NCBI GenBank assembly: GCA_009663185.1
Contig: VJZX01000002.1
Location: forward strand, 1 to 64,000
Direction: 5' to 3'
DNA from: Isoptericola halalbus
Lineage (GTDB): Bacteria; Actinomycetota; Actinomycetes; Actinomycetales; Cellulomonadaceae
Length of the DNA stretch: 64,000 bases
Of the stretch, positions 1 through 64,000 are shown in pieces (the first letter of the stretch is position 1; every line of letters starts with the position of its first letter). Under the pieces are notes generated by a model. The model saw only the letters and a program-made list of their open reading frames with translations, searched no databases and was not told the origin of the DNA. The position numbers were made by a program, and so were the translations under genes.

Positions 1-14
1 TCCGCCGCCGCAGG

Positions 15-638
15 GTGCTCAGGGCGCCCCGCCCGCACCGAGCACGGCCCGCGCCGCGGGTGCGCTCCGGTCGGCGCACCCGGGCGACGGGGCGTTGGCG
101 ACCGGCGCTGCGGACGGTGTCCGTCGCCGGGGCGGTCGTCGCGTGCGTCGTGGTCCTGACGGGCGTCGTGCTCCAGGTGCGCGGGCCGGAAGTGCCGTCG
201 GTCGTGTCCGTGGAACCCGGGTCGGCCACGGCCGCGGCGACCGACCCGACGCAGGACCGGGCCGACCCCGCCGGTGCTGCCGCCGAGCTCACGCGCCGCC
301 GCGTCGACCTGCTGGCGTCGCCGGGCACGGCCGCCGACGCGCTGACGGCGGTCAGCGCTGAAGGCTCGCCCGCGTTCACGGCCGACGCCGCCCTGGTCGG
401 CCGGATCGGGGACGAGGGCACGGCGCTCGCCGGGGCCTCCGTCGTCGTACATGCCGCAGAGGTCGTTGCCCGGCCGTCCGACGACCGGGTCGAGGTGGCC
501 GTGACCTCGACGATCGAGGCGCACGAGCAGCGGGCGGCGGACGGGTCGACGACCGCCGTCCCGGCGTCGGAGCCGCAGACGGCGACGCTCACGCTCGTGT
601 GGACGTCCGGCGGCTGGAGGGTCGAGGAGGTGTCCTGA
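15..638 (+). CDS. Membrane-anchored hypothetical protein, possibly cut by the window edge
   Basis: The protein has a basic N-terminus (residues 1-35), one hydrophobic segment (about 35-55, rich in Val/Ala/Leu) and an extracytoplasmic Ala/Thr-rich domain of about 150 residues that ends in LVWTSGGWRVEEVS. A beta-strand ending of this kind is common in NTF2-like or Mce-associated accessory domains, but I do not recognise a family. The GTG at 15 has no visible ribosome binding site, and the frame stays open to the first base, so the true start may lie left of the window. A strong hairpin follows the stop codon. Function unknown. Confidence 0.6.
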   Translation: MLRAPRPHRARPAPRVRSGRRTRATGRWRPALRTVSVAGAVVACVVVLTGVVLQVRGPEVPSVVSVEPGSATAAATDPTQDRADPAGAAAELTRRRVDLLASPGTAADALTAVSAEGSPAFTADAALVGRIGDEGTALAGASVVVHAAEVVARPSDDRVEVAVTSTIEAHEQRAADGSTTAVPASEPQTATLTLVWTSGGWRVEEVS

Positions 639-653
639 GCCGCCCGCACGACG

Positions 654-689
654 CCGAGGGCGCCCCGGCTCGTGCCGGGGCGCCCTCGG
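654..689. terminator. Bidirectional hairpin terminator
   Basis: Perfect 16-bp inverted repeat (654-669 and 674-689) with a TCGT loop. It lies between the rightward gene ending at 638 and the leftward sucB ending at 708. There is no U-tract, as is usual in high-GC actinobacteria. Confidence 0.8.
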
Positions 690-707
690 TGGTCCGGACG
701 GGCGAGG

Positions 708-2555
708 TCAGAGGCCGACCTCGGCCTCGAACGCGCCCTCCTCGATGCGGGCTTTGACCGCCGTCAGGAAGCGGGCCGCGTCGGCGCCGTCGACCAGGCG
801 GTGGTCGTAGGACAGGAAGAGGTGGGCCATCTGGCGGATCGCGATGGTCTCCTCGCCGTCGGGCGACGTGACGACGACGGGCTTCTTCGTGATGGTGCCC
901 GTGCCGAGGATGGCCACCTGGCCCACCGGGACGATCGGCGTGTCGATGAGCGCGCCGCCCGAGCCGGTGTTGGTGATGGTGAACGTCCCGCCGCTCAGCT
1001 CGTCCGGGCCGACCTTGTTGGCGCGCGTGCGGACAGCGAGGTCGGCGATCTGGCGGGCGATGCCGGCCAGGTTGAGGTCGCCGGCGTTCTTGATGACCGG
1101 GACGACGAGGCCGCGCTCGGTGTCGACGGCGATGCCGACGTTCTCCGAGCCGTGGTACGTGATCTCGGCCTTCTCCGGGTCGATCGAGGCGTTGATCTTC
1201 GGGAACGCCTTGAGGGTCTCGACGGCCGCGAGCGTGTAGAAGGGCAGGAACGTCAGGTTCACACCCTCGCGCGCCTTGAATGACTCCTTGGCCTTCGCCC
1301 GCAGCTTGGCGACCTTCGTGACGTCGACCTCGACGACCGTCGTGAGCTGGGCCTGCGTGTGCATGGCCTCGACCATGCGCTCGGCGACGATCTTGCGCAG
1401 GCGGGACATCTTCTCCGTGGTGCCGCGCAGCGGCGAGACCTCGGGGATGCTCGGGGCCTTGGGGGCCGACGGCGCGGCGGCCGTGGCGGGCTGGGCGGCG
1501 GCTGCGGCGGCCTTCTCCGCCGCCGCGAGCACGTCCTCCTTGCGGACGCGGCCGCCGACGCCGGTGCCCTCGATCGTGTCGACGTCGACGCCCTTGTCGG
1601 CCGCGAGCTTGCGGACGAGCGGCGTGAGGTACGACGACTTGCCGCCCGCCGGCACGGCTGCGGGCTTCTCGGCCGCCGGGGCGGACGCGGGCTTCTCGGC
1701 CGCCGGGGCGGGCGCGGGCTTCGCGGCGGGCGTGGGGGCGGGCTCGGGTGCCTCGGCGGGCTTCTCGGCCGGCTTCGCGGGCTCGGCCGGGGCCTCGGCC
1801 GCAGGCGCGGGTTCCGGGGACTCCTCGGCCGCAGGAGCGGGCGCCGCCTCGGGTGCGCCGACAGGCTCGGCTGCCGGGGCCTCCGGGGCGCCCGCGCCGG
1901 AGCCGATGACGGCGAGCACGGCACCGACCTCGACCGTCTCGTCCTCGGCGACGCGGATCTCCTGGACCGTGCCGGCGACCGGCGACGGGACCTCGGTGTC
2001 GACCTTGTCGGTCGAGACCTCGAGCAGCGGCTCGTCGACCTCGACCGTGTCACCGACCTGCTTGAGCCAGCGGGTGACGGTGCCCTCGGTCACCGACTCG
2101 CCGAGCGCCGGGAGCGTCACCTCGGTGCCCTCGCCGCCGCCCTCGCCGCCGGCCGACGGCTCGGCGCCACTAGGACCGGCCTGAGCCTCGGCGGCGGGCA
2201 CCTCCGCCTGCTTCTGCTCCGCGGCCTGCTCGGCCTCGGCCGGGGCAGACTCCTCGGCGGGTGCCTCCTCGGCGGCGGGCTCGGCGGCCAGGGCGGCCTC
2301 TCCGCCGCCCGCTCCGGAACCGTCGCCGATGACCGCGAGGTCGGCGCCGACCTCGACCGTCTCGTCCTCCTCGACGAGGATCCGCTCGAGCACGCCCGCC
2401 ACGGGCGACGGGATCTCGGTGTCGCCCTTGTCGGTGGAGACCTCGAGCCGCGGCTCGTCGACCTCGACCGTGGCGCCGACCTGCTTGAGCCAACGGGTGA
2501 CGGTGCCCTCGGTGACGGACTCGCCGAGTGCAGGCATCTGCACGTTCTCAGACAT
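708..2555 (-). CDS. sucB: Dihydrolipoamide succinyltransferase, E2 of 2-oxoglutarate dehydrogenase
   Basis: E2 transfers succinyl groups from lipoyl-lysine to CoA in the TCA cycle. The 615 residues contain two lipoyl domains (about 1-78 and 143-220) with the swinging-arm lysines at K43 and K184. Ala/Pro/Glu-rich linkers follow, then a peripheral subunit-binding domain near 320-356 ([12 protein letters not shown]...[12 protein letters not shown]) and the catalytic acyltransferase domain ending with [14 protein letters not shown], in which His585 is the expected catalytic residue. The first lipoyl domain reads STDKGDTE where the second has the usual STDKVDTE. The ATG start has a good GAAGGAGA site upstream. 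Actinobacterial SucB (M. tuberculosis dlaT, Rv2215) likewise lies near pepA; no lpd gene is present here. Confidence 0.95.
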
Positions 2556-2709
2556 GACCTGTGGGGTCTCCTTCGTTGGTAGATCAGGCGATGTGCAGAG
2601 GCGTGGCGGCGCATGCCGTCGTGACCTCTTCGGGTGCCGCGTGCGGGTCGCTGGCTGTCATCTTGTCACTTTCGCCGCCTCCTCCCAATTCCTGCACACG
2701 GGCATCTCG

Positions 2710-2738
2710 TGTGACGCTGCGTACACCGGCGGTACTCT
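2710..2738 (+). promoter_or_regulatory. Promoter for a leaderless transcript of the 2745 gene
   Basis: TGTGAC (2710-2715), a 17-nt spacer and TACTCT (2733-2738), then 6 nt to the ATG. The predicted transcript starts at the initiation codon. Confidence 0.55.
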
Positions 2739-2744
2739 CACGGC

Positions 2745-3092
2745 ATGTCCCTGCGGTCAGCCGTCGCGCGTCTGCTCGGCCGCCACCGCCCTGGCACGGC
2801 CCCGCAGGCCGTCCCTCGCGGCGCGCGCGCACAGACCCTCGACCACCTCCAAGAGTTCGTCCGGACCCGCGTGGGCGTGGAGGCGTACGTCGAACCGCCG
2901 AACGCGCAGACGCCCACCACCGTGCTCCTCGTCGCGACGACGGGGGAGTGGACGCGCCGTCGGGTCCCCGACGAGCGCACCGGCTTCGAGGTCGCGCGCT
3001 CGCTGGGCGTGCCGGTGTACAACGTCCGCTTCACCGGCTACCCGCAGCGCATGCGCACCTGGACGTCCGAGCAGCGCCGGCGCAGCGGCTGA
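2745..3092 (+). CDS. Conserved hypothetical protein, 115 residues
   Basis: This small basic protein has a Gly/Glu/Trp-containing core (VLLVATTGEWTRRRV) and ends with YPQRMRTWTSEQRR. It looks like the short uncharacterised protein found beside sucB in other actinobacteria; I do not know its role. No signal peptide or membrane segment is visible. The ATG is 6 nt after a TACTCT -10 box, so translation is probably leaderless. The methyltransferase gene starts two nucleotides after its stop codon, which points to a two-gene operon. Confidence 0.6.
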   Translation: MSLRSAVARLLGRHRPGTAPQAVPRGARAQTLDHLQEFVRTRVGVEAYVEPPNAQTPTTVLLVATTGEWTRRRVPDERTGFEVARSLGVPVYNVRFTGYPQRMRTWTSEQRRRSG

Positions 3093-3094
3093 CC

Positions 3095-3847
3095 ATGGAC
3101 GGCGGCGGAGAGCGCTGGTCGGCGGTCGCCGACGAGTGGTCGGAGCTCTGGGGAACCTTCGCGCGGCCCGCGTGGGCACCGCTGCTCGAGCACGCCGGCG
3201 TGGGCCCGGGGACACGGGTGATCGACGTCGGGTGCGGCTCGGGCGAGCTGCTCGCGCACCTGACCGCGCTCGCAGCCCGGGCTGCCGGGGTCGACCCGGC
3301 GCCGGCGATGCGCGCGCACGCGCGGGAGCGGGCGCCCGTCGCCGACGTCCGTGCGGGCGACGTCGAGAGCCTGCCGTTCGAGGATGCCAGCGCCGACGTC
3401 GTCGTCGCGGTCAACGCGCTGCAGCTCGCCGACGACGTGCTCGACGCGCTCGCCGAGGTCTCGCGCGTGCTCGTCCCCGGCGGCGCGGTCGCCGTCGCGA
3501 CCTGGGCCGAGTCGGCGCGCAACGACCTTGACGTCGTCGAGCGCGCGGTCGCCGCGGCGCACGGCGACGACGTGCGGCCCGACGGCGAGCTGCGGCAGCC
3601 CGGCGGGCTCGAGTTCGCCCTGGCGGAGTCCGGGTTCGACGTCGTGGCTGCGGGACTGGCCCCGACGCCCTGGAGGGCGTCGGACGACGACCGCCTCGTC
3701 CGCGGGATCCTGTTCGGCGAGGACCCGGACGTGATGGCCGAGCTCGCGCCCGTCGTGCTCGAGGCGGCGCGCCCGTTCCGCGACCCCGACGGCGGGTACG
3801 TGCTGCGCAACGCGTTCCGGTGGGCGGTCGGGCGCAGACCCGGCTGA
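3095..3847 (+). CDS. Class I SAM-dependent methyltransferase
   Basis: A Methyltransf_11/25-type Rossmann protein of 250 residues that should transfer a methyl group from S-adenosylmethionine to an unknown small molecule. Motif I is VIDVGCGSGELLAHL (about 38-52), the acidic end of motif II is GVDPAP, motif III falls around ADVVVAVNALQLADD, and post-motif III is VLVPGGAVAVATW. The ATG at 3095 follows the stop of the preceding gene by two bases, so the pair is likely co-transcribed. Substrate cannot be told from sequence. Confidence 0.85.
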   Translation: MDGGGERWSAVADEWSELWGTFARPAWAPLLEHAGVGPGTRVIDVGCGSGELLAHLTALAARAAGVDPAPAMRAHARERAPVADVRAGDVESLPFEDASADVVVAVNALQLADDVLDALAEVSRVLVPGGAVAVATWAESARNDLDVVERAVAAAHGDDVRPDGELRQPGGLEFALAESGFDVVAAGLAPTPWRASDDDRLVRGILFGEDPDVMAELAPVVLEAARPFRDPDGGYVLRNAFRWAVGRRPG

Positions 3848-3867
3848 GCCGACGGCGGCAGGGACGA

Positions 3868-3905
3868 CGACGGCGCCCGGCCCTGGGAGGGGACGGGCGC
3901 CGTCG
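3868..3905. terminator. Hairpin between convergent genes
   Basis: A 12-bp perfect stem (3868-3879 with 3894-3905) with a 14-nt loop. It can serve both the methyltransferase (rightward) and pepA (leftward). Confidence 0.7.
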
Positions 3906-3915
3906 CGTGCGTGGA

Positions 3916-5418
3916 TCAGCCCTGTGCGCGGCCCTCGAGGAAGCCGAGCAGCGTGCGCACACCGACGCCGGTGCCGCCCGCGGGCGTGTAGCCGTACGGG
4001 CTCTTCTCGTTGTAGGCCGGGCCCGCGATGTCGAGGTGGGCCCATGGGGTGTCGCCGACGAACTCGGCGAGGAAGTGCCCCGCGAAGAGCATGCCGCCCC
4101 AGCGGTCGGACGCGGCGTTGACCATGTCTGCGACGGTCGACCTCAGTCCCGCCTTGAGCTCGGCCGGCAGGGGCATCGGCCAGAAGTCCTCGCCGGCCGT
4201 GTCCGCGGCGCCCTTGACCTCGTCGCGCACGCCGTCGTTGCCCATGACGCCGGAGGTCCGGGTGCCGAGCGCGACCATCTGCGCGCCTGTGAGGGTCGCG
4301 ATGTCGAGGACGACGTCGTGCCCGTCCTCGACGGCCGCGACGAGCCCGTCCGCCATGACGAGGCGACCCTCGGCGTCGGTGTTCGTCACCTCGACCGTCT
4401 TGCCGCCACGGATCGTCACGACGTCGGCCGGGCGCTGGGCGTTGCCACCCGGCATGTTCTCGGCCAGGCACAGGTAGCCGGTCACGGCCACCGGCAGCCC
4501 GAGCCGCGCGGCCGCGAGCACCGTGTGCAGGACGGCGGCGGCGCCGGCCATGTCGGACTTCATCGCGGGCATGCCCGCCGGCGGCTTGAGCGAGATGCCA
4601 CCCGTGTCGAACGTGATGCCCTTGCCGACGATCGCGACCTTGGTCGTCGCCTTGGCTGGTGCGTAGGCGAGCTTGACCAGCCGCGGACCGCGCGCGGAGC
4701 CCTGGCCGACGCCGACCAGGCCGCCGTAGCCCCCGGCGGCGAGCTGCTTGTCGTCGAGCACGGTCACCTTGACGCCTCTGGCGCCCAGCTCCTTGACAGC
4801 CGCCTTGGCAGCGTCGGCGAAGGCGGCGGGGTACAGGTCGTTCGGCGGCGTGTTGACCAGGTCGCGGGCGCCGTGCACGGCGGCGGCGAGCACCTCGGCG
4901 CGCGCGACCGCGGCCTTGGCACGGGCGGTGCGCGAGAAGGACGTCACGACCTCGATCGCCGCGACGGGCTCCTTCTTGGCCGCCGCCTCGGAGTCCCGGT
5001 AGCGCGTGAAGGCGTACGCGCCGAGCAGCGCGCCCTCGACGACGGCCGCGAGCTCGTCCTCGTCCACGGCCGGCAGCGCGACGGCGACCGACTCGGTGCC
5101 CGCGAGCGAGCGGATCGCGGCGCCCGCCGAGCGCCGCAGCGTCTCGGTCGCGAAGGTGCCGTCAGGGCGGCGCTCGCCCAGGCCGGTAAGCACGACGACG
5201 TCGGCCTTGACGTCGTGCCCCGCGGGGATCGTGCGCACCTCGTCGACGGCGCCCGTGATCCCCAGGCGCGGGGCGAGGGTCTCGACCTGGCGCACGAGGT
5301 CGGCGGGAAGCTGGTCCGCGACGACGGCGACGCCGTCAGACGTGGAGCAGGTCCCGACGACGAGCGCGTCGGCCTTGACGGAGGTCGGATTCTTGCCGGA
5401 GAGCGTGAGGTCAGCCAC
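3916..5418 (-). CDS. pepA: Leucyl aminopeptidase, M17 family
   Basis: A 500-residue cytosolic metallo-aminopeptidase that removes N-terminal residues from peptides. The C-terminal catalytic domain carries the metal-binding segments VGKGITFDTGG and the M17 signature NTDAEGRLVMADGL; the N-terminal macrodomain-like half (about 1-170) is also present. Length is normal for the family. The start is a GTG (5416-5418) placed 7 nt after a TAGCAT -10 box, so the mRNA is probably leaderless. It is the counterpart of M. tuberculosis pepB (Rv2213), which also lies near the E2 gene. It diverges from the small membrane-protein operon at 5494. Confidence 0.95.
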   Translation of the reverse strand: MADLTLSGKNPTSVKADALVVGTCSTSDGVAVVADQLPADLVRQVETLAPRLGITGAVDEVRTIPAGHDVKADVVVLTGLGERRPDGTFATETLRRSAGAAIRSLAGTESVAVALPAVDEDELAAVVEGALLGAYAFTRYRDSEAAAKKEPVAAIEVVTSFSRTARAKAAVARAEVLAAAVHGARDLVNTPPNDLYPAAFADAAKAAVKELGARGVKVTVLDDKQLAAGGYGGLVGVGQGSARGPRLVKLAYAPAKATTKVAIVGKGITFDTGGISLKPPAGMPAMKSDMAGAAAVLHTVLAAARLGLPVAVTGYLCLAENMPGGNAQRPADVVTIRGGKTVEVTNTDAEGRLVMADGLVAAVEDGHDVVLDIATLTGAQMVALGTRTSGVMGNDGVRDEVKGAADTAGEDFWPMPLPAELKAGLRSTVADMVNAASDRWGGMLFAGHFLAEFVGDTPWAHLDIAGPAYNEKSPYGYTPAGGTGVGVRTLLGFLEGRAQG

Positions 5419-5425
5419 GCAAGCG

Positions 5426-5431
5426 ATGCTA
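5426..5431 (-). promoter_or_regulatory. -10 box for leaderless pepA
   Basis: TAGCAT on the minus strand, 7 nt upstream of the GTG start at 5418. Confidence 0.5.
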
Positions 5432-5481
5432 TCTCCCAGCCCGACGCCGGCTCGCGGCCCGGACGGGGGCTGGCCTGCGGG

Positions 5482-5487
5482 TAGTCT
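5482..5487 (+). promoter_or_regulatory. -10 box for the leaderless 5494-pyrD operon
   Basis: TAGTCT lies 6 nt upstream of the GTG at 5494. Confidence 0.5.
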
Positions 5488-5493
5488 GCGGGC

Positions 5494-5856
5494 GTGGTCC
5501 TACCCCTCCTGCTCCTCGCGGTCGTGCTGTGCGCGGCGCTCGCCGGGTGGGCGCTGTGGTTCGTCGTCCGGGACCGGGCGGTCATCCTCAAGCAGCTCTT
5601 CGGTGCCGCGGCGGTCGAGGCCGTGCTCGTCGTCCAGGCCGTCGTCGCGGGCGTCCTCCAGGCGACGACGGATCACCCGGTCGACGGCCCGCTCTTCTGG
5701 GGCTACCTCGTGACCGCGGCGATCGTGCTGCCCATCGCGGCCGTGTGGGCGTTCGCGGAGCGGACGAAGTGGTCGTCCGTGGTGCTCTTCGTCGCCGCCG
5801 TCACGGTCGCGTTCCTGGAGTGGCGGCTGTGGCAGATCTGGGGGGCGGCCGCATGA
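5494..5856 (+). CDS. Small integral membrane protein
   Basis: 120 residues with about four predicted transmembrane helices (roughly 3-23, 33-55, 68-88 and 95-115), separated by short polar loops such as RDRAVILKQLF and ERTKW. No family recognised. The GTG start sits 6 nt after a TAGTCT box, predicting a leaderless operon mRNA. Its stop overlaps the next gene's ATG (ATGA), and that gene in turn overlaps pyrD. The operon therefore couples two membrane proteins to quinone-dependent dihydroorotate oxidation. Whether they help PyrD at the membrane is speculation. Confidence 0.7.
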   Translation: MVLPLLLLAVVLCAALAGWALWFVVRDRAVILKQLFGAAAVEAVLVVQAVVAGVLQATTDHPVDGPLFWGYLVTAAIVLPIAAVWAFAERTKWSSVVLFVAAVTVAFLEWRLWQIWGAAA

Positions 5857-6302
5857 GCGGGACGAGCGAGCCGACGACGACGCCCCGGCCGACCGGGTCA
5901 GGCTTCGGCCGGCTGCTGGTCGCCGTCTACGGCGTGCTGGCGCTGGCGGCCGTGGCGCGGTCCGCGTACCAGCTGGTCCTCAAGCTCGACGAGGCGCCGC
6001 TCGCGTACTGGCTGTCGGCCTTCGCCGCGACCGTGTACGTGGTGGCGACCGTGGCGCTGGCCAGGGGCACCGGTGCGTGGCGCACCGTGGCCTGGTGCGC
6101 CGTCGTGACCGAGGCCCTCGGCGTGCTCGTCGTGGGTACCGACTCGGTGCTCCAGCCGGAGGCCTACCCGGACGCGACGGTGTGGTCGGTCTACGGTCAG
6201 GGGTACGGTTTTGTCCCGCTCGTCCTACCTTTCGTCGGCATCTGGTGGCTGTGGCGCACCCGGTCCGGCGGCGAACCCGGAACCGAGAGCGAGGCCTCAT
6301 GA
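5853..6302 (+). CDS. Four-helix membrane protein upstream of pyrD
   Basis: 149 residues. A Thr/Pro-rich cytoplasmic tail is followed by about four transmembrane helices (near 23-45, 55-75, 82-103 and 115-138). The segment WSVYGQGYGFVPLVLPFVGIWWLWR resembles a small actinobacterial integral membrane family that I remember as conserved beside pyrD, with no known function. It overlaps the preceding stop codon by ATGA and overlaps pyrD at its own stop by ATGA. Translational coupling across all three genes is therefore likely. Confidence 0.75.
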   Translation: MSGTSEPTTTPRPTGSGFGRLLVAVYGVLALAAVARSAYQLVLKLDEAPLAYWLSAFAATVYVVATVALARGTGAWRTVAWCAVVTEALGVLVVGTDSVLQPEAYPDATVWSVYGQGYGFVPLVLPFVGIWWLWRTRSGGEPGTESEAS

Positions 6303-7375
6303 CCCCGTACGGGCTGCTGTTCGACGCCGTCTTCCGGCGCATGGACCCCGAGGAGGCGCACGAACGCGCCTTCCGGCTGATCGCGGCGGCCGGGCGTGTG
6401 CCGGTGCTGCGCGACGTCGTCCAGGGCGCGATCGCCCCCTTCCTCGCCCGTGCCGCCGGGCCCGGCAGCGTGCGCGCGTTCGGCCGCACCGTGCCTGCAC
6501 CCTTCGGTCTGGCGGGCGGCTTCGACAAGGACGCCCGCGCGATCCGCGGCCTGTCGATGCTCGGCTTCGGATTCATCGAGGTCGGCACGGTCACGCCGCG
6601 ACCACAGCCCGGCAACGACAAGCCGCGCATGTGGCGCGAGCTCGACGTGCGGGGCGTGCGCAACCGGATGGGCTTCAACAACGAGGGCGCCGAGGCCGCG
6701 GCCGTCCGGCTGCGCGAGCTGCGCTCGACGCGCGCCGGGCGGGCCGTCGTCGTGGGCGCCAACATCGGCAAGAACAAGACGACTCCCGCCGAGCGGGCCG
6801 CGGACGACTACGCCGCCTGCGCCCGGCTGCTCGCGCCGTGGGCGGACTATCTGGTGGTCAACGTCTCCTCGCCCAACACGCCGGGCCTGCGCGACCTGCA
6901 GACCACCGCCGATCTGCGCCCCATCCTGGTGGCCGCGCGCGCCGCGGCCGACGAGGCGACGTCGGCAGCGGGGATCCGCCAGACGCCCCTGCTCGTCAAG
7001 ATCGCGCCTGACCTCGCCGACGCGGACGTCGACGCCGTCGCCGACCTCGTGGCAGAGCTCGAGCTCGACGGCGTGGTCGCGGTGAACACGACGATCGGCC
7101 ACGACCGCGGGCCGGGCGGGTTGTCGGGCCCGCCCCTGCGGGAGCGCGGCCTGCAGGTCGTGCGCCGGCTGCGCCAGCGGCTCGGCGAGGGTCCGGTGAT
7201 CATCGGCGTCGGGGGCATCACGAGCGCCGACGACGTGCGTGCCTACGTCCGGGCGGGCGCCGACCTCACCCAGGCGTACACGGGCTTCGCGTACGAGGGG
7301 CCGCTGTGGCCGTCGCGCATCAACCGTGCGCTCACGCGGTCCGCGGGCTCGGTCGCTGCGGGGAGGGTCGAGTGA
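6299..7375 (+). CDS. pyrD: Dihydroorotate dehydrogenase (quinone), class 2
   Basis: A membrane-associated flavoenzyme of de novo pyrimidine synthesis that oxidises dihydroorotate and passes electrons to the quinone pool. The 358 residues include the class 2 N-terminal helical extension (MTPYGLLFDAVFRRMDPEEAHERAFRL). The FMN/substrate site contains FGLAGGFDKDA and MGFNNEG, the catalytic-serine motif is VNVSSPNTPGLR, and the C-terminal FMN phosphate loop is VIIGVGGITSADD. It is the third gene of an overlapping operon, and a small gene overlaps its stop by GTGA. Confidence 0.95.
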   Translation: MTPYGLLFDAVFRRMDPEEAHERAFRLIAAAGRVPVLRDVVQGAIAPFLARAAGPGSVRAFGRTVPAPFGLAGGFDKDARAIRGLSMLGFGFIEVGTVTPRPQPGNDKPRMWRELDVRGVRNRMGFNNEGAEAAAVRLRELRSTRAGRAVVVGANIGKNKTTPAERAADDYAACARLLAPWADYLVVNVSSPNTPGLRDLQTTADLRPILVAARAAADEATSAAGIRQTPLLVKIAPDLADADVDAVADLVAELELDGVVAVNTTIGHDRGPGGLSGPPLRERGLQVVRRLRQRLGEGPVIIGVGGITSADDVRAYVRAGADLTQAYTGFAYEGPLWPSRINRALTRSAGSVAAGRVE

Positions 7376-7581
7376 TCCGTCCGCGCTGGGAGTGGGTGCT
7401 CGACGACACGCGGGGCCGGCCGGTCACGCAGGTCGTGAGCCCCGTGTTCACCACGCAGTACGACGCCGAGCAGTGGCTCGGCGAGCACTGGCGCGAGCTC
7501 GCGGCCGCGGGCGCTGCGGCCGCGCGGCTGCTGCACGACGGCACCCAGGCGACGCCGAGCGTGGAGCTCCGGGTGTCCTGA
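7372..7581 (+). CDS. Small hypothetical protein following pyrD
   Basis: 69 residues starting at a GTG that overlaps the pyrD stop (GTGA). The sequence RPRWEWVLDDTRGRPV...DAEQWLGEHWRELAAAGAA is hydrophilic and Trp-rich, with no membrane segment. It resembles short single-domain actinobacterial proteins of unknown function. The overlap and unchanged codon usage support a real gene that ends the operon. Confidence 0.6.
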   Translation: MIRPRWEWVLDDTRGRPVTQVVSPVFTTQYDAEQWLGEHWRELAAAGAAAARLLHDGTQATPSVELRVS

Positions 7582-7606
7582 CCGTCCTGAGCGCCGGCGG
7601 GGCGCC

Positions 7607-9097
7607 TCAGCCGGTGACACGCCGCCAGGCGCGCGCGAGCCGGCCCACGGCGTCCTCGAGCTCCTCGGGCGGGCGCGTGAACGTCAGCCGCACTCGGTCT
7701 CGGGCCGCGCCGTCGGGCGTGAACGACGGGCCGGCCGAGACCCGCACGCCCTCGGCGACGGCGGCCGCGGTGAACGCCTGCGCGACCGCACGGCCGAGGC
7801 CGACCCACACGCACAGCCCGCCGGGAGGCGACGGGACGTCCCAGCCGGGAACGGCCGCTCGCAGCCCGTCGACCAGCAGGTCACGCCGCGCGCGCAGGTC
7901 CGCGACGCGGGCCGGCAGGATCTCGTCGCGGCGGCCGAGGAGCTCGGTGACGGCGAGCTGCTCGAGCACCGCGGTCGCGATGTCGAAGGACTGCCGGGTG
8001 CGGGCGAGCCGCTGGACGACCTGCTCCGGTCCTCGCACCCAGCCGACCCGCAGGCCACCCCAGAACGTCTTCGAGGCCGAGCCCACGGACACGACGTGGG
8101 GCGACGTACCGTCGCCGGCGAACGGCGCGGGCACGGCCGCGTCGTCGTCCAGGGCGAGATCGGTCAACGTCTCGTCGCCGACGACGGTCACCCCCGTCCG
8201 GTCGACGAGCTCGCGCACGAACGCGCGCTCGTCGGCGGTCAGCGAGCGTCCGGTCGGGTTGTGGAAGTCGGGGACGAGGTAGACCAGGCGCGGTCGCGTC
8301 CGGCGTACCGCGGAGGCGAGGGTCTCGACGTCGCCCACGGGCACGCCGACGACGCGGCCTCCCGTCTGCCGCAGGGCCTCGATGCCGTGGAAGTACGTCG
8401 GCGACTCGACCACGACGGTCTCGCGCGGCGCGACGAACACCGCGGCCAGCAGCGCGATCGCCTGCTGCGCGCCCGTCGTGACGAGCACCTGGTCCGGCGT
8501 CGTGGGCACGCCGCGCGCCGTGTACCGGTCGGCGATCGCCGCGCGCAGAACGTCGATCCCGTGGTGCGCGTAGCCGCCGGTGGCGAGGAAGGCGGGCAGC
8601 GACTCGAGCGCCCGCGCGAAGGCCGCGTGCAGGGCGGGGGTCGCCGACGGCGTCGCCTGGCCGAGATCGAGCTGGGTGGCCAGGTCGAGCGCGCCCTCCT
8701 GCTCGGTCCGCTCGGCCGCCGGGGCGTCGCCGGCCGGGACCGCGGGCGCGGTGCGGTGGCCAGAGAGCCCTTCCGCGGAAGACGCCCGGGGCAGCACGGC
8801 GACGGTGCCCGAGCCGACCCGGCTGACCGCGAAGCCGAGGTCACGCAGCCGGGCATACGCGGCCGCCGTCGTCGTGCGCGAGACGCCGAGCACGCTGGCC
8901 AGGTCGCGCTCGCTCGGCAGCCGGGTCAGGGGAGCGAGGGTGCCCGAGAGCACGGCCGACCGCAGCGCGTCGGCCAGCGCCAGGTATGCCGGTCCACCGG
9001 CTCGCCAGTGGCCGAGGAGGCGGGCCGTCGCGGCCGCGGACAGGTGCCGCACGGCGGGCGCGGCCGAGGCGGGGGGATTCGGGGCGATGAGGGTCAC
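7607..9097 (-). CDS. MocR/GntR-family regulator with aminotransferase-like domain (YczR type)
   Basis: A transcription factor of 496 residues with two parts. The N-terminal GntR winged helix (about 30-105) shows LPSERDLASVLGVSRTTTAAAYARL; the C-terminal domain is a fold-type I aminotransferase domain. In the latter, FHNPTGRSL, the PLP-aspartate region VVGDETLTDLAL and the Schiff-base lysine in SVGSASKTFWGGLRVGW are visible. MocR regulators use PLP or a PLP adduct as effector. It is divergent from a YczE-like membrane protein, the arrangement described for YczR regulators, so it probably controls yczE and the overlapping arcA. The GTG start at 9097 was chosen because homology begins just after it. 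Confidence 0.85.
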   Translation of the reverse strand: MTLIAPNPPASAAPAVRHLSAAATARLLGHWRAGGPAYLALADALRSAVLSGTLAPLTRLPSERDLASVLGVSRTTTAAAYARLRDLGFAVSRVGSGTVAVLPRASSAEGLSGHRTAPAVPAGDAPAAERTEQEGALDLATQLDLGQATPSATPALHAAFARALESLPAFLATGGYAHHGIDVLRAAIADRYTARGVPTTPDQVLVTTGAQQAIALLAAVFVAPRETVVVESPTYFHGIEALRQTGGRVVGVPVGDVETLASAVRRTRPRLVYLVPDFHNPTGRSLTADERAFVRELVDRTGVTVVGDETLTDLALDDDAAVPAPFAGDGTSPHVVSVGSASKTFWGGLRVGWVRGPEQVVQRLARTRQSFDIATAVLEQLAVTELLGRRDEILPARVADLRARRDLLVDGLRAAVPGWDVPSPPGGLCVWVGLGRAVAQAFTAAAVAEGVRVSAGPSFTPDGAARDRVRLTFTRPPEELEDAVGRLARAWRRVTG

Positions 9098-9113
9098 CGG
9101 TCCACTGTGCGCG

Positions 9114-9140
9114 AATTGGCTATGGATCACAAGACCAATC
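9114..9140. promoter_or_regulatory. Candidate MocR/YczR operator
   Basis: The 61-bp divergent intergenic region contains an inverted pair, ATTGG (9115-9119) and CCAAT (9135-9139), separated by 15 bp. MocR operators are typically short repeats of this kind. Assignment is by pattern only. Confidence 0.4.
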
Positions 9141-9158
9141 GGCGCGCAGGATCGGGAC

Positions 9159-10049
9159 ATGAGCCCCACCCGTCGCGTCCTGCAGCTTCTGATCGGACTC
9201 CTCGCATTCGCCTGGTCCATGGCGATGCTCCTGCACGCCGGGATGGGCGGAATGCCGTGGGACGTGCTGCACCAGGGCATCGTCCGCACGACAGGTCTGC
9301 CGTTCGGCGCTGTCGTCGCCGCCACGTCCGCGCTCGTGCTGCTCGCGTGGATCCCGCTGCGGCAGCGCCCGGGCGCCGGGACGATCGCCAACGTCGTCGT
9401 CATCGCAGCGGCGATCGAGCCGTCGCTCGGCGCACTCGAGCTCCTGCTGCCGGACCCCTCTGTGGCGACCCGCGTCGCCCTCGCGCTCGGCGCCATCGTG
9501 ATCAACGGCGTCGCCACCGCGGCCTATGTGGGCGTGCGGCTGGGCCCCGGCCCGCGCGACGGCCTGCTCACGGGTCTCGTCGCGCGCACCGGGTGGTCGG
9601 TGCGGCTGGTCAAGACGCTGATCGAGCTCGCGGTGGTGCTCGCCGGCTGGGCGCTCGGCGGGACGCTGGGCTGGGCGACGCTCGCGTACGCGTTCGGCGT
9701 CGGCCCGGTCGTGCAGGCGTCGGTCCGCCGGCTCGCGCCGTCGGGGATCGGCGACACGCCGCCCGGCACCGGGACCGGAGGTGTGGGGGATCGCCGGCGC
9801 GAGGCCGAGCGTGTGGCCGAGCGCGTGGCCGAGCGCGAGGACGGGCCGCGTCGTCGGATCGAGGCGCGGTCTGAACAGATCGCCCGTGCGATGGCGATGC
9901 TCGGGCCCGACCCGCGGCGGCCGGCGTCGACACCGACCCCCGCGCCCGTGGTCGAGCACGACGCCGACCTGAGCGAGCCGCCCGCACGCCGGTCCGAGCC
10001 GCTCGTCCGCGCGGGCGCCGCCCCCGGGGAGCACAATCAGGGAGCATGA
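9159..10049 (+). CDS. YczE-like membrane protein with long charged C-terminal tail
   Basis: Residues 1-205 match the YczE type: about five to six transmembrane helices with the conserved opening [28 protein letters not shown] and a later GPRDGLL motif. Homologues as I know them are about 200-220 residues. Here an extra tail of about 90 residues is hydrophilic and rich in Arg/Glu/Pro ([17 protein letters not shown]), probably cytoplasmic. It is divergent from the MocR regulator, and its stop overlaps the arcA start by ATGA. Transport is the usual guess for the family; the substrate is unknown. Confidence 0.75.
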
Positions 10050-11338
10050 CGCCGCCACCCGCCCCGCCTGCCCGCCCGTCGTCCGCATACGGTGTCCACT
10101 CGGAGGTGGGACGGCTGCGCAAGGTGCTCGTGTGCAGGCCGGGTCTGGCGCACCGCCGGCTGACGCCGACCATCTCGGCCGAGCTGCTGTTCGACGACGT
10201 GCTGTGGGTCGACCGTGCGATGGAGGACCACGCGGCGTTCGTCGACCAGCTGCGCGGCCGCGGTGTCGACGTCGTCGAGCTGCACGAGCTCCTCGCGCAG
10301 ACGATGGAGGTCCCGGGCGCGCGCGACTGGCTCCTCGACCGCAAGATCTCCCCGGAGACCGTGGGCACGGGTCTGGCCGACGCCACGCGCACCTTCCTCG
10401 AGGAGCTGCCCCCGGCGACCCTGGCCGAGTACCTGATCGGCGGGCTGGCGATCGACGACGTGCCCGAGCTCCCACCGGGGTTCCGGGCGCTCGCGGCCTA
10501 CTCGCCGGACGCGCGCGAGTACCTCATGGAGCCGCTGCCCAACACGCTCTTCACGCGCGACACGACGTGCTGGCTCTACGGCGGGCTGACCCTCAACCCG
10601 CTCTACTGGCAGGCCCGTCGCGACGAGACGCTGCTCATGAAGGCGATCTACGAGTTCCACCCGGACTTCACCGGCTCGACGGTCTGGTGGGGCGATCCCG
10701 AGCACGACCACGGCCGGGCCACCTTCGAGGGTGGCGACGTCATGCCCGTGGGCGACGGCGTCGTGCTCATGGGCATGAGCGAGCGCACCTCGCGGCAGGC
10801 CATCACGCAGGTGGCGTCGGCGTTGTTCGCGCGCGGCGTGGCCGACCGGGTGGTCGTCGCGGGCATGCCCCGCCTGCGCGCGGCCATGCACCTCGACACC
10901 GTCATGACGTTCGTCGACGTCGACACCGTGACGGCCTACCCACGCATCCTGGGCTCGATCCACGCGTTCACGCTGCGCCCGGGCGATGGCGGTGGCAATG
11001 GCGATGGCGGTGGGGACGGCGACGGGTCGGTGGCGGTGACCGACGAGGGTGACACGCCCTTCGTCGACGTCGTCGCGCGCGTGATGGGACTCGACCGGCT
11101 GCAGGTCATCGAGACCGGCGGCGACGCCTACGAGTCCGAGCGCCAGCAGTGGGACAGCGGCAACAACGCCGTCGCCGTCGAGCCGGGTGTCGTGTTCACC
11201 TACGACCGCAACACCACGACCAACGACCTGCTGCGCAAGGCCGGTATCGAGGTGCTCGAGATCGCCGGCGCCGAGCTCGGGCGCGGGCGGGGCGGCGGGC
11301 ACTGCCTGACGTGCCCGATCATCCGCGACGCGGTGTGA
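10046..11338 (+). CDS. arcA: Arginine deiminase
   Basis: Hydrolyses arginine to citrulline and ammonia. The 430 residues carry the guanidine-binding segments NTLFTRDTT and [11 protein letters not shown], His/Asp motifs around [11 protein letters not shown], and the catalytic cysteine C420 in [13 protein letters not shown] Gly/Asp-rich low-complexity stretch (about residues 312-328) sits between the His/Asp motif and the C-terminal catalytic loop and is encoded by a short tandem repeat. No arcB, arcC or antiporter gene is adjacent. Instead arcA is translationally coupled to the yczE-like gene. Its 3' end overlaps the convergent acetyltransferase by 20 nt. Confidence 0.93.
10982..11026 (+). repeat. 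18-nt tandem repeat inside arcA
   Basis: Two and a half copies of an 18-nt unit (10982-10999, 11000-11017, partial to 11026) built on GGCGATGGCGGTGG. They encode an in-frame Gly/Asp/Asn linker, so copy-number change would not shift the frame. Confidence 0.7.
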
Positions 11339-11792
11339 GGGATCGCGACATCGAAGGCGTCTTCTTGAAGAACGTCGCGGAGTCGGTATAGCCGAGGGTG
11401 CGGTAGAAATCACCGGCGCGACGACTCGCGAGGGCTACGTAGGCCGCCCCCCGGTGCGCAGCCCACTCCTCGGCGTGAACCATGAGAGCCGCGCCGATCC
11501 CCGAGCGTCGACGCGCCGGGTCGACCATGACCTCCTCGACCCAGCACACGGGTCCGTTGGCGAGGAACGTCAGGTGCGTGCGCGCGAGCAGGTAGCCGAC
11601 GACGCCCGCTGACTCGCGGGCTCCGGTCGCGACGGCGACCACCAGGAGGGTGTCGTCATGGTCGACGAGGGTGGGGAACGTGGCGTCGAACGCCGTGCGT
11701 CGAGGGACGAACGACGTCGCGAAGCCCTGGACGAGTGGCCAGAGGGCATCGGCGTCGTCGAGGCGAGCGGGCCGGACGCTCGATGAGGTCAT
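11319..11792 (-). CDS. GNAT-family N-acetyltransferase
   Basis: 157 residues with the GNAT fold. The N-terminal strand is [16 protein letters not shown], and the acetyl-CoA-binding loop [27 protein letters not shown] carries the R/Q-x-x-G-x-G/A signature. The C-terminal segment [16 protein letters not shown] closes the fold. Substrate unknown; the late Phe-rich end is typical of small-molecule acetyltransferases. The ATG at 11792 was preferred to an in-frame upstream codon because TACCGT lies 6 nt before it, suggesting a leaderless mRNA. Convergent with, and overlapping, arcA. Confidence 0.8.
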
Positions 11793-11798
11793 GACGTC

Positions 11799-11804
11799 AC
11801 GGTA
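11799..11804 (-). promoter_or_regulatory. -10 box for the leaderless GNAT gene
   Basis: TACCGT on the minus strand, 6 nt upstream of the ATG at 11792. Confidence 0.45.
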
Positions 11805-11828
11805 GCGGCCACGACGACGCGTCACCGT

Positions 11829-11894
11829 CCCTTCGAGGTCGTCATCCCTTCCGCCTTCCAGCGGCTTTCCAGAAGGGATGACGCCCTCGAAGGG
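11829..11894. repeat. Long inverted repeat, 23-nt arms with one mismatch
   Basis: Arms 11829-11851 and 11872-11894 pair over 23 bases with a single mismatch (11839/11884), around a 20-nt loop that can itself form a short GC stem. It lies between the aldo/keto reductase (ends 11909) and the acetyltransferase promoter. It could terminate the leftward reductase transcript, but it is longer than the other terminators here and could be a repeat element or protein-binding palindrome. Confidence 0.75.
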
Positions 11895-11908
11895 GAGGGC
11901 GCAGCGGG

Positions 11909-12922
11909 TCAGACCGGGCGGGTCTGCGGGGCGTTCTCGGCCGTCTTGGCCGGGTCGCGATCGACGATGTCACCGAGGACGTCGTCGATCCGCGCCATGA
12001 GCTCGGCGGGGATCTCGATGCCCGAGGCCTTGATGTTCTCGGCCACCTGCTCTGGGCGTGAGGCGCCGACGATCGCCGCGGCGACGTTGTCGTTCTGCAG
12101 CACCCACGCGATGGCGAGCTGCGCCATGGACAGGCCCAGCTCGTCGGCCACCGGACGCAGGCCCTGGACACGCTCGAGCACGTCGTCGCGCATGAAGCGC
12201 TCGATCATGCGGGCGCCGCCGTTCTCGTCGGTGGCGCGCGAGCCCGCCGGCAGCGGCTGGCCCGGTACGTACTTGCCCGTCAGCACGCCCTGGGCGATCG
12301 GTGACCAGACGATCTGCGACAGGCCGCTCTCCAGTGAGGCCGGGACGACCTCGTCCTCGATGACGCGCCACAGCATCGAGTACTGCGGCTGGGAGCTGAT
12401 GAGCTGGACGCCGAGCTCGCTGGCCAGCTTCGCGCCGGCGCGGATCTGGTCCGCGGTCCACTCGCTGACACCGATGTAGAGCGCCTTGCCCTGGCGGACG
12501 ACGTCGGCGAACGCCTGCATCGTCTCCTCGAGGGGCGTCTCGGTGTCGTACCGGTGCGCCTGGTAGAGGTCCACGTAGTCCGTGCCGAGGCGCTTCAGGG
12601 AGCCGTCGATCGACTCCATGATGTGCTTGCGGGACAGGCCGGTGTCGTTGGGGCCGCCCGGACCCGTGGGCCAGTACACCTTCGTGAAGATCTCGAGCGA
12701 CTCGCGGCGCTGCCCCGCGAGGGCGTCGCCGAGGACCTGCTCGGCCTTCGTGTTCGCGTAGACGTCCGCCGTGTCGAAGGAGGTGATGCCCGCGTCGAGC
12801 GCGGCGTGCACGCAGGCGGTGGCGACGTCGTTCTCCACCTGCGAGCCGTGGGTGAGCCAGTTGCCGTAGGTGATCTCGGAGATCTTCAGACCGCTGTTGC
12901 CGAGGTACCGGTAGTTGACCAT
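11909..12922 (-). CDS. Aldo/keto reductase, Kv-beta-like subfamily
   Basis: An NADPH-dependent oxidoreductase of 337 residues with the AKR (beta/alpha)8 barrel. The catalytic tetrad can be placed at D50, Y55 (SFDTADVYAN), K81 (IFTKVYW) and H123 (YQAHRYD). The cofactor-binding C-terminal part includes IVWSPIAQGVLTGKY and AAAIVGASRPEQVAEN. The overall pattern resembles voltage-gated K+ channel beta-subunit-type AKRs (YghZ/AKR6 and relatives), which reduce small aldehydes. The ATG is 6 nt downstream of TAAGGT, a likely leaderless start. Confidence 0.9.
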   Translation of the reverse strand: MVNYRYLGNSGLKISEITYGNWLTHGSQVENDVATACVHAALDAGITSFDTADVYANTKAEQVLGDALAGQRRESLEIFTKVYWPTGPGGPNDTGLSRKHIMESIDGSLKRLGTDYVDLYQAHRYDTETPLEETMQAFADVVRQGKALYIGVSEWTADQIRAGAKLASELGVQLISSQPQYSMLWRVIEDEVVPASLESGLSQIVWSPIAQGVLTGKYVPGQPLPAGSRATDENGGARMIERFMRDDVLERVQGLRPVADELGLSMAQLAIAWVLQNDNVAAAIVGASRPEQVAENIKASGIEIPAELMARIDDVLGDIVDRDPAKTAENAPQTRPV

Positions 12923-12928
12923 GGCGTC

Positions 12929-12934
12929 ACCTTA
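12929..12934 (-). promoter_or_regulatory. -10 box for the leaderless aldo/keto reductase
   Basis: TAAGGT on the minus strand, 6 nt before the ATG at 12922. Confidence 0.5.
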
Positions 12935-13002
12935 CGCGGAACCCTCGGATCGTTTCGAGCGTTTTGCGGCCTCGAGCTCGGCCGGCCTCCCGGGCGACGG
13001 CG

Positions 13003-13635
13003 TCAGGAGGGGTAGCTGCCGTGCTTCTTCGTCGTCGGGCGCGGCAGGCGTGTGCGGCGGATCTGGAACGCGCGCATGACGGCGTACATCGTGGTGCCAC
13101 GCGGCACCTCGCCGAACTTGGCGACCAGGCGCTTCTTGAGCCGGCGCCACATGATGACCGCGTCGACGATCGTCACCAGCACGACGAGGTACAGCGCGAG
13201 CAGCACCAGGATCGCGAGCCCGGGGTTCTGCGTCGCGAAGAGGTTGATGAAGATGAAGACGAACGCGACCGGCAAGAAGAACTCGCCGAGGTTCCAGCGT
13301 GCGTCGACGTAGTCGCGCACGTAGCGCTTGACCGGGCCGCGGTCGCGCAGCGGCATGTGCCTCTCGTCGCCGGTGAGCATGGCCTGCTGCTCGCGCGTGC
13401 GCTGCTCGCGGAGCTTGGCCCTGGCCTCCTGGCGCGCGGCGCGGCGGTCGTTCGGAACGAGCGGTCGCTTGTTCGCTGCCTGTGCGACGTTGCGCTTCGG
13501 CGTCGGGCGGCCCTTGGCGCCGGCCGCCCGGCCGGCCCGTTCGATCTCGGCCGCCGCCTTCACGGCGTCGGAGGAACCATCGGTCGAGGAGCCGGGCTTG
13601 GCTGCCTCGGCGACGTCACGCTTGCGGGAGAACAC
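13003..13635 (-). CDS. DUF3043 membrane protein
   Basis: 210 residues. A charged, Ala/Lys/Arg-rich cytoplasmic N-terminus begins with MFSRKRD and includes the DUF3043-like stretch KGRPTPKRNVAQAANKRPLV. The segment MPLRDRGPVKRYVRDYVDARWNLGEFFLPV precedes two transmembrane helices (about 120-165). The C-terminal tail is basic (RLPRPTTKKHGSYPS). The family is widespread in Actinobacteria and uncharacterised. The GTG start lies 7 nt after TACCCT. It diverges from the M20 peptidase across a 59-bp gap. Confidence 0.85.
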   Translation of the reverse strand: MFSRKRDVAEAAKPGSSTDGSSDAVKAAAEIERAGRAAGAKGRPTPKRNVAQAANKRPLVPNDRRAARQEARAKLREQRTREQQAMLTGDERHMPLRDRGPVKRYVRDYVDARWNLGEFFLPVAFVFIFINLFATQNPGLAILVLLALYLVVLVTIVDAVIMWRRLKKRLVAKFGEVPRGTTMYAVMRAFQIRRTRLPRPTTKKHGSYPS

Positions 13636-13642
13636 GGAACCT

Positions 13643-13648
13643 AGGGTA
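13643..13648 (-). promoter_or_regulatory. -10 box for the leaderless DUF3043 gene
   Basis: TACCCT on the minus strand, 7 nt upstream of the GTG at 13635. Confidence 0.45.
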
Positions 13649-13682
13649 GTCGAGCCGCACGGCCGTCCGGGACGGGCGCAGG

Positions 13683-13688
13683 TAGCGT
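13683..13688 (+). promoter_or_regulatory. -10 box for the leaderless dipeptidase
   Basis: TAGCGT lies 6 nt upstream of the GTG at 13695, back-to-back with the divergent -10 at 13643-13648. Confidence 0.45.
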
Positions 13689-13694
13689 GGGGCC

Positions 13695-15095
13695 GTGACC
13701 GACCAGCTGACGGACGTGGCCGCGCTGCGCGCTCGCGTCGACGAGATCTTCCCCGACCTGCAGGCCGACCTCGCCTCGCTCGTGCGTATCCCGAGCGTCT
13801 CGGCCGCCGCGTTCGACCAGGCGCACGTCGCCGCCAGCGCCGATGCGGTCGCCGCACTGCTGCGCGACGCCGGCCTGCCGGACGTGCGCATCCTCAGCTC
13901 GGTGCGGCCCGACGGCGTGCCCGGCGCGCCCGCGGTCGTCGCCCGCCGACCTGCGCCCGCCGGCGCACCGACCGTGCTCCTTTATGCGCACCACGACGTC
14001 CAGCCCCCGGGCGATGCGGCCACCTGGGACTCCGACCCGTTCGAGCCGGTCCAGGTGGGCGGCCGTCTCTACGGCCGCGGCGCCGCCGACGACAAGGCGG
14101 GCGTGGCCGCCCACCTCGGTGCCCTGCGCACGCTTGCCGCTGCGGGCGATGAGCCGGGCGTCGGTGTGACCCTGTTCATCGAGGGCGAGGAGGAGTCCGG
14201 CTCGCCGAGCTTCCGCCAGTTCCTCGCCGACCACCGTGAGCTGCTCGCGGCCGACGTCATCGTCGTCGCCGACTCGACCAACTGGAGGATCGGCGTGCCG
14301 GCGCTCACGACGTCGCTGCGCGGGCTCGTGGACGGGACGGTCGAGGTCCAGGTGCTGGAGCACGCCGTGCACTCGGGCATGTTCGGCGGCCCCGTGCTCG
14401 ACGCCAACACCCTGCTCGCCCGGCTGATCGCGACGCTGCACGACGACGTGGGCAACGTCGCCGTCGAAGGGCTCGTGCACGGCGCGGAGCCTGAGGTCGA
14501 CTACGGCGAGGCGGACTTCCGCCTCGACTCCTCGCTGCTCGACGGCGCTGCGCTCGCGGGCGAGGGCACGATCTCGGGACGGCTGTGGGCCAAGCCGGCG
14601 CTGAGCGTGATCGGCATCGACGCCACGAGCGTCGCGCACTCCTCCAACACGATCGCGCCCCGTGCGGCCGCCAAGCTCTCGCTGCGCATCGCGCCCGGCC
14701 AGGACCCCCAGGCGGCCCTCAACGCACTGCACGCTCACCTGGAGGCGCACGCGCCGTTCGGTGCGAAGGTCACCTGGCGCCCGGGCGACCAGGGCAAGGC
14801 GTTCCTCGCGCCCGCCGACTCGGCGGCCATGCGCGCGGCGCGGTCGGCGTTCGCGGGCGCGTGGGGCACCGACCCCGTCGACATCGGCGTCGGTGGATCG
14901 ATCCCGTTCATCGCCGACCTGCTCGAGTTCTTCCCCGACGCGGCGGTCCTCGTGACGGGCGTCGAGGACCCGGACTCGCGCGCACACGGGGCAAACGAGT
15001 CGGTGCACCTCGGTGAGCTGCGCAAAGTCGTGCTCGCCGAGGCGCTGCTCCTGCGCCAGATCGCGGCCCTCGCCGCAGAGGGCTGGGCGTCGTAG
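13695..15095 (+). CDS. M20-family zinc dipeptidase
   Basis: A 466-residue metallopeptidase. The metal-binding residues are in LLYAHHDVQPPGD (His and Asp after a strand), GRGAADDKAG, FIEGEEESGS (catalytic Glu-Glu) and DSTNW. A C-terminal metal-ligand His lies in HGANESVHLGEL. The dimerisation domain (about 190-310) is present with TTSLRGLVDGTVEVQ and ARHSSNTI-like segments. Such enzymes cleave dipeptides in the cytosol and are annotated as dipeptidase or CNDP-like. Probably leaderless. Confidence 0.9.
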   Translation: MTDQLTDVAALRARVDEIFPDLQADLASLVRIPSVSAAAFDQAHVAASADAVAALLRDAGLPDVRILSSVRPDGVPGAPAVVARRPAPAGAPTVLLYAHHDVQPPGDAATWDSDPFEPVQVGGRLYGRGAADDKAGVAAHLGALRTLAAAGDEPGVGVTLFIEGEEESGSPSFRQFLADHRELLAADVIVVADSTNWRIGVPALTTSLRGLVDGTVEVQVLEHAVHSGMFGGPVLDANTLLARLIATLHDDVGNVAVEGLVHGAEPEVDYGEADFRLDSSLLDGAALAGEGTISGRLWAKPALSVIGIDATSVAHSSNTIAPRAAAKLSLRIAPGQDPQAALNALHAHLEAHAPFGAKVTWRPGDQGKAFLAPADSAAMRAARSAFAGAWGTDPVDIGVGGSIPFIADLLEFFPDAAVLVTGVEDPDSRAHGANESVHLGELRKVVLAEALLLRQIAALAAEGWAS

Positions 15096-15131
15096 GCCTG
15101 GCGACCTGAGCCGGGCCGGCCCTCGTGGTCC

Positions 15132-15677
15132 TCAGGCGCCCTCGAGATCCCGGTGCGCGATGTCGAGGGCGCGCGCCCACGCGGCGACCTCGTCCGGCAG
15201 GGCCGGGCTGGAGAGCGGGGCGCCCTCGGCCATGAGCGCCACGACGTCGGGAGCGGGCACGCGCGCGCCGTGCGGTCCCAGGAACCTGCCCGCGACGTAG
15301 CCTTTCGCGTAGAGCTCACCCCGGCAGGTGAACGCCTGCTCCAGGAACACGACGCGCTCGTCCCACCCGAGCACTCGCGTCGTGAGCGTGACCTTGTCGC
15401 CGAGCCTGAGCGAGCGCTTGTACCGCATGGTCGACGCCGCGACGACGGGGTACCAGCCGCGCGGGCGCAGGCGACGGAAGCCGTCGATGTCGGCGAGGTA
15501 GTTCGAGCGCCCGACGTCCATCATCTGCAGGTACGCGCCGTTGTTGACGTGCAGGTAGACGTCGAGGTCGCCCGGGTGGACCCGTAGCACCGTCACCGAC
15601 GGGTCGAGGAGCACCTGCCCGGGGACCGGCGTGCGGGGGCGGAGGCTCGCCCAGGCGAGCTGGATCATTCGCGTCAC
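15132..15677 (-). CDS. Hotdog-fold acyl-CoA thioesterase-like protein
   Basis: 181 residues matching the 4-hydroxybenzoyl-CoA thioesterase/THEM6-like group. The active-site region DLDVYLHVNNGAYLQMMDVGRSNYL begins the hotdog helix, followed by strands YPVVAASTMRYKRSLRLGDKVTL and the VFLEQAFTCRGELYAKGYVAGRF hairpin. Expected activity is hydrolysis of an acyl-CoA thioester; the substrate is unknown. The GTG start is 6 nt after TAGCCT. Confidence 0.85.
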   Translation of the reverse strand: MTRMIQLAWASLRPRTPVPGQVLLDPSVTVLRVHPGDLDVYLHVNNGAYLQMMDVGRSNYLADIDGFRRLRPRGWYPVVAASTMRYKRSLRLGDKVTLTTRVLGWDERVVFLEQAFTCRGELYAKGYVAGRFLGPHGARVPAPDVVALMAEGAPLSSPALPDEVAAWARALDIAHRDLEGA

Positions 15678-15683
15678 GGTTGC

Positions 15684-15689
15684 AGGCTA
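15684..15689 (-). promoter_or_regulatory. -10 box for the leaderless thioesterase
   Basis: TAGCCT on the minus strand, 6 nt before the GTG at 15677. Confidence 0.5.
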
Positions 15690-15742
15690 TAGCCAGGACC
15701 GGCGGTATCAGATACTTTGGGCGTGTCGTCGGCCGGCGGCGC

Positions 15743-16342
15743 TCAGAACAGCGGGTCGGGGTCGTACTCCAGCTCGCGGCAGACGGCACGCGCGACCTCG
15801 CGGGACTCCAGCCGCGAGACGAGGTACAAGGCCATGTCGATACCGGCCGAGACCCCTGCCGACGTGACGACGTCGCCGTCGTCCACGAACCGGGCCTCGG
15901 TGTCGATGACGACGCTCGGGTCGAGGTCGGCGAGGTCGTCGTAGTGGTCGTGGTGCGTCGTGGCGGGGCGTCCGGCGAGCAGGCCGGCAGCCGCGAGCAC
16001 GAGCGCGCCCGTGCAGACGCTCGCGATCACCGGCGTCTGGGCCCGGACCTGGCGCAGCCACTCGAGGTGGTCACGGTCGGCGAGCATCCGGCGCGTGCCC
16101 CAGCCACCCGGGTAGACCAGCAGGTGCAGCGGGCCGACGTCGTCGGAGGACCGGGCGGGCACCAGCCGCATGCCGTGCGCCAGCCGCACACCACCGCCGT
16201 CGACCGAGAACGTGCTCACGTGCGGCTTGATGGCGGAGTGCTCGGCCCACGCGGCGAGCACCTCGAACGGCCCGACGACGTCGAGCTCCTCCGCCTCGTC
16301 GAACACGAAGACGCCCACGTGGAGCCCGCCGTCGAGGCTCAT
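15743..16342 (-). CDS. DJ-1/PfpI-family protein, isonitrile hydratase-like
   Basis: 199 residues with the flavodoxin-like DJ-1 fold: VGVFVFDEAEELDVVGPFEVLA at the start, YPGGWGTRRML, and the nucleophile elbow VIASVCTGALVLAAAGLL. The active-site cysteine follows SV and is followed by T, as in isonitrile hydratase (InhA) rather than chaperone DJ-1. There is no AraC DNA-binding tail, so it is not a GlxA-type regulator. It lies leftward between nadA and the thioesterase, 24 nt after the nadA stop. Physiological substrate unknown. Confidence 0.8.
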   Translation of the reverse strand: MSLDGGLHVGVFVFDEAEELDVVGPFEVLAAWAEHSAIKPHVSTFSVDGGGVRLAHGMRLVPARSSDDVGPLHLLVYPGGWGTRRMLADRDHLEWLRQVRAQTPVIASVCTGALVLAAAGLLAGRPATTHHDHYDDLADLDPSVVIDTEARFVDDGDVVTSAGVSAGIDMALYLVSRLESREVARAVCRELEYDPDPLF

Positions 16343-16366
16343 CTGCTCACCGCCCGTCCGTGCCGG

Positions 16367-17584
16367 TCAGATCCCCGGCAGCGCCAGCATCTGGTCGAGA
16401 GCGACGCGCGCCCAGTGCGCGTCGTCGGGGTCGACGACGATCCGGTTGACCACGCGGCCCTCGACGAGGGACTCCATGGCCCACACGAGGTGGGGCAGGT
16501 CGATCCGGTTCATCGTGGAGCAGAAGCACACCGTCGAGTCGAGGTAGTGCACCTGCTTGTCCGGGTGCGCGTTCGCGAGCCGGCGCACCAGGTTGAGCTC
16601 CGTGCCGATCGCCCACGACGACCCCGGGGCCGCTGCGTCGAGCGCCTTGATGATGTACTCGGTCGAGCCGACCATGTCCGCGGCCGTGACGACCTCGTGC
16701 TTGCACTCCGGGTGCACCAGGACGGTGACGCCCGGCACCGCGGCGCGGATCTCGGTGACGTTGCGCTCCGAGAACCGGCCGTGCACCGAGCAGTGCCCGC
16801 GCCACAGGATCATGCGGGCGTCGCGCAGCTGCTGCTCGGTCAGGCCGCCCATCGGCTTGCGCGGGTCGTAGACCACGCAGTCGTCGAGGCTCATGCCGAG
16901 CTGCAGGACGGCGGTGTTCCGCCCCAGGTGCTGGTCAGGCAGGAAGAGCACCTTGCCGGAGTCGGAGCCGCCGGTCGCCGCGTTAGCCCGGTCGAAGGCC
17001 CAGCGGAGTGCGACCTGCGCGTTCGACGACGTGCACACCGTGCCGCCGTGACGACCCGTGAACGCCTTGATCGCCGCCGAGGAGTTCATGTAGGTGACCG
17101 GGACCGTCTCGCCGGCGACGCCGACGTCCTCGAGCACGGCCCACGCCTCCTCGACCTGGGCGATCGCCGCCATGTCCGCCATCGAGCAGCCCGCGGCGAG
17201 GTCGGGCAGGACGACCTGCTGGGAGTCCGAGGTGAGGATGTCCGCGCTCTCGGCCATGAAGTGCACGCCGCAGAAGATCACGAACTCGGCCTCGGGCCGC
17301 GCGGCGGCCTCGCGCGCGAGCTTGAACGAGTCGCCCGTGATGTCCGCGAAGTCGATGACCTCGTCGCGCTGGTAGTGGTGACCGAGGACGAACGCGCGCT
17401 CGCCGAGAGCCGCGCGTGCGGCGCGGGCCCTGTCGACGAGGTCCGGGTCCGACGGCGAGGGGAGCGCCCCCGTGCACTCGACGCCCCGCTCGGACGCGAG
17501 ATCGCGGCCCTGGCCGAGCAGCAGCAGCGCCGAGGGCGCGGGCTCGGCGAACGTGGCGTCGTTCAGCAATGTGGTCACCTGCAC
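16367..17584 (-). CDS. nadA: Quinolinate synthase A
   Basis: A [4Fe-4S] enzyme of NAD biosynthesis that condenses iminoaspartate with dihydroxyacetone phosphate. The 405 residues include LGHHYQRDEVIDFADITGDS near the start and cluster cysteines in PDLAAGCSMAD, VHPECKHEVV and the C-terminal STVCFCSTMNRI. Substrate motifs TYMNSSAAIKA and PDQHLGRNTA are present. No nadB or nadC is adjacent. The neighbourhood instead supplies Fe-S and sulfur-handling proteins (erpA, tusA, a desulfurase homologue), which fits an Fe-S-dependent enzyme. Confidence 0.95.
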   Translation of the reverse strand: MQVTTLLNDATFAEPAPSALLLLGQGRDLASERGVECTGALPSPSDPDLVDRARAARAALGERAFVLGHHYQRDEVIDFADITGDSFKLAREAAARPEAEFVIFCGVHFMAESADILTSDSQQVVLPDLAAGCSMADMAAIAQVEEAWAVLEDVGVAGETVPVTYMNSSAAIKAFTGRHGGTVCTSSNAQVALRWAFDRANAATGGSDSGKVLFLPDQHLGRNTAVLQLGMSLDDCVVYDPRKPMGGLTEQQLRDARMILWRGHCSVHGRFSERNVTEIRAAVPGVTVLVHPECKHEVVTAADMVGSTEYIIKALDAAAPGSSWAIGTELNLVRRLANAHPDKQVHYLDSTVCFCSTMNRIDLPHLVWAMESLVEGRVVNRIVVDPDDAHWARVALDQMLALPGI

Positions 17585-17623
17585 ATGCTGTCACAGCGAG
17601 GCGGATGTGCCACGATCACGTCC

Positions 17624-18148
17624 GTGCACGTGCTCCTGGTCGCCGGCTCCGAGCCCGACGCCCGCGCGCTCGCCGACGCCTGGCGGGCCGCGGCGCCGCG
17701 CTGCGTCGTCGAGCCGTTGGTGCTGGTGACGCCCGGTGCGGGGGCCAGTGGGGCGCCGACGCACCCCGCCGGTGTGTTCGTCCCGACGACGGCGCTCGGC
17801 CTGTCGAGCGTCAGCCCGCCGGCCGTCCCGCCCGAGGTCGCACGCCTGCGCGAGCGGGCGGCGGCGGCAGACCTCGTCGTCGTGCACACGGCGGTGCTGG
17901 ATGCCGGCGCGCTGCACGACGGGACCGTGGCCGAGGCGGCGCGGGCCGCCGAGCCGCACGCCGTGCCCGTCGTCGTGCTCGCCGGCCGCGACGAGTCGAC
18001 GCGGCGAGAGTGGTCGGCCGCGGGTGTGAGCGGCGTCCACGAGGTCGGCGACGAGCCCCTGGAGGCGCTGCCGCGGGTGGCGCGCACGTGGGCCCCGGCG
18101 TGGGCCCGTGACGCGACACCGGGTCCGCGCGATCGGCCCATGGTGTGA
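17624..18148 (+). CDS. Short glycerate kinase-like protein
   Basis: 174 residues. The N-terminal HVLLVAGSEPDARALADAWRAAAP and the later VVVHTAVLDAGALHDGTVAEAARAAEPHAVPVVVLAGR line up by eye with the first strand/helix and the LDxQTxxGKxPxGVAxxA...PVVAxAG region of glycerate-2-kinases (GlxK), which are about 380 residues long. The central catalytic part is missing, and GK in the helix is replaced by HDG, so kinase activity is unlikely. It lies between nadA and erpA. GTG start; no clear ribosome binding site, with CACGAT 7 nt upstream. Confidence 0.5.
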   Translation: MHVLLVAGSEPDARALADAWRAAAPRCVVEPLVLVTPGAGASGAPTHPAGVFVPTTALGLSSVSPPAVPPEVARLRERAAAADLVVVHTAVLDAGALHDGTVAEAARAAEPHAVPVVVLAGRDESTRREWSAAGVSGVHEVGDEPLEALPRVARTWAPAWARDATPGPRDRPMV

Positions 18149-18179
18149 GCCACGTCATCGACGTGTGACGATCGCCGCG

Positions 18180-18185
18180 TAAGAT
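18180..18185 (+). promoter_or_regulatory. Candidate -10 for erpA
   Basis: TAAGAT, 37 nt upstream of the erpA ATG; a TTGGAGGAAG ribosome binding site follows, so this mRNA has a leader. No convincing -35 seen. Confidence 0.35.
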
Positions 18186-18222
18186 CGGGAACAGCGTCTC
18201 CGTCCCCGCTGTTGGAGGAAGC

Positions 18223-18573
18223 ATGACCGACACCACCGAGATCGCCACGCACGGCGTGACCCTCACCGAGGTCGCGGCGGGCAAGGTCCGCAGCCTTCTT
18301 GAGCAGGAGGGCCGCGACGACCTGCGCCTTCGCGTCGCCGTGCAGCCCGGCGGCTGCTCCGGCCTGATCTACCAGCTGTACTTCGACGAGCGCATTCTCG
18401 AGGGCGACGCCCTGCGGGACTTCGACGGCGTCGAGGTCGTCGTCGACCGCATGAGCGTGCCGTACCTCGAGGGCGCGACGATCGACTTCGCGGACACGAT
18501 CGAGAAGCAGGGCTTCACGATCGACAACCCCAACGCGGGCGAGTCCTGCGCCTGCGGCGGCTCCTTCGGCTGA
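18223..18573 (+). CDS. erpA: A-type iron-sulfur cluster insertion protein
   Basis: 116 residues of the HesB/IscA/ErpA family, which bind and deliver [2Fe-2S]/[4Fe-4S] clusters to target enzymes. The three conserved cysteines are in VQPGGCSGLIYQLYFD and the C-terminal ESCACGGSF (C-x-C). A strong GGAGGAAG site precedes the ATG. In mycobacteria the equivalent Rv2204c lies near ctaC in the same way. Plausible clients in this window include NadA and the Rieske protein QcrA. Confidence 0.93.
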   Translation: MTDTTEIATHGVTLTEVAAGKVRSLLEQEGRDDLRLRVAVQPGGCSGLIYQLYFDERILEGDALRDFDGVEVVVDRMSVPYLEGATIDFADTIEKQGFTIDNPNAGESCACGGSFG

Positions 18574-18581
18574 CGCATTCC

Positions 18582-18620
18582 ACGACGACCCGGTCGCCCC
18601 TGCGGCGGCCGGGTCGTCGT
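18582..18620. terminator. Bidirectional hairpin between erpA and tusA
   Basis: A 17-bp stem (18582-18598 with 18604-18620, one G-U type wobble) and a 5-nt loop between two convergent genes. Confidence 0.8.
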
Positions 18621-18669
18621 GATGTCCGAGGAACCGGAGCGTGCGTCCCGGAGCGTGCTCGGTGCGGCT

Positions 18670-18951
18670 TCAGCTCGCTCGCAGGCGGACCGTGAGCGCC
18701 CAGTGCTCCGGGCTGCCGTCGTCGGGCACGACGTGGCGCTCGCCGGTCGTGACGTGACCGCGCATGCGCGCCCACGCCGGCACGTCGTGGCGGGCCGCCG
18801 GATCGGTGGACAGGACGACCACGAGCGTGCCGGCCGGCAGGTCGCGCGCGCGGGCGGCGAGGCGGATGACCGGGAGGGGGCAGCGCAGACCGCGCGCGTC
18901 GACGACCTCGGTGGCGTTGAATTCCGTGGCGTCCGGCCGCGCGTCGGTCAC
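18670..18951 (-). CDS. TusA-family sulfur carrier
   Basis: 93 residues with the TusA/SirA fold. VVDARGLRCPLPVIRLAARARDL carries the persulfide-accepting cysteine in the CPxP motif, followed by GTLVVVLSTDPAARHDVPAW. TusA proteins accept sulfane sulfur from a cysteine desulfurase and pass it to thiolation or cofactor pathways. The GTG start overlaps the stop of the desulfurase-like gene by GTGA, so the two are translationally coupled. Some actinobacteria are annotated with both domains as one fused protein. Unlike its partner, this protein keeps its catalytic residue. Confidence 0.88.
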   Translation of the reverse strand: MTDARPDATEFNATEVVDARGLRCPLPVIRLAARARDLPAGTLVVVLSTDPAARHDVPAWARMRGHVTTGERHVVPDDGSPEHWALTVRLRAS

Positions 18952-20111
18952 AGCCCGCCCACCCCGAGCATCTCGCGGACGCGCGCGACGGCGTCGGGCA
19001 GCACCGCCAGGAGGCGGTCGACGTCCTGCTCGGTCGTCGACCGGTCGAGCGCGATGCGGACGTTGCCGTGCGTCAGGACACCCATGGCCGCCAGCACGTG
19101 CGACGGCTCGAGCGTGCTCGCCGTGCAGGCCGACCCCGAGCCGACCCCGATCCCGGCACGGTCGAGCTCGGTGAGCAGCGCCTCGCCGTCGACGTAGAGG
19201 AACGAGAACGTGGCGACGTGAGGGAGTCGGGCGTCCGGGTCCCCGACGACCTCGACGTCGGGGATGGTGGTGACGGCGCCCCGGACCCGGTCGACCAGCG
19301 CGCGACGCCGCGCGTCCTCGGCCACGCGGTCGGCCTCGACCGCCTGGAGCGCGACGGCGGCGGCGAACGCGGCCGGGACGCTCACCCCGCCCGGCGCCCA
19401 CGGCTCGGGATCCTCGGGGCCCGTCGGGACGAGCCGGACCCGCTCGCGCGCCGCGAGCACGCCCACGCCCGCCGGGGCGCCCCAGTCTGCCGGGTCGGCC
19501 GCGAGCAGGTCCCAGGCGGGAGGGACGGCGGCATGGCCGAGGCTCGCCCCGGCGTCGACCAGGAGCGGAACCCCCGCGGTCCGGGCCGCGGCGTGGACCT
19601 GCTCGACCGGCTGAAGCGTGCCCACCTCACCGTTGGCGTGCTGCAGGGCCGCCAGGGCCACCCCGGGGGAGGCGACGGCGTCGGTCATCGCCTGGGCGTC
19701 GACGCGGCCGAACCGGTCGACCGCGACGTCGACGCGGCGCCCGCCGTGCATCGTCGCCGCCGCCTGCGCGGCGTGCAGGACGGCGGCGCGCTCGACCGCG
19801 CCGACGACGACGTCCACGCCCGCGCGACGGCGGCCCGCCGCAGCGGCCAGGACGGCGGCGTGGAGCGCCGTCGGGTGGCTGTGGGTGAACCGCACCTCCT
19901 CGGTGCGGGCGCCGAGGACGGCCGCCGCGGCCTCGCGCGCGCCGTCGAGCAGGGCCGCGGCGCGGCGGCCCTCGGTGTGGAGACGGCGAGGGTCGGCCCA
20001 GCCGTCGTCGAGCGCCTGGAGGAACGCCTGGCGGGCCAGCGGGTGCCAGGGCGCCCGTCCGCCGTTGTCGAGGCGCACGCGTGCGGGTGCGGGCGGGGTG
20101 GTGTGCGTCAC
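18948..20111 (-). CDS. Cysteine desulfurase-like protein lacking the PLP lysine
   Basis: 387 residues with the overall NifS/IscS layout: RLDNGGRAPWHP, VRFTHSHPTALH, QHANGEVGTLQPV, VDAGASLGHAAV, the Cys loop GSGSACTASTLEPSHVLAAMG and NVRIALDRSTTE. The active cysteine and C-terminal Arg are kept. However, the Schiff-base segment (IscS SGHKIYGPKG) reads DPADWGAPAG, the PLP-stacking His in the EH motif is Arg, and the phosphate-loop TSGATES is THSHPTALH. The whole protein contains no lysine, so it cannot hold PLP as an internal aldimine. It overlaps tusA by GTGA. It may be a pseudo-enzyme acting as a persulfide or scaffold partner; canonical desulfurase activity is not expected. Confidence 0.8.
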   Translation of the reverse strand: MTHTTPPAPARVRLDNGGRAPWHPLARQAFLQALDDGWADPRRLHTEGRRAAALLDGAREAAAAVLGARTEEVRFTHSHPTALHAAVLAAAAGRRRAGVDVVVGAVERAAVLHAAQAAATMHGGRRVDVAVDRFGRVDAQAMTDAVASPGVALAALQHANGEVGTLQPVEQVHAAARTAGVPLLVDAGASLGHAAVPPAWDLLAADPADWGAPAGVGVLAARERVRLVPTGPEDPEPWAPGGVSVPAAFAAAVALQAVEADRVAEDARRRALVDRVRGAVTTIPDVEVVGDPDARLPHVATFSFLYVDGEALLTELDRAGIGVGSGSACTASTLEPSHVLAAMGVLTHGNVRIALDRSTTEQDVDRLLAVLPDAVARVREMLGVGGL

Positions 20112-20418
20112 ACGGTCTCCCGGTCGTGGTCGAGATGCTCCGGGAGGCGAGCACGACGGCGGTGCCGAGCCTCCCACCTACGATGCTGCCACCCTCGCTG
20201 GGCATCGTCGGCACCGAGGTTCTGACACCCCGTTGGCATGTGTGGTGAACAGCGGCGACGTCGGCGTCGGGGTGCGGATCTCGTCACGCAGGAACGGGGG
20301 GATTCTGGCGTCGAACTCGTGAAGGGCGCGATAGGCTGCATCCCATCGAGGACGAAGGTCCTGCCCGCGCGCCCTGAGTAGGTGGTCTGCGGGACGGACG
20401 TGACGTGAAAGGCCCCCC
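20112..20418 (+). other. Intergenic region upstream of ctaC
   Basis: 307 bp between the divergent desulfurase-like gene and ctaC with no supportable coding frame. It should hold both promoters. A weak -10 candidate TAGGCT (20332-20337) faces ctaC; no clear -35, riboswitch or terminator was recognised. The AAAGG at 20408-20412 is the ctaC ribosome binding site. Confidence 0.5.
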
Positions 20419-21342
20419 TTGCACTCGAAGCCCCCCACCCGCACCCGGCGGCGGGTCCTGCTGCGGACGACGGCGCTCAGCGCCGTCGTCGCGCTGCTGG
20501 CCGCCGGCTGCGCCAGCGAGACCGTCCAGCGTGGATACCTCCCCGGCTATGGCGACGGGGAGGTGACCAACCAGACCGAGCGAATCACCAACCTGTGGGT
20601 CGGCTCCTGGATCGCCGCTCTCGCCGTCGGCGTGATCACGTGGGGCCTGATGCTGTGGAGTGTCGCCGCGTACCGCAAGCGCCGCGACGACCACCAGCTC
20701 CCGGTGCAGACGCGCTACCACATGCCGCTCGAGATCATGTACACGGCCGTGCCGATCATGATGGTGCTCGTGCTCTTCTACTACACCGACCGCGACACGG
20801 ACGCCCTGCAGGACACGAGCGCCCAGCCGGACGTGAGGATCCAGGCCATCGGCAAGCAGTGGAGCTGGGACTTCAACTATGTCGACGACCAGGTCTACGA
20901 CACGGGCCAGCACCTGCTCGACGTCGGCGGCCAGACCGCCGAGGAGACGGTCGACGGCGCGCCGGGCACGTCCGAGCAGCTGCCGACGCTCTACCTGCCG
21001 GTCGGCGAGACGATCGAGTTCTCGCTCGACTCGCGAGACGTCATCCACTCGTTCTGGATCCCGGCATTCCTGTACAAGCAGGACATGATCCCGGGCCGGA
21101 CCAACACGTTCCAGGTGACGCCGACGCGCGAGGGCACGTACGCCGGCAAGTGCGCCGAGCTCTGCGGCGAGTTCCACTCCGGCATGCTCTTCAACGTCAA
21201 GGTGGTCGACCGCGCCGAGTACGACGCGCACATGGACGACCTGCGCGCCGCCGGCCAGACCGGTGAGCTCGGCATGGACCTCAACCGCCAGCAGCGCGAC
21301 TACGAGCGGTACCCGAGCACCACCGAGGAGGCCGAGCACTGA
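20419..21342 (+). CDS. ctaC: Cytochrome c oxidase subunit II
   Basis: A 307-residue lipoprotein subunit of the aa3 oxidase carrying the CuA electron entry site. The signal peptide ends in a lipobox LLAAGC; two transmembrane helices follow (about 55-77 and 95-118). The periplasmic cupredoxin domain has [20 protein letters not shown] and the CuA ligands in [12 protein letters not shown]. The start is a TTG preceded by AAAGG with 6-nt spacing; the basic [12 protein letters not shown] begins the signal peptide. ctaD starts at the base where ctaC ends. Confidence 0.95.
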
Positions 21343-23183
21343 TGGCCACGAGCTTCGACACCGTCTACGCCGGCGAGACCGCGGTCGTCCCGGGTCTGGC
21401 GCCCAAGCGCCAGAACCTCGGGCGCACGGTGATCAAGTGGATCACCTCGACCGACCACAAGACGATCGGCTACCTGTACCTCATCACGTCGTTCTTCTGG
21501 TTCGCCGTGGGAGGCATCCTCGCCCTGCTCATCCGCGCCGAGCTGTTCATGCCCGGCATCCAGGTCGTGCAGAGCAAGGAGCAGTACAACCAGCTCTTCA
21601 CGATGCACGGCACGATCATGCTGCTGCTGTTCGCGACCCCGCTGTTCGCGGGCTTCGCCAACGTGATCATGCCGCTGCAGATCGGCGCCCCTGACGTCGC
21701 GTTCCCGCGCCTCAACATGTTCGCGTACTGGCTGTTCCTGTTCGGAGGCCTCATCGTCGGGGCGGGCTTCTTCACCCCCCAGGGCGCGGCATCGTTCGGT
21801 TGGTTCGCCTACGCGCCGCTCAACAACACGACGTTCAGTCCGGGGCTCGGCGGTGACCTGTGGGTCTTCGGCCTCGCGCTCGCCGGATTCGGGACGATCC
21901 TCGGTGCGGTCAACTTCATCACCACGATCATCACGATGCGCGCACCGGGCATGACGATGTTCCGGATGCCGATCTTCACCTGGAACACGCTCGTCACGAG
22001 CCTGCTCGTGCTCATGGCGTTCCCGCCCCTGGCCGCGGCGCTGTTCGCGCTCGGCGCGGACCGTCGCTTCGACGCCCAGGTCTTCAACCCGGACAACGGC
22101 GGCGCCATCCTCTGGCAGCACCTGTTCTGGTTCTTCGGTCACCCCGAGGTGTACATCATCGCGCTGCCGTTCTTCGGCATCGTGTCCGAGGTCTTCCCGG
22201 TCTTCAGCCGCAAGCCGATCTTCGGCTACAAGGGTCTCGTCTACGCGACGATCGCCATCGCCGCGCTGTCCGTGACCGTCTGGGCGCACCACATGTACGT
22301 CACCGGCGCGGTGCTGCTGCCGTTCTTCGCCTTCATGACGATGCTCATCGCCGTCCCGACGGGTGTGAAGTTCTACAACTGGATCGGCACCCTGTGGCGG
22401 GGCAAGATCACCTTCGAGACGCCGATGCTGTGGGCCATCGGCTTCCTGGTGACGTTCCTCTTCGGTGGGCTTACGGGCATCATCCTGTCCAGCCCGGCCC
22501 TCGACTTCCACCTGTCCGACTCGTACTTCGTCGTCGCGCACTTCCATTACGTCGTGTTCGGCACCGTGGTGTTCGCGATGTTCTCCGGGTTCTACTTCTG
22601 GTGGCCGAAGATGACGGGCCGCATGCTCGACGAGCGCCTCGGCAAGCTGCACTTCTGGATGCTTTTCATCGGGTTCCACATGACGTTCCTCATCCAGCAC
22701 TGGCTGGGCGTCGAGGGCATGCCGCGTCGGTACGCGGACTACATGCCCGACGAGGGCTTCCTGTGGGAGAACCAGGTCTCGACCGTCGGTGCGTTCATCC
22801 TCGCTGCATCGACCCTGCCGTTCCTGTGGAACGTGTACGCGACCTGGCGCAACGCGCCCAAGGTGACGGTCGACGACCCGTGGGGTTACGGCCGCTCGCT
22901 CGAGTGGGCGACCTCGTGCCCGCCCCCGCGGCACAACTTCACGTCGCTGCCGCGGATCCGTAGCGAGTCGCCAGCGTTCGACCTGCACCACCCCGAGGTC
23001 GTCGCGATGGAGCACCCGCAGCTCGTGCCGGGGCCGCTCGACCAGGTCTACGGCGGTCCGCACCGTGCTGGCCAGGCCGCGCTGGCCGAGGAGCGCCGCA
23101 TCCAGGACTACCCGGAGAAGCACCAGTCCACGACGACGGTGATCGACGGTGAGCGCCCCGAGGACGAGGAGACCGGCAAGTGA
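21342..23183 (+). CDS. ctaD: Cytochrome c oxidase subunit I
   Basis: The 613-residue, 12-helix catalytic subunit of the aa3 oxidase that reduces oxygen at the heme a3-CuB centre. The low-spin heme His is in [13 protein letters not shown], the CuB His and cross-linked Tyr are in [22 protein letters not shown], further CuB ligands are in WAHHMYVTG, and heme ligands are in [11 protein letters not shown]. The C-terminal cytoplasmic tail is long and Glu/His/Pro-rich, as in other actinobacteria. The ctaF GTG overlaps its stop. Confidence 0.97.
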
Positions 23184-23581
23184 AGATCGAGATCAGGCTC
23201 TTCCTGTGGCTCGCCCCGTTCTTCCTGGGTGCGGGGATCGTCTACGGCTTCCTGACCGACTGGGAGGAGCCCGTCGGCTACCTCGGGATGCCCCTCGTCG
23301 GTGGCTTGATGGCCATGGTGGGTGCGTATCTGGCGCTCACGGCGCGCCGCATCGACCCGCGTCCTGAGGACGACGAGGAGGGCGAGATCGCCGACGGTGC
23401 CGGTGACCAGGGCGTGTACTCGCCGTGGAGCTGGTGGCCGCTCGTCATCGGCTCCGCCGCGGCCGTGGCGTTCCTGAGCCTCGCGGTGGGCTGGTGGGTG
23501 CTGTACGTCGGCCTCATCCTCGGCGTCGTCGGGCTCGTGGGGTGGGTGTTCGAGTACTCTCGCGGCCAGCACGCGCACTGA
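23180..23581 (+). CDS. ctaF: Cytochrome c oxidase subunit IV, actinobacterial type
   Basis: 133 residues with four transmembrane helices (about 5-25, 35-55, 85-103 and 106-125) and the typical opening [31 protein letters not shown] and ending [16 protein letters not shown]. This small subunit is specific to the actinobacterial bcc-aa3 supercomplex (M. tuberculosis ctaF, Rv2199c). The GTG start overlaps the ctaD stop, and a strong hairpin terminates the ctaC-D-F operon. Confidence 0.95.
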
Positions 23582-23618
23582 CGCGAGCCGGCGCCGGCGG
23601 CCGGCTGGGGCGCTTCCG

Positions 23619-23655
23619 GAGGGGCTCTTCGCTCATGACGAGCGAGGGGCCCCTC
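23619..23655 (+). terminator. Terminator of the ctaCDF operon
   Basis: A 16-bp stem (23619-23634 with 23640-23655, two G-U wobbles) and an ATGAC loop, 38 nt after the ctaF stop. Confidence 0.8.
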
Positions 23656-23813
23656 CGTCGTGCAGACGTGCGGCTTGCCGGGGTTGTCCGTCCCGTCGGG
23701 GCACGGACCTCACAGTTCGGCAACGATTGGTGCCCGGGTCGACGATCTGGTTCCGACATAGGGTGTTGCGTGATGGACTGACGCCTCACGTCTGCCTGAG
23801 AAGGAGCACCACC

Positions 23814-24656
23814 GTGTACGTCCCGAAGAAGCTTGCGGCGCTGGCGTCGGCCGCCGTGATGGCCCTCGCCCTCGGCGCGTGCGCGAGTGAAGAGCCTGCC
23901 ACACCCACCGGTGGCGGTGCCGCCGCAGAGCCCGAGGTCGCGCCGGCGTCTAACCTCACCGAGCTGGTCGAGCAGATGGGGGCGATGCAGGAGGAGGCGT
24001 CGTCCGTTCACGTCGAGATGGCGTACAGCGGCGAGCTGGCCAAGGCCACGGGCATGGACGCCAGCACCAGCACGGCCGACATCGCGTACGGAGGATCGCT
24101 CACGACGACGACGATGCAGATGTCGATGGCCATGATGGGCATGGACATGGACCTCATCCTCGTCGACGGGGTCATGTACATGGGCATGGGCGAGCTGAGC
24201 GACGACAAGTACTTCTCCATGTCGCTCGAGGAGCTGGCCGAGGACCCCAGCATGTCGGCCCTGCTCGACCAGATGGACTCGATCGACCCCACGGCACAGG
24301 CCGAGGCGATGGCGGATGCGGTGACGTCGTTCGAGCACACGGGCACCGAGCAGGTCGACGGTGTGGAGGCCGAGGTCTACACGATGACCGTCGACCCGAC
24401 AAAGATCGATCCGGCCGCCGCCGGTCTCGACGAGTCCATGGTCGGCGAGATGGACGAGTCCATGGCCGGTGAGATGACGATCACCTACGCGATCGGTCCC
24501 GACGGGCTGCCGCTCGAGTCCGACATCACCATGGACGTCGACGGTCAGGAGCTCGTCGTGGAGTCGACCTTCAGCGCCTGGGGCCAGCCGGTCGACGTCC
24601 AGGCGCCGCCGAAGGCCGACGTGGTGCCCTACTCGGAGTTCGCCAAGCAGCGCTGA
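23814..24656 (+). CDS. Met-rich lipoprotein, LppX/LprAFG-like
   Basis: 280 residues. The signal peptide ends in the lipobox ALGACAS, so the mature protein is lipid-anchored outside the membrane. The remainder resembles the LppX/LprAFG half-barrel fold (AIAYGGSL-like strands, DLILVDGVMYMGMG, ADVVPYSEF). Roughly 24 methionines occur in the mature part, clustered in MQMSMAMMGMDMD and YMGMG. An 8-residue repeat DESM(V/A)GEM occurs twice (24429-24476). The GTG start is chosen from the GAAGGAG site 8 nt upstream. It lies between the aa3-oxidase operon and sodA. LprG-type proteins carry lipids; a metal-binding role for the Met clusters is only a guess. Confidence 0.75.
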   Translation: MYVPKKLAALASAAVMALALGACASEEPATPTGGGAAAEPEVAPASNLTELVEQMGAMQEEASSVHVEMAYSGELAKATGMDASTSTADIAYGGSLTTTTMQMSMAMMGMDMDLILVDGVMYMGMGELSDDKYFSMSLEELAEDPSMSALLDQMDSIDPTAQAEAMADAVTSFEHTGTEQVDGVEAEVYTMTVDPTKIDPAAAGLDESMVGEMDESMAGEMTITYAIGPDGLPLESDITMDVDGQELVVESTFSAWGQPVDVQAPPKADVVPYSEFAKQR

Positions 24657-24695
24657 CCACCCGGGCGAGAGGAACCACCCCGGCGGGGCCATGGA

Positions 24696-24730
24696 GGAAG
24701 GGCCCGCACGCAGCGCGTGCGGGCCCTTCC
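24696..24730. terminator. Bidirectional hairpin terminator
   Basis: A perfect 16-bp stem (24696-24711 with 24715-24730) and a 3-nt loop between the convergent lipoprotein and sodA genes. Confidence 0.85.
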
Positions 24731-24748
24731 ACGTACGTCCAGGTGGCG

Positions 24749-25375
24749 TCAGGCCGGGACGATCAGGCCCGCGGTCTGTGCCTTGGCGCGCTGGAGGCGC
24801 TCCTCGGCGTCGGCCCAGTTGACGATGTTCCACCAGGCCTTGATGTAGTCCGGGCGGACGTTCAGGTAGTCCAGGTAGTAGGCGTGCTCCCAGCAGTCGA
24901 GCAGCACGATCGGCGTGAGGCCGAGGGTGATGTTCGCCTGCTGGTCGTACAGCTGGACGATGATGAGCTTCTGGCCGATCGAGTCCCACGCGAGGATCGC
25001 CCAGCCGGAGCCCTGCACACCCGTCGCGACGGCGGTGAAGTGCGCCTTGAACTTCTCGAACGAGCCGAAGTGCTCGTCGATCGCGGCGCCGATCTCGCCG
25101 GTCGGCGCGCCGCCGCCCTCAGGGGAGAGGTTGGTCCAGAACGCCGAGTGGTTCACGTGGCCGCCGAGGTTGAACGCGAGGTTCTTCTCATGCATGTTGA
25201 CGGCGGCCAGGTCGCCGTTGTCGCGCGCCTCCTCGAGCTTCTCCAGCGCCGTGTTCGCACCCGCCACGTAGGTGTTGTGGTGCTTGGAGTGGTGCAGCTC
25301 CATGATCTTTCCCGAGATGTGAGGCTCGAGCGCACCGTAGTCGTAGGTGAGGTCAGGGAGCGTGTAGACAGCCAT
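24749..25375 (-). CDS. sodA: Superoxide dismutase, Mn/Fe type
   Basis: 208 residues; dismutates superoxide. Metal ligands can be placed in [12 protein letters not shown] (first His), [12 protein letters not shown] (second His) and [14 protein letters not shown] (Asp and His). The substrate-channel His/Tyr are in SKHHNTYV. The [10 protein letters not shown] region has a Gly-Val-Gln-Gly-Ser-Gly-Trp stretch; Mn versus Fe preference cannot be settled by eye. The ATG has a clear GGAGG site upstream. Its position beside the respiratory complex genes makes sense for oxidative-stress defence. Confidence 0.95.
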
Positions 25376-25517
25376 GCTGAGGTACCTCCTGGATCGGTTC
25401 GCACGCCAGGACAGACGTGCGGCAGGGACGTCGTACCGGACCGGACGGGCTTCACCGGTCGCTGCTGTGCCACACCTGGGGGCCGCCGGCCCGCCAGGGC
25501 GTGCACCGCCCGAGAAC

Positions 25518-25575
25518 GACGGTGACCCACGCACCAGTCCCGCAGGAGCGGGGTCGAGGTGCGTGGGCCACCGTC
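25518..25575 (-). terminator. Terminator after qcrB
   Basis: An 18-bp stem (25518-25535 with 25558-25575, one wobble) with a 22-nt loop containing an inner CCCGC/GCGGG hairpin, 17 nt downstream of the qcrB stop. Confidence 0.8.
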
Positions 25576-25591
25576 CTAGCCTGCAGGAGTC

Positions 25592-27289
25592 TCAGTGCTC
25601 CCGCTCGACATTTCCGGACCCCGAGACCAGCTCAGGGGTGCCGCGCTCCGCCTCGAGCTCGTCGTGCCCGCCGTGGGCGTGCGCGGCGGCTAGCTCGGCG
25701 GGCGTCACAGGCTCGACACGGTCCTCGAAGAAGAACCGCGACACGCGCTGCCACTGGCGATCCACCATGTAGCCCTTGCGACGCACGCCGCGGGCATCCA
25801 TCGCCGGCGCGATCTCGAGCGGCTTGTGCGCCTCGTAGTTGACGCGCAGCCAGCGGTCATGCTCGTCGAGCGGGCGGTGGACCTCGATGTACTCGCCGTT
25901 GGCGAAGCGCACGATCCGGCCGGTCTCGTGGCCGTGGAGCACGAGCTCGCGGTCCTTGCGCTGCAGGCCCAGGCAGATGCGCTTGGTGATCCAGAAGGCG
26001 AAGACCGGCCCGACGAAGATCAGGACGCGGAAGACCCATGTGATCGTGTTGATCGACAGGGCAAAGTGCGTCGCGATGAGGTCGTTCGAGCCTGCGAGCG
26101 CGAGGATGACGAACGCCGCGAGGAAGGCAACGCCCAGGCCCGTGCGGACAGGCACGTTGCGAGGCCGGTCGAGCACGTGGTGCTCGCGGTGGTCGCCCGT
26201 GACCTTCGCCTCGAGGAACGGGTAGACGAAGAGGAACGTGAACAGCAGGCCCGGGACCACGACCGCGGGGATGAGCACGTTGAGAGACAACGTGTACCCA
26301 CCGATGACCCATTCGGTGCCCTGACCCGGCATGAGGCGCAGGGAGCCCTCGAGGAAGAGCATGTACCAGTCGGGCTGGGCACCGGCCGACACGGGGGAGG
26401 GGTCGAACGGGCCGTAGTTCCACACGTTGTTGATCGCCATCGTGCCGCCCATGAGCGCCAGCACGCCGAAGACGATGAAGAAGTTGCCGCCCATCTTCGT
26501 GGCGAACGCCGGCACTGCCGGGTAGCCGACGACGTTCCTGTCGGTGCGGCCGCCGCCCGGGTACTGCGTGTGCTTGTTGAGCACCATGAGGAACAGGTGC
26601 AGGCCGATGAGCGCCAGGAGCAGCGCCGGGATCACCAGGATGTGCAGCGTGAAGAGCCTCGGGATGATGTGCTCGCCCGGGAACTCGCCGCCGAAGATGA
26701 AGTACGACATGTACGAGCCGATGATCGGGATCGACTTGACCACGCCGTCGGTGATGCGCAGGCCGTTGCCCGAGAGCACGTCGTCGGGCAGCGAGTAGCC
26801 CGTGAACCCGGCACCGAGGCCGAGGATCATCATCGTGACGCCGACCAGGTAGTTCAGCTCGCGTGGCTTGCGGAACGCGCCGGTGAAGAACACGCGCATC
26901 ATGTGCACGACGATGCCCGCCATGAAGACCAGGGCCGACCAGTGGTGGATCTGCCGCATGAGCAGGCCGCCACGCACCTCGAACGACATGTCGACCGTGG
27001 AGGCGAACGCCACCGACATGAGCTGACCCTGCATCGATGCCGGGCCCTCGCCGTGATAGTGCGTGAGTGCCATCGACGGCTCGAAGAACATCGTCAGGAA
27101 GAAGCCGGACAGGATCAGGACGACGAACGACCACAGCGCGATCTCGCCGAGCATGAAGGACCAGTGGTCCGGGAAGACCTTGCGGACGAGCTGCTTGGTC
27201 AGGACACCGACCTTGGTCCGCTGGTCGAGGTAGTCGGCCGTCTTGCCGATCGGTGTGGTCGGCTGCGCGGCGGAGTGGATCGTACTCAC
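25592..27289 (-). CDS. qcrB: Cytochrome bc1 complex cytochrome b subunit
   Basis: 565 residues; the quinol-oxidising, diheme b subunit of the bcc complex. Eight or more helices are visible. Heme-ligating His pairs occur in MRQIHHWSALVFMAGIVVHMMRVF and FTLHILVIPALLLALIGLHLFLM, and the Qo-site motif of the b/c1 family appears as PDWYMLF. Actinobacterial QcrB has an extended hydrophilic C-terminus, seen here from about 430 (HETGRIVRFANGEYIEVHRPL...). GTG start overlapping the qcrA stop (GTGA). Confidence 0.96.
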   Translation of the reverse strand: MSTIHSAAQPTTPIGKTADYLDQRTKVGVLTKQLVRKVFPDHWSFMLGEIALWSFVVLILSGFFLTMFFEPSMALTHYHGEGPASMQGQLMSVAFASTVDMSFEVRGGLLMRQIHHWSALVFMAGIVVHMMRVFFTGAFRKPRELNYLVGVTMMILGLGAGFTGYSLPDDVLSGNGLRITDGVVKSIPIIGSYMSYFIFGGEFPGEHIIPRLFTLHILVIPALLLALIGLHLFLMVLNKHTQYPGGGRTDRNVVGYPAVPAFATKMGGNFFIVFGVLALMGGTMAINNVWNYGPFDPSPVSAGAQPDWYMLFLEGSLRLMPGQGTEWVIGGYTLSLNVLIPAVVVPGLLFTFLFVYPFLEAKVTGDHREHHVLDRPRNVPVRTGLGVAFLAAFVILALAGSNDLIATHFALSINTITWVFRVLIFVGPVFAFWITKRICLGLQRKDRELVLHGHETGRIVRFANGEYIEVHRPLDEHDRWLRVNYEAHKPLEIAPAMDARGVRRKGYMVDRQWQRVSRFFFEDRVEPVTPAELAAAHAHGGHDELEAERGTPELVSGSGNVEREH

Positions 27290-28350
27290 TTCAGGCGCTC
27301 CCAGTAGCTCGGGCCGATGGGCTCGGCGAAGTCGGCCTGCGCCACGAGGTAGCCCTCGTCGTCGACCGTGATCGGCAGCTGGGGCAGCGGCCGGTTAGCA
27401 GGGCCGAACACGACCTTGGCTCCGTCGGCGACGTCGAACGTCGACTGGTGGCAAGGGCACAGCAGGTGGTGGGTCTGCTGCTCGTACAGCGCGACGGGGC
27501 AGCCGACGTGCGTGCAGATCTTCGAGTAGGCCACGATGCCGTCGTAGGACCAGGTCTCACCCTCGGGCGACTGGTCCGCCTTGAGGTCCTGCGGGTTGAG
27601 CCGCACGAGCAGGACCACGGCCTTCGACTTCTCGGTGATCCACTCGTGCGACTCGCGCATCTCCTCCGAGACGTCGGGGATGACGTGCGCGACCGAGCCG
27701 GCGGTGAGGTCGGCGGCCTTGATGAGCCGGCCCGACGGGTCGTACGCGAGACGGGTGCCGTTCTTCCAGAGGGTGTGGCGGAACTTGCCGACGTTCCACT
27801 CGCCGCCGACGCTCGAGACGAGCGGCACGGCGATGGTCAGGGGGAAGAGCGCGAGCGCGGAGACCACGGCGCCCTTGAGCACGCCACGGCGGGCGAGGCC
27901 GGAGTCCGCCAGGCCGTCGGCGAAACCCTGCGCGACGACGGTGCGCACCTCGTCGGAGCTGCGGCTCTCGTGGCGCTCCTCGACGTGCTCGTGGCTCGAC
28001 ATCAGCGTCTTGGCCCAGTGGACCGCGGCGATGCCGATGCCGAGCAGCGACACGGCGAGGCCGACGCCGAGCAGCAGGTTCGACAGGCGCACGCCCTCGG
28101 TCGTGCCGTCCGGACGGAAGGCGAAGTACGCGACGAGGGTGCCGATCGTGCCCAGGATCGACAGCGTGAAGAGGAGCACGATCGCACGCTCGGCACGCTT
28201 GGCCGCCTGGGGGTCACGGTCCGCGAGGCGGGTCGTGTGCTCCGGCACACCGGGGTCGGCGAAGCGCTCGGGGTGCGTGATCGTGTCGTGCGCACCGTGT
28301 CTCGAGGCAGTGACGTCCTGCGACGGGTTGGGGTTCACGTTCTCGCTCAC
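27286..28350 (-). CDS. qcrA: Cytochrome bc1 Rieske iron-sulfur subunit
   Basis: 354 residues. It has three transmembrane helices (about 55-77, 87-112 and 155-178), as expected for actinobacterial QcrA, then the Rieske domain with [2Fe-2S] ligands in CTHVGCPVALYE and CPCHQSTFDVADG. The start is taken as the GTG at 28350, which overlaps the qcrC stop by GTGA; an in-frame extension upstream would run through qcrC and is unlikely. Electrons pass from quinol to this cluster and then to the diheme QcrC. Confidence 0.95.
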   Translation of the reverse strand: MSENVNPNPSQDVTASRHGAHDTITHPERFADPGVPEHTTRLADRDPQAAKRAERAIVLLFTLSILGTIGTLVAYFAFRPDGTTEGVRLSNLLLGVGLAVSLLGIGIAAVHWAKTLMSSHEHVEERHESRSSDEVRTVVAQGFADGLADSGLARRGVLKGAVVSALALFPLTIAVPLVSSVGGEWNVGKFRHTLWKNGTRLAYDPSGRLIKAADLTAGSVAHVIPDVSEEMRESHEWITEKSKAVVLLVRLNPQDLKADQSPEGETWSYDGIVAYSKICTHVGCPVALYEQQTHHLLCPCHQSTFDVADGAKVVFGPANRPLPQLPITVDDEGYLVAQADFAEPIGPSYWERLK

Positions 28351-29126
28351 GAGGACTTCGCTCCGATCCACACAGCGGCTCCGATGATGAGGCCGATGCC
28401 GACGACCCATGCCCAGAGGCCCTCGCTGACGGGGCCCAGCGCACCGAGCGCCATGCCGCCCGCGGAGCCCTCACGCTGCTCGACGAGGAAGGCGATGATG
28501 TCCCGCTTCTCCTCGGGGGTGATGTTGGCGTCGTTGAACACCGGCATCGACTGCGGGCCGGTGACCATGGCCTGGTAGATGTTGCGCTCGGAGACGTCCC
28601 ACAGCGCCGGGGCCCACTTGCCCTCGGACAGCGCGCCGCCGGCTCCCACCGCGTTGTGGCACATGGCGCAGTTGGTGCGGAACAGAAGGGCTCCGTTCGA
28701 CGAGTCGCCGAGGGCCGGGTCCACCTGCTCGTCGGTCGGGATCGCGGGGCCGGGGCCGAGCGAGGCGACGTACGCGGCGAGGGCGGCAGTCTGCTCCTCG
28801 TCCATCTGCCGCGGCTTCTGCTGCGCCTGCGGGCCGTTCATCTGCATGGGCATGCGGCCGGTCGAGACCTGGAAGTCCACCGCGGCGGCGCCCACGCCCA
28901 CCAGGGACGGCGCCTGTGACGTGCCCTCGGCGTTGGGGCCGTGGCAGGTGGCGCAGTTGGCCTGGAAGAGCTTCTTCCCGGTCTCGATGTCCGCGGTGCT
29001 GGCGGTGTCGGCCGTGGCCGGACTCGGGGCAAGGACGGCGTAGACGCCGCCCGTGACCAGCAGCGCCAGCAACAGCAGCACGACCGGGGCGGCCCGGTGG
29101 TGCCTGCGGGCGGCGAGTGCCTTCAC
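28347..29126 (-). CDS. qcrC: Diheme cytochrome c subunit of the bc1 complex
   Basis: 259 residues with an N-terminal membrane anchor (about 14-34), two cytochrome c domains with CATCHGP and CAMCHNA heme-binding motifs, and a C-terminal transmembrane helix (GLWAWVVGIGLIIGAAVWIGA). Two hemes on one subunit let the bcc complex feed the aa3 oxidase directly, without a soluble cytochrome c. Axial Met candidates are in RMPMQMNGP and SMPVFNDANI. GTG start. Confidence 0.96.
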   Translation of the reverse strand: MKALAARRHHRAAPVVLLLLALLVTGGVYAVLAPSPATADTASTADIETGKKLFQANCATCHGPNAEGTSQAPSLVGVGAAAVDFQVSTGRMPMQMNGPQAQQKPRQMDEEQTAALAAYVASLGPGPAIPTDEQVDPALGDSSNGALLFRTNCAMCHNAVGAGGALSEGKWAPALWDVSERNIYQAMVTGPQSMPVFNDANITPEEKRDIIAFLVEQREGSAGGMALGALGPVSEGLWAWVVGIGLIIGAAVWIGAKSS

Positions 29127-29195
29127 GAAATGATCCTCGTCTCGCAGATGGAAGGTGCAGGGTTTCAGGGGTGCCGGCTGCCGCGCCGGACGGTG

Positions 29196-29849
29196 TTACC
29201 TCAGGACGTAGATGACCATGAAGAGCGCGATCCACACCACGTCGACGAAGTGCCAGTAGTAGGACGTGACGATGCCGGTGGTCGCCTCGTGGTGGCCGAA
29301 GTTCTTTGCGGCGAACGAGCGGCCGAGCAGGAAGAGGAAGGCGAGGAGGCCGCCGAGGACGTGCAGGCCGTGGAAGCCCGTCGTCAGGAAGAACACCGAC
29401 CCGTAGCCGCTCGACGACAGCGTCAGGCCCTCGTTCACGAGCTCGGCGTACTCGAAGATCTGGCCCCCGATGAAGAACGAGCCCATGAGGAATGTCAGCG
29501 TCATCCACTCGTTCATGCCCCAGCGGTTGACCTGGAGCAGCGAGCCCGTGCGCACCGGCTGGAAGCGCTCCGCCGCCGTGACGCCGAGCTGGCAGGTGAT
29601 CGACGACGACACCAGCACGAGCGTGTTGACGAGCGGGAAGGTGAAGCTCACCTTCGCGGCCTCCGCGGCCCACTGGGCGTCGGGCATGACGGAGCGGACC
29701 GTGAAGTACATCGCGAACAGTCCCGCGAAGAACATCAGCTCGCTCGCGAGCCACACGATCGTCCCGACCGACACGGGGTTCGGCCGGTTGACGCTCACGT
29801 GCTGGTGGGCATGGGGGGCAGCAGCCGTTGCGGTCGACACGTCAGCCAT
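29196..29849 (-). CDS. ctaE: Cytochrome c oxidase subunit III
   Basis: 217 residues with about five helices: [21 protein letters not shown] near the start, then [64 protein letters not shown] and [21 protein letters not shown]. The ATG at 29849 follows no obvious leader gene. The order ctaE-qcrC-qcrA-qcrB is the same as in mycobacteria, where these genes form one operon for the bcc-aa3 supercomplex. Confidence 0.95.
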
Positions 29850-30092
29850 TATGGCCGACGGATGGCCGGTTGCGGCCACTTGGCCGGGTCGTCGGCGGGA
29901 TTGTGATCCACGGAATCTGCGGAATCTCGCCACTGAGCCCTCATGATCTGACGCATCGCGCCAGAGTGCCAGGAAAACGCCACGAGATCGGGCTGACCGA
30001 GGTGACGCCGGTGTGCCACGATGCCAGCAAACACTGGCCGTGCCCCGGGCCGCACCCGGGTCGCACCCCACGCGTCTGCGGAGGCGATGCAC

Positions 30093-30500
30093 ATGTCGGA
30101 CCACACGACGGACCGGACGACGGCGACCGGTCCCCGTGTCCTGCTCTACAGCGACGACCAGACGGTGCGCGAACAGGTGCGCCTCGCCGTCGGGCCGCGG
30201 CTGGGAGCGCACACGCCGCAGATCGCGTGGACCGAGGTCGCGACGCCAACCGCCGTCGTCGAGGCCGCCGACGGGCGGCAGTGGGACCTGCTGGTCCTCG
30301 ACGGCGAGGCCGACAAGGCCGGCGGCATGGGCCTGTGCCGCCAACTCAAGAACGAGATCTACGAGTGCCCGCCCGTGCTGGTGCTCACGGCGCGCGCCGA
30401 GGACGCGTGGCTCGCGTCCTGGTCCCTCGCCGACGCGGTCGTACCGCGCCCGCTCGACGCGTTCGAGCTGCAGAAGGCAGTCTCGTCGCTGCTGTCCTGA
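30093..30500 (+). CDS. Orphan receiver-like (response regulator) domain protein
   Basis: 135 residues comprising one CheY-like fold without an output domain. [15 protein letters not shown] supplies the acidic pair, [21 protein letters not shown] the phospho-acceptor Asp, and [10 protein letters not shown] the Thr. The conserved switch lysine of a KP motif is replaced by Arg in [11 protein letters not shown]. That makes it an atypical receiver, perhaps not phosphorylated in the usual way. The ATG at 30093 is preferred over 30087 because GAGG (30081-30084) is then 8 nt upstream. It diverges from ctaE and precedes trpD; no kinase gene is nearby. Confidence 0.7.
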
Positions 30501-30569
30501 GCCCGCCCCGAGGCGCGGTGGCACCACCGGACGCCGTGCCTCGTCCCACCGCCCGACCGAAGGAACGCC

Positions 30570-31655
30570 GTGCCCAGCACCGAACCCACGCCCTCCGCCT
30601 CGACGGCCCCCGCCGGCGCGACCTGGCCCGACCTGCTCACCCAGCTCGTCCAGGGCCAGGACCTCACGGCGGAGCAGGCCACCTGGGCCATGGACGAGGT
30701 CATGTCGGGCGAGGTGTCCCCGGTGCGTCTGGCCGGGTTCCTCGTCGGCCTGCGGGCCAAGGGAGTCACGGTGACCGAGCTCACCGCGCTCGCCGACGCG
30801 ATGCTCGTGCACGCGAACCGGCTCGAGGTCGAGGGACCGTCGGTCGACATCGTGGGCACCGGCGGCGACCGGGCCCACACGGTCAACATCTCGACCATGG
30901 CCGCGATCGTGCTGGCCGGCGCGGGCGTGCGCGTCGTCAAGCACGGCAACCGTGCCGCGTCGTCGTCGTCCGGCTCCGCGGACGTCCTCGAGGTCCTCGG
31001 CATCCGGCTCGACCACCCGCCGGAGCGCGTCGCGGAGCTGGCGCGCGAGGTGGGCATCACGTTCTGCTTCGCTCAGGTGTTCCACCCCTCGATGCGGCAT
31101 GCCGGCGTCGCGCGCAAGGACCTCGGCATCCCGACGGTGTTCAACTTCCTGGGGCCGCTGACCAACCCGGCCCAGCCGCGTGCGACCGCGGTGGGCTGCG
31201 CGGACCCGAGCATGGCGCCCAAGATGGCCGGCGTCTTCGCCGTCCGGGGCACCCGCGCGCTCGTCTTCCGCGGTGACGACGGGCTCGACGAGCTCGCCGC
31301 GACCGGCGCGGCCACGGTCTGGGAGGTCGCCGAGGGTCAGGTCACCGAGCACCGGCTCGACCCCGCGGTCGACCTGGGCCTGCGGCGCATCCGCGTCGAG
31401 GATCTGCGGGGCGCGGACGCCGTGTACAACGCGGGGATCGCGCGCGACGTGTTCGCCGGTGAGCACGGCGCCGTCCGGGAGACGGTCCTGCTCAACGCTG
31501 CCGCCGCGCTCGTCGCCGACGGCAGCCTGCCCGGGACGGCGGCCGGGTCGCTCGTCGAGCGGTTGCAGGCCGGCATCGAGCACGCGGCCCGCAGCGTCGA
31601 CGACGGCGCCGCCGCGGACGTGCTGCGGCGGTGGGCGGACGCCTCGGCCCACTGA
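30570..31655 (+). CDS. trpD: Anthranilate phosphoribosyltransferase
   Basis: Second step of tryptophan synthesis: joins anthranilate and PRPP. The 361 residues have the PRPP-binding loop [80 protein letters not shown] and the Glu/Asp metal site [11 protein letters not shown] start with GAAGGA upstream. The trpD-ctaE neighbourhood matches mycobacteria (Rv2192c/Rv2193); the rest of the trp operon is elsewhere. Confidence 0.95.
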
Positions 31656-31757
31656 GCCTGGTCGAGTCCTCAGTCGAGTTGTCGTCGCCTGAGGCTGCGG
31701 CTCCGCTGCGGCCGAGTGCCTCGTTCCTCGGCCCTCGACCTTCGCTTCATCTTCGCC

Positions 31758-32036
31758 TCAGTCGAGACCGAGGGAGAACGCCTGTTCGAGGTCGACGCTC
31801 GAATACGTCCGGAACGCGATGAGCGTCTCGGTGCGCAGCACGCCGGGGACCTTCGAGATGCCGTCCGCGATGACGGTGGCGAGATCGTCGTGCTCGCGGA
31901 CGCGCACCATCGCGACGAGGTCGGCCTTGCCCGTGACCGAGTAGACCTCGCTCACGCCTTTGAGGTCCGTCACCTCGTGCGCGACCTCGGGGATCCGGTC
32001 CGGTTCGGTGTCGATGAGCACGATCGCCGTCAGCAT
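31758..32036 (-). CDS. Stand-alone Lrp/AsnC ligand-binding (RAM) domain
   Basis: 92 residues that match only the C-terminal ligand-binding domain of Lrp/AsnC regulators: MLTAIVLIDTEPDRIPEVAHEV, GVSEVYSVTGKADLVAMVRV, and VPGVLRTETLIAFRTYSS. There is no helix-turn-helix, so it may modulate a full-length Lrp protein or sense an amino acid by itself. The ATG overlaps the 3' end of the exonuclease gene by 7 nt. Its TACGAT -10 box (6 nt upstream) lies inside that gene, suggesting an additional internal leaderless promoter. Confidence 0.85.
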   Translation of the reverse strand: MLTAIVLIDTEPDRIPEVAHEVTDLKGVSEVYSVTGKADLVAMVRVREHDDLATVIADGISKVPGVLRTETLIAFRTYSSVDLEQAFSLGLD

Positions 32037-33766
32037 GCCGCCATCGTAGCCACGCGCTCCCTGACCTCGCCGGACGCCCACGCGAGGTCGGTGTGCGCGG
32101 ACGCGGACCGCACGGGGCACGCCCACACGTCGCTGAGGTGCACCAGGCGCGTGCCCGGTTGCTCGAGCCAGTCGAGGACGAGCCGGGCCTCTTCCGGGTG
32201 GCACGCCGGGGCCGGCGGCACGGGCGGCTCGACGACCTCAGCCGTCGCGCGCAGCGCCTCGACCACCGGCAGAGGGTCCTCGTCCGGACGGGTGACCGCC
32301 GTCGCCGCGAGCCGGCCGTGACGCACCACCACGATCTCCCACCCGCCGGCCGTCGTCGCGCGCGCGGCGACGAGCTCGGCACAGCGGGCGAGCGGAGCGA
32401 GCCGTTGCGCTCGGCCCGCGCCGTGGACGAAGGAGCGCAGGCGCGAGGTGACATGACCTGCCTCCTCGTACCGCTCGGCGGCCGCGAGCCGCGCGATGCG
32501 TTCGGAGAGCGCGTGCACGACGGCGGACGGGTCGCCCGTGAGCGCCTCTGCCGCGGCTGCGGCGACCTCGGCGTAGGCGGTGTCCGGCCCGTCGGTCGTC
32601 GTGCAGGGGGCCGAGCAGCGGCCCATCCCGGCGAGGGCGCACGGACTGCGGGGCGCGCGCGCGACGAGGGGGAGCCGTGCGGTGCACTGCCGCACCGGAA
32701 GGGCGTCGTGAAGGGCGTCGACCGCCTCCTGCGCGGTGCGGCGCGACGCGAAGGGGCCGATGTGCGGCGTCCCGTCCCGCACGTCGCGCACGACCGACAG
32801 CCGCGGGTACGGCTCGTCGGTCAGCCGCACCCAGGCGTGGCGCTCGGGATGCTTCGAACGCCGGTTGTAGCGTGGGGCGTGCTCGGTGATGAGCCGCAGC
32901 TCGCGCACCTGTGCCTCGAGCGGCGTCGCGCACACGACCGGAGTCACGGCGTGCGCGATGCGCACCATCTCGGTGATCCGACGGCGCTTCTCGCCGGCGG
33001 TGAAATACGAGCGGACGCGCTTGCGGATGTTCGTGGACACCCCGACGTAGAGGACCTCGTCGCCCGGGCCGCGGAAGAGGTACACGCCCGGCGCGTCGGG
33101 AAGCCCGTCCGCGAGGTGGCGCTTGCGCCGCACCTCGGGCGGCACCGGGTCTGCGGCCGTCGCGAGGTCCTCGAGGTGCGTGACGCCGAGCGGTGCGAGC
33201 CGTTCGAGGAGCCCGTGCAGGACGTCGACCGTCGCACGCGCGTCCGCGAGCGCTCGGTGCTGGGGCGTGGTCCGGGCACGGAACAGCGCCGCGAGCGTCG
33301 ACAGCTTGTGGTTGGGCGCCTCGTCGCGTGTGACCACGCGGCGCGCGAGCGGGACCGTGTCCACGACGGGAAAGCCGGGCCACGGGTAGCCGAGGCGTTC
33401 GCACGCGGCGCGCAGGAAGCCGACGTCGAACGGCGCGTTGTGCGCGACGAGCACGGCCCCGTGCGCGAACTCGAGGAAGCTCGGCAGGACCAGCGCGAGC
33501 TCGGGAGCGGTGGCGACCATGGCCGTCGTGATGCCGGTGAGGCGTGCGACGAACGCCGGCACCGGGTGCCCGGGGTTGACGAGCGACTGGAGCTCGCCGA
33601 GCACCTCGCCGCCGCGGACCTTGACCGCGCCGATCTCCGTGATGCCGGAGTCCTCGGTACGCCCGCCCGTCGTCTCGAGGTCGACGACGACGAACGTCAC
33701 GTCCCGCAGCGGCGTACCGAGCTCGGAGAACGAGGGCTGGACGACGGCGGGTGACGTGCTCGGCAT
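32030..33766 (-). CDS. DEDDh exonuclease fused to a UvrC-like GIY-YIG nuclease
   Basis: 578 residues. The N-terminal DnaQ-type 3'-5' exonuclease (about 20-190) has VVVDLETTGG (ExoI), VAHNAPFDVGFL (ExoII) and HRALADARATVDV (ExoIII, His type). A GIY-YIG endonuclease domain (about 225-310) follows with APGVYLFRGPGDEVLYVGVSTNIRKRVRSYF. A UvrC-like Cys-containing region (CALAGMGRCSAPC) and a UVR-like segment come next. Its position beside trpD is like M. tuberculosis Rv2191, a protein of the same architecture with a presumed DNA-repair role. The ATG start is 7 nt after TAGCGT. Confidence 0.9.
   Translation of the reverse strand: MPSTSPAVVQPSFSELGTPLRDVTFVVVDLETTGGRTEDSGITEIGAVKVRGGEVLGELQSLVNPGHPVPAFVARLTGITTAMVATAPELALVLPSFLEFAHGAVLVAHNAPFDVGFLRAACERLGYPWPGFPVVDTVPLARRVVTRDEAPNHKLSTLAALFRARTTPQHRALADARATVDVLHGLLERLAPLGVTHLEDLATAADPVPPEVRRKRHLADGLPDAPGVYLFRGPGDEVLYVGVSTNIRKRVRSYFTAGEKRRRITEMVRIAHAVTPVVCATPLEAQVRELRLITEHAPRYNRRSKHPERHAWVRLTDEPYPRLSVVRDVRDGTPHIGPFASRRTAQEAVDALHDALPVRQCTARLPLVARAPRSPCALAGMGRCSAPCTTTDGPDTAYAEVAAAAAEALTGDPSAVVHALSERIARLAAAERYEEAGHVTSRLRSFVHGAGRAQRLAPLARCAELVAARATTAGGWEIVVVRHGRLAATAVTRPDEDPLPVVEALRATAEVVEPPVPPAPACHPEEARLVLDWLEQPGTRLVHLSDVWACPVRSASAHTDLAWASGEVRERVATMAAC
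32043..32048 (-). promoter_or_regulatory. -10 box for the leaderless AsnC-domain gene
   Basis: TACGAT on the minus strand, 6 nt before the ATG at 32036 and inside the preceding gene. Confidence 0.4.
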
Positions 33767-33773
33767 GGCCCGG

Positions 33774-33779
33774 ACGCTA
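33774..33779 (-). promoter_or_regulatory. -10 box for the leaderless exonuclease gene
   Basis: TAGCGT on the minus strand, 7 nt before the ATG at 33766. Confidence 0.45.
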
Positions 33780-33824
33780 GCCGGACCTACCGACACGCCC
33801 CCGCCGCCGACGGCCGGGTCGGGC

Positions 33825-35636
33825 TCAGTCTCCGGGGACCCGGTGCGGCTCGGAGTAGAGCTTGTCGATGTCGGCCGCGAAGTCCTTGACGAACTCGTGC
33901 CGGCGCACGCTCTGCTTGGGCGTGAGGTAGCCGTTCTCGATCGTCAGGTCGCCGTCGAGCACCGCGAACTTGCGGATCGACTCGGCCTTGGACACGGCCT
34001 TGTTGGCGCGCGTCACGGCGGCGTCGAGGGCGGCGAGCACGTCGGGGTCCGACTTGGCCTCGGCGGGCGTCATCTCGGGCTTGCCGTGCATCTTGAGCCA
34101 GCCGGGCAGGCCCTCGGCGTCGAGCGTGATGAGCGCGCCGATGAACGGACGGTTGTCCCCGACGACGACGCACTGGCTCACGAGTGCGTGGGCGCGGATG
34201 CGGTCCTCCAGCACGGCGGGGGCGACGTTCTTGCCGGCCGCGGTGACGATGATCTCCTTCTTGCGCCCGGTGATCGTCAGGAAGCCGTCGTCGTCGAGCG
34301 TGCCCAGGTCGCCCGTGCGGAACCAGTCGCCGTCGAACGACTCGGCCGTGGCCTCGGGGTTGTTGTGGTACCCGCGGAAGATGTGGATGCCCCGCAGCAG
34401 GATCTCGCCGTCGGGCGCGATCTTGACGCCGCACCCGGGCAGCTGCGTGCCGACCGTGCCGATCTTCGTTGCCTCCGGACGGGTGACGCACGTCGGGGCC
34501 GTCGACTCGGTGAGACCGTAGCCCTCGAGCACGATCAGGCCCAGGCCCCGGAAGAAGTGGCCGAGGCGCTCACCCAACGGGCCGCCGCCGGAGACCGCGT
34601 GCTTCGCCTGTCCGCCCAGGACCGCGCGGAGCTTGCTGTACACGAGCGCGTCGGCGACCTTGTGCTGGACGGTGAGCCACGGCGACGGGCCCTTGGGGGT
34701 GTCGAGCGCCCGCGACCACTCGATCGCCGTCGACGCGGCCCAGTGGAAGATCTTGAGCTTGCCGCCGGCCGCGGCCTTCTGCTCGGCCGAGTTGTAGACC
34801 TTCTCGAACACGCGCGGGACGGCCAGGATGTACGTGGGCCGGAACGACTCCAGGCCCACCGTGACGGACTTGAGGTCGCTCCAGTGGCCCAGGACCGTGC
34901 CGCCGGCGATCGCGAGCACCTCGACGAAGCGCGCGAAGACGTGCGCGAGCGGCAGGAACAGCAGCGTGCGCCCGCCCGCGGCGAAGACCGTGGGCACGGC
35001 CTCGACGGCGTTGACGGCGAGCGAGGCGAAGTTGCCGTGGGTGAGCTCGGCGCCCTTGGGCCGCCCCGTGGTTCCTGAGGTGTAGATGATCGTCGCGAGG
35101 TCGTCGAGGCTCGCCAGGGACCGGCGGCGCGCGATCTCGTCGTCAGGCACGTCGGCGCCCGCGGCCTTCAGCGCCTCGATCGCGCCCTGCTCGATCGTGA
35201 GCACCTCGCGCAGCTCGGGCGTGCTGCCGGAGACCTCGGCGACCGTCGCCGCGTGATCCGGCGTCTCGACCACGAGCATCGTGACCCCGCTGTCGGTGAG
35301 GATCCACTCGACCTGCTCGGCCGACGACGTCTCGTAGATGGGCACGGGGACGGCTCCCGCGGCCCACGCCGCGAAGTCGAGCAGAGTCCACTCGTACCGG
35401 GTCTTGGACATGATCCCGACCGAGTCGCCGGGCTGGACGCCCTTGGCGACCAGGCCCTTCGCCACCGCGATCACCTCGGCGTCGAAGTCCGCGCCGGACA
35501 CGGCGGTCCAGCCGTCGTTGCCCGCACGCTCGATGATCGTCGCGGCGGGGTCCTTCTGGACACGCTGTGCGAGGACGTCGTTCATGTTCGACGTCGGGGG
35601 CAGCTCCACGAGCTGCGGGATAGTGATCTCGTCCAT
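33825..35636 (-). CDS. fadD: Long-chain fatty acid-CoA ligase
   Basis: A 603-residue AMP-forming acyl-CoA synthetase that activates fatty acids with ATP and CoA. The P-loop motif is TIIYTSGTTGRPKGAELTH, with the later VLEGYGLTESTAPTC and the hinge/adenylate region WFRTGDLGTLDDDGFLTITGRKKEIIVTAAGKNV. The C-terminal lysine falls in the TPKQSVRRHEFV region. Length and motifs match the FadD15-like group (M. tuberculosis Rv2187, in the same neighbourhood). ATG start; divergent from the ROK kinase. Confidence 0.93.
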   Translation of the reverse strand: MDEITIPQLVELPPTSNMNDVLAQRVQKDPAATIIERAGNDGWTAVSGADFDAEVIAVAKGLVAKGVQPGDSVGIMSKTRYEWTLLDFAAWAAGAVPVPIYETSSAEQVEWILTDSGVTMLVVETPDHAATVAEVSGSTPELREVLTIEQGAIEALKAAGADVPDDEIARRRSLASLDDLATIIYTSGTTGRPKGAELTHGNFASLAVNAVEAVPTVFAAGGRTLLFLPLAHVFARFVEVLAIAGGTVLGHWSDLKSVTVGLESFRPTYILAVPRVFEKVYNSAEQKAAAGGKLKIFHWAASTAIEWSRALDTPKGPSPWLTVQHKVADALVYSKLRAVLGGQAKHAVSGGGPLGERLGHFFRGLGLIVLEGYGLTESTAPTCVTRPEATKIGTVGTQLPGCGVKIAPDGEILLRGIHIFRGYHNNPEATAESFDGDWFRTGDLGTLDDDGFLTITGRKKEIIVTAAGKNVAPAVLEDRIRAHALVSQCVVVGDNRPFIGALITLDAEGLPGWLKMHGKPEMTPAEAKSDPDVLAALDAAVTRANKAVSKAESIRKFAVLDGDLTIENGYLTPKQSVRRHEFVKDFAADIDKLYSEPHRVPGD

Positions 35637-35836
35637 GCTGACTCCAGTGGCAGGGCCTCGTCCGTGGCGGTCACGATACCGGGTCTCACCGCCGCCGTGT
35701 GGCAGTCGTCACCGCAATGTGACCTCGCGGTACGCGCCTGCCCCACGCTCGCTAGTCTGGCCCCAGCGCGCCCCGCGCGCAGTCCCTTCCGCCGCCGGCG
35801 CGGCGGTCCCGACGACGAAATCGTGAGGACGCACGC

Positions 35837-36781
35837 ATGCACGCCATCGGAGTCGACATCGGCGGCACCAAGATCGCCGTAGGCGTGGTCGACGAGGCCG
35901 GGAAGATCCTGGCCCAGGTCCGCCGCGACACCGATGCCGGCGACGTGGCGAGCATCGACCGCGCGATCGCCGAGGCGTGCGCCGAGCTGGCCAAGGAGCA
36001 CGAGGTCGGGGCCATCGGCCTCGCTGCCGCCGGGTTCGTCAGCCCCGACCGGACGTCGGTGCTGTTCGCCCCCAACATCGCGTGGCGCGAGTACCCCCTC
36101 GCCGCTCGTGTCGGCGCGCTGCTCGACCTCGACGTCCCGATCGTCGTCGAGAACGACGCGAATGCGGCCGGCTGGGCCGAGTTCCGCTTCGGTGCCGGGC
36201 GCGAAGCCACCGACATGCTCATGCTCACGGTGGGCACCGGGCTAGGAGGCGCGATCGTCGTCGACCGCGAGCTCGTGCGCGGCAAGTGGGGCGTCGCCGC
36301 CGAGGTCGGCCACATGCGGGTCGTGCCCGGCGGGCACTACTGCGGCTGCGGCCACGAGGGGTGCTGGGAGCAGTACGCCTCCGGCAGCGCGCTCACCCGC
36401 GACGCCCGCCACGCCGTCATCGCGCAGCCGCACCGCGCCGGGCGCCTGCTGGCGCTCGCGGGCGGCGATCCCGAGGACGTCTCCGGGCCCATGGTCACCA
36501 CGGCCGCGAAGGAGGGCGACGACCTGGCGGTCGAGCTGCTCGCGACCCTTGGCCGGTGGATCGGCGAGGGGGCCGCGTCGGTCGCCGCGCTGCTCGACCC
36601 GGAGCTCATCGTCGTCGGCGGTGGCGTCGGGGCGGCCGCCGACCTCCTCCTGACCCCGATCCGCAAGGCCTACGAGGCGCAGCTCTCTGCCCTGGGGCAT
36701 CGCCCGGTCGCCCAGATCGAGCTGGCCGAGCACGGCAACGAGGCGGGCATCGTCGGCGCCGCCGACCTGGCGCGCCGCTGA
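35837..36781 (+). CDS. glk: Glucokinase, ROK family
   Basis: 314 residues; phosphorylates glucose at C6 using ATP. The N-terminal ATP site is GVDIGGTKIAVGVVDE, the catalytic segment IVVENDANAAGWAEFRFGAG contains the Asp base, GTGLGGAIVVD follows, and the ROK zinc cluster is CGCGHEGCWEQYASGSAL. No N-terminal helix-turn-helix, so it is a kinase and not a ROK repressor. ATG start after GAGG. Divergent from fadD with about 200 bp between. Confidence 0.92.
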   Translation: MHAIGVDIGGTKIAVGVVDEAGKILAQVRRDTDAGDVASIDRAIAEACAELAKEHEVGAIGLAAAGFVSPDRTSVLFAPNIAWREYPLAARVGALLDLDVPIVVENDANAAGWAEFRFGAGREATDMLMLTVGTGLGGAIVVDRELVRGKWGVAAEVGHMRVVPGGHYCGCGHEGCWEQYASGSALTRDARHAVIAQPHRAGRLLALAGGDPEDVSGPMVTTAAKEGDDLAVELLATLGRWIGEGAASVAALLDPELIVVGGGVGAAADLLLTPIRKAYEAQLSALGHRPVAQIELAEHGNEAGIVGAADLARR

Positions 36782-36824
36782 CGCGACGGCCGGCCCGTGC
36801 GCAGGGGTGGTCAGACGATCATGG

Positions 36825-37367
36825 TCAGACGACGGCGCCCGGGTCCCTGTCCTCCGGGTCGCGCCGGTGCGGCATGCGCCACACGAGCACGGCGACGCCG
36901 GCCACGAACAAGCCACCGGCCAGCGGGCCGAGCCATGACGGCAGCGCGAGCGTCGGCACGAGCGAGCGGACGATGACACCCAGCACCGTGAGCACGGGCA
37001 CGCCCACGGCGAGCGTCCACGCCAGCGTCAGGAGCGGGTCGTGCGACAGCACGGGCTCCGGCTCGGGCGGCGTGAAGTGGCTCTCGTCCTCCTCGAGCGC
37101 CTCGATCTCGGGCGTCGTGGGCCAGTCCCGCGGCCCCGCAGGACGTGTCTGGGTCTCCGGGGTCACGGGCACGACGAGCCGCGGCCCGACGCCGTCGCTC
37201 GCGCGCGGAACGTCGTCGGGTGCGACGACCTCACCGAGCTGGTCGACGATCGCGGCCCAGCGGGCCTCGACGTCGGTATCCGCGAGCGGCTCCGGCGACG
37301 GCGCGGCCGCCGACTCCGGCTCGTCGCGGTCGCCGAGGTCTTCGGAGTCCGGGTTCGGTGCGCCCAT
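36825..37367 (-). CDS. Hypothetical protein with acidic N-terminus and two C-terminal helices
   Basis: 180 residues. The first 105 are acidic, Pro-rich and probably disordered (DSEDLGDRDEPESAAAP, ALEEDESHFTPPEPEPV). Two transmembrane helices (about 110-135 and 143-163) follow, and a charged tail (MPHRRDPEDRDPG). Similar acidic two-helix proteins are common in actinobacteria and uncharacterised. ATG start 6 nt after TAGAGT. Convergent with glk. Confidence 0.7.
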   Translation of the reverse strand: MGAPNPDSEDLGDRDEPESAAAPSPEPLADTDVEARWAAIVDQLGEVVAPDDVPRASDGVGPRLVVPVTPETQTRPAGPRDWPTTPEIEALEEDESHFTPPEPEPVLSHDPLLTLAWTLAVGVPVLTVLGVIVRSLVPTLALPSWLGPLAGGLFVAGVAVLVWRMPHRRDPEDRDPGAVV

Positions 37368-37373
37368 GGGTTC

Positions 37374-37379
37374 ACTCTA
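37374..37379 (-). promoter_or_regulatory. -10 box for the leaderless 36825-37367 gene
   Basis: TAGAGT on the minus strand, 6 nt before the ATG at 37367. Confidence 0.5.
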
Positions 37380-37451
37380 TTGTCGTCTGCGACGCTTGGG
37401 GTGCCGGCACGGTGCCGGAGGCGTTCCTGCAGGGGTCGGCGAGGAGGACCG

Positions 37452-38201
37452 TTGTTCTACTGGGTGATGAAGCATGTGCTGGTCGGTCCGCTGCTCCGAC
37501 TGGCCTTCCGCCCGTGGACCAAGGGCGTGGAGAACGTGCCCTCCTCCGGGGGCGCGATCCTCGCGAGCAACCACCTCGCGGTGATCGACTCGTTCGTCCT
37601 GCCGCTCGTGCTCGAGCGTCAGGTGCAGTTCCTCGGGAAGTCCGACTACTTCACGGGCACCGGCGCCAAGGGCCGGCTCGTGGCCGGATTCATGCGTGGC
37701 GTCGGTACCATCCCGGTCGACCGCTCGGGCGGCAAGGCCAGCGAGGCCGCGCTGCGCACCGGCCTGCGGGTCCTCACCGAGGGCGAGCTGTTCGGCATCT
37801 ACCCGGAGGGCACGCGCAGCCCCGACGGGCGCCTGTACCGCGGCAAGACCGGCGTCGCACGGCTCGCGCTCGAGTCCGGCGCCCCGGTCGTCCCTGTCGC
37901 GATGGTGGGCACCGACGTCGCGCAGCCCCTCGGCAAGGCCATCCCCAAGCCCATGCCCATCGGCGTCGTCATCGGCGAGCCGCTCGACTTCAGCCGGTAC
38001 AAGGGGATGGAGAACGACCGCTTCGTCCTGCGGTCGGTCACCGACGAGATCATGTACGCGATCCTGCGCCTGAGCGACCAGGAGTACGTCGACGTCTACG
38101 CGGCGACGGCCAAGGCGCGCATCGCCGCGGGGCTGCCGGTCGACGCGAAGCCCGGCCGCCCTTCGAACGGGGAGGCGCCCCCCGCGCCGGAGCGCTCCTG
38201 A
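37452..38201 (+). CDS. plsC: 1-acyl-sn-glycerol-3-phosphate acyltransferase
   Basis: 249 residues; makes phosphatidic acid from lysophosphatidic acid at the membrane. The acyltransferase motifs are SNHLAVIDSF (HX4D), a block including GVGTIPVDRSGG, LFGIYPEGTRSPDGRLYRGKTG, and VPVAMVGT. The TTG start is chosen because the encoded FYWVMKHVLVGPLLRLAFRPW matches the usual N-terminus of actinobacterial PlsC, and AGGAGG lies 4 nt upstream. The M. tuberculosis counterpart Rv2182c lies in the same gene neighbourhood. Confidence 0.93.
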   Translation: MFYWVMKHVLVGPLLRLAFRPWTKGVENVPSSGGAILASNHLAVIDSFVLPLVLERQVQFLGKSDYFTGTGAKGRLVAGFMRGVGTIPVDRSGGKASEAALRTGLRVLTEGELFGIYPEGTRSPDGRLYRGKTGVARLALESGAPVVPVAMVGTDVAQPLGKAIPKPMPIGVVIGEPLDFSRYKGMENDRFVLRSVTDEIMYAILRLSDQEYVDVYAATAKARIAAGLPVDAKPGRPSNGEAPPAPERS

Positions 38202-38203
38202 GG

Positions 38204-38287
38204 CCGGAACAGCAGCCACAGGTTCTCGAGGCCCTCGCGGTCCGAGGCGGTGGCGGGACGGACGTGGAGCCTGCGGTCGGTGGTCAT
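38204..38287 (-). pseudogene. Remnant of a GNAT acetyltransferase N-terminus
   Basis: An ATG at 38287 opens a frame whose first 28 residues, MTTDRRLHVRPATASDREG and LENLWLLFR, look like the start of a GNAT acetyltransferase. From 38203 onward the frame only reads the antisense of plsC. The rest of the acetyltransferase is missing, so this is best read as a truncated relic created when sequence was lost downstream. Confidence 0.45.
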
Positions 38288-38293
38288 GCGCAA

Positions 38294-38325
38294 GAACCTC
38301 CCGGCGCCGTCGGCGCGGGAGGTTC
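38294..38325. terminator. Hairpin downstream of plsC
   Basis: 9-bp arms (38294-38302 with 38317-38325) plus five inner GC pairs, 93 nt after the plsC stop. Likely terminates plsC before the pfp promoter. Confidence 0.65.
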
Positions 38326-38400
38326 GTCCCGGGGATCTTGCCACATCGTGAGGTGGTGCGCTCGTCGTGGACGCCGCAGCCGCACCCCCCGGGCTGCTCA

Positions 38401-38406
38401 TAGGAT
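38401..38406 (+). promoter_or_regulatory. Candidate -10 for pfp
   Basis: TAGGAT located 40 nt upstream of the pfp ATG, leaving room for the GAGAGG ribosome binding site. No clear -35. Confidence 0.35.
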
Positions 38407-38446
38407 GAGAGAGCTGTTCGTTCCCCCAAGCGAGAGGTAGCCCCTC

Positions 38447-39673
38447 ATGTCGGTTCGTCGCGTGGCTCTCCTGACCGCCGGCGGCTTCGCCCCCTGCCTG
38501 TCCTCCGCCGTCGGTGGCCTCATCGAGCGGTACAACGAGCTCGACCCGTCGATCGAGATCATCGCCTACCAGTACGGGTACCACGGCCTGCTGACCGGCA
38601 CGAAGATCGTCGTCGACGACGAGGGCCGCAAGCAGGCGGGGATCCTGCACCGGTTCGGCGGCTCGCCGATCGGCAACTCGCGCGTCAAGCTCACCAACGC
38701 GGCCGACTGCGTCGAGCGTGGGCTCGTCCAGGAGGGCCAGGACCCGCTGCAGGTGGCGGCCGAGCAGCTCAAGACCGACGGCGTCGACGTGCTCCACACG
38801 ATCGGCGGCGACGACACCAACACGACGGCGGCGGACCTCGCGGCGTACCTGCACGAGAACGGCTACGAGCTCACCGTCGTCGGCCTGCCCAAGACGATCG
38901 ACAACGACGTGGTGCCGATCCGCCAGTCGCTCGGCGCCTGGACCGCGGCCGAGGAGGCCGCCGGCTTCGCCGCGAACGTCATCGGCGAGCACCGCTCCGG
39001 GCCGCGCATGCTCATCGTGCACGAGGTCATGGGCCGCCACTGCGGCTGGCTCACCGCCGCAGCCGCGGCAGAGTACCGCAAGTGGCTCGACGCCCAGGAG
39101 TGGGCCCCGTCGCTCGGCCTGACGCGCGAGCGCTGGGACGTCCACGCCGTCTTCCTGCCCGAGCTCGCGATCGACATCGACGCCGAGGCCACGCGTCTCA
39201 AGGGCGTCATGGACTCGATCGGCAACGTCAACATCTTCCTGTCCGAGGGTGCGGGCATGAACGAGATCGTGGCCCAGCTCGAGGCGGCCGGCGAGGAGGT
39301 CCAGCGCGACCCGTTCGGCCACGTCAAGCTCGACACGATCAACCCAGGCCAGTGGTTCGCCAAGCAGTTCGCCGAGAAGCTGGGCGCCGAGAAGGTCATG
39401 GTCCAGAAGTCCGGCTACTACTCGCGCGCGGCGGCCGCGAACGCCGAGGACCTGCGCCTCATCAAGTCGATGACCGACCTCGCGGTCGAGTGCGCCCTGC
39501 GCGGGGAGCCGGGTGTCATCGGGCACGACGAGGAGGACGGCGACCGGCTCAAGGCGATCGCGTTCCCACGCATCGCCGGAGGCAAGGCCTTCGACGTGAG
39601 CCAGGGCTGGTTCGGCGACCTGCTGTCCGGCATCGGCCAGCCGCTGGTCGCCGCGGCTCCTGCTGCGCACTGA
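38447..39673 (+). CDS. pfp: Pyrophosphate-dependent 6-phosphofructokinase
   Basis: 408 residues; phosphorylates fructose 6-phosphate using PPi in glycolysis, reversibly. The phosphoryl-donor loop is HTIGGDDTNTTA (Asp after GGD, as in PPi-dependent enzymes, where ATP-type enzymes have Gly). The catalytic motif is GLPKTIDNDVVP, and the substrate segments are VHEVMGRHCGWL and FLSEGAGMNEIV. Length is right for the short Pfp group of actinomycetes. ATG start. aroG follows 12 nt downstream and may be co-transcribed. Confidence 0.9.
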   Translation: MSVRRVALLTAGGFAPCLSSAVGGLIERYNELDPSIEIIAYQYGYHGLLTGTKIVVDDEGRKQAGILHRFGGSPIGNSRVKLTNAADCVERGLVQEGQDPLQVAAEQLKTDGVDVLHTIGGDDTNTTAADLAAYLHENGYELTVVGLPKTIDNDVVPIRQSLGAWTAAEEAAGFAANVIGEHRSGPRMLIVHEVMGRHCGWLTAAAAAEYRKWLDAQEWAPSLGLTRERWDVHAVFLPELAIDIDAEATRLKGVMDSIGNVNIFLSEGAGMNEIVAQLEAAGEEVQRDPFGHVKLDTINPGQWFAKQFAEKLGAEKVMVQKSGYYSRAAAANAEDLRLIKSMTDLAVECALRGEPGVIGHDEEDGDRLKAIAFPRIAGGKAFDVSQGWFGDLLSGIGQPLVAAAPAAH

Positions 39674-39685
39674 CGCAGGCACCCC

Positions 39686-41050
39686 ATGAGCACCGCCGTC
39701 GACACACCGACCTCGGGCAACGCCCCGGAAGGGCTTGACCACTTCCGGACGCTCGAGGCGCGCCAGCAGCCGACGTGGCCCGACGCCGACGCGCTCGACG
39801 CCGTGGCGCGCCGGCTGTCCGTGGCGGCGCCGCTGGTGGTGCCGGCGGAGGCGGACACGCTCACGGAACGCCTCGCCGCGGCAAGCGCCGGCGAGGCGTT
39901 CCTCCTGCAGGGCGGCGACTGCGCCGAGACGTTCGCGGACGCGAACGCGACGCGCATCCGCAACAAGATCCGCACGATCCTGCAGATGGCCGTCATCCTC
40001 ACCCACGGCGCCAGCACCCCTGTGGTGAAGATGGGCCGCCTCGCGGGCCAGTACGCCAAGCCGCGCTCGTCGGACACCGAGACGCGCGACGGCGTCACGC
40101 TGCCCGCGTACCGCGGCGACATGGTCAACGGGCACGCCTTCACGCCCGAGGGCCGCGCGCCGGACCCGAGGCGGCTCGAGCAGGCGTACCGGATCTCCGC
40201 GGCCACCGCCAACGTCGTGCGCTCCTTCACGCAGGGCGGGTACGCCGACCTGCGGCGCGTGCACGAGTGGAACCAGGGCTTCATGCAGAACCCTGCGTAC
40301 GCCCGCTACGAGCGCACGGCGACCGAGATCGACCGCGCGATCCGCTTCATGGAGGCGTGCGGTGCGGACTTCGACGAGCTCCGCACCGTCGAGTTCTTCC
40401 TCAGCCACGAGGCGCTCATCCTCGACTACGAGCGGGCGCTCACACGCGTCGACTCGCGCACCGGTGCCGCGTACGACACGTCGGCGCACTTCCTGTGGAT
40501 CGGCGAGCGCACGCGCCAGCTCGATGGCGCGCACGTGGACTTCCTCTCGCGCGTCGCGAACCCGATCGGCGTCAAGCTCGGCCCGACGACGACGCCCGAC
40601 GGCGCGATCGCGCTCGCCGAGCGGCTCAACCCGACCAACCGGCCCGGGCGCCTGACGTTCATCACCCGGATGGGCGCCGGCCGCGTCCGCGACGTGCTGC
40701 CGGGCGTGGTCGAGAAGGTGACCTCGGCCGGGGTGCAGGCCACCTGGGTCACCGACCCCATGCACGGCAACACCATCACCTCGGCCAGCGGCTACAAGAC
40801 CCGTCGCTTCACCGACGTGCTCGACGAGGTGACGGGCTTCTTCGAGGTGCACCGCGCCCTGGGGACGGTGCCCGGCGGTCTGCACATGGAGCTCACCGGC
40901 GACGACGTCACCGAGGTGCTCGGCGGCAGCGAAGAGATCTCCGACGAGGGTCTGGCGCTGCGCTACGAGACGCTCGTCGACCCGCGGCTCAACCACCAGC
41001 AGTCGCTCGAGATGGCGTTCCGGGTCGCGGAGATGCTCACGGGCCGCTGA
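39686..41050 (+). CDS. aroG: 3-deoxy-7-phosphoheptulonate synthase, class II
   Basis: 454 residues; the first step of the shikimate pathway, condensing PEP and erythrose 4-phosphate. Type II signatures are LQGGDCAETF (metal-ligand Cys), VKMGRLAGQYAKPRS, YRGDMVNG, HFLWIGERTRQLDGAHV, GVKLGPTTTP, TWVTDPMHGNT and the metal-binding LTGDDVTEVLGG. Counterpart of M. tuberculosis Rv2178c, which is also beside pknL. ATG start; spacing to pfp suggests an operon. Confidence 0.96.
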   Translation: MSTAVDTPTSGNAPEGLDHFRTLEARQQPTWPDADALDAVARRLSVAAPLVVPAEADTLTERLAAASAGEAFLLQGGDCAETFADANATRIRNKIRTILQMAVILTHGASTPVVKMGRLAGQYAKPRSSDTETRDGVTLPAYRGDMVNGHAFTPEGRAPDPRRLEQAYRISAATANVVRSFTQGGYADLRRVHEWNQGFMQNPAYARYERTATEIDRAIRFMEACGADFDELRTVEFFLSHEALILDYERALTRVDSRTGAAYDTSAHFLWIGERTRQLDGAHVDFLSRVANPIGVKLGPTTTPDGAIALAERLNPTNRPGRLTFITRMGAGRVRDVLPGVVEKVTSAGVQATWVTDPMHGNTITSASGYKTRRFTDVLDEVTGFFEVHRALGTVPGGLHMELTGDDVTEVLGGSEEISDEGLALRYETLVDPRLNHQQSLEMAFRVAEMLTGR

Positions 41051-41070
41051 GCCGCGGACGGGCCCGTCCT

Positions 41071-41099
41071 GCGCCGCCGCCGGTGCACGACGGCGGTGC
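41071..41099. terminator. Possible hairpin between aroG and pknL
   Basis: 9-bp arms (41071-41079 with 41091-41099, one wobble) and an 11-nt loop between convergent genes; it abuts the pknL stop codon. Confidence 0.45.
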
Positions 41100-43130
41100 T
41101 CACCAGATCGTGAGGGTGACTGTCGAGCCCTGGGGCGCCTCGCCGGTCGTGTCCTGGAAGCGGACGGTGTCGAGCAGCCCGCCGAGGTACTTGTTCTCCC
41201 GGACCACGAACCCTGCCTTCTCGAGGGTCTCGCGCGCCGGGCCGGAGCGCATGCCCACGACCTCGGGCACCGCGACGATGGGCGGCCCGGCAGAGAGGGT
41301 CAGGGTCACGGTGTCCGTCCGGTGCGCCTGCGACCTCGCCACCGGGTCCTGCCGCACCACGTGTCCCTCGGCGACCTCGAGCGAGTGCTCCGGCTCGGAG
41401 AACCTCACCTTGAGCCCGACGCTCTCGAGATCCGCGACGGCCTCGTCCTTGGGCTTGCCGACCTGCTGCGGCACCGTCACGGGCGCCGGGCCGTCGGAGA
41501 CCGTGAGCGTCACGACGGTCGTGTGCGGCTGGACCGAGCCCTCGGGGACCGACACCTTCAGGACCTCGCCCTTCGGGACCTTGTCGTGGTGCTCGAGGGC
41601 CGGCTCGCCGACCCTGAGGCCGGCCCGGGTCAGAGCCGCCGTGGCGGACTTCTCGGTCGCGCCCACGAGGTCCCCGGGGACGCGGACGGTGCGGATGCCG
41701 CGCGAGACGACGAGCTCGACGGTGCCGTCCGTGCGGACCGGGTCACCCGGCGCCGGGCGGGACTCGACGACGTACCCGGCCGGCACCTCGTCGTGATGCG
41801 CGCGCGAGACCGTCACGGCCAGCTCGGCGCCCGTCAGGGTCTGGCGTGCCTCGGCGACCGGAACCTCTACGACGCCGGCCGGGACCTCGGTCCACGCGCC
41901 CGGTCCGTCGGCGAACCACCACCATGTTCCCGCGGCGCCGCCGGTGACGAGCACCAGGAGGCTGAGGGTCCACGCCAGTGCCCGACGACGTCGCCGGCGC
42001 GGCGTCGTCGCGGCCGGACGGTTGCCGGCCTCGAGCCGCCCGGACACGCGCGTCGTGGACTCTTCGACGAGCTGCTCGGTGTGCTCGTCGTCCGACTGTG
42101 GTGATAAGAGCTCCTGGAAGAACGCGGTCGGGATGGCGTCGAGCGGGTCGGACTCGCCGTCCGTGCGGTCGTCGGGGCCGTCATCCAGGCCGGACCCGAT
42201 GGGACGGGCGGCGACGTCGTCCGGGCGTGGCGCGGCGGCCGGGCGGTCCGCACGCCGTCCGAGCAGCTCGCCGTCCAGGCCGGCACGGAGCCGCTCGAGC
42301 GCCTCGAGCGCCACGCCCGCGTCGGCGGGCCGCCGGGCCGGGTCGCGCGCGGTGAACGTCGCGACGAGCTCGTCGACCTCGCCCGGCAGCCACGCGGCGG
42401 CGTGGGAGGGCGGCGGCACGTCGTCGTGCACGTGGTGGAACGCGACCTGGATCGGGGTCTCGCCCGCGTAGGGAAGCGCGCCCGTGAGCATCTCGTAGGC
42501 GAGGATGCCGACGGCGTAGATGTCGGTCCGCGCGTCGCAGCCGCCGCTCGTGATCACCTCGGGCGCGAGGTAGGCGACGGTGCCGAGGATCGTGCCCGTC
42601 GTCGTCGACGTGACCTCGGTGACCGCGCGGGCCAGGCCGAAGTCGGCAACCTTGACGTGCTCGCCGTCGCCGGCGAGCAGGACGTTCTCGGGCTTGACGT
42701 CGCGGTGCACCAGTCCCTTGCGGTGAGCCGCCGACAGGGCTGCGAGCACCTGGCCGAGCACGTCGAGCGTGCGGCCCAGCGTCAGCGTGCCCGACGACCG
42801 CAGCTCGCGCCGCAGGTTCGTGCCCGGCACGTACTCCATCGTCAGGTAGCTCGTCTCGCCGTCGAGCCCCTGGTCGTAGACGGCCACGACGCCCGGGTGC
42901 GCCAGCCGCGCGGCCGCTCGCGCCTCGCGGCGGAACCGGGAGACGAAGCTCGCGCCGTCGACGCCGTCGGCGAGGTGCGGATGCATGACCTTGAGCGCGA
43001 CCTCGCGGTCCAGACGGCGATCGGTGGCGAGGTAGACGGTAGCCATGCCGCCGCGCGCGATGCGCGCGACGATCTCGTACCGCCCGTCGACCAGGCGGCC
43101 GAGGAGGGGGTCGGTCGTCACGGTGGCCAC
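41100..43130 (-). CDS. pknL: Serine/threonine protein kinase with PASTA repeats (PknL-like)
   Basis: 676 residues. The Hanks kinase domain (about 15-275) has GGMATVYLA, the VAIK-type lysine in EVALKVM, catalytic HRDVKPENVLL, DFGLA and the APE motif in YLAPEVIT. A linker and one transmembrane helix (about 408-428) follow. Four extracellular PASTA repeats (about 435-676), read as PAGVVEVPV, RTVRVPGDLVG, APVTVPQQVGK and IVAVPEVVGM, probably sense cell-wall fragments. GTG start 7 nt after TACACT. It diverges from a Rv2175c-like gene, as in M. tuberculosis, where PknL phosphorylates Rv2175c. Confidence 0.95.
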   Translation of the reverse strand: MATVTTDPLLGRLVDGRYEIVARIARGGMATVYLATDRRLDREVALKVMHPHLADGVDGASFVSRFRREARAAARLAHPGVVAVYDQGLDGETSYLTMEYVPGTNLRRELRSSGTLTLGRTLDVLGQVLAALSAAHRKGLVHRDVKPENVLLAGDGEHVKVADFGLARAVTEVTSTTTGTILGTVAYLAPEVITSGGCDARTDIYAVGILAYEMLTGALPYAGETPIQVAFHHVHDDVPPPSHAAAWLPGEVDELVATFTARDPARRPADAGVALEALERLRAGLDGELLGRRADRPAAAPRPDDVAARPIGSGLDDGPDDRTDGESDPLDAIPTAFFQELLSPQSDDEHTEQLVEESTTRVSGRLEAGNRPAATTPRRRRRRALAWTLSLLVLVTGGAAGTWWWFADGPGAWTEVPAGVVEVPVAEARQTLTGAELAVTVSRAHHDEVPAGYVVESRPAPGDPVRTDGTVELVVSRGIRTVRVPGDLVGATEKSATAALTRAGLRVGEPALEHHDKVPKGEVLKVSVPEGSVQPHTTVVTLTVSDGPAPVTVPQQVGKPKDEAVADLESVGLKVRFSEPEHSLEVAEGHVVRQDPVARSQAHRTDTVTLTLSAGPPIVAVPEVVGMRSGPARETLEKAGFVVRENKYLGGLLDTVRFQDTTGEAPQGSTVTLTIW

Positions 43131-43137
43131 AGCGTGA

Positions 43138-43143
43138 AGTGTA
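43138..43143 (-). promoter_or_regulatory. -10 box for leaderless pknL
   Basis: TACACT on the minus strand, 7 nt before the GTG at 43130. Confidence 0.5.
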
Positions 43144-43154
43144 GGTCGCGGCCG

Positions 43155-43160
43155 TAGGCT
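43155..43160 (+). promoter_or_regulatory. -10 box for the leaderless Rv2175c-like gene
   Basis: TAGGCT, 6 nt before the GTG at 43167. Only 11 bp separate it from the divergent pknL -10 box. Confidence 0.5.
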
Positions 43161-43166
43161 GGCCCG

Positions 43167-43571
43167 GTGAACGACACCCCCGACACCGCTCTCGACTCGC
43201 TGGTCGGCCAGTGGCTGACCCTCCCGGACGTCGCCGAGGCGCTCGGCCTCGACGTCGGCAAGGTGCGCCGACTCGTGGGCGACCGTCATCTGGTCGGCGT
43301 CAAGCGCGGCGAGCGCACGACCTTCCAGGTGCCGGCCGCGTTCCTCGTCCCGGCGACAGGGGCTGCGGCAGACGGGGCCGCGGACGGCGCACAGGAGGTG
43401 CTGCCGTCCTTGCGCGGCACGGTGCTCGTCCTCGCCGACGCGGGCTACTCGGACGACGAGATCCTGCGCTGGCTGTTCGACGTCGAACCCTCGCTCGGGG
43501 AGGCGCCGATCGCCGCGCTGCGTTCCGGGCGCAAGTCCGTGGTGCGACGGATCGCACAGACGCTGGGCTGA
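43167..43571 (+). CDS. Rv2175c-like winged-helix DNA-binding protein
   Basis: 134 residues. The N-terminal half (GQWLTLPDVAEALGLDVGKVRRLVGDRHLVGVKRGERTTFQVP) is the DNA-binding domain of the Rv2175c family. The C-terminal part (LPSLRGTVLVLADAGYSDDEILRWLFDVEPSLGEAPIAALRSGRKSVVRRIAQTL) is the conserved helical domain. In M. tuberculosis the homologue is phosphorylated by PknL and phosphorylation blocks DNA binding. The divergent pair here keeps that association. Leaderless GTG start. Confidence 0.9.
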   Translation: MNDTPDTALDSLVGQWLTLPDVAEALGLDVGKVRRLVGDRHLVGVKRGERTTFQVPAAFLVPATGAAADGAADGAQEVLPSLRGTVLVLADAGYSDDEILRWLFDVEPSLGEAPIAALRSGRKSVVRRIAQTLG

Positions 43572-43580
43572 GACCGAGTC

Positions 43581-44690
43581 TCAGGAGGCGCGGTCGACCG
43601 CCGCGCGCGCAAGGTCGGCTAGGACGGTGCGGCCCGGCTCGGCAAGCTCGGCGGAGTCCAGCCGGTCGAGAGCGCTGCGGGCCAGCGTGTCGATGAGCTC
43701 CTCGACGGCACCGAGCGCACCCGTGCGCACGATGGTGGCACGCAGGGTGCCGACGGCGTCGTCGTCGAGCCTCGGGTCGCCCAGAGCCGCGGCGACGAGC
43801 GCGCGCTCGGAGTCGTCGGCGCCCGCCATCGTGCGGGCCATGAGCACGGTGCGCTTGCCCTCGCGCAGGTCGTCGCCGGCCGGCTTGCCCGTGACCGCGG
43901 GGTCGCCGAAGACGCCGAGGACGTCGTCGCGCAGCTGGAACGCCTCGCCGAGGGGCATCCCGGCGGCGCCGATCTGGGCGAGACGGTCGGCGGGCGCCCC
44001 GGCGAGCACGGCGCCGAGCGCGAGCGGGCGCTCGACCGAGTACCGGGCCGACTTGGCGCGGATCACGGTCCGGGCCCGCTCCTCGTCGGCGGTCGGGTCG
44101 ACGCCCCAGGGCTCTGCCTGCACCAGCACGTCGAGGTACTGGCCGACGATGACCTCGCTCTGCATGGCGTCGAACAGCTCGCGCGCGGCGCGGACCGTCG
44201 CGCTCGGCAGCGGTTCGAGCGCCTCGCCCAGCTCGCGCTGGCAGGCCACGAGGCACAGGTCACCGAGCAGGATGGCCGCCGACGTGCCGAAGCGGTCGGC
44301 ACGGCCGGCCCAGCCCGCCTCGGTGTGGCGGGCCTCGAACGCCCGGTGAGCGGTCGGTCGGCCGCGGCGGGTGTCGGAGGCGTCCATGACGTCGTCGTGC
44401 AGCAGGGCTGCCGCCTGGAACAGCTCGAGCGCCGCGCCGGCGCGCACCGCCGCGTCACGCTCGGGCCCCGGCTCGTCCGAGCCGCCGTGCGCGCGGTAGG
44501 ACCAGTAGCAGAACGCCGCACGCAGCCGCTTGCCGCCCTGCAGGAGCGCGGCGAGCTCGTCGGTCAGGGCCCGGGCCTGCGCTCCCACGAAGCCAACCTC
44601 GGCCGCGAGCCTGTCGAGATGACGCCGGAGCGCCTCGTCGACGTCGTGGCGCAGGTTCTCGAGGTCGACGAGCGACGCGGGGGAGGGCAT
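43581..44690 (-). CDS. idsA: Polyprenyl (geranylgeranyl) diphosphate synthase
   Basis: 369 residues; an all-alpha trans-prenyltransferase that builds isoprenoid chains from isopentenyl diphosphate. The first Asp-rich motif is LLHDDVMDASDTRRG, the second QLRDDVLGVFGDP. GGKRLRAAFCYW is the conserved GKRxR region, and GDDLREGKRTVLM the Lys-rich end. Product length cannot be read directly; the closest context match is IdsA2 (Rv2173), which sits beside Rv2175c. ATG start 7 nt after TAGGCT. Confidence 0.92.
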   Translation of the reverse strand: MPSPASLVDLENLRHDVDEALRRHLDRLAAEVGFVGAQARALTDELAALLQGGKRLRAAFCYWSYRAHGGSDEPGPERDAAVRAGAALELFQAAALLHDDVMDASDTRRGRPTAHRAFEARHTEAGWAGRADRFGTSAAILLGDLCLVACQRELGEALEPLPSATVRAARELFDAMQSEVIVGQYLDVLVQAEPWGVDPTADEERARTVIRAKSARYSVERPLALGAVLAGAPADRLAQIGAAGMPLGEAFQLRDDVLGVFGDPAVTGKPAGDDLREGKRTVLMARTMAGADDSERALVAAALGDPRLDDDAVGTLRATIVRTGALGAVEELIDTLARSALDRLDSAELAEPGRTVLADLARAAVDRAS

Positions 44691-44697
44691 GGCCCAC

Positions 44698-44703
44698 AGC
44701 CTA
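44698..44703 (-). promoter_or_regulatory. -10 box for leaderless idsA
   Basis: TAGGCT on the minus strand, 7 nt before the ATG at 44690. Confidence 0.5.
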
Positions 44704-44715
44704 AGCGCGGTCCGC

Positions 44716-45237
44716 TCAGCCCGGGGCAGCGACGGAACCGCTGATGGTCGCCAGGCGTCGGTCGCCGTCGTCGAGCACCCCCACGAACAGGGACTCGACG
44801 CGCGGGCCACCCTTGCGTCGGGTGACCCGGCTGAAGGCCGTCTGTGCCGTCAGACCGGTCACCGTGCTCGCCTCGGACTCGGAGAACCCGGCCTTGGCCA
44901 GGCGCGCAGCCAGGTCGTCGATCACCTGCTGCGCGCTGCGCGGCGAGGCGAGGTTGAGTGTGACCTCGACGAGGCCGCCGTCGGTCGGCCGGGCCGAGCT
45001 GGCCAGCACGGTCGCGTCCTCGGGCGCGGCCAGCAGGTCGAGCGGGAAGCCGGGCGCGTAGTCGCCGACAGTCGTGGAGGGGTCGAACGTGGGCAGCTCC
45101 GTGGGCCGCTCGGGCGCGGGCGCATCGACGGTGACCGTCGTCGTGTCGGCGTCGCCCGACGACCCGCAGCCCCCGAGCGCGAGCGCCGCCGCAACCACGG
45201 CGGCCGCGGCGGGGCGGCGGGGCGGGTCGGGGCGCAC
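44716..45237 (-). CDS. Hypothetical lipoprotein
   Basis: 173 residues. The signal peptide (RPAAAAVVAAALALGGC) ends in a lipobox, followed by a Thr/Pro-rich linker and a domain of about 120 residues (TFDPSTTVGDYAPGFPLDLL, ASSARPTDGGLVEVTLNLAS, RVTRRKGGPRVESLFVGVLDDGDRRLATISG). I do not recognise a family. The GTG at 45237 is chosen over in-frame GTGs at 45243 and 45246 because TACCGT lies exactly 7 nt upstream of it. Confidence 0.7.
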   Translation of the reverse strand: MRPDPPRRPAAAAVVAAALALGGCGSSGDADTTTVTVDAPAPERPTELPTFDPSTTVGDYAPGFPLDLLAAPEDATVLASSARPTDGGLVEVTLNLASPRSAQQVIDDLAARLAKAGFSESEASTVTGLTAQTAFSRVTRRKGGPRVESLFVGVLDDGDRRLATISGSVAAPG

Positions 45238-45244
45238 GGGCACC

Positions 45245-45250
45245 ACGGTA
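45245..45250 (-). promoter_or_regulatory. -10 box for the leaderless lipoprotein gene
   Basis: TACCGT on the minus strand, 7 nt before the GTG at 45237. Confidence 0.4.
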
Positions 45251-45385
45251 GCGGCGGGGAGCGGAGGGCACCGCGGCGTCGTGCCCGGGTAGATGCTGGC
45301 GCGAACGCCGCCCACAAGGCAGCGGTTCGTCCACACCCGCCGTCGGCGCCCCGCCCGCGGCGCTGCGAGGCGCTGGGATCGGGGC

Positions 45386-46594
45386 ATGACCTCACTGACC
45401 CTTCCCGAGAACCCGACCATCCGGCTGCGCTCGCCGCGCGACGTGCTCGCCGCGATCCCGTACCTGCTCGGCTACCGGCCTGCCGAGTGCGTCGTCGTCG
45501 CAGGCGTCGCCGCCGACGGCCGGCTCCCGCTGCTCGCGCGCACCGCGCTCGACGACCTGAGCGAACCCGACGACCATGGGCGCGTCGCGCAGGCGATCTC
45601 CGCCCGTGCACTCGACGTGGGCGTCGACCGGGCGGTGGTCGCGGTCTGGACCGCTCGAGACGTCGGTCCCGGCACACCCGCGCGCCAGGGTGTCGACGGA
45701 CTGGTCGAGGTGCTCGACGCCGTCGCCGATACCGACCCGTGGCTCGTCACGCCGTCCGGCTACCGCGGCCTGGACTGCACCGACCCGCTGTGCTGCCCGC
45801 CCGACGGGCACCCGCTCGACCGGCTCGAGGCCGGAGAGGTGAGTGCCGCGTTCGTGCTGTCCGGGCGGGCCGTGGCGCCCACAGAGACGGACGCATTCCG
45901 CATCCCACGCGCGGCGGAGGCGGCGCGAACGCTCGCCGCGCGCGCCGCGGCGCGGTGGGAGCGCGCCGCCGCGCACCAGGACGTGTGCACCGACGCGCAC
46001 CGGAGGTGGCGTCGCGACGGCCTGGCCGCGTGGGCGGAGGCGAGGCGGCACGCGGCGACCGAGCTCGTGGTCGGCGATCCGCCCGACGCCGTTCGGCTGC
46101 CGCCCGCCCTGCTCGGCCGCGTCGCGGCGGCGCTCGCGGACACCGCGGTGCGCGACGCGGTGCTGCTGACGCTCGTCCCGGGGGCGCAGGAGGTCGCGCG
46201 CCGGACCGCGGACGGGACCTCGGCGGACGACCTCGAGGCCGCGACTGCGGACGCGATCGCGCGGGTGGTCGACCCGCGTGTCGCGCTGCTGCCCGACGAG
46301 GAGACCGTAGGCCCGGCGCGCGCGGTGCTCGAGGCCGTCGTCGGGCACGTGCCACGCCGGCAGCAGGCTCCGGCACTGACCCTGCTGGGCTTCCTCGCCT
46401 GGTGGCGCGGTGACGGGGGTCTTGCGGGGCATCGCGTGCAGGCCGCGCTCGCGCTCGATCCGGGATACCGTCTCGCCACGCTGCTGCGCAGCGCCCTGAC
46501 GGCGGCACTGCCTCCAGGGTGGGTCCGTCGCGCCGCGGCAGCGAGGGACGCCGACGGTTCAGGCCCGCCGACGTCGGGTGCCGGGGTCGGGTAG
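45386..46594 (+). CDS. DUF4192 domain-containing protein
   Basis: 402 residues. The conserved opening IRLRSPRDVLAAIPYLLGYRPAECVVVAGV is diagnostic of the actinobacterial DUF4192 family. A Cys-containing segment (GLDCTDPLCCPPDGHPLDRL) and a C-terminal tetratricopeptide-like helical region (ALTLLGFLAWWRGDGGLAGHRVQAALALDPGYRLA) follow. Cytosolic, function unknown; the family is often encoded near sigma factor genes. ATG start; no strong ribosome binding site. Confidence 0.85.
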   Translation: MTSLTLPENPTIRLRSPRDVLAAIPYLLGYRPAECVVVAGVAADGRLPLLARTALDDLSEPDDHGRVAQAISARALDVGVDRAVVAVWTARDVGPGTPARQGVDGLVEVLDAVADTDPWLVTPSGYRGLDCTDPLCCPPDGHPLDRLEAGEVSAAFVLSGRAVAPTETDAFRIPRAAEAARTLAARAAARWERAAAHQDVCTDAHRRWRRDGLAAWAEARRHAATELVVGDPPDAVRLPPALLGRVAAALADTAVRDAVLLTLVPGAQEVARRTADGTSADDLEAATADAIARVVDPRVALLPDEETVGPARAVLEAVVGHVPRRQQAPALTLLGFLAWWRGDGGLAGHRVQAALALDPGYRLATLLRSALTAALPPGWVRRAAAARDADGSGPPTSGAGVG

Positions 46595-46597
46595 CGT
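46592..46597 (+). promoter_or_regulatory. -10 box for leaderless usp
   Basis: TAGCGT lies 6 nt before the ATG at 46604 and overlaps the stop codon of the DUF4192 gene. Confidence 0.45.
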
Positions 46598-46603
46598 GCC
46601 CCC

Positions 46604-46975
46604 ATGGCGATCGTGGTCGGACACCTCAGCACTCCCGAGGGCCAGGAGGCGCTCACCACAGCCGTCACCGAGGCGCGTCAGCGCGACGTGCCGCTCGTCG
46701 TCGTCACGGGTGCCGGGCGGGGTGATGACGCGGGGCGCGCGGTCGCACTGCAGTCGCTCGAGTCCCATCTGGCGAACGCCGGCGTCCAGCACTCGGTCGT
46801 GCCCGGCACAGGCGACCTCGCCGAGGACCTCGTGCGCACGGCCGTCGAGGCAGGCGCCGACCTCATCGTCATCGGTCTGCGACGCCGCAGCCCTGTGGGA
46901 AAGCTCATCCTCGGCTCCGGCGCGCAGCGGATCCTGCTCGAGGCGCCGTGCCCGGTGCTCGCGGTCAAACCGTAA
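46604..46975 (+). CDS. Universal stress protein
   Basis: 123 residues, a single UspA domain. It begins AIVVGHLSTPEGQEALTTAVTEAR and has the nucleotide-binding signature GADLIVIGLRRRSPVGKLILGSGAQRILLEAPCPVLAVKP, close to G-2x-G-9x-G-(S/T), so ATP binding is plausible. USPs of this size respond to stress or growth arrest. It lies between DUF4192 and the principal sigma factor gene and may be leaderless. Confidence 0.88.
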   Translation: MAIVVGHLSTPEGQEALTTAVTEARQRDVPLVVVTGAGRGDDAGRAVALQSLESHLANAGVQHSVVPGTGDLAEDLVRTAVEAGADLIVIGLRRRSPVGKLILGSGAQRILLEAPCPVLAVKP

Positions 46976-47085
46976 GGATCGGGAATCTTCCGCGCCCGCG
47001 GCACGTTGGACCCTGGAGACCGGCGGGAAGAGACGCGCCGGAACGGCACCGTGGTCGTGCACCCGGCCCGAGCAGGCGGCGCCGG

Positions 47086-47091
47086 TACAAT
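47086..47091 (+). promoter_or_regulatory. Candidate -10 for rpoD
   Basis: TACAAT in the 201-bp gap before rpoD, about 85 nt upstream of its start. No good -35 hexamer is visible at 17 bp. Confidence 0.4.
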
Positions 47092-47176
47092 ATCGGTGTC
47101 CGCTTGAGCCTCGACGGTCTGAGTTCCTGGCCCTGACGGCGGAGCACCGCCCCCTCGATTGCCGAAAGGTCGGTTT

Positions 47177-48808
47177 GTGGCGTCCACCACGCAGAACCCC
47201 GCACTTCCCCGAGAGTTCGAGAATCCTGCCCTGCAGGAGCTCCTGAGCCGAGGGACGGCTGCCGGCCGCGTCGACGCGGAGAGCTTCCGGTCGGCGTGCG
47301 AGGCCGCTGCCGTGAACGAGCCCAAGCGCCTCAAGGCCGTGCTCCGCGCGCTCGCCCTGGCGGGCGTCGAGGTAGCCGCGCCCGCGGGCACCAAGGTCGC
47401 CGCCGCGGCGTCGGCCCGTGCCACGTCGGCGCGCGCCAAGGCGCCGGCGGGCAAGACTGCCGCGGCGAAGGCGGGTGCCGAGAACGACGCCGAGCAGTCA
47501 GCCGAGGCCGACGCGCCGTCCGCCGGCGCGAAGAAGACCCCGGCGAAGCCGAAGACTTCGACACGGGACAGGCCCACTGCGAAGGCAGCCACCGCCTCCA
47601 AGGCGGCCACCAAGGCCGCGAGCAAGGGCGGCGCGGCGAAGGACGAGCCCGACGAGGACGTCGTCGAGGAGGACATCGAGCTCGACGACGCCGATCTCGA
47701 GCCGGACGACGCCGCAGTGGCGGAGGTGGAGGCAGAGGTGGCGGAGGTCGTCCCTGCAGCCAAGGGCGACAAGGCCGCCGCGGTCAAGGGCGACGACGAG
47801 GACACCGGCTTCGTGGTCTCCGACACCGACGACGAGGACCAGCCGGCGCAGCAGGTCGTCACGGCGGGCGCCACGGCGGACCCGGTCAAGGACTACCTCA
47901 AGCAGATCGGCAAGGTCGCGCTGCTGAACGCCGAGCAGGAGGTCGAGCTCGCGAAGCGCATCGAGGCCGGCCTGTTCGCCGAGGAGCGCCTGTCGAAGGA
48001 GTTCGGCGAGGGCTGGGACAAGACGAAGGCGTCGACCGACGAGCGCCGCCTGTACCGCGACCTGCAGTGGATCGCGCACGACGGCAAGCGCGCCAAGAAC
48101 CACCTGCTCGAGGCGAACCTCCGCCTCGTCGTCTCGCTCGCCAAGCGGTACACAGGCCGCGGCATGCTCTTCCTGGACCTCATCCAGGAAGGCAACCTTG
48201 GCCTGATCCGCGCGGTCGAGAAGTTCGACTACACCAAGGGCTACAAGTTCTCGACGTACGCCACGTGGTGGATCCGGCAGGCGATCACGCGCGCCATGGC
48301 CGACCAGGCCCGCACCATCCGTATCCCCGTGCACATGGTCGAGGTCATCAACAAGCTGGCCCGCGTCCAGCGGCAGATGCTCCAGGACCTCGGTCGCGAG
48401 CCCACGCCCGAGGAGCTCGCCAAGGAGCTGGACATGACGCCGGAGAAGGTCGTCGAGGTCCAGAAGTACGGACGCGAGCCCATCTCGCTGTCCACGCCGC
48501 TCGGCGAGGACGGCGACAGCGAGTTCGGTGACCTCATCGAGGACTCCGAGGCGGTCGTGCCCGCGGACGCCGTGTCCTTCACGCTCCTCCAGGAGCAGCT
48601 GCACCAGGTCCTCGACACGCTCTCGGAGCGCGAGGCCGGCGTCGTGTCCATGCGGTTCGGCCTGCAGGACGGCCAGCCCAAGACGCTCGACGAGATCGGC
48701 AAGGTCTACGGCGTCACGCGTGAGCGCATCCGCCAGATCGAGTCGAAGACCATGTCGAAGTTGCGGCACCCGTCACGCTCGCAGGTCCTGCGCGACTACC
48801 TCGACTGA
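47177..48808 (+). CDS. rpoD: Principal RNA polymerase sigma factor, sigma-70 group 1
   Basis: 543 residues. The N-terminal region 1.1-like part is followed by an Ala/Lys/Glu-rich spacer (about 75-235), as in actinobacterial SigA/HrdB. Regions 1.2-2 begin at [16 protein letters not shown], with core-binding and -10 recognition in [40 protein letters not shown]. Region 3 follows, then region 4 with [41 protein letters not shown] for -35 binding. The GTG at 47177 fits GAAAGG about 8 nt upstream. A strong terminator follows. Confidence 0.95.
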
Positions 48809-48838
48809 TACGTACGTCGCGACGCGGCGCAGAGCGAG

Positions 48839-48872
48839 AAGGGCCTTCCGGCCACGCGGCCGGAGGGCCCTT
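48839..48872 (+). terminator. Terminator after rpoD
   Basis: A 15-bp stem (48839-48853 with 48858-48872, one wobble), a 4-nt loop, followed by the T-containing TCGTCCTT. Confidence 0.85.
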
Positions 48873-48892
48873 TCGTCCTTGCCAGGCCGTCG

Positions 48893-49321
48893 TCAGTCGT
48901 CCAGGTCCCAGCGCGCCGACGCCGCGAGCACGCCGTCGGGGTCGGAGGAGCGGCACAGCGCGACGAGCGCGGCGTAGGTGGCCGGACCCCACCCGGCTCG
49001 AAGCGCGGCCGACGATGCCGCGTCGCGCGGGCCGGCGAGGTTCAGGAGCGCCCCGCCGGTGCCCCAGGGTCCGAGCGCGTCGAGCACGACCGCAGCGGGC
49101 GCGCGGCGGACTGCGAGGTTGTATCCGGGCAGTGCGGCGTCGAACGCCGGGTCTCCTGGCAGGTGGAGCTCGCCATCGAGCGCGGGTGCGAAGGTCCAGG
49201 CGAGGGGGTCCACAGCCTGTGAGTGGTGGACATGGGCTCTCCGTCGTTGGTGGTCACCGTCAAGGAGGGAGGGAGTGGGGCGCCGCTCGTGACATGCGAG
49301 TGCGACCGGGGCAACCTTCAC
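48893..49321 (-). pseudogene. Remnant of an FAD-linked oxidase with internal deletion
   Basis: The frame joins two pieces that belong to opposite ends of FAD-binding oxidoreductases (about 450 residues). GELHLPGDPAFDAALPGYNLAVRRAPAAVVLDA resembles the start of the FAD-binding domain. It is followed at once by LGPWGTGGALLNLAG...LRAGWGPATYAALVALCRSSDPDGVLAASARWDLDD, which resembles the C-terminal BBE end. The central FAD and substrate domains are missing. The apparent ATG at 49321 sits 2 nt from the divergent SpoIID start. Most likely a deletion pseudogene; a small functional protein is less likely. Confidence 0.45.
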
Positions 49322-49323
49322 CC

Positions 49324-50931
49324 GTGACCTGTGGCATCGTGTCCGCCGTGATCGCCGCCACAGCCCGTACGGGGCTCATCTGTCTGGTCGCCGCCGCCGT
49401 CACCCTGGCTCTCGCCCTCACCGTCCTGGTCGCCCCGCCTGCGCAGGCAGCGACGTGGTCGCTGCAGGCGTCCGGCGCCGGGACGACGACCGCCGCGGCG
49501 GGAAAGACGCTGACGGTCCGCTACCTCAAGGACGGGCGGCCCGTTCCGGGGGCGTCGGTGACGCTCCAGCGCAAGGAGGGCTCGTCCTGGGTGAAGGTCC
49601 GTACGCTGACCACCGGCCCGAAGGGCGGGGCGTCCACGACGGTCAAGCCGTCGGCGACGAAGCGGTTCCGGTTCCGCACGACGCGGACCACGAGCAACAT
49701 CCTGACCGTGAGGGTCGTCCCGGTGCGGTTCTCGATGGCGGGCTCCGGTTTCGGCCACGGCGTCGGCCTGGCGCAGTGGGGCGCGTACCAGCAGTCCCGC
49801 CAGGGCCGCACGATGGCGCAGATCCTCGGCTACTACTACCCGGGCACCCAGGTCTCGACCGCGAACGACCCCCGCACCACGCTTGACGTCCAGGTCCTGG
49901 GACCGCCGGCCGACAGCCGCAGGACGACCGTCCTGTCCGTCACCTCCGGCAGCTGGCGCCTCGTGGACGGGGGCGGCACCGAGGTCGCCTCCGGCGGGTC
50001 GGCCCGCCGGGTCACCGTCGGCGTCGACGCGGACGGCGTGACCGCGCAGGTCACCGAGGACGGCGCGGTGACGGGACCCCTGCAGCGGCGCTCCCGCTTC
50101 CTCTTCGAGTGGTCGGGCACGACGGCCTACCAGCCGACGGGCACCGCCGCGGTCGCTCAGGTGGCCGGCGCTCAGGGCGCGTACCGCCACGGCCGCCTCG
50201 TGGTGACGAAGCTGTCCGGCCGGCCGAACGTCGTCAACGAGGTCGTGATCAACACCGAGTACCTGTACGGCATCGACGAGATGCCCTCGGGGTGGGGGTC
50301 GTCGGCCAACGGCGGGGCGGCGGCGCTGCAGGCCCAGGCGGTCGCGGCGCGCAACTACGCGATCGTCGAGAAGCTGAAGGGCCGCAAGGCCGCCTGCGGG
50401 TGCCACGTGTACGACGACACCCGGTCGCAGAACTTCACGGGCTGGAAGAAGGAGGGCGGCAGCTGGGGAAGCGCCTGGGTGGCGGCCGTCGACGCGACCA
50501 TCCAGGAGGCGGAGGAGAGGGTCACCGTGCTGCGCGACGCGAACGGCGGTCTCGCCGAGACGCCGTACTTCGCCTCGACGGGCTCGGCGGGCGGGCGGCG
50601 CGGGACCGCGGCGAACGCCGAGGTGTTCGGCACTTCCGCGCTCCCGTATCTCGTGCACGTCGACGATGCGTACTCGGCGCAGGCGCCGGGCAACCCGTAC
50701 GTCCGGTGGTCCGACTCGATCACGCAGAGGCGGGCTCAGTCGATCTTCGGGCTCCGTTGGGTGCGCTCCGTCGCCGTGACCTCGCGCTGGTCGAGCGGTC
50801 AGGTCAGGACGCTCACGGCGACGTCGCCGACGGGCAAGCGGGTGTCGCTGACGAAGACGGCGGACGGCTGGCGCACGACGCTCGGCGTCCCGGGGTCGTG
50901 GGTCTCCTCGTTCACGGGCAGGTCCAGCTGA
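49324..50931 (+). CDS. Secreted SpoIID/LytB-domain protein
   Basis: 535 residues. The signal peptide ends near PAQAAT (about 40). An Ig-like/cell-wall-binding domain (about 45-130) follows, then RFSMAGSGFGHGVGLAQWGAYQQSRQGRTMAQILGYYYPGT. The SpoIID core is VVINTEYLYGIDEMPSGWGSSANGGAAALQAQAVAARNYA. SpoIID proteins of sporulators are lytic transglycosylases; in non-sporulating actinobacteria the relatives probably remodel peptidoglycan. The GTG at 49324 is used, but GTGs at 49339 and 49348 are also possible. Confidence 0.85.
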   Translation: MTCGIVSAVIAATARTGLICLVAAAVTLALALTVLVAPPAQAATWSLQASGAGTTTAAAGKTLTVRYLKDGRPVPGASVTLQRKEGSSWVKVRTLTTGPKGGASTTVKPSATKRFRFRTTRTTSNILTVRVVPVRFSMAGSGFGHGVGLAQWGAYQQSRQGRTMAQILGYYYPGTQVSTANDPRTTLDVQVLGPPADSRRTTVLSVTSGSWRLVDGGGTEVASGGSARRVTVGVDADGVTAQVTEDGAVTGPLQRRSRFLFEWSGTTAYQPTGTAAVAQVAGAQGAYRHGRLVVTKLSGRPNVVNEVVINTEYLYGIDEMPSGWGSSANGGAAALQAQAVAARNYAIVEKLKGRKAACGCHVYDDTRSQNFTGWKKEGGSWGSAWVAAVDATIQEAEERVTVLRDANGGLAETPYFASTGSAGGRRGTAANAEVFGTSALPYLVHVDDAYSAQAPGNPYVRWSDSITQRRAQSIFGLRWVRSVAVTSRWSSGQVRTLTATSPTGKRVSLTKTADGWRTTLGVPGSWVSSFTGRSS

Positions 50932-50963
50932 GGCTAGAGGGGGACGGCCCTTGTCGCGCAAGA

Positions 50964-50993
50964 GAGCCCCGCACCGCTCGCGGTGCGGGGCTC
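50964..50993. terminator. Bidirectional hairpin terminator
   Basis: A perfect 13-bp stem (50964-50976 with 50981-50993) and a CTCG loop, between the SpoIID gene and the leftward DUF7455 gene. Confidence 0.85.
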
Positions 50994-51020
50994 CTCCGTG
51001 CAGATCGGGGTCGGGGGCGG

Positions 51021-51218
51021 TCAGCGGGCGCCGTGCTCGGCGTGCAGGCGGTCGGTCTCGTCCTGGACGTGGACGGCGACGTCCGTGTAGGCGTCGGCGT
51101 GGGCACGAGCGTGGTGGCCGCAGAAGAGAAGCTCTCCGACGGGCAGGACCACGCGCACGTACGCCTGTGCGCCGCAGCGGTCGCAGCGGTCGGCGGCGGT
51201 CAGCGGTTCTGTCGTCAT
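51021..51218 (-). CDS. DUF7455 small zinc-ribbon-like protein
   Basis: 65 residues: MTTEPLTAADRCDRCGAQAYVRVVLPVGELLFCGHHARAHADAY. The CxxC pair and the later C-x-H-H make a compact zinc site likely. It is the short protein commonly found between sigA and the topoisomerase B gene in actinobacteria; its function is unknown. The ATG at 51218 is used; an in-frame GTG lies four codons upstream. Confidence 0.8.
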   Translation of the reverse strand: MTTEPLTAADRCDRCGAQAYVRVVLPVGELLFCGHHARAHADAYTDVAVHVQDETDRLHAEHGAR

Positions 51219-51358
51219 GGTGGTCACGACGACATCCAACCATCCCGGGCCTAGATCCTTCCCATCTACCGGGTCAGGTTCGCTGCTGGCATAGCGACGT
51301 AGGTCACGATCGGCACGTCGGTGCGGAGCGCCTGCGCAGGGCTGTCGGTCGTCTCGTC

Positions 51359-51364
51359 TACCCT
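51359..51364 (+). promoter_or_regulatory. -10 box for leaderless parE
   Basis: TACCCT, 7 nt before the GTG at 51372. Confidence 0.45.
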
Positions 51365-51371
51365 CGTTGCC

Positions 51372-53498
51372 GTGACTGCCACGTCCGAGTCCGGGTACAC
51401 CGCACGGCACCTGTCCGTCCTCGAGGGCCTCGAGGCGGTGCGCAAGCGACCCGGGATGTACATCGGGTCGACCGACTCGCGCGGGCTCATGCACTGCTTG
51501 TGGGAGATCATCGACAACTCGGTCGACGAGGCGCTCGGCGGGCACGCGTCGAAGATCCGCGTCGTGCTGCACGCCGACTCCTCGGTGACCGTGGAGGACG
51601 ACGGGCGCGGCATCCCTGTCGACGCCGAGCCGAAGACCGGGCTGTCCGGCGTCGAGGTGGTCTTCACGAAGCTGCACGCGGGCGGCGAGTTCGGCGGCGG
51701 CTCCTACACGGCATCCGGTGGTCTGCACGGCGTCGGCGCGTCCGTCGTCAACGCGCTGTCTGCCCGGCTCGACGTCGAGGTCGACCGGGGCGGCAAGACG
51801 CACCTCATGACGTTCCACCGCGGCGAACCGGGCGTCTTCGACGACCCGCGCACGGGCCCGACGCCGGACGCGCCGTTCACGCCGTTCGTCGACCACAGCG
51901 AGCTCGCCGTCGTGGGCAAGGTCGCGCGCGGCCGCACCGGCACCCGTGTGCGCTACTGGGCCGACCGGCAGGTCTTCCCGAAGTCGGCCGTGTTCAGCTA
52001 CGACGAGCTGGTGACGCGCGCACGGCAGACGACGTTCCTCGTGCCGGGGCTCGAGATCACGGTGCGCGACGAGCGCGGCCTGCCCGGGACCCCGGGCGAG
52101 ACCGGCCCGCACGAGGAGGTGTTCCAGCACACGGGCGGCGCGGTCGACTTCGTCGAGTTCCTCGCGCCCGACACCCCCGTGACGGCCACCTGGCGGCTGC
52201 AGGGCACGGGTCACTTCAGCGAGACCGTGCCCGTGCTCGACTCGCGCGGACACATGACCCCGCAGGAGGTGCAGCGCGAGTGCGAGGTCGACGTCGCACT
52301 GCGCTGGGGCGTGGGCTACGAGACCGAGGTCCGCTCGTTCGTCAACATCATCGCGACGCCCAAGGGCGGCTCGCACCTGTCCGGGTTCGAGCAGGGCCTG
52401 CTCAAGATGGTGCGCAAGCAGGTCGAGGCCAACGCCCGCCGCCTCAAGGTCTCGGCCAAGGACTCGGCCGAGCGCATCGAGAAGGACGACGTCCTGGCCG
52501 GCCTGACCGCCGTCGTGACCGTGCGCCTCGCCGAGCCGCAGTTCGAGGGGCAGACCAAGGAGGTGCTCGGCACCGCGCCTGTGCGCGCGATCGTCGCCCG
52601 CGTCGTGGAGAAGGAGCTCGGCGCGCTGCTGACGTCGTCCAAGCGCGACGACAAGGCGCAGGCCGCCCTCCTGCTCGACAAGGTCGTGGCCGAGATGCGC
52701 GCCCGCGTCACGGCGCGCAAGCAGAAGGAGATCTCGCGCCGCAAGAACGCGCTCGAGACCTCCTCGCTGCCGGCCAAGCTCGCGGACTGCCGCAGCGACG
52801 ACGTCCGGCGCAGCGAGCTGTTCATCGTCGAGGGCGACAGCGCGCTCGGCACGGCCAAGCTCGCGCGGTCCAGCGACTTCCAGGCGCTGCTGCCGATCCG
52901 CGGCAAGATCCTCAACGTCCAGAAGGCGTCGATCAGCGACATGCTGCGCAACGCCGAGTGCGCGGCGATCATCCAGGTCATCGGCGCCGGGTCTGGGCGC
53001 TCGTTCGACCTCGAGGCCGCGCGCTACGGCAAGATCGTGCTCATGACGGACGCCGACGTCGACGGCGCCCACATCCGCACGCTGCTGCTCACGCTCTTCT
53101 ACCGGTACATGCGCCCGCTCGTGGAGGCCGGCCGTGTGTTCGCCGCCGTGCCCCCGCTGCACCGCGTCGAGGTCGTCGGCAGCGGCAAGCGCAAGAACGA
53201 GTACCTCTACACGTACTCCGAGGCCGAGCTCACCGCGACGCTCAAGCGTCTCGACAGGGCCGGCCGACGGTACAAGGACGACATCCAGCGCTACAAGGGT
53301 CTGGGCGAGATGGACGCCGACCAGCTCGCGGAGACCACGATGGATCCGCGCCACCGCACCCTGCGGCGCGTGACCGTCGAGCACGCCGAGGCCGCCGAGC
53401 GTGTCTTCGAGCTGCTCATGGGCTCGGACGTCGCGCCGCGCAAGGAGTTCATCGTCGCGGGGGCGAGCGGGCTCGACCGCTCCAAGATCGACGCCTGA
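51372..53498 (+). CDS. parE: Type II topoisomerase subunit B, ParE-like
   Basis: 708 residues; the ATPase/TOPRIM subunit of a topoisomerase IV-type enzyme. The GHKL ATPase has RPGMYIGSTDSRGLMHCLWEIIDNSVDEAL, EDDGRGIP and GGLHGVGASVVNALS. TOPRIM has FIVEGDSALGTAK and DADVDGAHIRTLLLT. EGDSALG (where GyrB has EGDSAGG) and the position downstream of rpoD favour ParE over GyrB. The parC partner is not in the window. GTG start with probable leaderless translation. Confidence 0.9.
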   Translation: MTATSESGYTARHLSVLEGLEAVRKRPGMYIGSTDSRGLMHCLWEIIDNSVDEALGGHASKIRVVLHADSSVTVEDDGRGIPVDAEPKTGLSGVEVVFTKLHAGGEFGGGSYTASGGLHGVGASVVNALSARLDVEVDRGGKTHLMTFHRGEPGVFDDPRTGPTPDAPFTPFVDHSELAVVGKVARGRTGTRVRYWADRQVFPKSAVFSYDELVTRARQTTFLVPGLEITVRDERGLPGTPGETGPHEEVFQHTGGAVDFVEFLAPDTPVTATWRLQGTGHFSETVPVLDSRGHMTPQEVQRECEVDVALRWGVGYETEVRSFVNIIATPKGGSHLSGFEQGLLKMVRKQVEANARRLKVSAKDSAERIEKDDVLAGLTAVVTVRLAEPQFEGQTKEVLGTAPVRAIVARVVEKELGALLTSSKRDDKAQAALLLDKVVAEMRARVTARKQKEISRRKNALETSSLPAKLADCRSDDVRRSELFIVEGDSALGTAKLARSSDFQALLPIRGKILNVQKASISDMLRNAECAAIIQVIGAGSGRSFDLEAARYGKIVLMTDADVDGAHIRTLLLTLFYRYMRPLVEAGRVFAAVPPLHRVEVVGSGKRKNEYLYTYSEAELTATLKRLDRAGRRYKDDIQRYKGLGEMDADQLAETTMDPRHRTLRRVTVEHAEAAERVFELLMGSDVAPRKEFIVAGASGLDRSKIDA

Positions 53499-53581
53499 GC
53501 GCTCGGCACCGCGGTGCCCCGCCTCGCGGGCCGGCGTGGTCCGGATGGCGGCACGGTCCGCGTGGACAGGCCCGCGACGGG

Positions 53582-53587
53582 TACGCT
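53582..53587 (+). promoter_or_regulatory. -10 box for the leaderless DUF4430 operon
   Basis: TACGCT, 6 nt before the GTG at 53594. Confidence 0.45.
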
Positions 53588-53593
53588 CCGGCC

Positions 53594-54013
53594 GTGACGA
53601 TTGCTCTGCGCTCCAGCCGCCTCCTCTCCGTCCTTCCTGCCGCCGCGCTCGCCGCCGCCCTGCTCGCGGGATGCTCCGCCGACGAGGAGCCCGCCGTCGA
53701 GCCGACCGTGACCGCCTCCGTCGAGGCCGATGCCGCGGACACTGGTGACGACGCCGCCGAGACGGGATCCACCGACCTCAGCTACCCGGGCGAGGAGGGC
53801 CGCACCGCGCTCGAGCTGCTGCTCGAGGCCGACCCGTCCGCTACGGTGGAGGGCGAGGGCGAGATGGCGTTCGTCACCGGCATCGGCGGGGTCGAGGCCG
53901 GAGAGAACGAGTTCTGGGCCCTCTACGTCGACGGCGAGCCGGCCGAGGTGGGCGCCGGCGCGCTCGTGACCGAGGATGGCCAGGAGATCACCTGGAAGCT
54001 CGAGGCGTTCTAG
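53594..54013 (+). CDS. DUF4430 lipoprotein
   Basis: 139 residues. The signal peptide ends in the lipobox ALLAGCS; an acidic Thr/Ala linker follows, and then a single DUF4430 domain: GRTALELLLEADPSATVEGEGEMAFVTGIGGVEAGENEFWALYVDGEPAEVGAGALVTEDGQEITWKLEAF. DUF4430 resembles the C-terminal domain of transcobalamin and intrinsic factor, and such proteins often accompany ECF or vitamin transport genes. The next gene begins at the last base of this stop codon, so the lipoprotein and the membrane protein are coupled and could form an uptake pair. Ligand unknown. Confidence 0.8.
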   Translation: MTIALRSSRLLSVLPAAALAAALLAGCSADEEPAVEPTVTASVEADAADTGDDAAETGSTDLSYPGEEGRTALELLLEADPSATVEGEGEMAFVTGIGGVEAGENEFWALYVDGEPAEVGAGALVTEDGQEITWKLEAF

Positions 54014-54603
54014 TGAGCGAAGACCTGACGGCGCGGGAGCTCGCGCATCGGTGGTGGCGGCCCGTCGTGGCCGTCCTCGTCGTCGTGGGCGCCGTGACGT
54101 GGCGGCTGGTCAAGGGTGACCTGGGCGCGCCGCCCAACCTCGAGCTGTCGACCGCCGCGGCGTTCCTCGCCGCCGGGCTGCTGCGGCACCGTGTGGCGGC
54201 GCTCGCGCCGCTGATCGTCGTCGCCGTGAGCGACCTGATGCTCGGCAACTCCGCCATCCTGATCTTCACCTGGACCGCCTGGGCGGCGATCGGTGCGGCT
54301 GCGCTGTGGACCCGCAGGGCCGGGGGAGCGCGGCGCTTCGCCGTCGCCCTCGGCTACGGCGTCGGCAGCTCGCTGTTCTTCTACCTGTGGACCAACTTCG
54401 GCGTCTGGCTCGAGGGCCACGGGAGGTTCTACTCCTCGGGGCTCGACGGGCTGGTCGCCAGCTACGTGGCCGGCCTGCCGTTCCTGCGGCCTATGCTCGT
54501 GGGCAACCTCGTTCTCGTGCCCCTCGCGGCCGCCGTCGTGACGCTCGTCGAGCGGCTGGAGCACCTGCCCGCCGCAGGCACGGCTCCCCACCCCGCGAGG
54601 TAG
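54013..54603 (+). CDS. DUF6580-like membrane protein, ECF S-component-like
   Basis: 196 residues with about six transmembrane helices. APPNLELSTAAAFLAAGLL, SDLMLGN, and FFYLWTNFGVWL...GLVASYVAGLPFLRPMLVGNLVLVPL are hallmarks of the DUF6580 family, whose layout is like the substrate-binding S component of energy-coupling-factor transporters. No ECF A or T component is adjacent. GTG start overlaps the TAG stop of the DUF4430 lipoprotein (TAGTG). A terminator follows before the convergent murD. Confidence 0.75.
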   Translation: MSEDLTARELAHRWWRPVVAVLVVVGAVTWRLVKGDLGAPPNLELSTAAAFLAAGLLRHRVAALAPLIVVAVSDLMLGNSAILIFTWTAWAAIGAAALWTRRAGGARRFAVALGYGVGSSLFFYLWTNFGVWLEGHGRFYSSGLDGLVASYVAGLPFLRPMLVGNLVLVPLAAAVVTLVERLEHLPAAGTAPHPAR

Positions 54604-54614
54604 AACCCAACCCG

Positions 54615-54662
54615 GCGAGGGAGAAGAAGCGTCGGCGAGGTCACGCGCGCGTTCTCCCTCGC
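54615..54662. terminator. Bidirectional hairpin terminator
   Basis: 11-bp perfect arms (54615-54625 with 54652-54662) and a 26-nt loop between convergent genes. Confidence 0.65.
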
Positions 54663-54681
54663 GCGGCGATGACCGCAGCGG

Positions 54682-55956
54682 TCAGTTCGCGAGCGCTCGG
54701 ACCGCGGCGGCGAACTGGTCTCCTCTGTCCGCATAGTCGCGGTACTGTCCAACGCTGGAGCACGCGGGGGACAGCAGGACGACGTCGCCCCGACGTGCGA
54801 GCGCGGCGGCGCGGTCCACGATCTCGCCCATCGTGCCAGGCGCGGCCTCCCACCCGACGTCCTCGGCGTCGAGCGCCGCTGCAATGCGGGGCGCCTCGTC
54901 ACCAGTCAGCAGCACGGCGCGCACGTCGCGCTCGCGCAGCCCGGCGGCGAGGCCCTCGAACGACACGCCCTTGCTCGTCCCGCCCAAGATCAACACCTTC
55001 GGCCCGTCGAAGGCGTCGGCCGCGGCGAGCGTGGTCTCAGGGGTCGTCGAGAGAGAGTCGTCAACCCAGCGCACGCCGTTGGTCGCCGCGACCGTCTGCA
55101 GGCGGTGGGGAAGGCCGGCTACCTCGCTGATGCCTGCGCGGATGGTGGTGGTGTCGGTCACGAAGGGGCGCGTCGCGGCGACCGCGGCGGCGACGTTGTG
55201 GAGGTTGTGCGCGCCGGGCAGCCGCACGTCAGCGACGTCGGCGACGCGTTCCCCCGCGAACCAGATGGCGTCGTGGTGCACGTCGATCCCCTCAGGGCGG
55301 CACAGGGGGACCCGGTGCCGGGCGGGACTGAGAGCTGCGATGCGCGCAGCGGGCGAGCTGTCGGCGGTCCAGACGACCAGGTCGTCGGGCGTCTGGAAGG
55401 CCGCGATCGGGGCCTTTGCCCGCTCGTACTCTGCCTGGTCCCGATGCCAGTTGAGGTGGTCTGGCGTGATCGCCAGCACGACCGCGACGTGTGGCGAGAC
55501 GGTCAGGTCCATCAGCTGGAAGCTGGACAGCTCGAGCACCACGATGTCGTCGGCCGCGAGCGTGCGGAGCAGAGCGAGCGGCGGAGTGCCGATGTTCCCC
55601 GCGACGACGACTCGGCGGCGCGCCGCCCGCAAGATCGACGCCGCGACGGTCGACGTCGTGCCCTTGCCCTTGGTGCCGGTGACGCCGATCACGCGTGCTG
55701 GGCAGAGCGACATGAACTCCCGGATCACGCTCGTGACAGGGACGCCCGCCGGGAGCGACTCCGGCCGCACACTGGGCGTGCGGACGATCAGGTCGACGTC
55801 GTCCAGCCCGGCAAGGTACGACGTGGCCACCTCGATGCCGGGGGCGGGGTCAGCGATGCCGCGGTGGTCGTGGACGACGACGGAGTGCCCGGCGGTGCGC
55901 CAGTGCTCGGCGGCGGCGCGCCCCTCGACTCCGAACCCGACGATCGCTACCCGCAC
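54682..55956 (-). CDS. murD: MurD-like UDP-N-acetylmuramoyl-alanine-D-glutamate ligase
   Basis: 424 residues of the Mur ligase fold. The N-terminal UDP-binding domain has VRVAIVGFGVEGRAAAEHW, the ATP site is VIGVTGTKGKGTTSTVAASIL, and the central domain has VLELSSFQLMDL and PDHLNWHRDQAEYERAK. The C-terminal domain has GVRWVDDSLSTTPETTLAA, ILGGTSKGVSF and LLSPACSSVGQYRDYADRG. It lies far from any dcw division cluster, between a vitamin-like uptake pair and an IS3 remnant, so it may be a second or specialised copy. The GTG at 55956 has an AAGGAG site 6 nt upstream. Confidence 0.88.
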   Translation of the reverse strand: MRVAIVGFGVEGRAAAEHWRTAGHSVVVHDHRGIADPAPGIEVATSYLAGLDDVDLIVRTPSVRPESLPAGVPVTSVIREFMSLCPARVIGVTGTKGKGTTSTVAASILRAARRRVVVAGNIGTPPLALLRTLAADDIVVLELSSFQLMDLTVSPHVAVVLAITPDHLNWHRDQAEYERAKAPIAAFQTPDDLVVWTADSSPAARIAALSPARHRVPLCRPEGIDVHHDAIWFAGERVADVADVRLPGAHNLHNVAAAVAATRPFVTDTTTIRAGISEVAGLPHRLQTVAATNGVRWVDDSLSTTPETTLAAADAFDGPKVLILGGTSKGVSFEGLAAGLRERDVRAVLLTGDEAPRIAAALDAEDVGWEAAPGTMGEIVDRAAALARRGDVVLLSPACSSVGQYRDYADRGDQFAAAVRALAN

Positions 55957-55984
55957 GCGCGCTCCTTCGGTCCTTGGATGGTGC

Positions 55985-56110
55985 TCGGCGTGTACCCGCC
56001 GGGCCCCGTAGGTCCCGTTGGAGGCCTGGTGGATCGGCGGGCCGTCGCCAGCCATCATCTTGATCGCTTCGAACCGCCTTTTGGGGGACACTACCTTCCC
56101 CAACGGCTCG
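55985..56110 (-). pseudogene. IS3-family transposase remnant
   Basis: In the frame upstream of murD, VSPKRRFEAIKMMAGDG and, with the middle missing, IHQASNGTYGARRVHAE are recognisable from the N-terminal part of IS3-type OrfB transposases. The DDE catalytic region is absent. This is a short relic that marks past insertion activity at the murD/carbohydrate-gene junction. No terminal inverted repeats were identified. Confidence 0.6.
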
Positions 56111-56252
56111 CTGGCCCGGCGGCGCATCGCTCGTGCGTCGGTCCCGACCATTCGGTCGGGCACCTTGAGGACGGACCACGACGGCGCTCGTCGTCACCCG
56201 GCAGCCGTCGCTGCCGAGCCGATCACCGTTCTTCATGAAGCACACGGGAAAC

Positions 56253-56990
56253 TCACCGGTGACCGTGACTCGCAGCGTGTACCGCCCAGGGGGCAGTTTC
56301 GGGGCTCATGTAGCGCACCCCGTCGTCGGCGACCTTGCTGTAGAAGTCGATCAGCTGTGTAGCGACGACCTGACCATCTGGGGCGGTGATCTCGACCAGC
56401 CCGTAACCGCTGTGCGGGTCGCTCCGTCCCGCCAGGGCCGCCCGCCGTCCGGTTGAAGGTGACGTGACGGCTCGCGCTGACCTCGTCGGACGCCACGTCG
56501 AGCACGAGGGTCTCGCCCTCGAGTCGACCGGTGCGAGGGTGCGGGCGTCCCACGCGGGCCAGAAGTCAGGTACGGAAAGGTGGGCACCGTCGACCGTCAG
56601 CCACACGTACGTCGCCGACGAGGCCTCCGTGTACTCGTCCGTCAGGCGGTAGATATCCCCCTCATGCACCAAGAGGTTCCCGGTGCCGTCGGCATCCTGG
56701 AACGTGCCCATGTCCCACCTGCGGATCGGCTCGCCGTCAAGCGTCAGTGGCCGATGCGGTCCGGGCCTAGCAGTCCGACCTGCTGCGGAGGAAGGACGAG
56801 TCGCTCGAACGTCCAGGTCGCCGGGTCGGGGGGAGGAGTAGCAGCTGAACCCGACGAACCGGTTCTCGTCGTCGGTCTTGTACTCCCCGAACAGGAAGTA
56901 GCGCCCCGCGTCCTCGACGAGACAGGCGGCGTGGGCATTCACGGGAAGCCCGCGGTCGTACTAGGGCACGCCGTTGACGATCAGGTGATG
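56253..56990 (-). pseudogene. Decayed GH43-like glycoside hydrolase
   Basis: Fragments in different frames look like a GH43-type enzyme. NAHAACLVEDAGRYFLFGEYKTDDENRFVGFSCYSS continues as DPATWTFERLVLPPQQVGLLGPDRIG after a frameshift. PLTLDGEPIRRWDMGTFQDADGTGNLLVHEGDIYRLTDEYTEASS follows with intervening sequence missing. An in-frame TAG occurs at 56961-56963. Further left, VWLTVDGAHLSVPDFWPAWDART and EITAPDGQVVATQLIDFYSKVADDGVRYMSPETAP read as beta-sandwich pieces, again in shifted frames, and may belong to a second lost gene. Not functional. Confidence 0.6.
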
Positions 56991-57081
56991 GGCATGAACT
57001 TCCTCCTTGTCCGTGCTCCGTCGTCGCCGTCGGAATACGCCGGGCTCGTGGGTCCGCGGGACGCTCGGCGTGCCGATGCGC

Positions 57082-58146
57082 TCAGCGGCGCGCGGGAGTG
57101 GTCGCCCGAAGAGCGACCCGGGGCTCGAACGTGGCGCGGCGGCGCTCGGGGGTCGGAGCGGTCAGGAGCAGGTCGACGGCGGACCGCCCGACCTTCTCGA
57201 GCGCGAGGTCCACGCTGCTCAGGCCTGGTGTGATGTCGTCCGTCTCGAACACGTCGTCGAAGCCGGCAACTCCGATGTCCTGGCCCGGGGTCAGGCCCGC
57301 CGCGCGCGCGGCGCTCATGACGCCGATGGCCATGGTGTCGGACGGTGCGAGGATCGCGTCGACGCGATGACCGTCGCGAAGCATGCGGCTTGCCGCCGCG
57401 AACCCTCCGTCTCGCGTCATGGGGACGCGCATCGTTGTCACGTGGTCGATGCGGACTCCGGCCTGCCGTGCTCCCTCGACAACACCGGCCTCCCATTCCC
57501 GTGTGGCGACCGACGCGACGTCGGATGCGACCAGGGCGAACGACGCATAGCCGACGCGCGCAAGCTCGGTGATCAGGGCTCGTGCGCCGGCGCGGCGCGG
57601 GACGACCGCAGTGTCGAACGGGAACTCGTCGTCCCCCGCCGCCACGACGGGACCCCCGTCGTGTTGGTACCGCTCGATCTCCTGCAACAGAGCAGTCCGC
57701 GACGCCATGTTCCCGGTCCGTGTCCCCGTGAGCATCATCGCCATCGGGCGCTGGCTGCGGAGCATCCGGACCACGCGGATCTCGTCGTCGATGACGTGCT
57801 CGGTCCCGTTGATCGTCACCATGAGGCCTGCTGGCTGGGCTGCCTCGATCGCTCCGTGCACCAGCTTGGCGTTGTACGGGTCACGGATGTCGGAGACCAG
57901 CACGGCGATGGTCGGTGCGGATCCCGTCGACGTTGCACGTGCAGACGCGTTCGGGCGGTAGCCGAGGCGTTCGGCCGTCTCGCGGACCCGGCGGCGGACA
58001 TCCTCGGCCACATACCGCGACCGAGGGTCCAACGCGCGCGACGCAGTCGCGAGTGCGACTCCAGCTTCGCGGGCAACGACACGCAGTGTGACGGGAGAGC
58101 GGGATGCGCTGCTGGTCGCGTCCCCGGCCACATCGTCCCTCGTCAC
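57082..58146 (-). CDS. LacI-family transcriptional regulator
   Basis: 354 residues. The LacI helix-turn-helix and hinge are VTLRVVAREAGVALATASRALDPRSRYVAEDVRRRVRETAERLGYRPNASARA. A periplasmic-binding-protein-like effector domain (about 75-340) follows, with IAVLVSDIRDPYNAKLVHGA, AILAPSDTMAIGVMSAARAAGL and VAGFDDVFETDDITPGLSSVDL. Probably represses nearby carbohydrate genes on a sugar signal. The GTG at 58146 was picked because the frame upstream lacks homology. It is flanked by decayed glycosidases on both sides yet shows no lesion itself. Confidence 0.9.
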   Translation of the reverse strand: MTRDDVAGDATSSASRSPVTLRVVAREAGVALATASRALDPRSRYVAEDVRRRVRETAERLGYRPNASARATSTGSAPTIAVLVSDIRDPYNAKLVHGAIEAAQPAGLMVTINGTEHVIDDEIRVVRMLRSQRPMAMMLTGTRTGNMASRTALLQEIERYQHDGGPVVAAGDDEFPFDTAVVPRRAGARALITELARVGYASFALVASDVASVATREWEAGVVEGARQAGVRIDHVTTMRVPMTRDGGFAAASRMLRDGHRVDAILAPSDTMAIGVMSAARAAGLTPGQDIGVAGFDDVFETDDITPGLSSVDLALEKVGRSAVDLLLTAPTPERRRATFEPRVALRATTPARR

Positions 58147-58205
58147 GGCGTCATCCTCCCATCCCGGCCCCGCTCGGGGACGAACCGGCGCGCGGTGTGG
58201 TGTCG

Positions 58206-58681
58206 TCATCGTCGTTCGCTCGGTTTCCCCCTCGGCGTCGGTCGGCGCTTGACACAGCGAGGTGAAAGCCTGCCGCCGCGAGCTTGCCCAGAGCAATGCG
58301 ATCGGCGTGGACGATCTGGGCCCTTGGCCAGGTAGGCCAGGTGAATCTTGATCGCGAAGAGCTGGAAGAACGACTCCCGCTCCTCCGCCGGGAGGGCGTG
58401 CAACACGGCGTTCGTCTGATCGACAGGCTAGGGAGGGACTCAAGCCCGTGGTGCCTCGTCGCCGTAGGCCGTCTGGGAAAAGGCGCACGCTGACAGCGTG
58501 CGCGAGCCCCAGTTCTCGACGAACGCGGCGACTTCCTGTGTGTGTCGTCGCGACCCGCCTCCCACGCGCATCGCACGAAGAACTCTGTCTCCTCCTCCGA
58601 GGGCTTGAGGCCACCGATGTTGTTGACCCGCAGTTTGCGGGTTCCGCGGTCCCAGGACCCGCGGCATGCGACCGCAAGCAT
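58206..58681 (-). pseudogene. Decayed GH115-like alpha-glucuronidase fragment
   Basis: Pieces in successive frames match the middle of GH115 enzymes. LRVNNIGGLKPSEEETEFFVRCAWEAGR resembles the family's W-I-V-N-V-G-D-x-K-P-M-E segment. VAAFVENWGSR, then LHALPAEERESFFQLFAIKIHLAYLAK (like LPxExRDAFFQLVLxPVKA), then IALGKLAAAGFHLAVSSAD complete it. At least two frameshifts separate them, and the N-terminal half of the enzyme is absent. The fragment begins right beside a LacI-type operator, which suggests a deletion removed the gene's front end. Assignment by eye. Confidence 0.55.
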
Positions 58682-58694
58682 GACAACGGTTTCA
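58681..58694. promoter_or_regulatory. LacI-type operator, site 3
   Basis: TGACAACGGTTTCA, a CG-centred near-palindrome. Its reverse complement TGAAACCGTTGTCA matches the two sites upstream of the glycosidase at 13 and 11 of 14 positions. Confidence 0.6.
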
Positions 58695-59028
58695 GGCGCC
58701 TGTCAATCTGCGACCGCTCTGCGGCCATGGGCATGCGTTAGTGCAGGTAGCACCGCACTCTGACGCAGCGCATACCTCTCGAAACGGGCGTCAACGGCGC
58801 CCGAGGCATAACGGTTCCATAAGGACGAGCGCCGTGTGTTCCTGGACTCTGGTCCCTCGCGGGAGAGGCGCGTGCCTCGTGGGCGCGCCCGGCTCGGGGC
58901 GCGGAGGTCAACGAGACTGCCGGTCGATGGCCGCACGAGCGGGCGCAACACTCGGTCGGTGCTCAGGTTGCACGTGCTGTCGGAGGGCGCCGGGCTTGGG
59001 GTGGGCTGACCGAGTCCGTCGTGGGCGC
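58695..59028. other. Non-coding or decayed stretch
   Basis: About 330 bp between the GH115 remnant and the second LacI gene. No reading frame here has a recognisable product; it is presumably further decay. Confidence 0.4.
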
Positions 59029-60042
59029 TCAGCGTGTGGGGCGGTCGGTGCTGGCCCGCACGACCAGCTCGCTCCGTAGGTGCACGTCCGATGCTTCGCC
59101 GGAGAGCGCCAGCTCGAGTGCGGTTCGTCCAGCCGTGTGGAACGGTAGGGCGACCGTCGTCAGGGATGGCGCGATATCACGCGCCAACGGGATGTCGTCG
59201 ACCCCGCTCACGGCGACGCTGCGGGGTACGTCGAGGCCGAGCTGCTGCAGCGCGCTGATGGCGCCGATCGCGAGGATGTCGTTCCCCGCCAGGAGAAGAT
59301 CCGGCCGCGCCGGCTCTTCCATGGCGCGAAACGTCCCTTGCACTGCGCCACCGTGGGACATGTCGCAGTGCACCGTGCGTACTGAGGCGGGCTCGAGGCC
59401 GCCGTCGGCCAGGCCTTTCAGGAAGCCCGTGCGACGGCTCTCGAGGGCCGGATGGCCGACTGCCGTGAGGATCACCGCCCGCGTGCCCCGCTCTGCCGCG
59501 TGGCGTCCGACCACCTGGCCGATCGCGACGTCGTCGAACCGCACGGCGGGGAATGACGTCGCCTCGTCGCCGATGTACACGACGCTGCACCCGTCGGCCT
59601 GAAGCCGGCGCAGCACGGGCAGCACGACGTCGAACGACTCGCCGGCATAGGACCGCCCGGTCACCACGAGCGCGCGGGGACGCAGTCCGCCAAGGACCTC
59701 CAACGCTGCCAGCTGCGCAGCCGTACCCGAGCCTGCGGCTGTGATGCTCACCATGACGTCGCGTTCTCGCCCGGCCTCCTCCATGCCGGCGGCGATCGCG
59801 GCGATGGACGCGGTCCGCGGGTCGCTGGCCAGGAGCACCACCGAGGTGCGCCGTCCGCGCAGAGCGCGTGCGGCTTGGTTGCTCACATAGCCCAGCGAAT
59901 CGGCCACGGCCAGGACGCGCTGCGCCAGCGCCGGGCTCACCGACGTGCCCGAGCTGTTGAGGACGCGGGACGCGGTGGAGGGTGATACGCCGGCGACTCG
60001 GGCGACGTCCCGAAGGGTTGCTGAGCGCGGAGTTGATGCCAT
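59029..60042 (-). CDS. LacI-family transcriptional regulator
   Basis: 337 residues. The helix-turn-helix and hinge are ATLRDVARVAGVSPSTASRVLNSSGTSVSPALAQRVLAVADSLGYVSNQAARALRG. The effector domain (about 65-330) includes VVLLASDPRTASIAAIAAGMEEAG, LLLAGNDILAIGAISALQQLGL and VAVSGVDDIPLARDIAPSLTTVAL. Divergent from the large glycosidase gene, whose upstream region carries two matching operators, so it is the best candidate for their repressor. ATG start. Confidence 0.92.
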   Translation of the reverse strand: MASTPRSATLRDVARVAGVSPSTASRVLNSSGTSVSPALAQRVLAVADSLGYVSNQAARALRGRRTSVVLLASDPRTASIAAIAAGMEEAGRERDVMVSITAAGSGTAAQLAALEVLGGLRPRALVVTGRSYAGESFDVVLPVLRRLQADGCSVVYIGDEATSFPAVRFDDVAIGQVVGRHAAERGTRAVILTAVGHPALESRRTGFLKGLADGGLEPASVRTVHCDMSHGGAVQGTFRAMEEPARPDLLLAGNDILAIGAISALQQLGLDVPRSVAVSGVDDIPLARDIAPSLTTVALPFHTAGRTALELALSGEASDVHLRSELVVRASTDRPTR

Positions 60043-60299
60043 CTCTACTCCTCGTCGAGAGCGCGCCACGGGCATGACTCCATGTATGACGGCGGGCCAC
60101 GAAGCAACGCCCCGGACACCCCGGGGCAGTGACGAACGGTCGTCCGGACGTCACCCTAAGGCCTCGCCGAGGCAACGAGAACCACGAGCCCTGGCCCGGC
60201 GCAGCACCTTGGCCGTACTCGTCGGGACCCGACATGTACTCATCAGCCTCCCACCTGAGATCCCCGTTGGGCCGAGGGCGAGATCGTCAACCACGTCCT

Positions 60300-60313
60300 G
60301 CGAACCGTTGTCA
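60300..60313. promoter_or_regulatory. LacI-type operator, site 1
   Basis: GCGAACCGTTGTCA, 152 nt upstream of the glycosidase ATG. It shares GAACCGTTGTCAC exactly with site 2. Confidence 0.6.
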
Positions 60314-60385
60314 CGCATGTTGCATGAACCTCGATGGTTCGTCTGGCTAGCCCAGTCTGAGGCGCTTGCCCCTATTGACCAATTC

Positions 60386-60399
60386 TGGAACCGTTGTCA
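60386..60399. promoter_or_regulatory. LacI-type operator, site 2
   Basis: TGGAACCGTTGTCA, 66 nt upstream of the glycosidase ATG and 86 bp from site 1 (about eight helical turns), so a looped repression complex is possible. Confidence 0.6.
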
Positions 60400-60464
60400 C
60401 AATGTACCGCGTCCCGGGCAGTGGGGTCAGGGCGACAACCGAACAGTGTGCAAGGGAGCACCGG

Positions 60465-63400
60465 ATGAACACGAAGAGCAGACGCTGGGCTGCCGCGCTG
60501 GCCGTGGTCGGCCTGGGCGCGGGTGGGTTGGTTGCGGCAGGGTTGCCGACGGCGACGGCGGCGACTGGCGAGATCTCGCGAGTCACGATCGGGCAGTACG
60601 AGCGGGACGAGGTCCTCGAGGTCGACGGGCAGCCGTTCTTCTTCAACGGCGTCCAGATGCGTGTCGACAAGAACGAGGCGGTCTTCGGGCCGGAGTACGC
60701 GTACAACAGCGCCAAGACGCGCTCGCTGTACAAGGCCGCGGCGGACATGGGATTCACCACGATCAACGTCCAGGTTCCCTGGCTGAAGGTGCAGCCGGAC
60801 CGGTCCGTGGCGGCCTCCGACGCGGCGTACGTCGTCCGCGGGATGCCGGACGAGACCTTCTCGGGCGGCAACATCCAGACGGCCTACGACGCGGCGAGCA
60901 CGAGCAACCAGTCGCTCGCGCTGCTGAAGTTCACGATCCCGAGCGACTACACCCACGACCTGACGGCTTCCAAGGTCCGCGTCTACGTCGACAACACCGG
61001 GAATCCACTGGGAGACGGTGCGGACCTGTGGCGCAGCCACGACCTCAAGGTCTATTCACTGCCCAGCGACAGCTGGGACGACGCGAGCGTCACCTGGAAC
61101 TCGCTCGGGGTCTCGGCCTACGACGGCACGAACCTCTCCCTGGACGGGGTCGAGCAGACCCCGCTCGACGTCACCCCGTCGTGGGACCGCATCAAGAAGG
61201 CGAACTACTTCGACTTCGACGTCACGCAGTTCGTCACGTCGCGCTACGGTGCCGGCGACCGGACCGTGAGCCTGCTGCTGCAGTCGTCGACCCCGGTCGA
61301 CGCCGAGTCGGAGGTCCCGATCTCGATCGACGGCCTCAACGGGACGTTTCCGCCGGAGCTGGTGCTGTCCAGCGCGGACCCGGACAACTTTGACTGGAGC
61401 TACCTCGACGAGGCCATGCGCAATGCCTCCAACAACAACCTGAAGTTCGAGATCATCTGGTTCGGTGGCGACACCACGTCGAACTCGATGGACAACCGCA
61501 TTCCCTACTACGTGTTCCAGGACGTCGCGAAAACCATGACGACGCCCTCGTGCACCAGCGAGCCGACGTTCCGGGCGCAGATGGACGACCTCAAGGAGGC
61601 CAAGCTCAACGCCTGCGACCCCAACCACCCTGCCGGTGCCCCCCTGTTCAAGAAGCGTGACGCCGCGACCTCGAAGATGTACGGCGTCTACGACTTCCTG
61701 CTCGACAAGGCCGACCCGAAGCTCCTTCAGTACGAGACCGCCGCGCTGAGCAAGGTCATGGAGCACGTCGCCGAGTGGGAGGAGACGCAGAACGCGGGCA
61801 AGCACACCACCGTCGGTGTCCAGGTCGCCAACGAGTCCATGACCCTCCGCATGGAGGGCAGCGGCACCATCAACGGCACCTACATGGACGTCAGCCAGAG
61901 CGACATCTCCCTGGCTGACTGGCGCGACTTCGAGGGCTTCACGTGGGAGTCCACGGCGAACGACGGGCGCGACACGTTCAAGGAGTTCAACCGCCACGTG
62001 CTGTGGCACTACTACAACGAGCTGAGCAAGGTCGTGAAGCAGTCCACCTACCCGGTCTGGACGCGCGCCAACGATTCACGTCGGGGCTACTCCGCGGTCG
62101 AGTACAACCAGAGGGTCCGCGCTGCCGGCGGCACCTCGTACCTCGACTTCGTCGGCATCGACCCGTATGGCGCCAGCCGCGACCAGCAGTACAGGTTCGG
62201 CCACTCGAAGATCTGGAACGACGTGGACTACTCCTACGGCAACAACCTGCCGATGATCATGGAGATCGGCGCCGAGGACGGCCAGTACGCGGTCTCCTAC
62301 GGGCTGCTCTCCACCCTGTCCGGCGGTGGCTACTACAACATCTATGAGCTGTGCGGAGCCGACGAGCACGGCATCTTCAACTCGCCGGCCTCCAAGTACG
62401 GCGTGGGCGACTGCACCTACGACGGGCCCTTCTTCGACGCGTCGGGATCGACGGACACCTCCGCGGCGAACCGGGTCAAGATCGACTACCTCACGGGCGT
62501 CAACACGATGCTCAAGTCGATCGGGCACGATCTGGCGACGAAGAAGCCGAACGGGCTGGGCGGAGGCCGCCTCGTCTTCCTCAACGAGCGCCATGGCGCC
62601 GGCTCCGGGCACGACGTGACAACCACTCTGCGCTCGATGGATGTGACGTTCCGTTCCCAGCCTCTGACCATCGGGTCCTGGAGCGCCGAGACGGCGGGCG
62701 TCGCGATCGAGCGCGGCCCGACCGAGTTCGCCTTTGCGAACGCCGGTGCCACGGCGACCACCTTCACGCTCTCAGGCGTTGCCGGCAACATCGCGTCGGC
62801 CCAGGTCGGGTCCTACGACGACCCGGCGACCGACGCCACCGAGAACGCCTGGATCCGCGAGACGGACGCCACGGTCACGACGAGCGGGAGCGACGCGACG
62901 GTGACCGTTCCCCCGTTCGGCGTGGTTCGCGTCGTCACCTGGGACCCGATCCCGTTGGGCGAGCAGCTCGTCGAGACGGAGGACATCACCGACTACACGC
63001 TTCCGTCCGGTGCTGTCCGGCAGGTCTGGGACGACGGTGCCTCCGGCGGCGGATGGGTCAAGGTGGGCGCCGAGGGAATGACGGCGCTCCCGGCCGGTGC
63101 CGAGGTCACCTTCCGGGTCTACAGTGCGCAGGCACGGAAGACCAGAATCGTGACCGCGTACAAGGCGACGACCGGTCGGGCCACCGCTCAGCTGAGCGTG
63201 AACGGCCAGGCGTACTCCACGCCGGTCGACATGAGTGTCGGCTCCGAATTCGTCGAGACCGATCCGGCCGAGACGGTGACCCTCCAGCCAGGGACCAACG
63301 ACCTCACCTTTACGGTGACAGAGCCCGGTGTCCTGTCATTCGACTACTTCAGGCTCGACGGTTCGGACGACCTCGTGAACGAGCAGTTCGACTCCGATGC

Positions 63401-63965
63401 TCCCGCACCCGCGTTCGGCTTCAGCCAGGATGCGACGATCTCGGGCGGCGCTCTTCGTCTGACCAACGGCATGTCCAACTACACGACGGCGATCAAGCAG
63501 TTCCCGTCGGACATCTCCGGCCAGCTGGTGACCGACGTGAGCTTCGACTGGACCTACGGCGGCGACCGGAACTCCAAGGGCGGCATCGAGTTCCGTGACC
63601 CCGACGGCAAGCTCGTGTTCGCGATCCAAGGGTCGACCAAGACCAGCGGCCCCGACGAGCTGAGGTACTCGACGGTCGGGCCGGACTCGGACTCCAGTAC
63701 CGCCGAGTTCGCCCTCGAGCCCGAGTGGAGCTCGGTGCCGATCGATCAGACCAAGACCTACACGGTCAGGTTCCGTGCCGACTACGCGAACCAGACGGTC
63801 AGCTTCCGGATTCTCGACGGCAGCGCCGTTCTGGTGGAGGAGGTCGACGTGCCCATCACGGCAACCGGCCTGGATCGGATGGTGGCCACCAGCGCCTACC
63901 GGGAGAACAGCAACGCTCAATCGGTCGACAACCTGGTCATGACCGGAAGCGGCGATGCCCCGTAG
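60465..63965 (+). CDS. Secreted multidomain glycoside hydrolase (clan GH-A-like)
   Basis: 1,166 residues. A signal peptide (1-33, ending TATAATG) precedes a (beta/alpha)8-type catalytic domain that begins RVTIGQYERDEVLEVDGQPFFFNGVQM. The barrel is interrupted at about 122-303 by a DNRLRE/CBM96-like module (ALLKFTIPSDYTHDLTASKVRVYVDNT, SWDDASVTWNSLG, YFDFDVTQFVTSRYG) and resumes at DNFDWSYLDEAMRNASNNNLKFEIIWFGG. Likely acid/base E457 (VQVANESM) and nucleophile E600 (MIMEIGAEDG) fit clan GH-A. Beta-sandwich modules follow: a CBM6/35-like one at 835-964 (LVETEDITDYTLPSG...FDYFRLDG) and a LamG/CBM-like one at 968-1166. GH family and substrate are not recognised; a plant polysaccharide is likely. 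Preceded by two LacI operators. Confidence 0.85.
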   Translation: MNTKSRRWAAALAVVGLGAGGLVAAGLPTATAATGEISRVTIGQYERDEVLEVDGQPFFFNGVQMRVDKNEAVFGPEYAYNSAKTRSLYKAAADMGFTTINVQVPWLKVQPDRSVAASDAAYVVRGMPDETFSGGNIQTAYDAASTSNQSLALLKFTIPSDYTHDLTASKVRVYVDNTGNPLGDGADLWRSHDLKVYSLPSDSWDDASVTWNSLGVSAYDGTNLSLDGVEQTPLDVTPSWDRIKKANYFDFDVTQFVTSRYGAGDRTVSLLLQSSTPVDAESEVPISIDGLNGTFPPELVLSSADPDNFDWSYLDEAMRNASNNNLKFEIIWFGGDTTSNSMDNRIPYYVFQDVAKTMTTPSCTSEPTFRAQMDDLKEAKLNACDPNHPAGAPLFKKRDAATSKMYGVYDFLLDKADPKLLQYETAALSKVMEHVAEWEETQNAGKHTTVGVQVANESMTLRMEGSGTINGTYMDVSQSDISLADWRDFEGFTWESTANDGRDTFKEFNRHVLWHYYNELSKVVKQSTYPVWTRANDSRRGYSAVEYNQRVRAAGGTSYLDFVGIDPYGASRDQQYRFGHSKIWNDVDYSYGNNLPMIMEIGAEDGQYAVSYGLLSTLSGGGYYNIYELCGADEHGIFNSPASKYGVGDCTYDGPFFDASGSTDTSAANRVKIDYLTGVNTMLKSIGHDLATKKPNGLGGGRLVFLNERHGAGSGHDVTTTLRSMDVTFRSQPLTIGSWSAETAGVAIERGPTEFAFANAGATATTFTLSGVAGNIASAQVGSYDDPATDATENAWIRETDATVTTSGSDATVTVPPFGVVRVVTWDPIPLGEQLVETEDITDYTLPSGAVRQVWDDGASGGGWVKVGAEGMTALPAGAEVTFRVYSAQARKTRIVTAYKATTGRATAQLSVNGQAYSTPVDMSVGSEFVETDPAETVTLQPGTNDLTFTVTEPGVLSFDYFRLDGSDDLVNEQFDSDAPAPAFGFSQDATISGGALRLTNGMSNYTTAIKQFPSDISGQLVTDVSFDWTYGGDRNSKGGIEFRDPDGKLVFAIQGSTKTSGPDELRYSTVGPDSDSSTAEFALEPEWSSVPIDQTKTYTVRFRADYANQTVSFRILDGSAVLVEEVDVPITATGLDRMVATSAYRENSNAQSVDNLVMTGSGDAP

Positions 63966-64000
63966 CCCGTCCTCGGAGCTTCGCCCTGCTCGTGAGGAGC

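Follow-up and report, generated by a model that had tools for sequence, protein, structure and literature searches.

The window, by which we mean the whole 64,000-nucleotide stretch that was analysed, encodes a NifS/IscS-type cysteine desulfurase homologue that lacks the PLP lysine and whose reading frame overlaps that of a TusA-type sulfurtransferase. We asked what such a protein might still do, for TusA or otherwise, once its PLP site is gone. The features on which the answer depends are as follows.

18948..20111, minus strand: lysine-less NifS/IscS-type cysteine desulfurase homologue, 387 aa (translation; Aminotran_5; NifS; AF2 model)
18670..18951, minus strand: TusA-type sulfurtransferase, 93 aa (sequence; PF01206, 58.4 bits, cut-off 28.6)
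18880..18882, minus strand: acceptor cysteine of TusA (LRCPLP), matching Cys19 of E. coli TusA (sequence)
19485..19496, minus strand: DPAD (residues 206-209) replacing SGHK, residue 209 being the IscS Lys206 position (sequence, alignment)
19788..19790, minus strand: Arg108 at the IscS His104 position (alignment)
19860..19886, minus strand: THSHPTALH (residues 76-84), the remodelled PLP-phosphate loop (alignment)
19125..19127, minus strand: Cys329, the mobile-loop persulfide cysteine (IscS Cys328), kept in 115/115 lysine-less orthologues, truncated L041 left out
19056..19058, minus strand: Arg352, the substrate-carboxylate arginine (IscS Arg354), kept in 115/115
20112..20418, no strand: intergenic region between the desulfurase homologue and divergent ctaC (sequence; ctaC divergent in 56/60 loci)
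20419..21342, plus strand: ctaC, aa3-type cytochrome oxidase subunit II, a conserved neighbour (NCBIfam NF050117, 350.5 bits, cut-off 250)
18223..18573, plus strand: ErpA-type Fe-S insertion protein, a convergent neighbour (ErpA, 115.2 bits, cut-off 117; TIGR00049, 117.3 bits, cut-off 58.8)
16367..17584, minus strand: nadA, quinolinate synthase, a neighbour (TIGR00550, 293.6 bits, cut-off 262.9)

Translation of the minus strand bore out the description given in the initial annotation, that of a NifS/IscS-type protein in which none of the 387 residues is lysine. The frame opens with a GTG at 20111, five bases downstream of a GGGAG, and its end holds the tusA start in a GTGA overlap at 18951-18948. 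This overlap with an intact TusA gene had also been claimed and was found as described, the CPLP cysteine lying in an RCPLP acceptor motif (CPxP); the encoded TusA was the sole PF01206 match in a profile search of the genome. Likewise, the substitutions pointed out at the start were all present, namely DPAD for SGHK, Arg for the stacking His (VER replacing VEH) and the THSHPTALH loop, as were the cysteine loop GSGSACTASTLEPS, the catalytic cysteine and the substrate arginine. Ala189 occupies the IscS Gln183 position. Profile scores confirmed erpA and nadA near by, with erpA on the opposite strand, and ctaC, on the opposite strand as well, starts 307 bases from the desulfurase homologue.

The window protein scored 126.6 bits against Pfam PF00266 (Aminotran_5, aminotransferase class V; cut-off 21.5), and its best NCBIfam score, 213 bits for NifS (TIGR03402), fell far under the cut-off of 530.75, which a lysine-keeping orthologue (L137, 270.1 bits) and a NifS-like paralogue (388.5 bits) missed too. 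Its AlphaFold2 model, built on an alignment of 45 sequences, had a mean pLDDT of 94.0 and a pTM of 0.92, with confidence dropping most at the N-terminal end (73) and near the cysteine loop (residues 321-340, block means of 78 and 72). Foldseek matched this predicted model with a query TM-score of 0.89 each to M. tuberculosis IscS, A. fulgidus IscS and the IscS of the IscS-TusA complex 3lvj, and the TM-score of 0.89 to 4isy places it in the fold-type I aminotransferase-V fold. The top match by sequence among solved structures was A. fulgidus IscS (4eb5, E 5.8e-49). Measured against an active group I desulfurase, the window protein has the fold, the loop cysteine and the substrate arginine, and lacks Lys206 (Asp209), His104 (Arg108), Gln183 (Ala189) and a score above the NifS cut-off. 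Its partner reached 43.4 bits with NF001423, the NCBIfam TusA equivalog (cut-off 78); by these profiles it belongs to the TusA family, and equivalog status with E. coli TusA is unsupported by the NF001423 score.

Lysine in close relatives had been named in the initial annotation as the observation that would speak against it. Among the 58 relatives' genomes searched, the gene was present in all 17 of the same genus and lacked the PLP lysine in 17 of 17. Sequencing error or a one-off loss was therefore rejected, and the loss, as judged from these aligned genes, is site-specific and not due to chance. Elsewhere in the family, 14 of 18 genomes had an orthologue at E < 1e-60, and matches were found in 103 of 396 genomes of the order (E 1e-48) and 194 of 394 genomes of the class (E 1e-55). 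After exclusion of 21 paralogue loci by name and collapse of identical rows, 169 distinct orthologues remained, which were split by lysine presence into 53 with and 116 without (truncated L041 is counted in the 116 and left out of counts of 115). Since the rows were sorted on the lysine, this split is by itself no evidence; the evidence lies in how it falls relative to the order. All 53 lysine-keeping orthologues lay outside the window's order and 114 of the 116 lysine-less ones inside it, placement being by search kinship or record name. Two lysine-less rows are of unclear place: L169, which has no named order, and L160, whose record is named Sphaerisporangium cinnabarinum ATCC 31213 and whose gene is 94% identical to a Cellulosimicrobium funkei gene, so that it is probably mislabelled. 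A further 26 class orthologues, from genomes picked for low scores and thus not yielding a rate, included 16 without the lysine (families f41, f44, f50, f51, f54 and f57) and 10 that keep it; cysteine and arginine were found in 26/26 and TusA in 20. Lysine loss with retention of the cysteine is thus also seen beyond the window's order. One of these families also supplied a match, L275 (G440, family f44), with one in-frame TGA within the desulfurase match.

At the lysine position, the 116 lysine-less orthologues have Asp (72), Ser (32) or another residue (12), and at that of His104 they have Arg (77) or still His (34). The Gln183 equivalent occurs in 0/116 of them and in 46 of the 53 lysine-keeping orthologues; missing from 7/53 of the latter as well, Gln183 is, on this alignment, no sharp marker. 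His104 and Ser203 were kept in 53/53 lysine-keeping orthologues, and paralogues used as a control kept the HK motif in 13 of 13. The initial claim that every PLP-holding residue is changed was thus right for Lys206, His104, Gln183 and the loop but wrong for Asp180 (D186) and Asn155 (N160), whose equivalents are present and invariant in all 116 lysine-less orthologues. Total lack of lysine, by itself, was set aside as a striking feature. The family is very lysine-poor, with lysine at 0.31% of residues in lysine-keeping orthologues when the catalytic one is not counted, the catalytic lysine being the only lysine in 16 of those 53, and no lysine at all in 87 of the 116 lysine-less genes, so zero lysines are unremarkable once the catalytic lysine has been lost. 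Since lysine-less members of Kineosporia type, and many of Terrabacter and Pedococcus type, keep His104, with Arg or Gln in the Knoellia and Janibacter types, the alignment suggests that the lysine was lost first and His104 later.

The retention of D186 and N160 bears on whether the protein is still a desulfurase that binds PLP non-covalently. In the available part of PMC9978102, E. coli IscS K206A, H104Q and Q183E are inactive, K206A still binding some PLP and carrying out slow, partial chemistry. This residual binding, together with the invariance of D186 and N160, makes non-covalent PLP conceivable. However, according to the same partial source IscS requires both His104 and Gln183 for activity; the window protein has lost the two and its phosphate loop is changed, and we regard continued desulfurase activity as highly improbable.

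The same substitutions could instead have produced a remodelled pocket, in which Arg108, Asp209, His79 and Asp206, along with the retained Asp186, Asn160 and Arg352, would bind a small molecule such as cysteine persulfide or the persulfide of a low-molecular-weight thiol for attack by Cys329, making the protein a persulfide-dependent sulfurtransferase. All 72 rows with Asp at the lysine position have Arg in place of His104 (in related lineages and perhaps reflecting one event), the Ser203 equivalent has become Asp in 100 of 116 and the Gly75 equivalent His in 67 of 116 lysine-less orthologues, and the carboxylate-binding Arg is invariant. Nevertheless, the Arg/Asp pair may merely fill an empty site, and since 33 of the 116 lysine-less rows combine His104 with Ser or Ala at the lysine position, there is no single new pocket. 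We consider this proposal unlikely.

Outside the class, the lysine was kept in 20 of 20 related genes fetched (12 with TusA near), and lysine is therefore ancestral. Its loss amounted to one change in a 105-row tree, on a branch with support of only 53, to four changes in an 87-row tree that adds 25 of 26 low-scoring class orthologues, at least three of them forced by well-supported branches, and a 57-row tree gave six changes in lysine state. An AU test of one clade, and thus of a single origin, returned p 0.05 with long branches in play. Taken together, these trees indicate that the lysine was probably lost repeatedly, a single origin being less likely. We also compared dN/dS by the Nei-Gojobori method in hand-picked close pairs, one of which (L103/L104) was saturated at a dS of 2.2. 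Values were 0.09-0.28 in 17 lysine-less pairs versus 0.11-0.24 in 7 lysine-keeping pairs. The gene is under purifying selection, and the constraint is similar with or without the catalytic lysine. A decaying, functionless gene would fit the lack of a close match in most genomes of the order (those beyond the 103 of 396 at E 1e-48), but decay is disfavoured by these ratios, by the invariance of the Cys, Asp, Asn and Arg, and by frames that are open and without stops among the order matches listed; we give it next to no weight.

Sixty loci from across the class were fetched with flanks. In 56 of these, ctaC stood divergently next to the desulfurase homologue; one (L141) had it on the same strand and in three it was not seen, and erpA was near in 55. 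Since lysine-keeping and lysine-less genes occupy this same slot beside ctaC and erpA, they are orthologues. Examination of the neighbourhood (ctaC, erpA, nadA) gave no function for the desulfurase homologue, and we know of no functional link between ctaC and the pair formed by the desulfurase homologue and TusA (CD-TusA).

Each of the 53 distinct lysine-keeping genes has TusA next to it (19 as fusions), as do 101 of the 116 distinct lysine-less genes (3 fused). Comparison of homologues, which had been proposed as a check, thus did reveal a conserved form without the PLP lysine, usually accompanied by TusA and comprising 114 orthologues in the order. The remaining 15 of 116 had no recognisable TusA beside them, and of these only L041 runs into the end of its contig; the other TusA-less loci extend at least 1265 bases downstream of the gene, and, among the rows listed, 13 TusA-less genes other than L041 keep the cysteine. 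A genome-wide search of 19 genomes found no TusA in two, G617 and G453 (the latter at 73% completeness). Strict TusA dependence is therefore unsupported, and since members without TusA keep the cysteine, TusA is not the sole partner everywhere. Among TusA rows above 45 bits, to which all TusA residue counts refer, the acceptor Cys was kept in 98/98 from lysine-less and 47/47 from lysine-keeping loci, and the equivalents of Cys19, Asp45 and Asp51 were found in 98/98 rows of lysine-less loci. Positions in E. coli TusA and IscS beyond those stated in the papers are presumptive, having been placed by eye. Two departures were seen in family f9. In the genomes of L233, L234, L236 and L237, TusA occurs elsewhere, in open frames of 833-911 aa that are perhaps multidomain proteins. 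In G552, a second gene copy (L107) has the cysteine loop CGCTCGRHPSGPC, perhaps a metal site, and its neighbouring TusA is without the CPxP cysteine.

Contrary to the initial annotation, which knew of no role described for such a form, lysine-less homologues have been reported in archaea. In the portion of PMC7585200 available to us, A. fulgidus IscS has Asp in place of the PLP lysine, shows no desulfurase activity and provides a Cys ligand, and Methanosarcina acetivorans IscS1 has no PLP lysine either. The window protein is likewise of NifS/IscS type without this lysine, and, as in A. fulgidus IscS (4eb5, 4eb7, 4hvk), Asp stands in its place and the loop cysteine is kept. In contrast to the window protein, both of these are archaeal and have been studied with IscU, not TusA, and A. 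fulgidus IscS retains the His and the TSGATE loop in our alignment. Lysine-keeping orthologues in the same gene slot indicate that the bacterial loss is separate from the archaeal one. The window protein might nonetheless be an Fe-S assembly scaffold of the A. fulgidus type, its loop cysteine serving with SufU or ErpA as a cluster ligand and not as a sulfur donor. Such a role would suit the members without TusA and is consistent with 4eb5 being the best solved-structure match, with the frequent proximity of erpA and with the presence of one IscU-type protein in the genome. However, this only IscU-type (NifU_N) match lies on contig C18 beside sufS, so that no IscU partner is encoded alongside the window gene; the linked partner is instead TusA, with its acceptor Cys conserved throughout, and erpA is on the opposite strand. 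We rank this ligand role after a relay or docking role and think it improbable.

The genome also encodes lysine-bearing candidate sulfur donors, namely SufS (SGHK, 553.9 bits, above its cut-off), a SufS-like protein (SGHK) and the NifS-like paralogue (TGHK). In serine palmitoyltransferase, SPTLC1 is the non-catalytic partner of SPTLC2. By analogy, the window protein could pair with an active desulfurase in a mixed dimer, itself playing no catalytic part, in keeping with the presence of lysine-bearing paralogues and with the dimeric nature of IscS-type enzymes (PMC2854127, partial text). However, among group I paralogues with the lysine, the nearest is only 40% identical and on another contig, and we find a mixed dimer quite unlikely.

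We favour a relay or docking role since the parts that were kept serve to hold and pass on a persulfide, those that were lost serve to produce it from cysteine, and lysine-bearing candidate donors exist. The observed basis of this reading consists of orthology by synteny, loss of the Lys, His and Gln, retention of the Cys, Arg, Asp and Asn, purifying selection, linkage to TusA and the predicted fold. We see about an even chance that, in this CD-TusA pair found class-wide in actinobacteria, the desulfurase lost its PLP site and today serves TusA as a PLP-free relay for persulfide or as a docking subunit. The window protein, with its IscS fold and mobile cysteine loop, would fold without PLP; Cys329 would take up sulfane sulfur, whether from SufS, from the canonical NifS-like paralogue or from a small-molecule persulfide, and the Cys329 persulfide would be handed to the TusA cysteine and from there to a presumed final target. 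In the E. coli IscS-TusA complex (3lvj), the loop cysteine lies ~4 A from TusA Cys19, as given in the available part of PMC2854127. The window protein shares the predicted fold of that IscS and has a TusA partner with the Cys19, Asp45 and Asp51 equivalents but, unlike E. coli IscS, is without Lys206, His104, Gln183 and presumably the bound PLP (PMC2854127, PMC9978102, both as available in part). The sulfur-relay pseudo-enzyme coupled to TusA that was first suggested is accordingly upheld in its loss of the PLP site, its conservation in the order and its coupling to TusA, but not as a purely TusA-dependent protein (15/116 without adjacent TusA). A broader and more tentative proposal, which we doubt on balance, is that in Actinomycetes the CD-TusA beside ctaC gave rise, several times and each time independently, to PLP-free sulfurtransferases that depend on persulfide and that gave up desulfurase chemistry but kept the cysteine and mostly TusA, the empty site being refilled (in the window's lineage by the Arg/Asp pair), possibly for sulfur from small-molecule persulfides.

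A search of the open-access literature, with subscription papers outside its scope and hence weak as evidence of absence, found no account of the CD-TusA pair or of bacterial lysine-less desulfurases. Whereas lysine-less archaeal IscS was already known, a form from bacteria that is coupled to TusA, spans an order and probably arose more than once may be new. The CD-TusA of Streptomyces, Nocardioides, Actinoplanes and Motilibacter are orthologues of the window pair, likewise with ctaC near and TusA adjacent or fused, but differ from it in keeping the lysine (SAHK, SARK or SAQK), VEHS and SGT, and are presumably active desulfurases. Lysine-keeping and lysine-less orthologues in one gene slot, with and without TusA, form a natural series in which two tasks of a desulfurase, the making of a persulfide and its delivery, come apart. 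This series makes testable the Cys-loop protein's own role, the identity of TusA's feeder and the reason for cytochrome oxidase adjacency. The annotation of these genes as desulfurases may be wrong in many actinobacteria.
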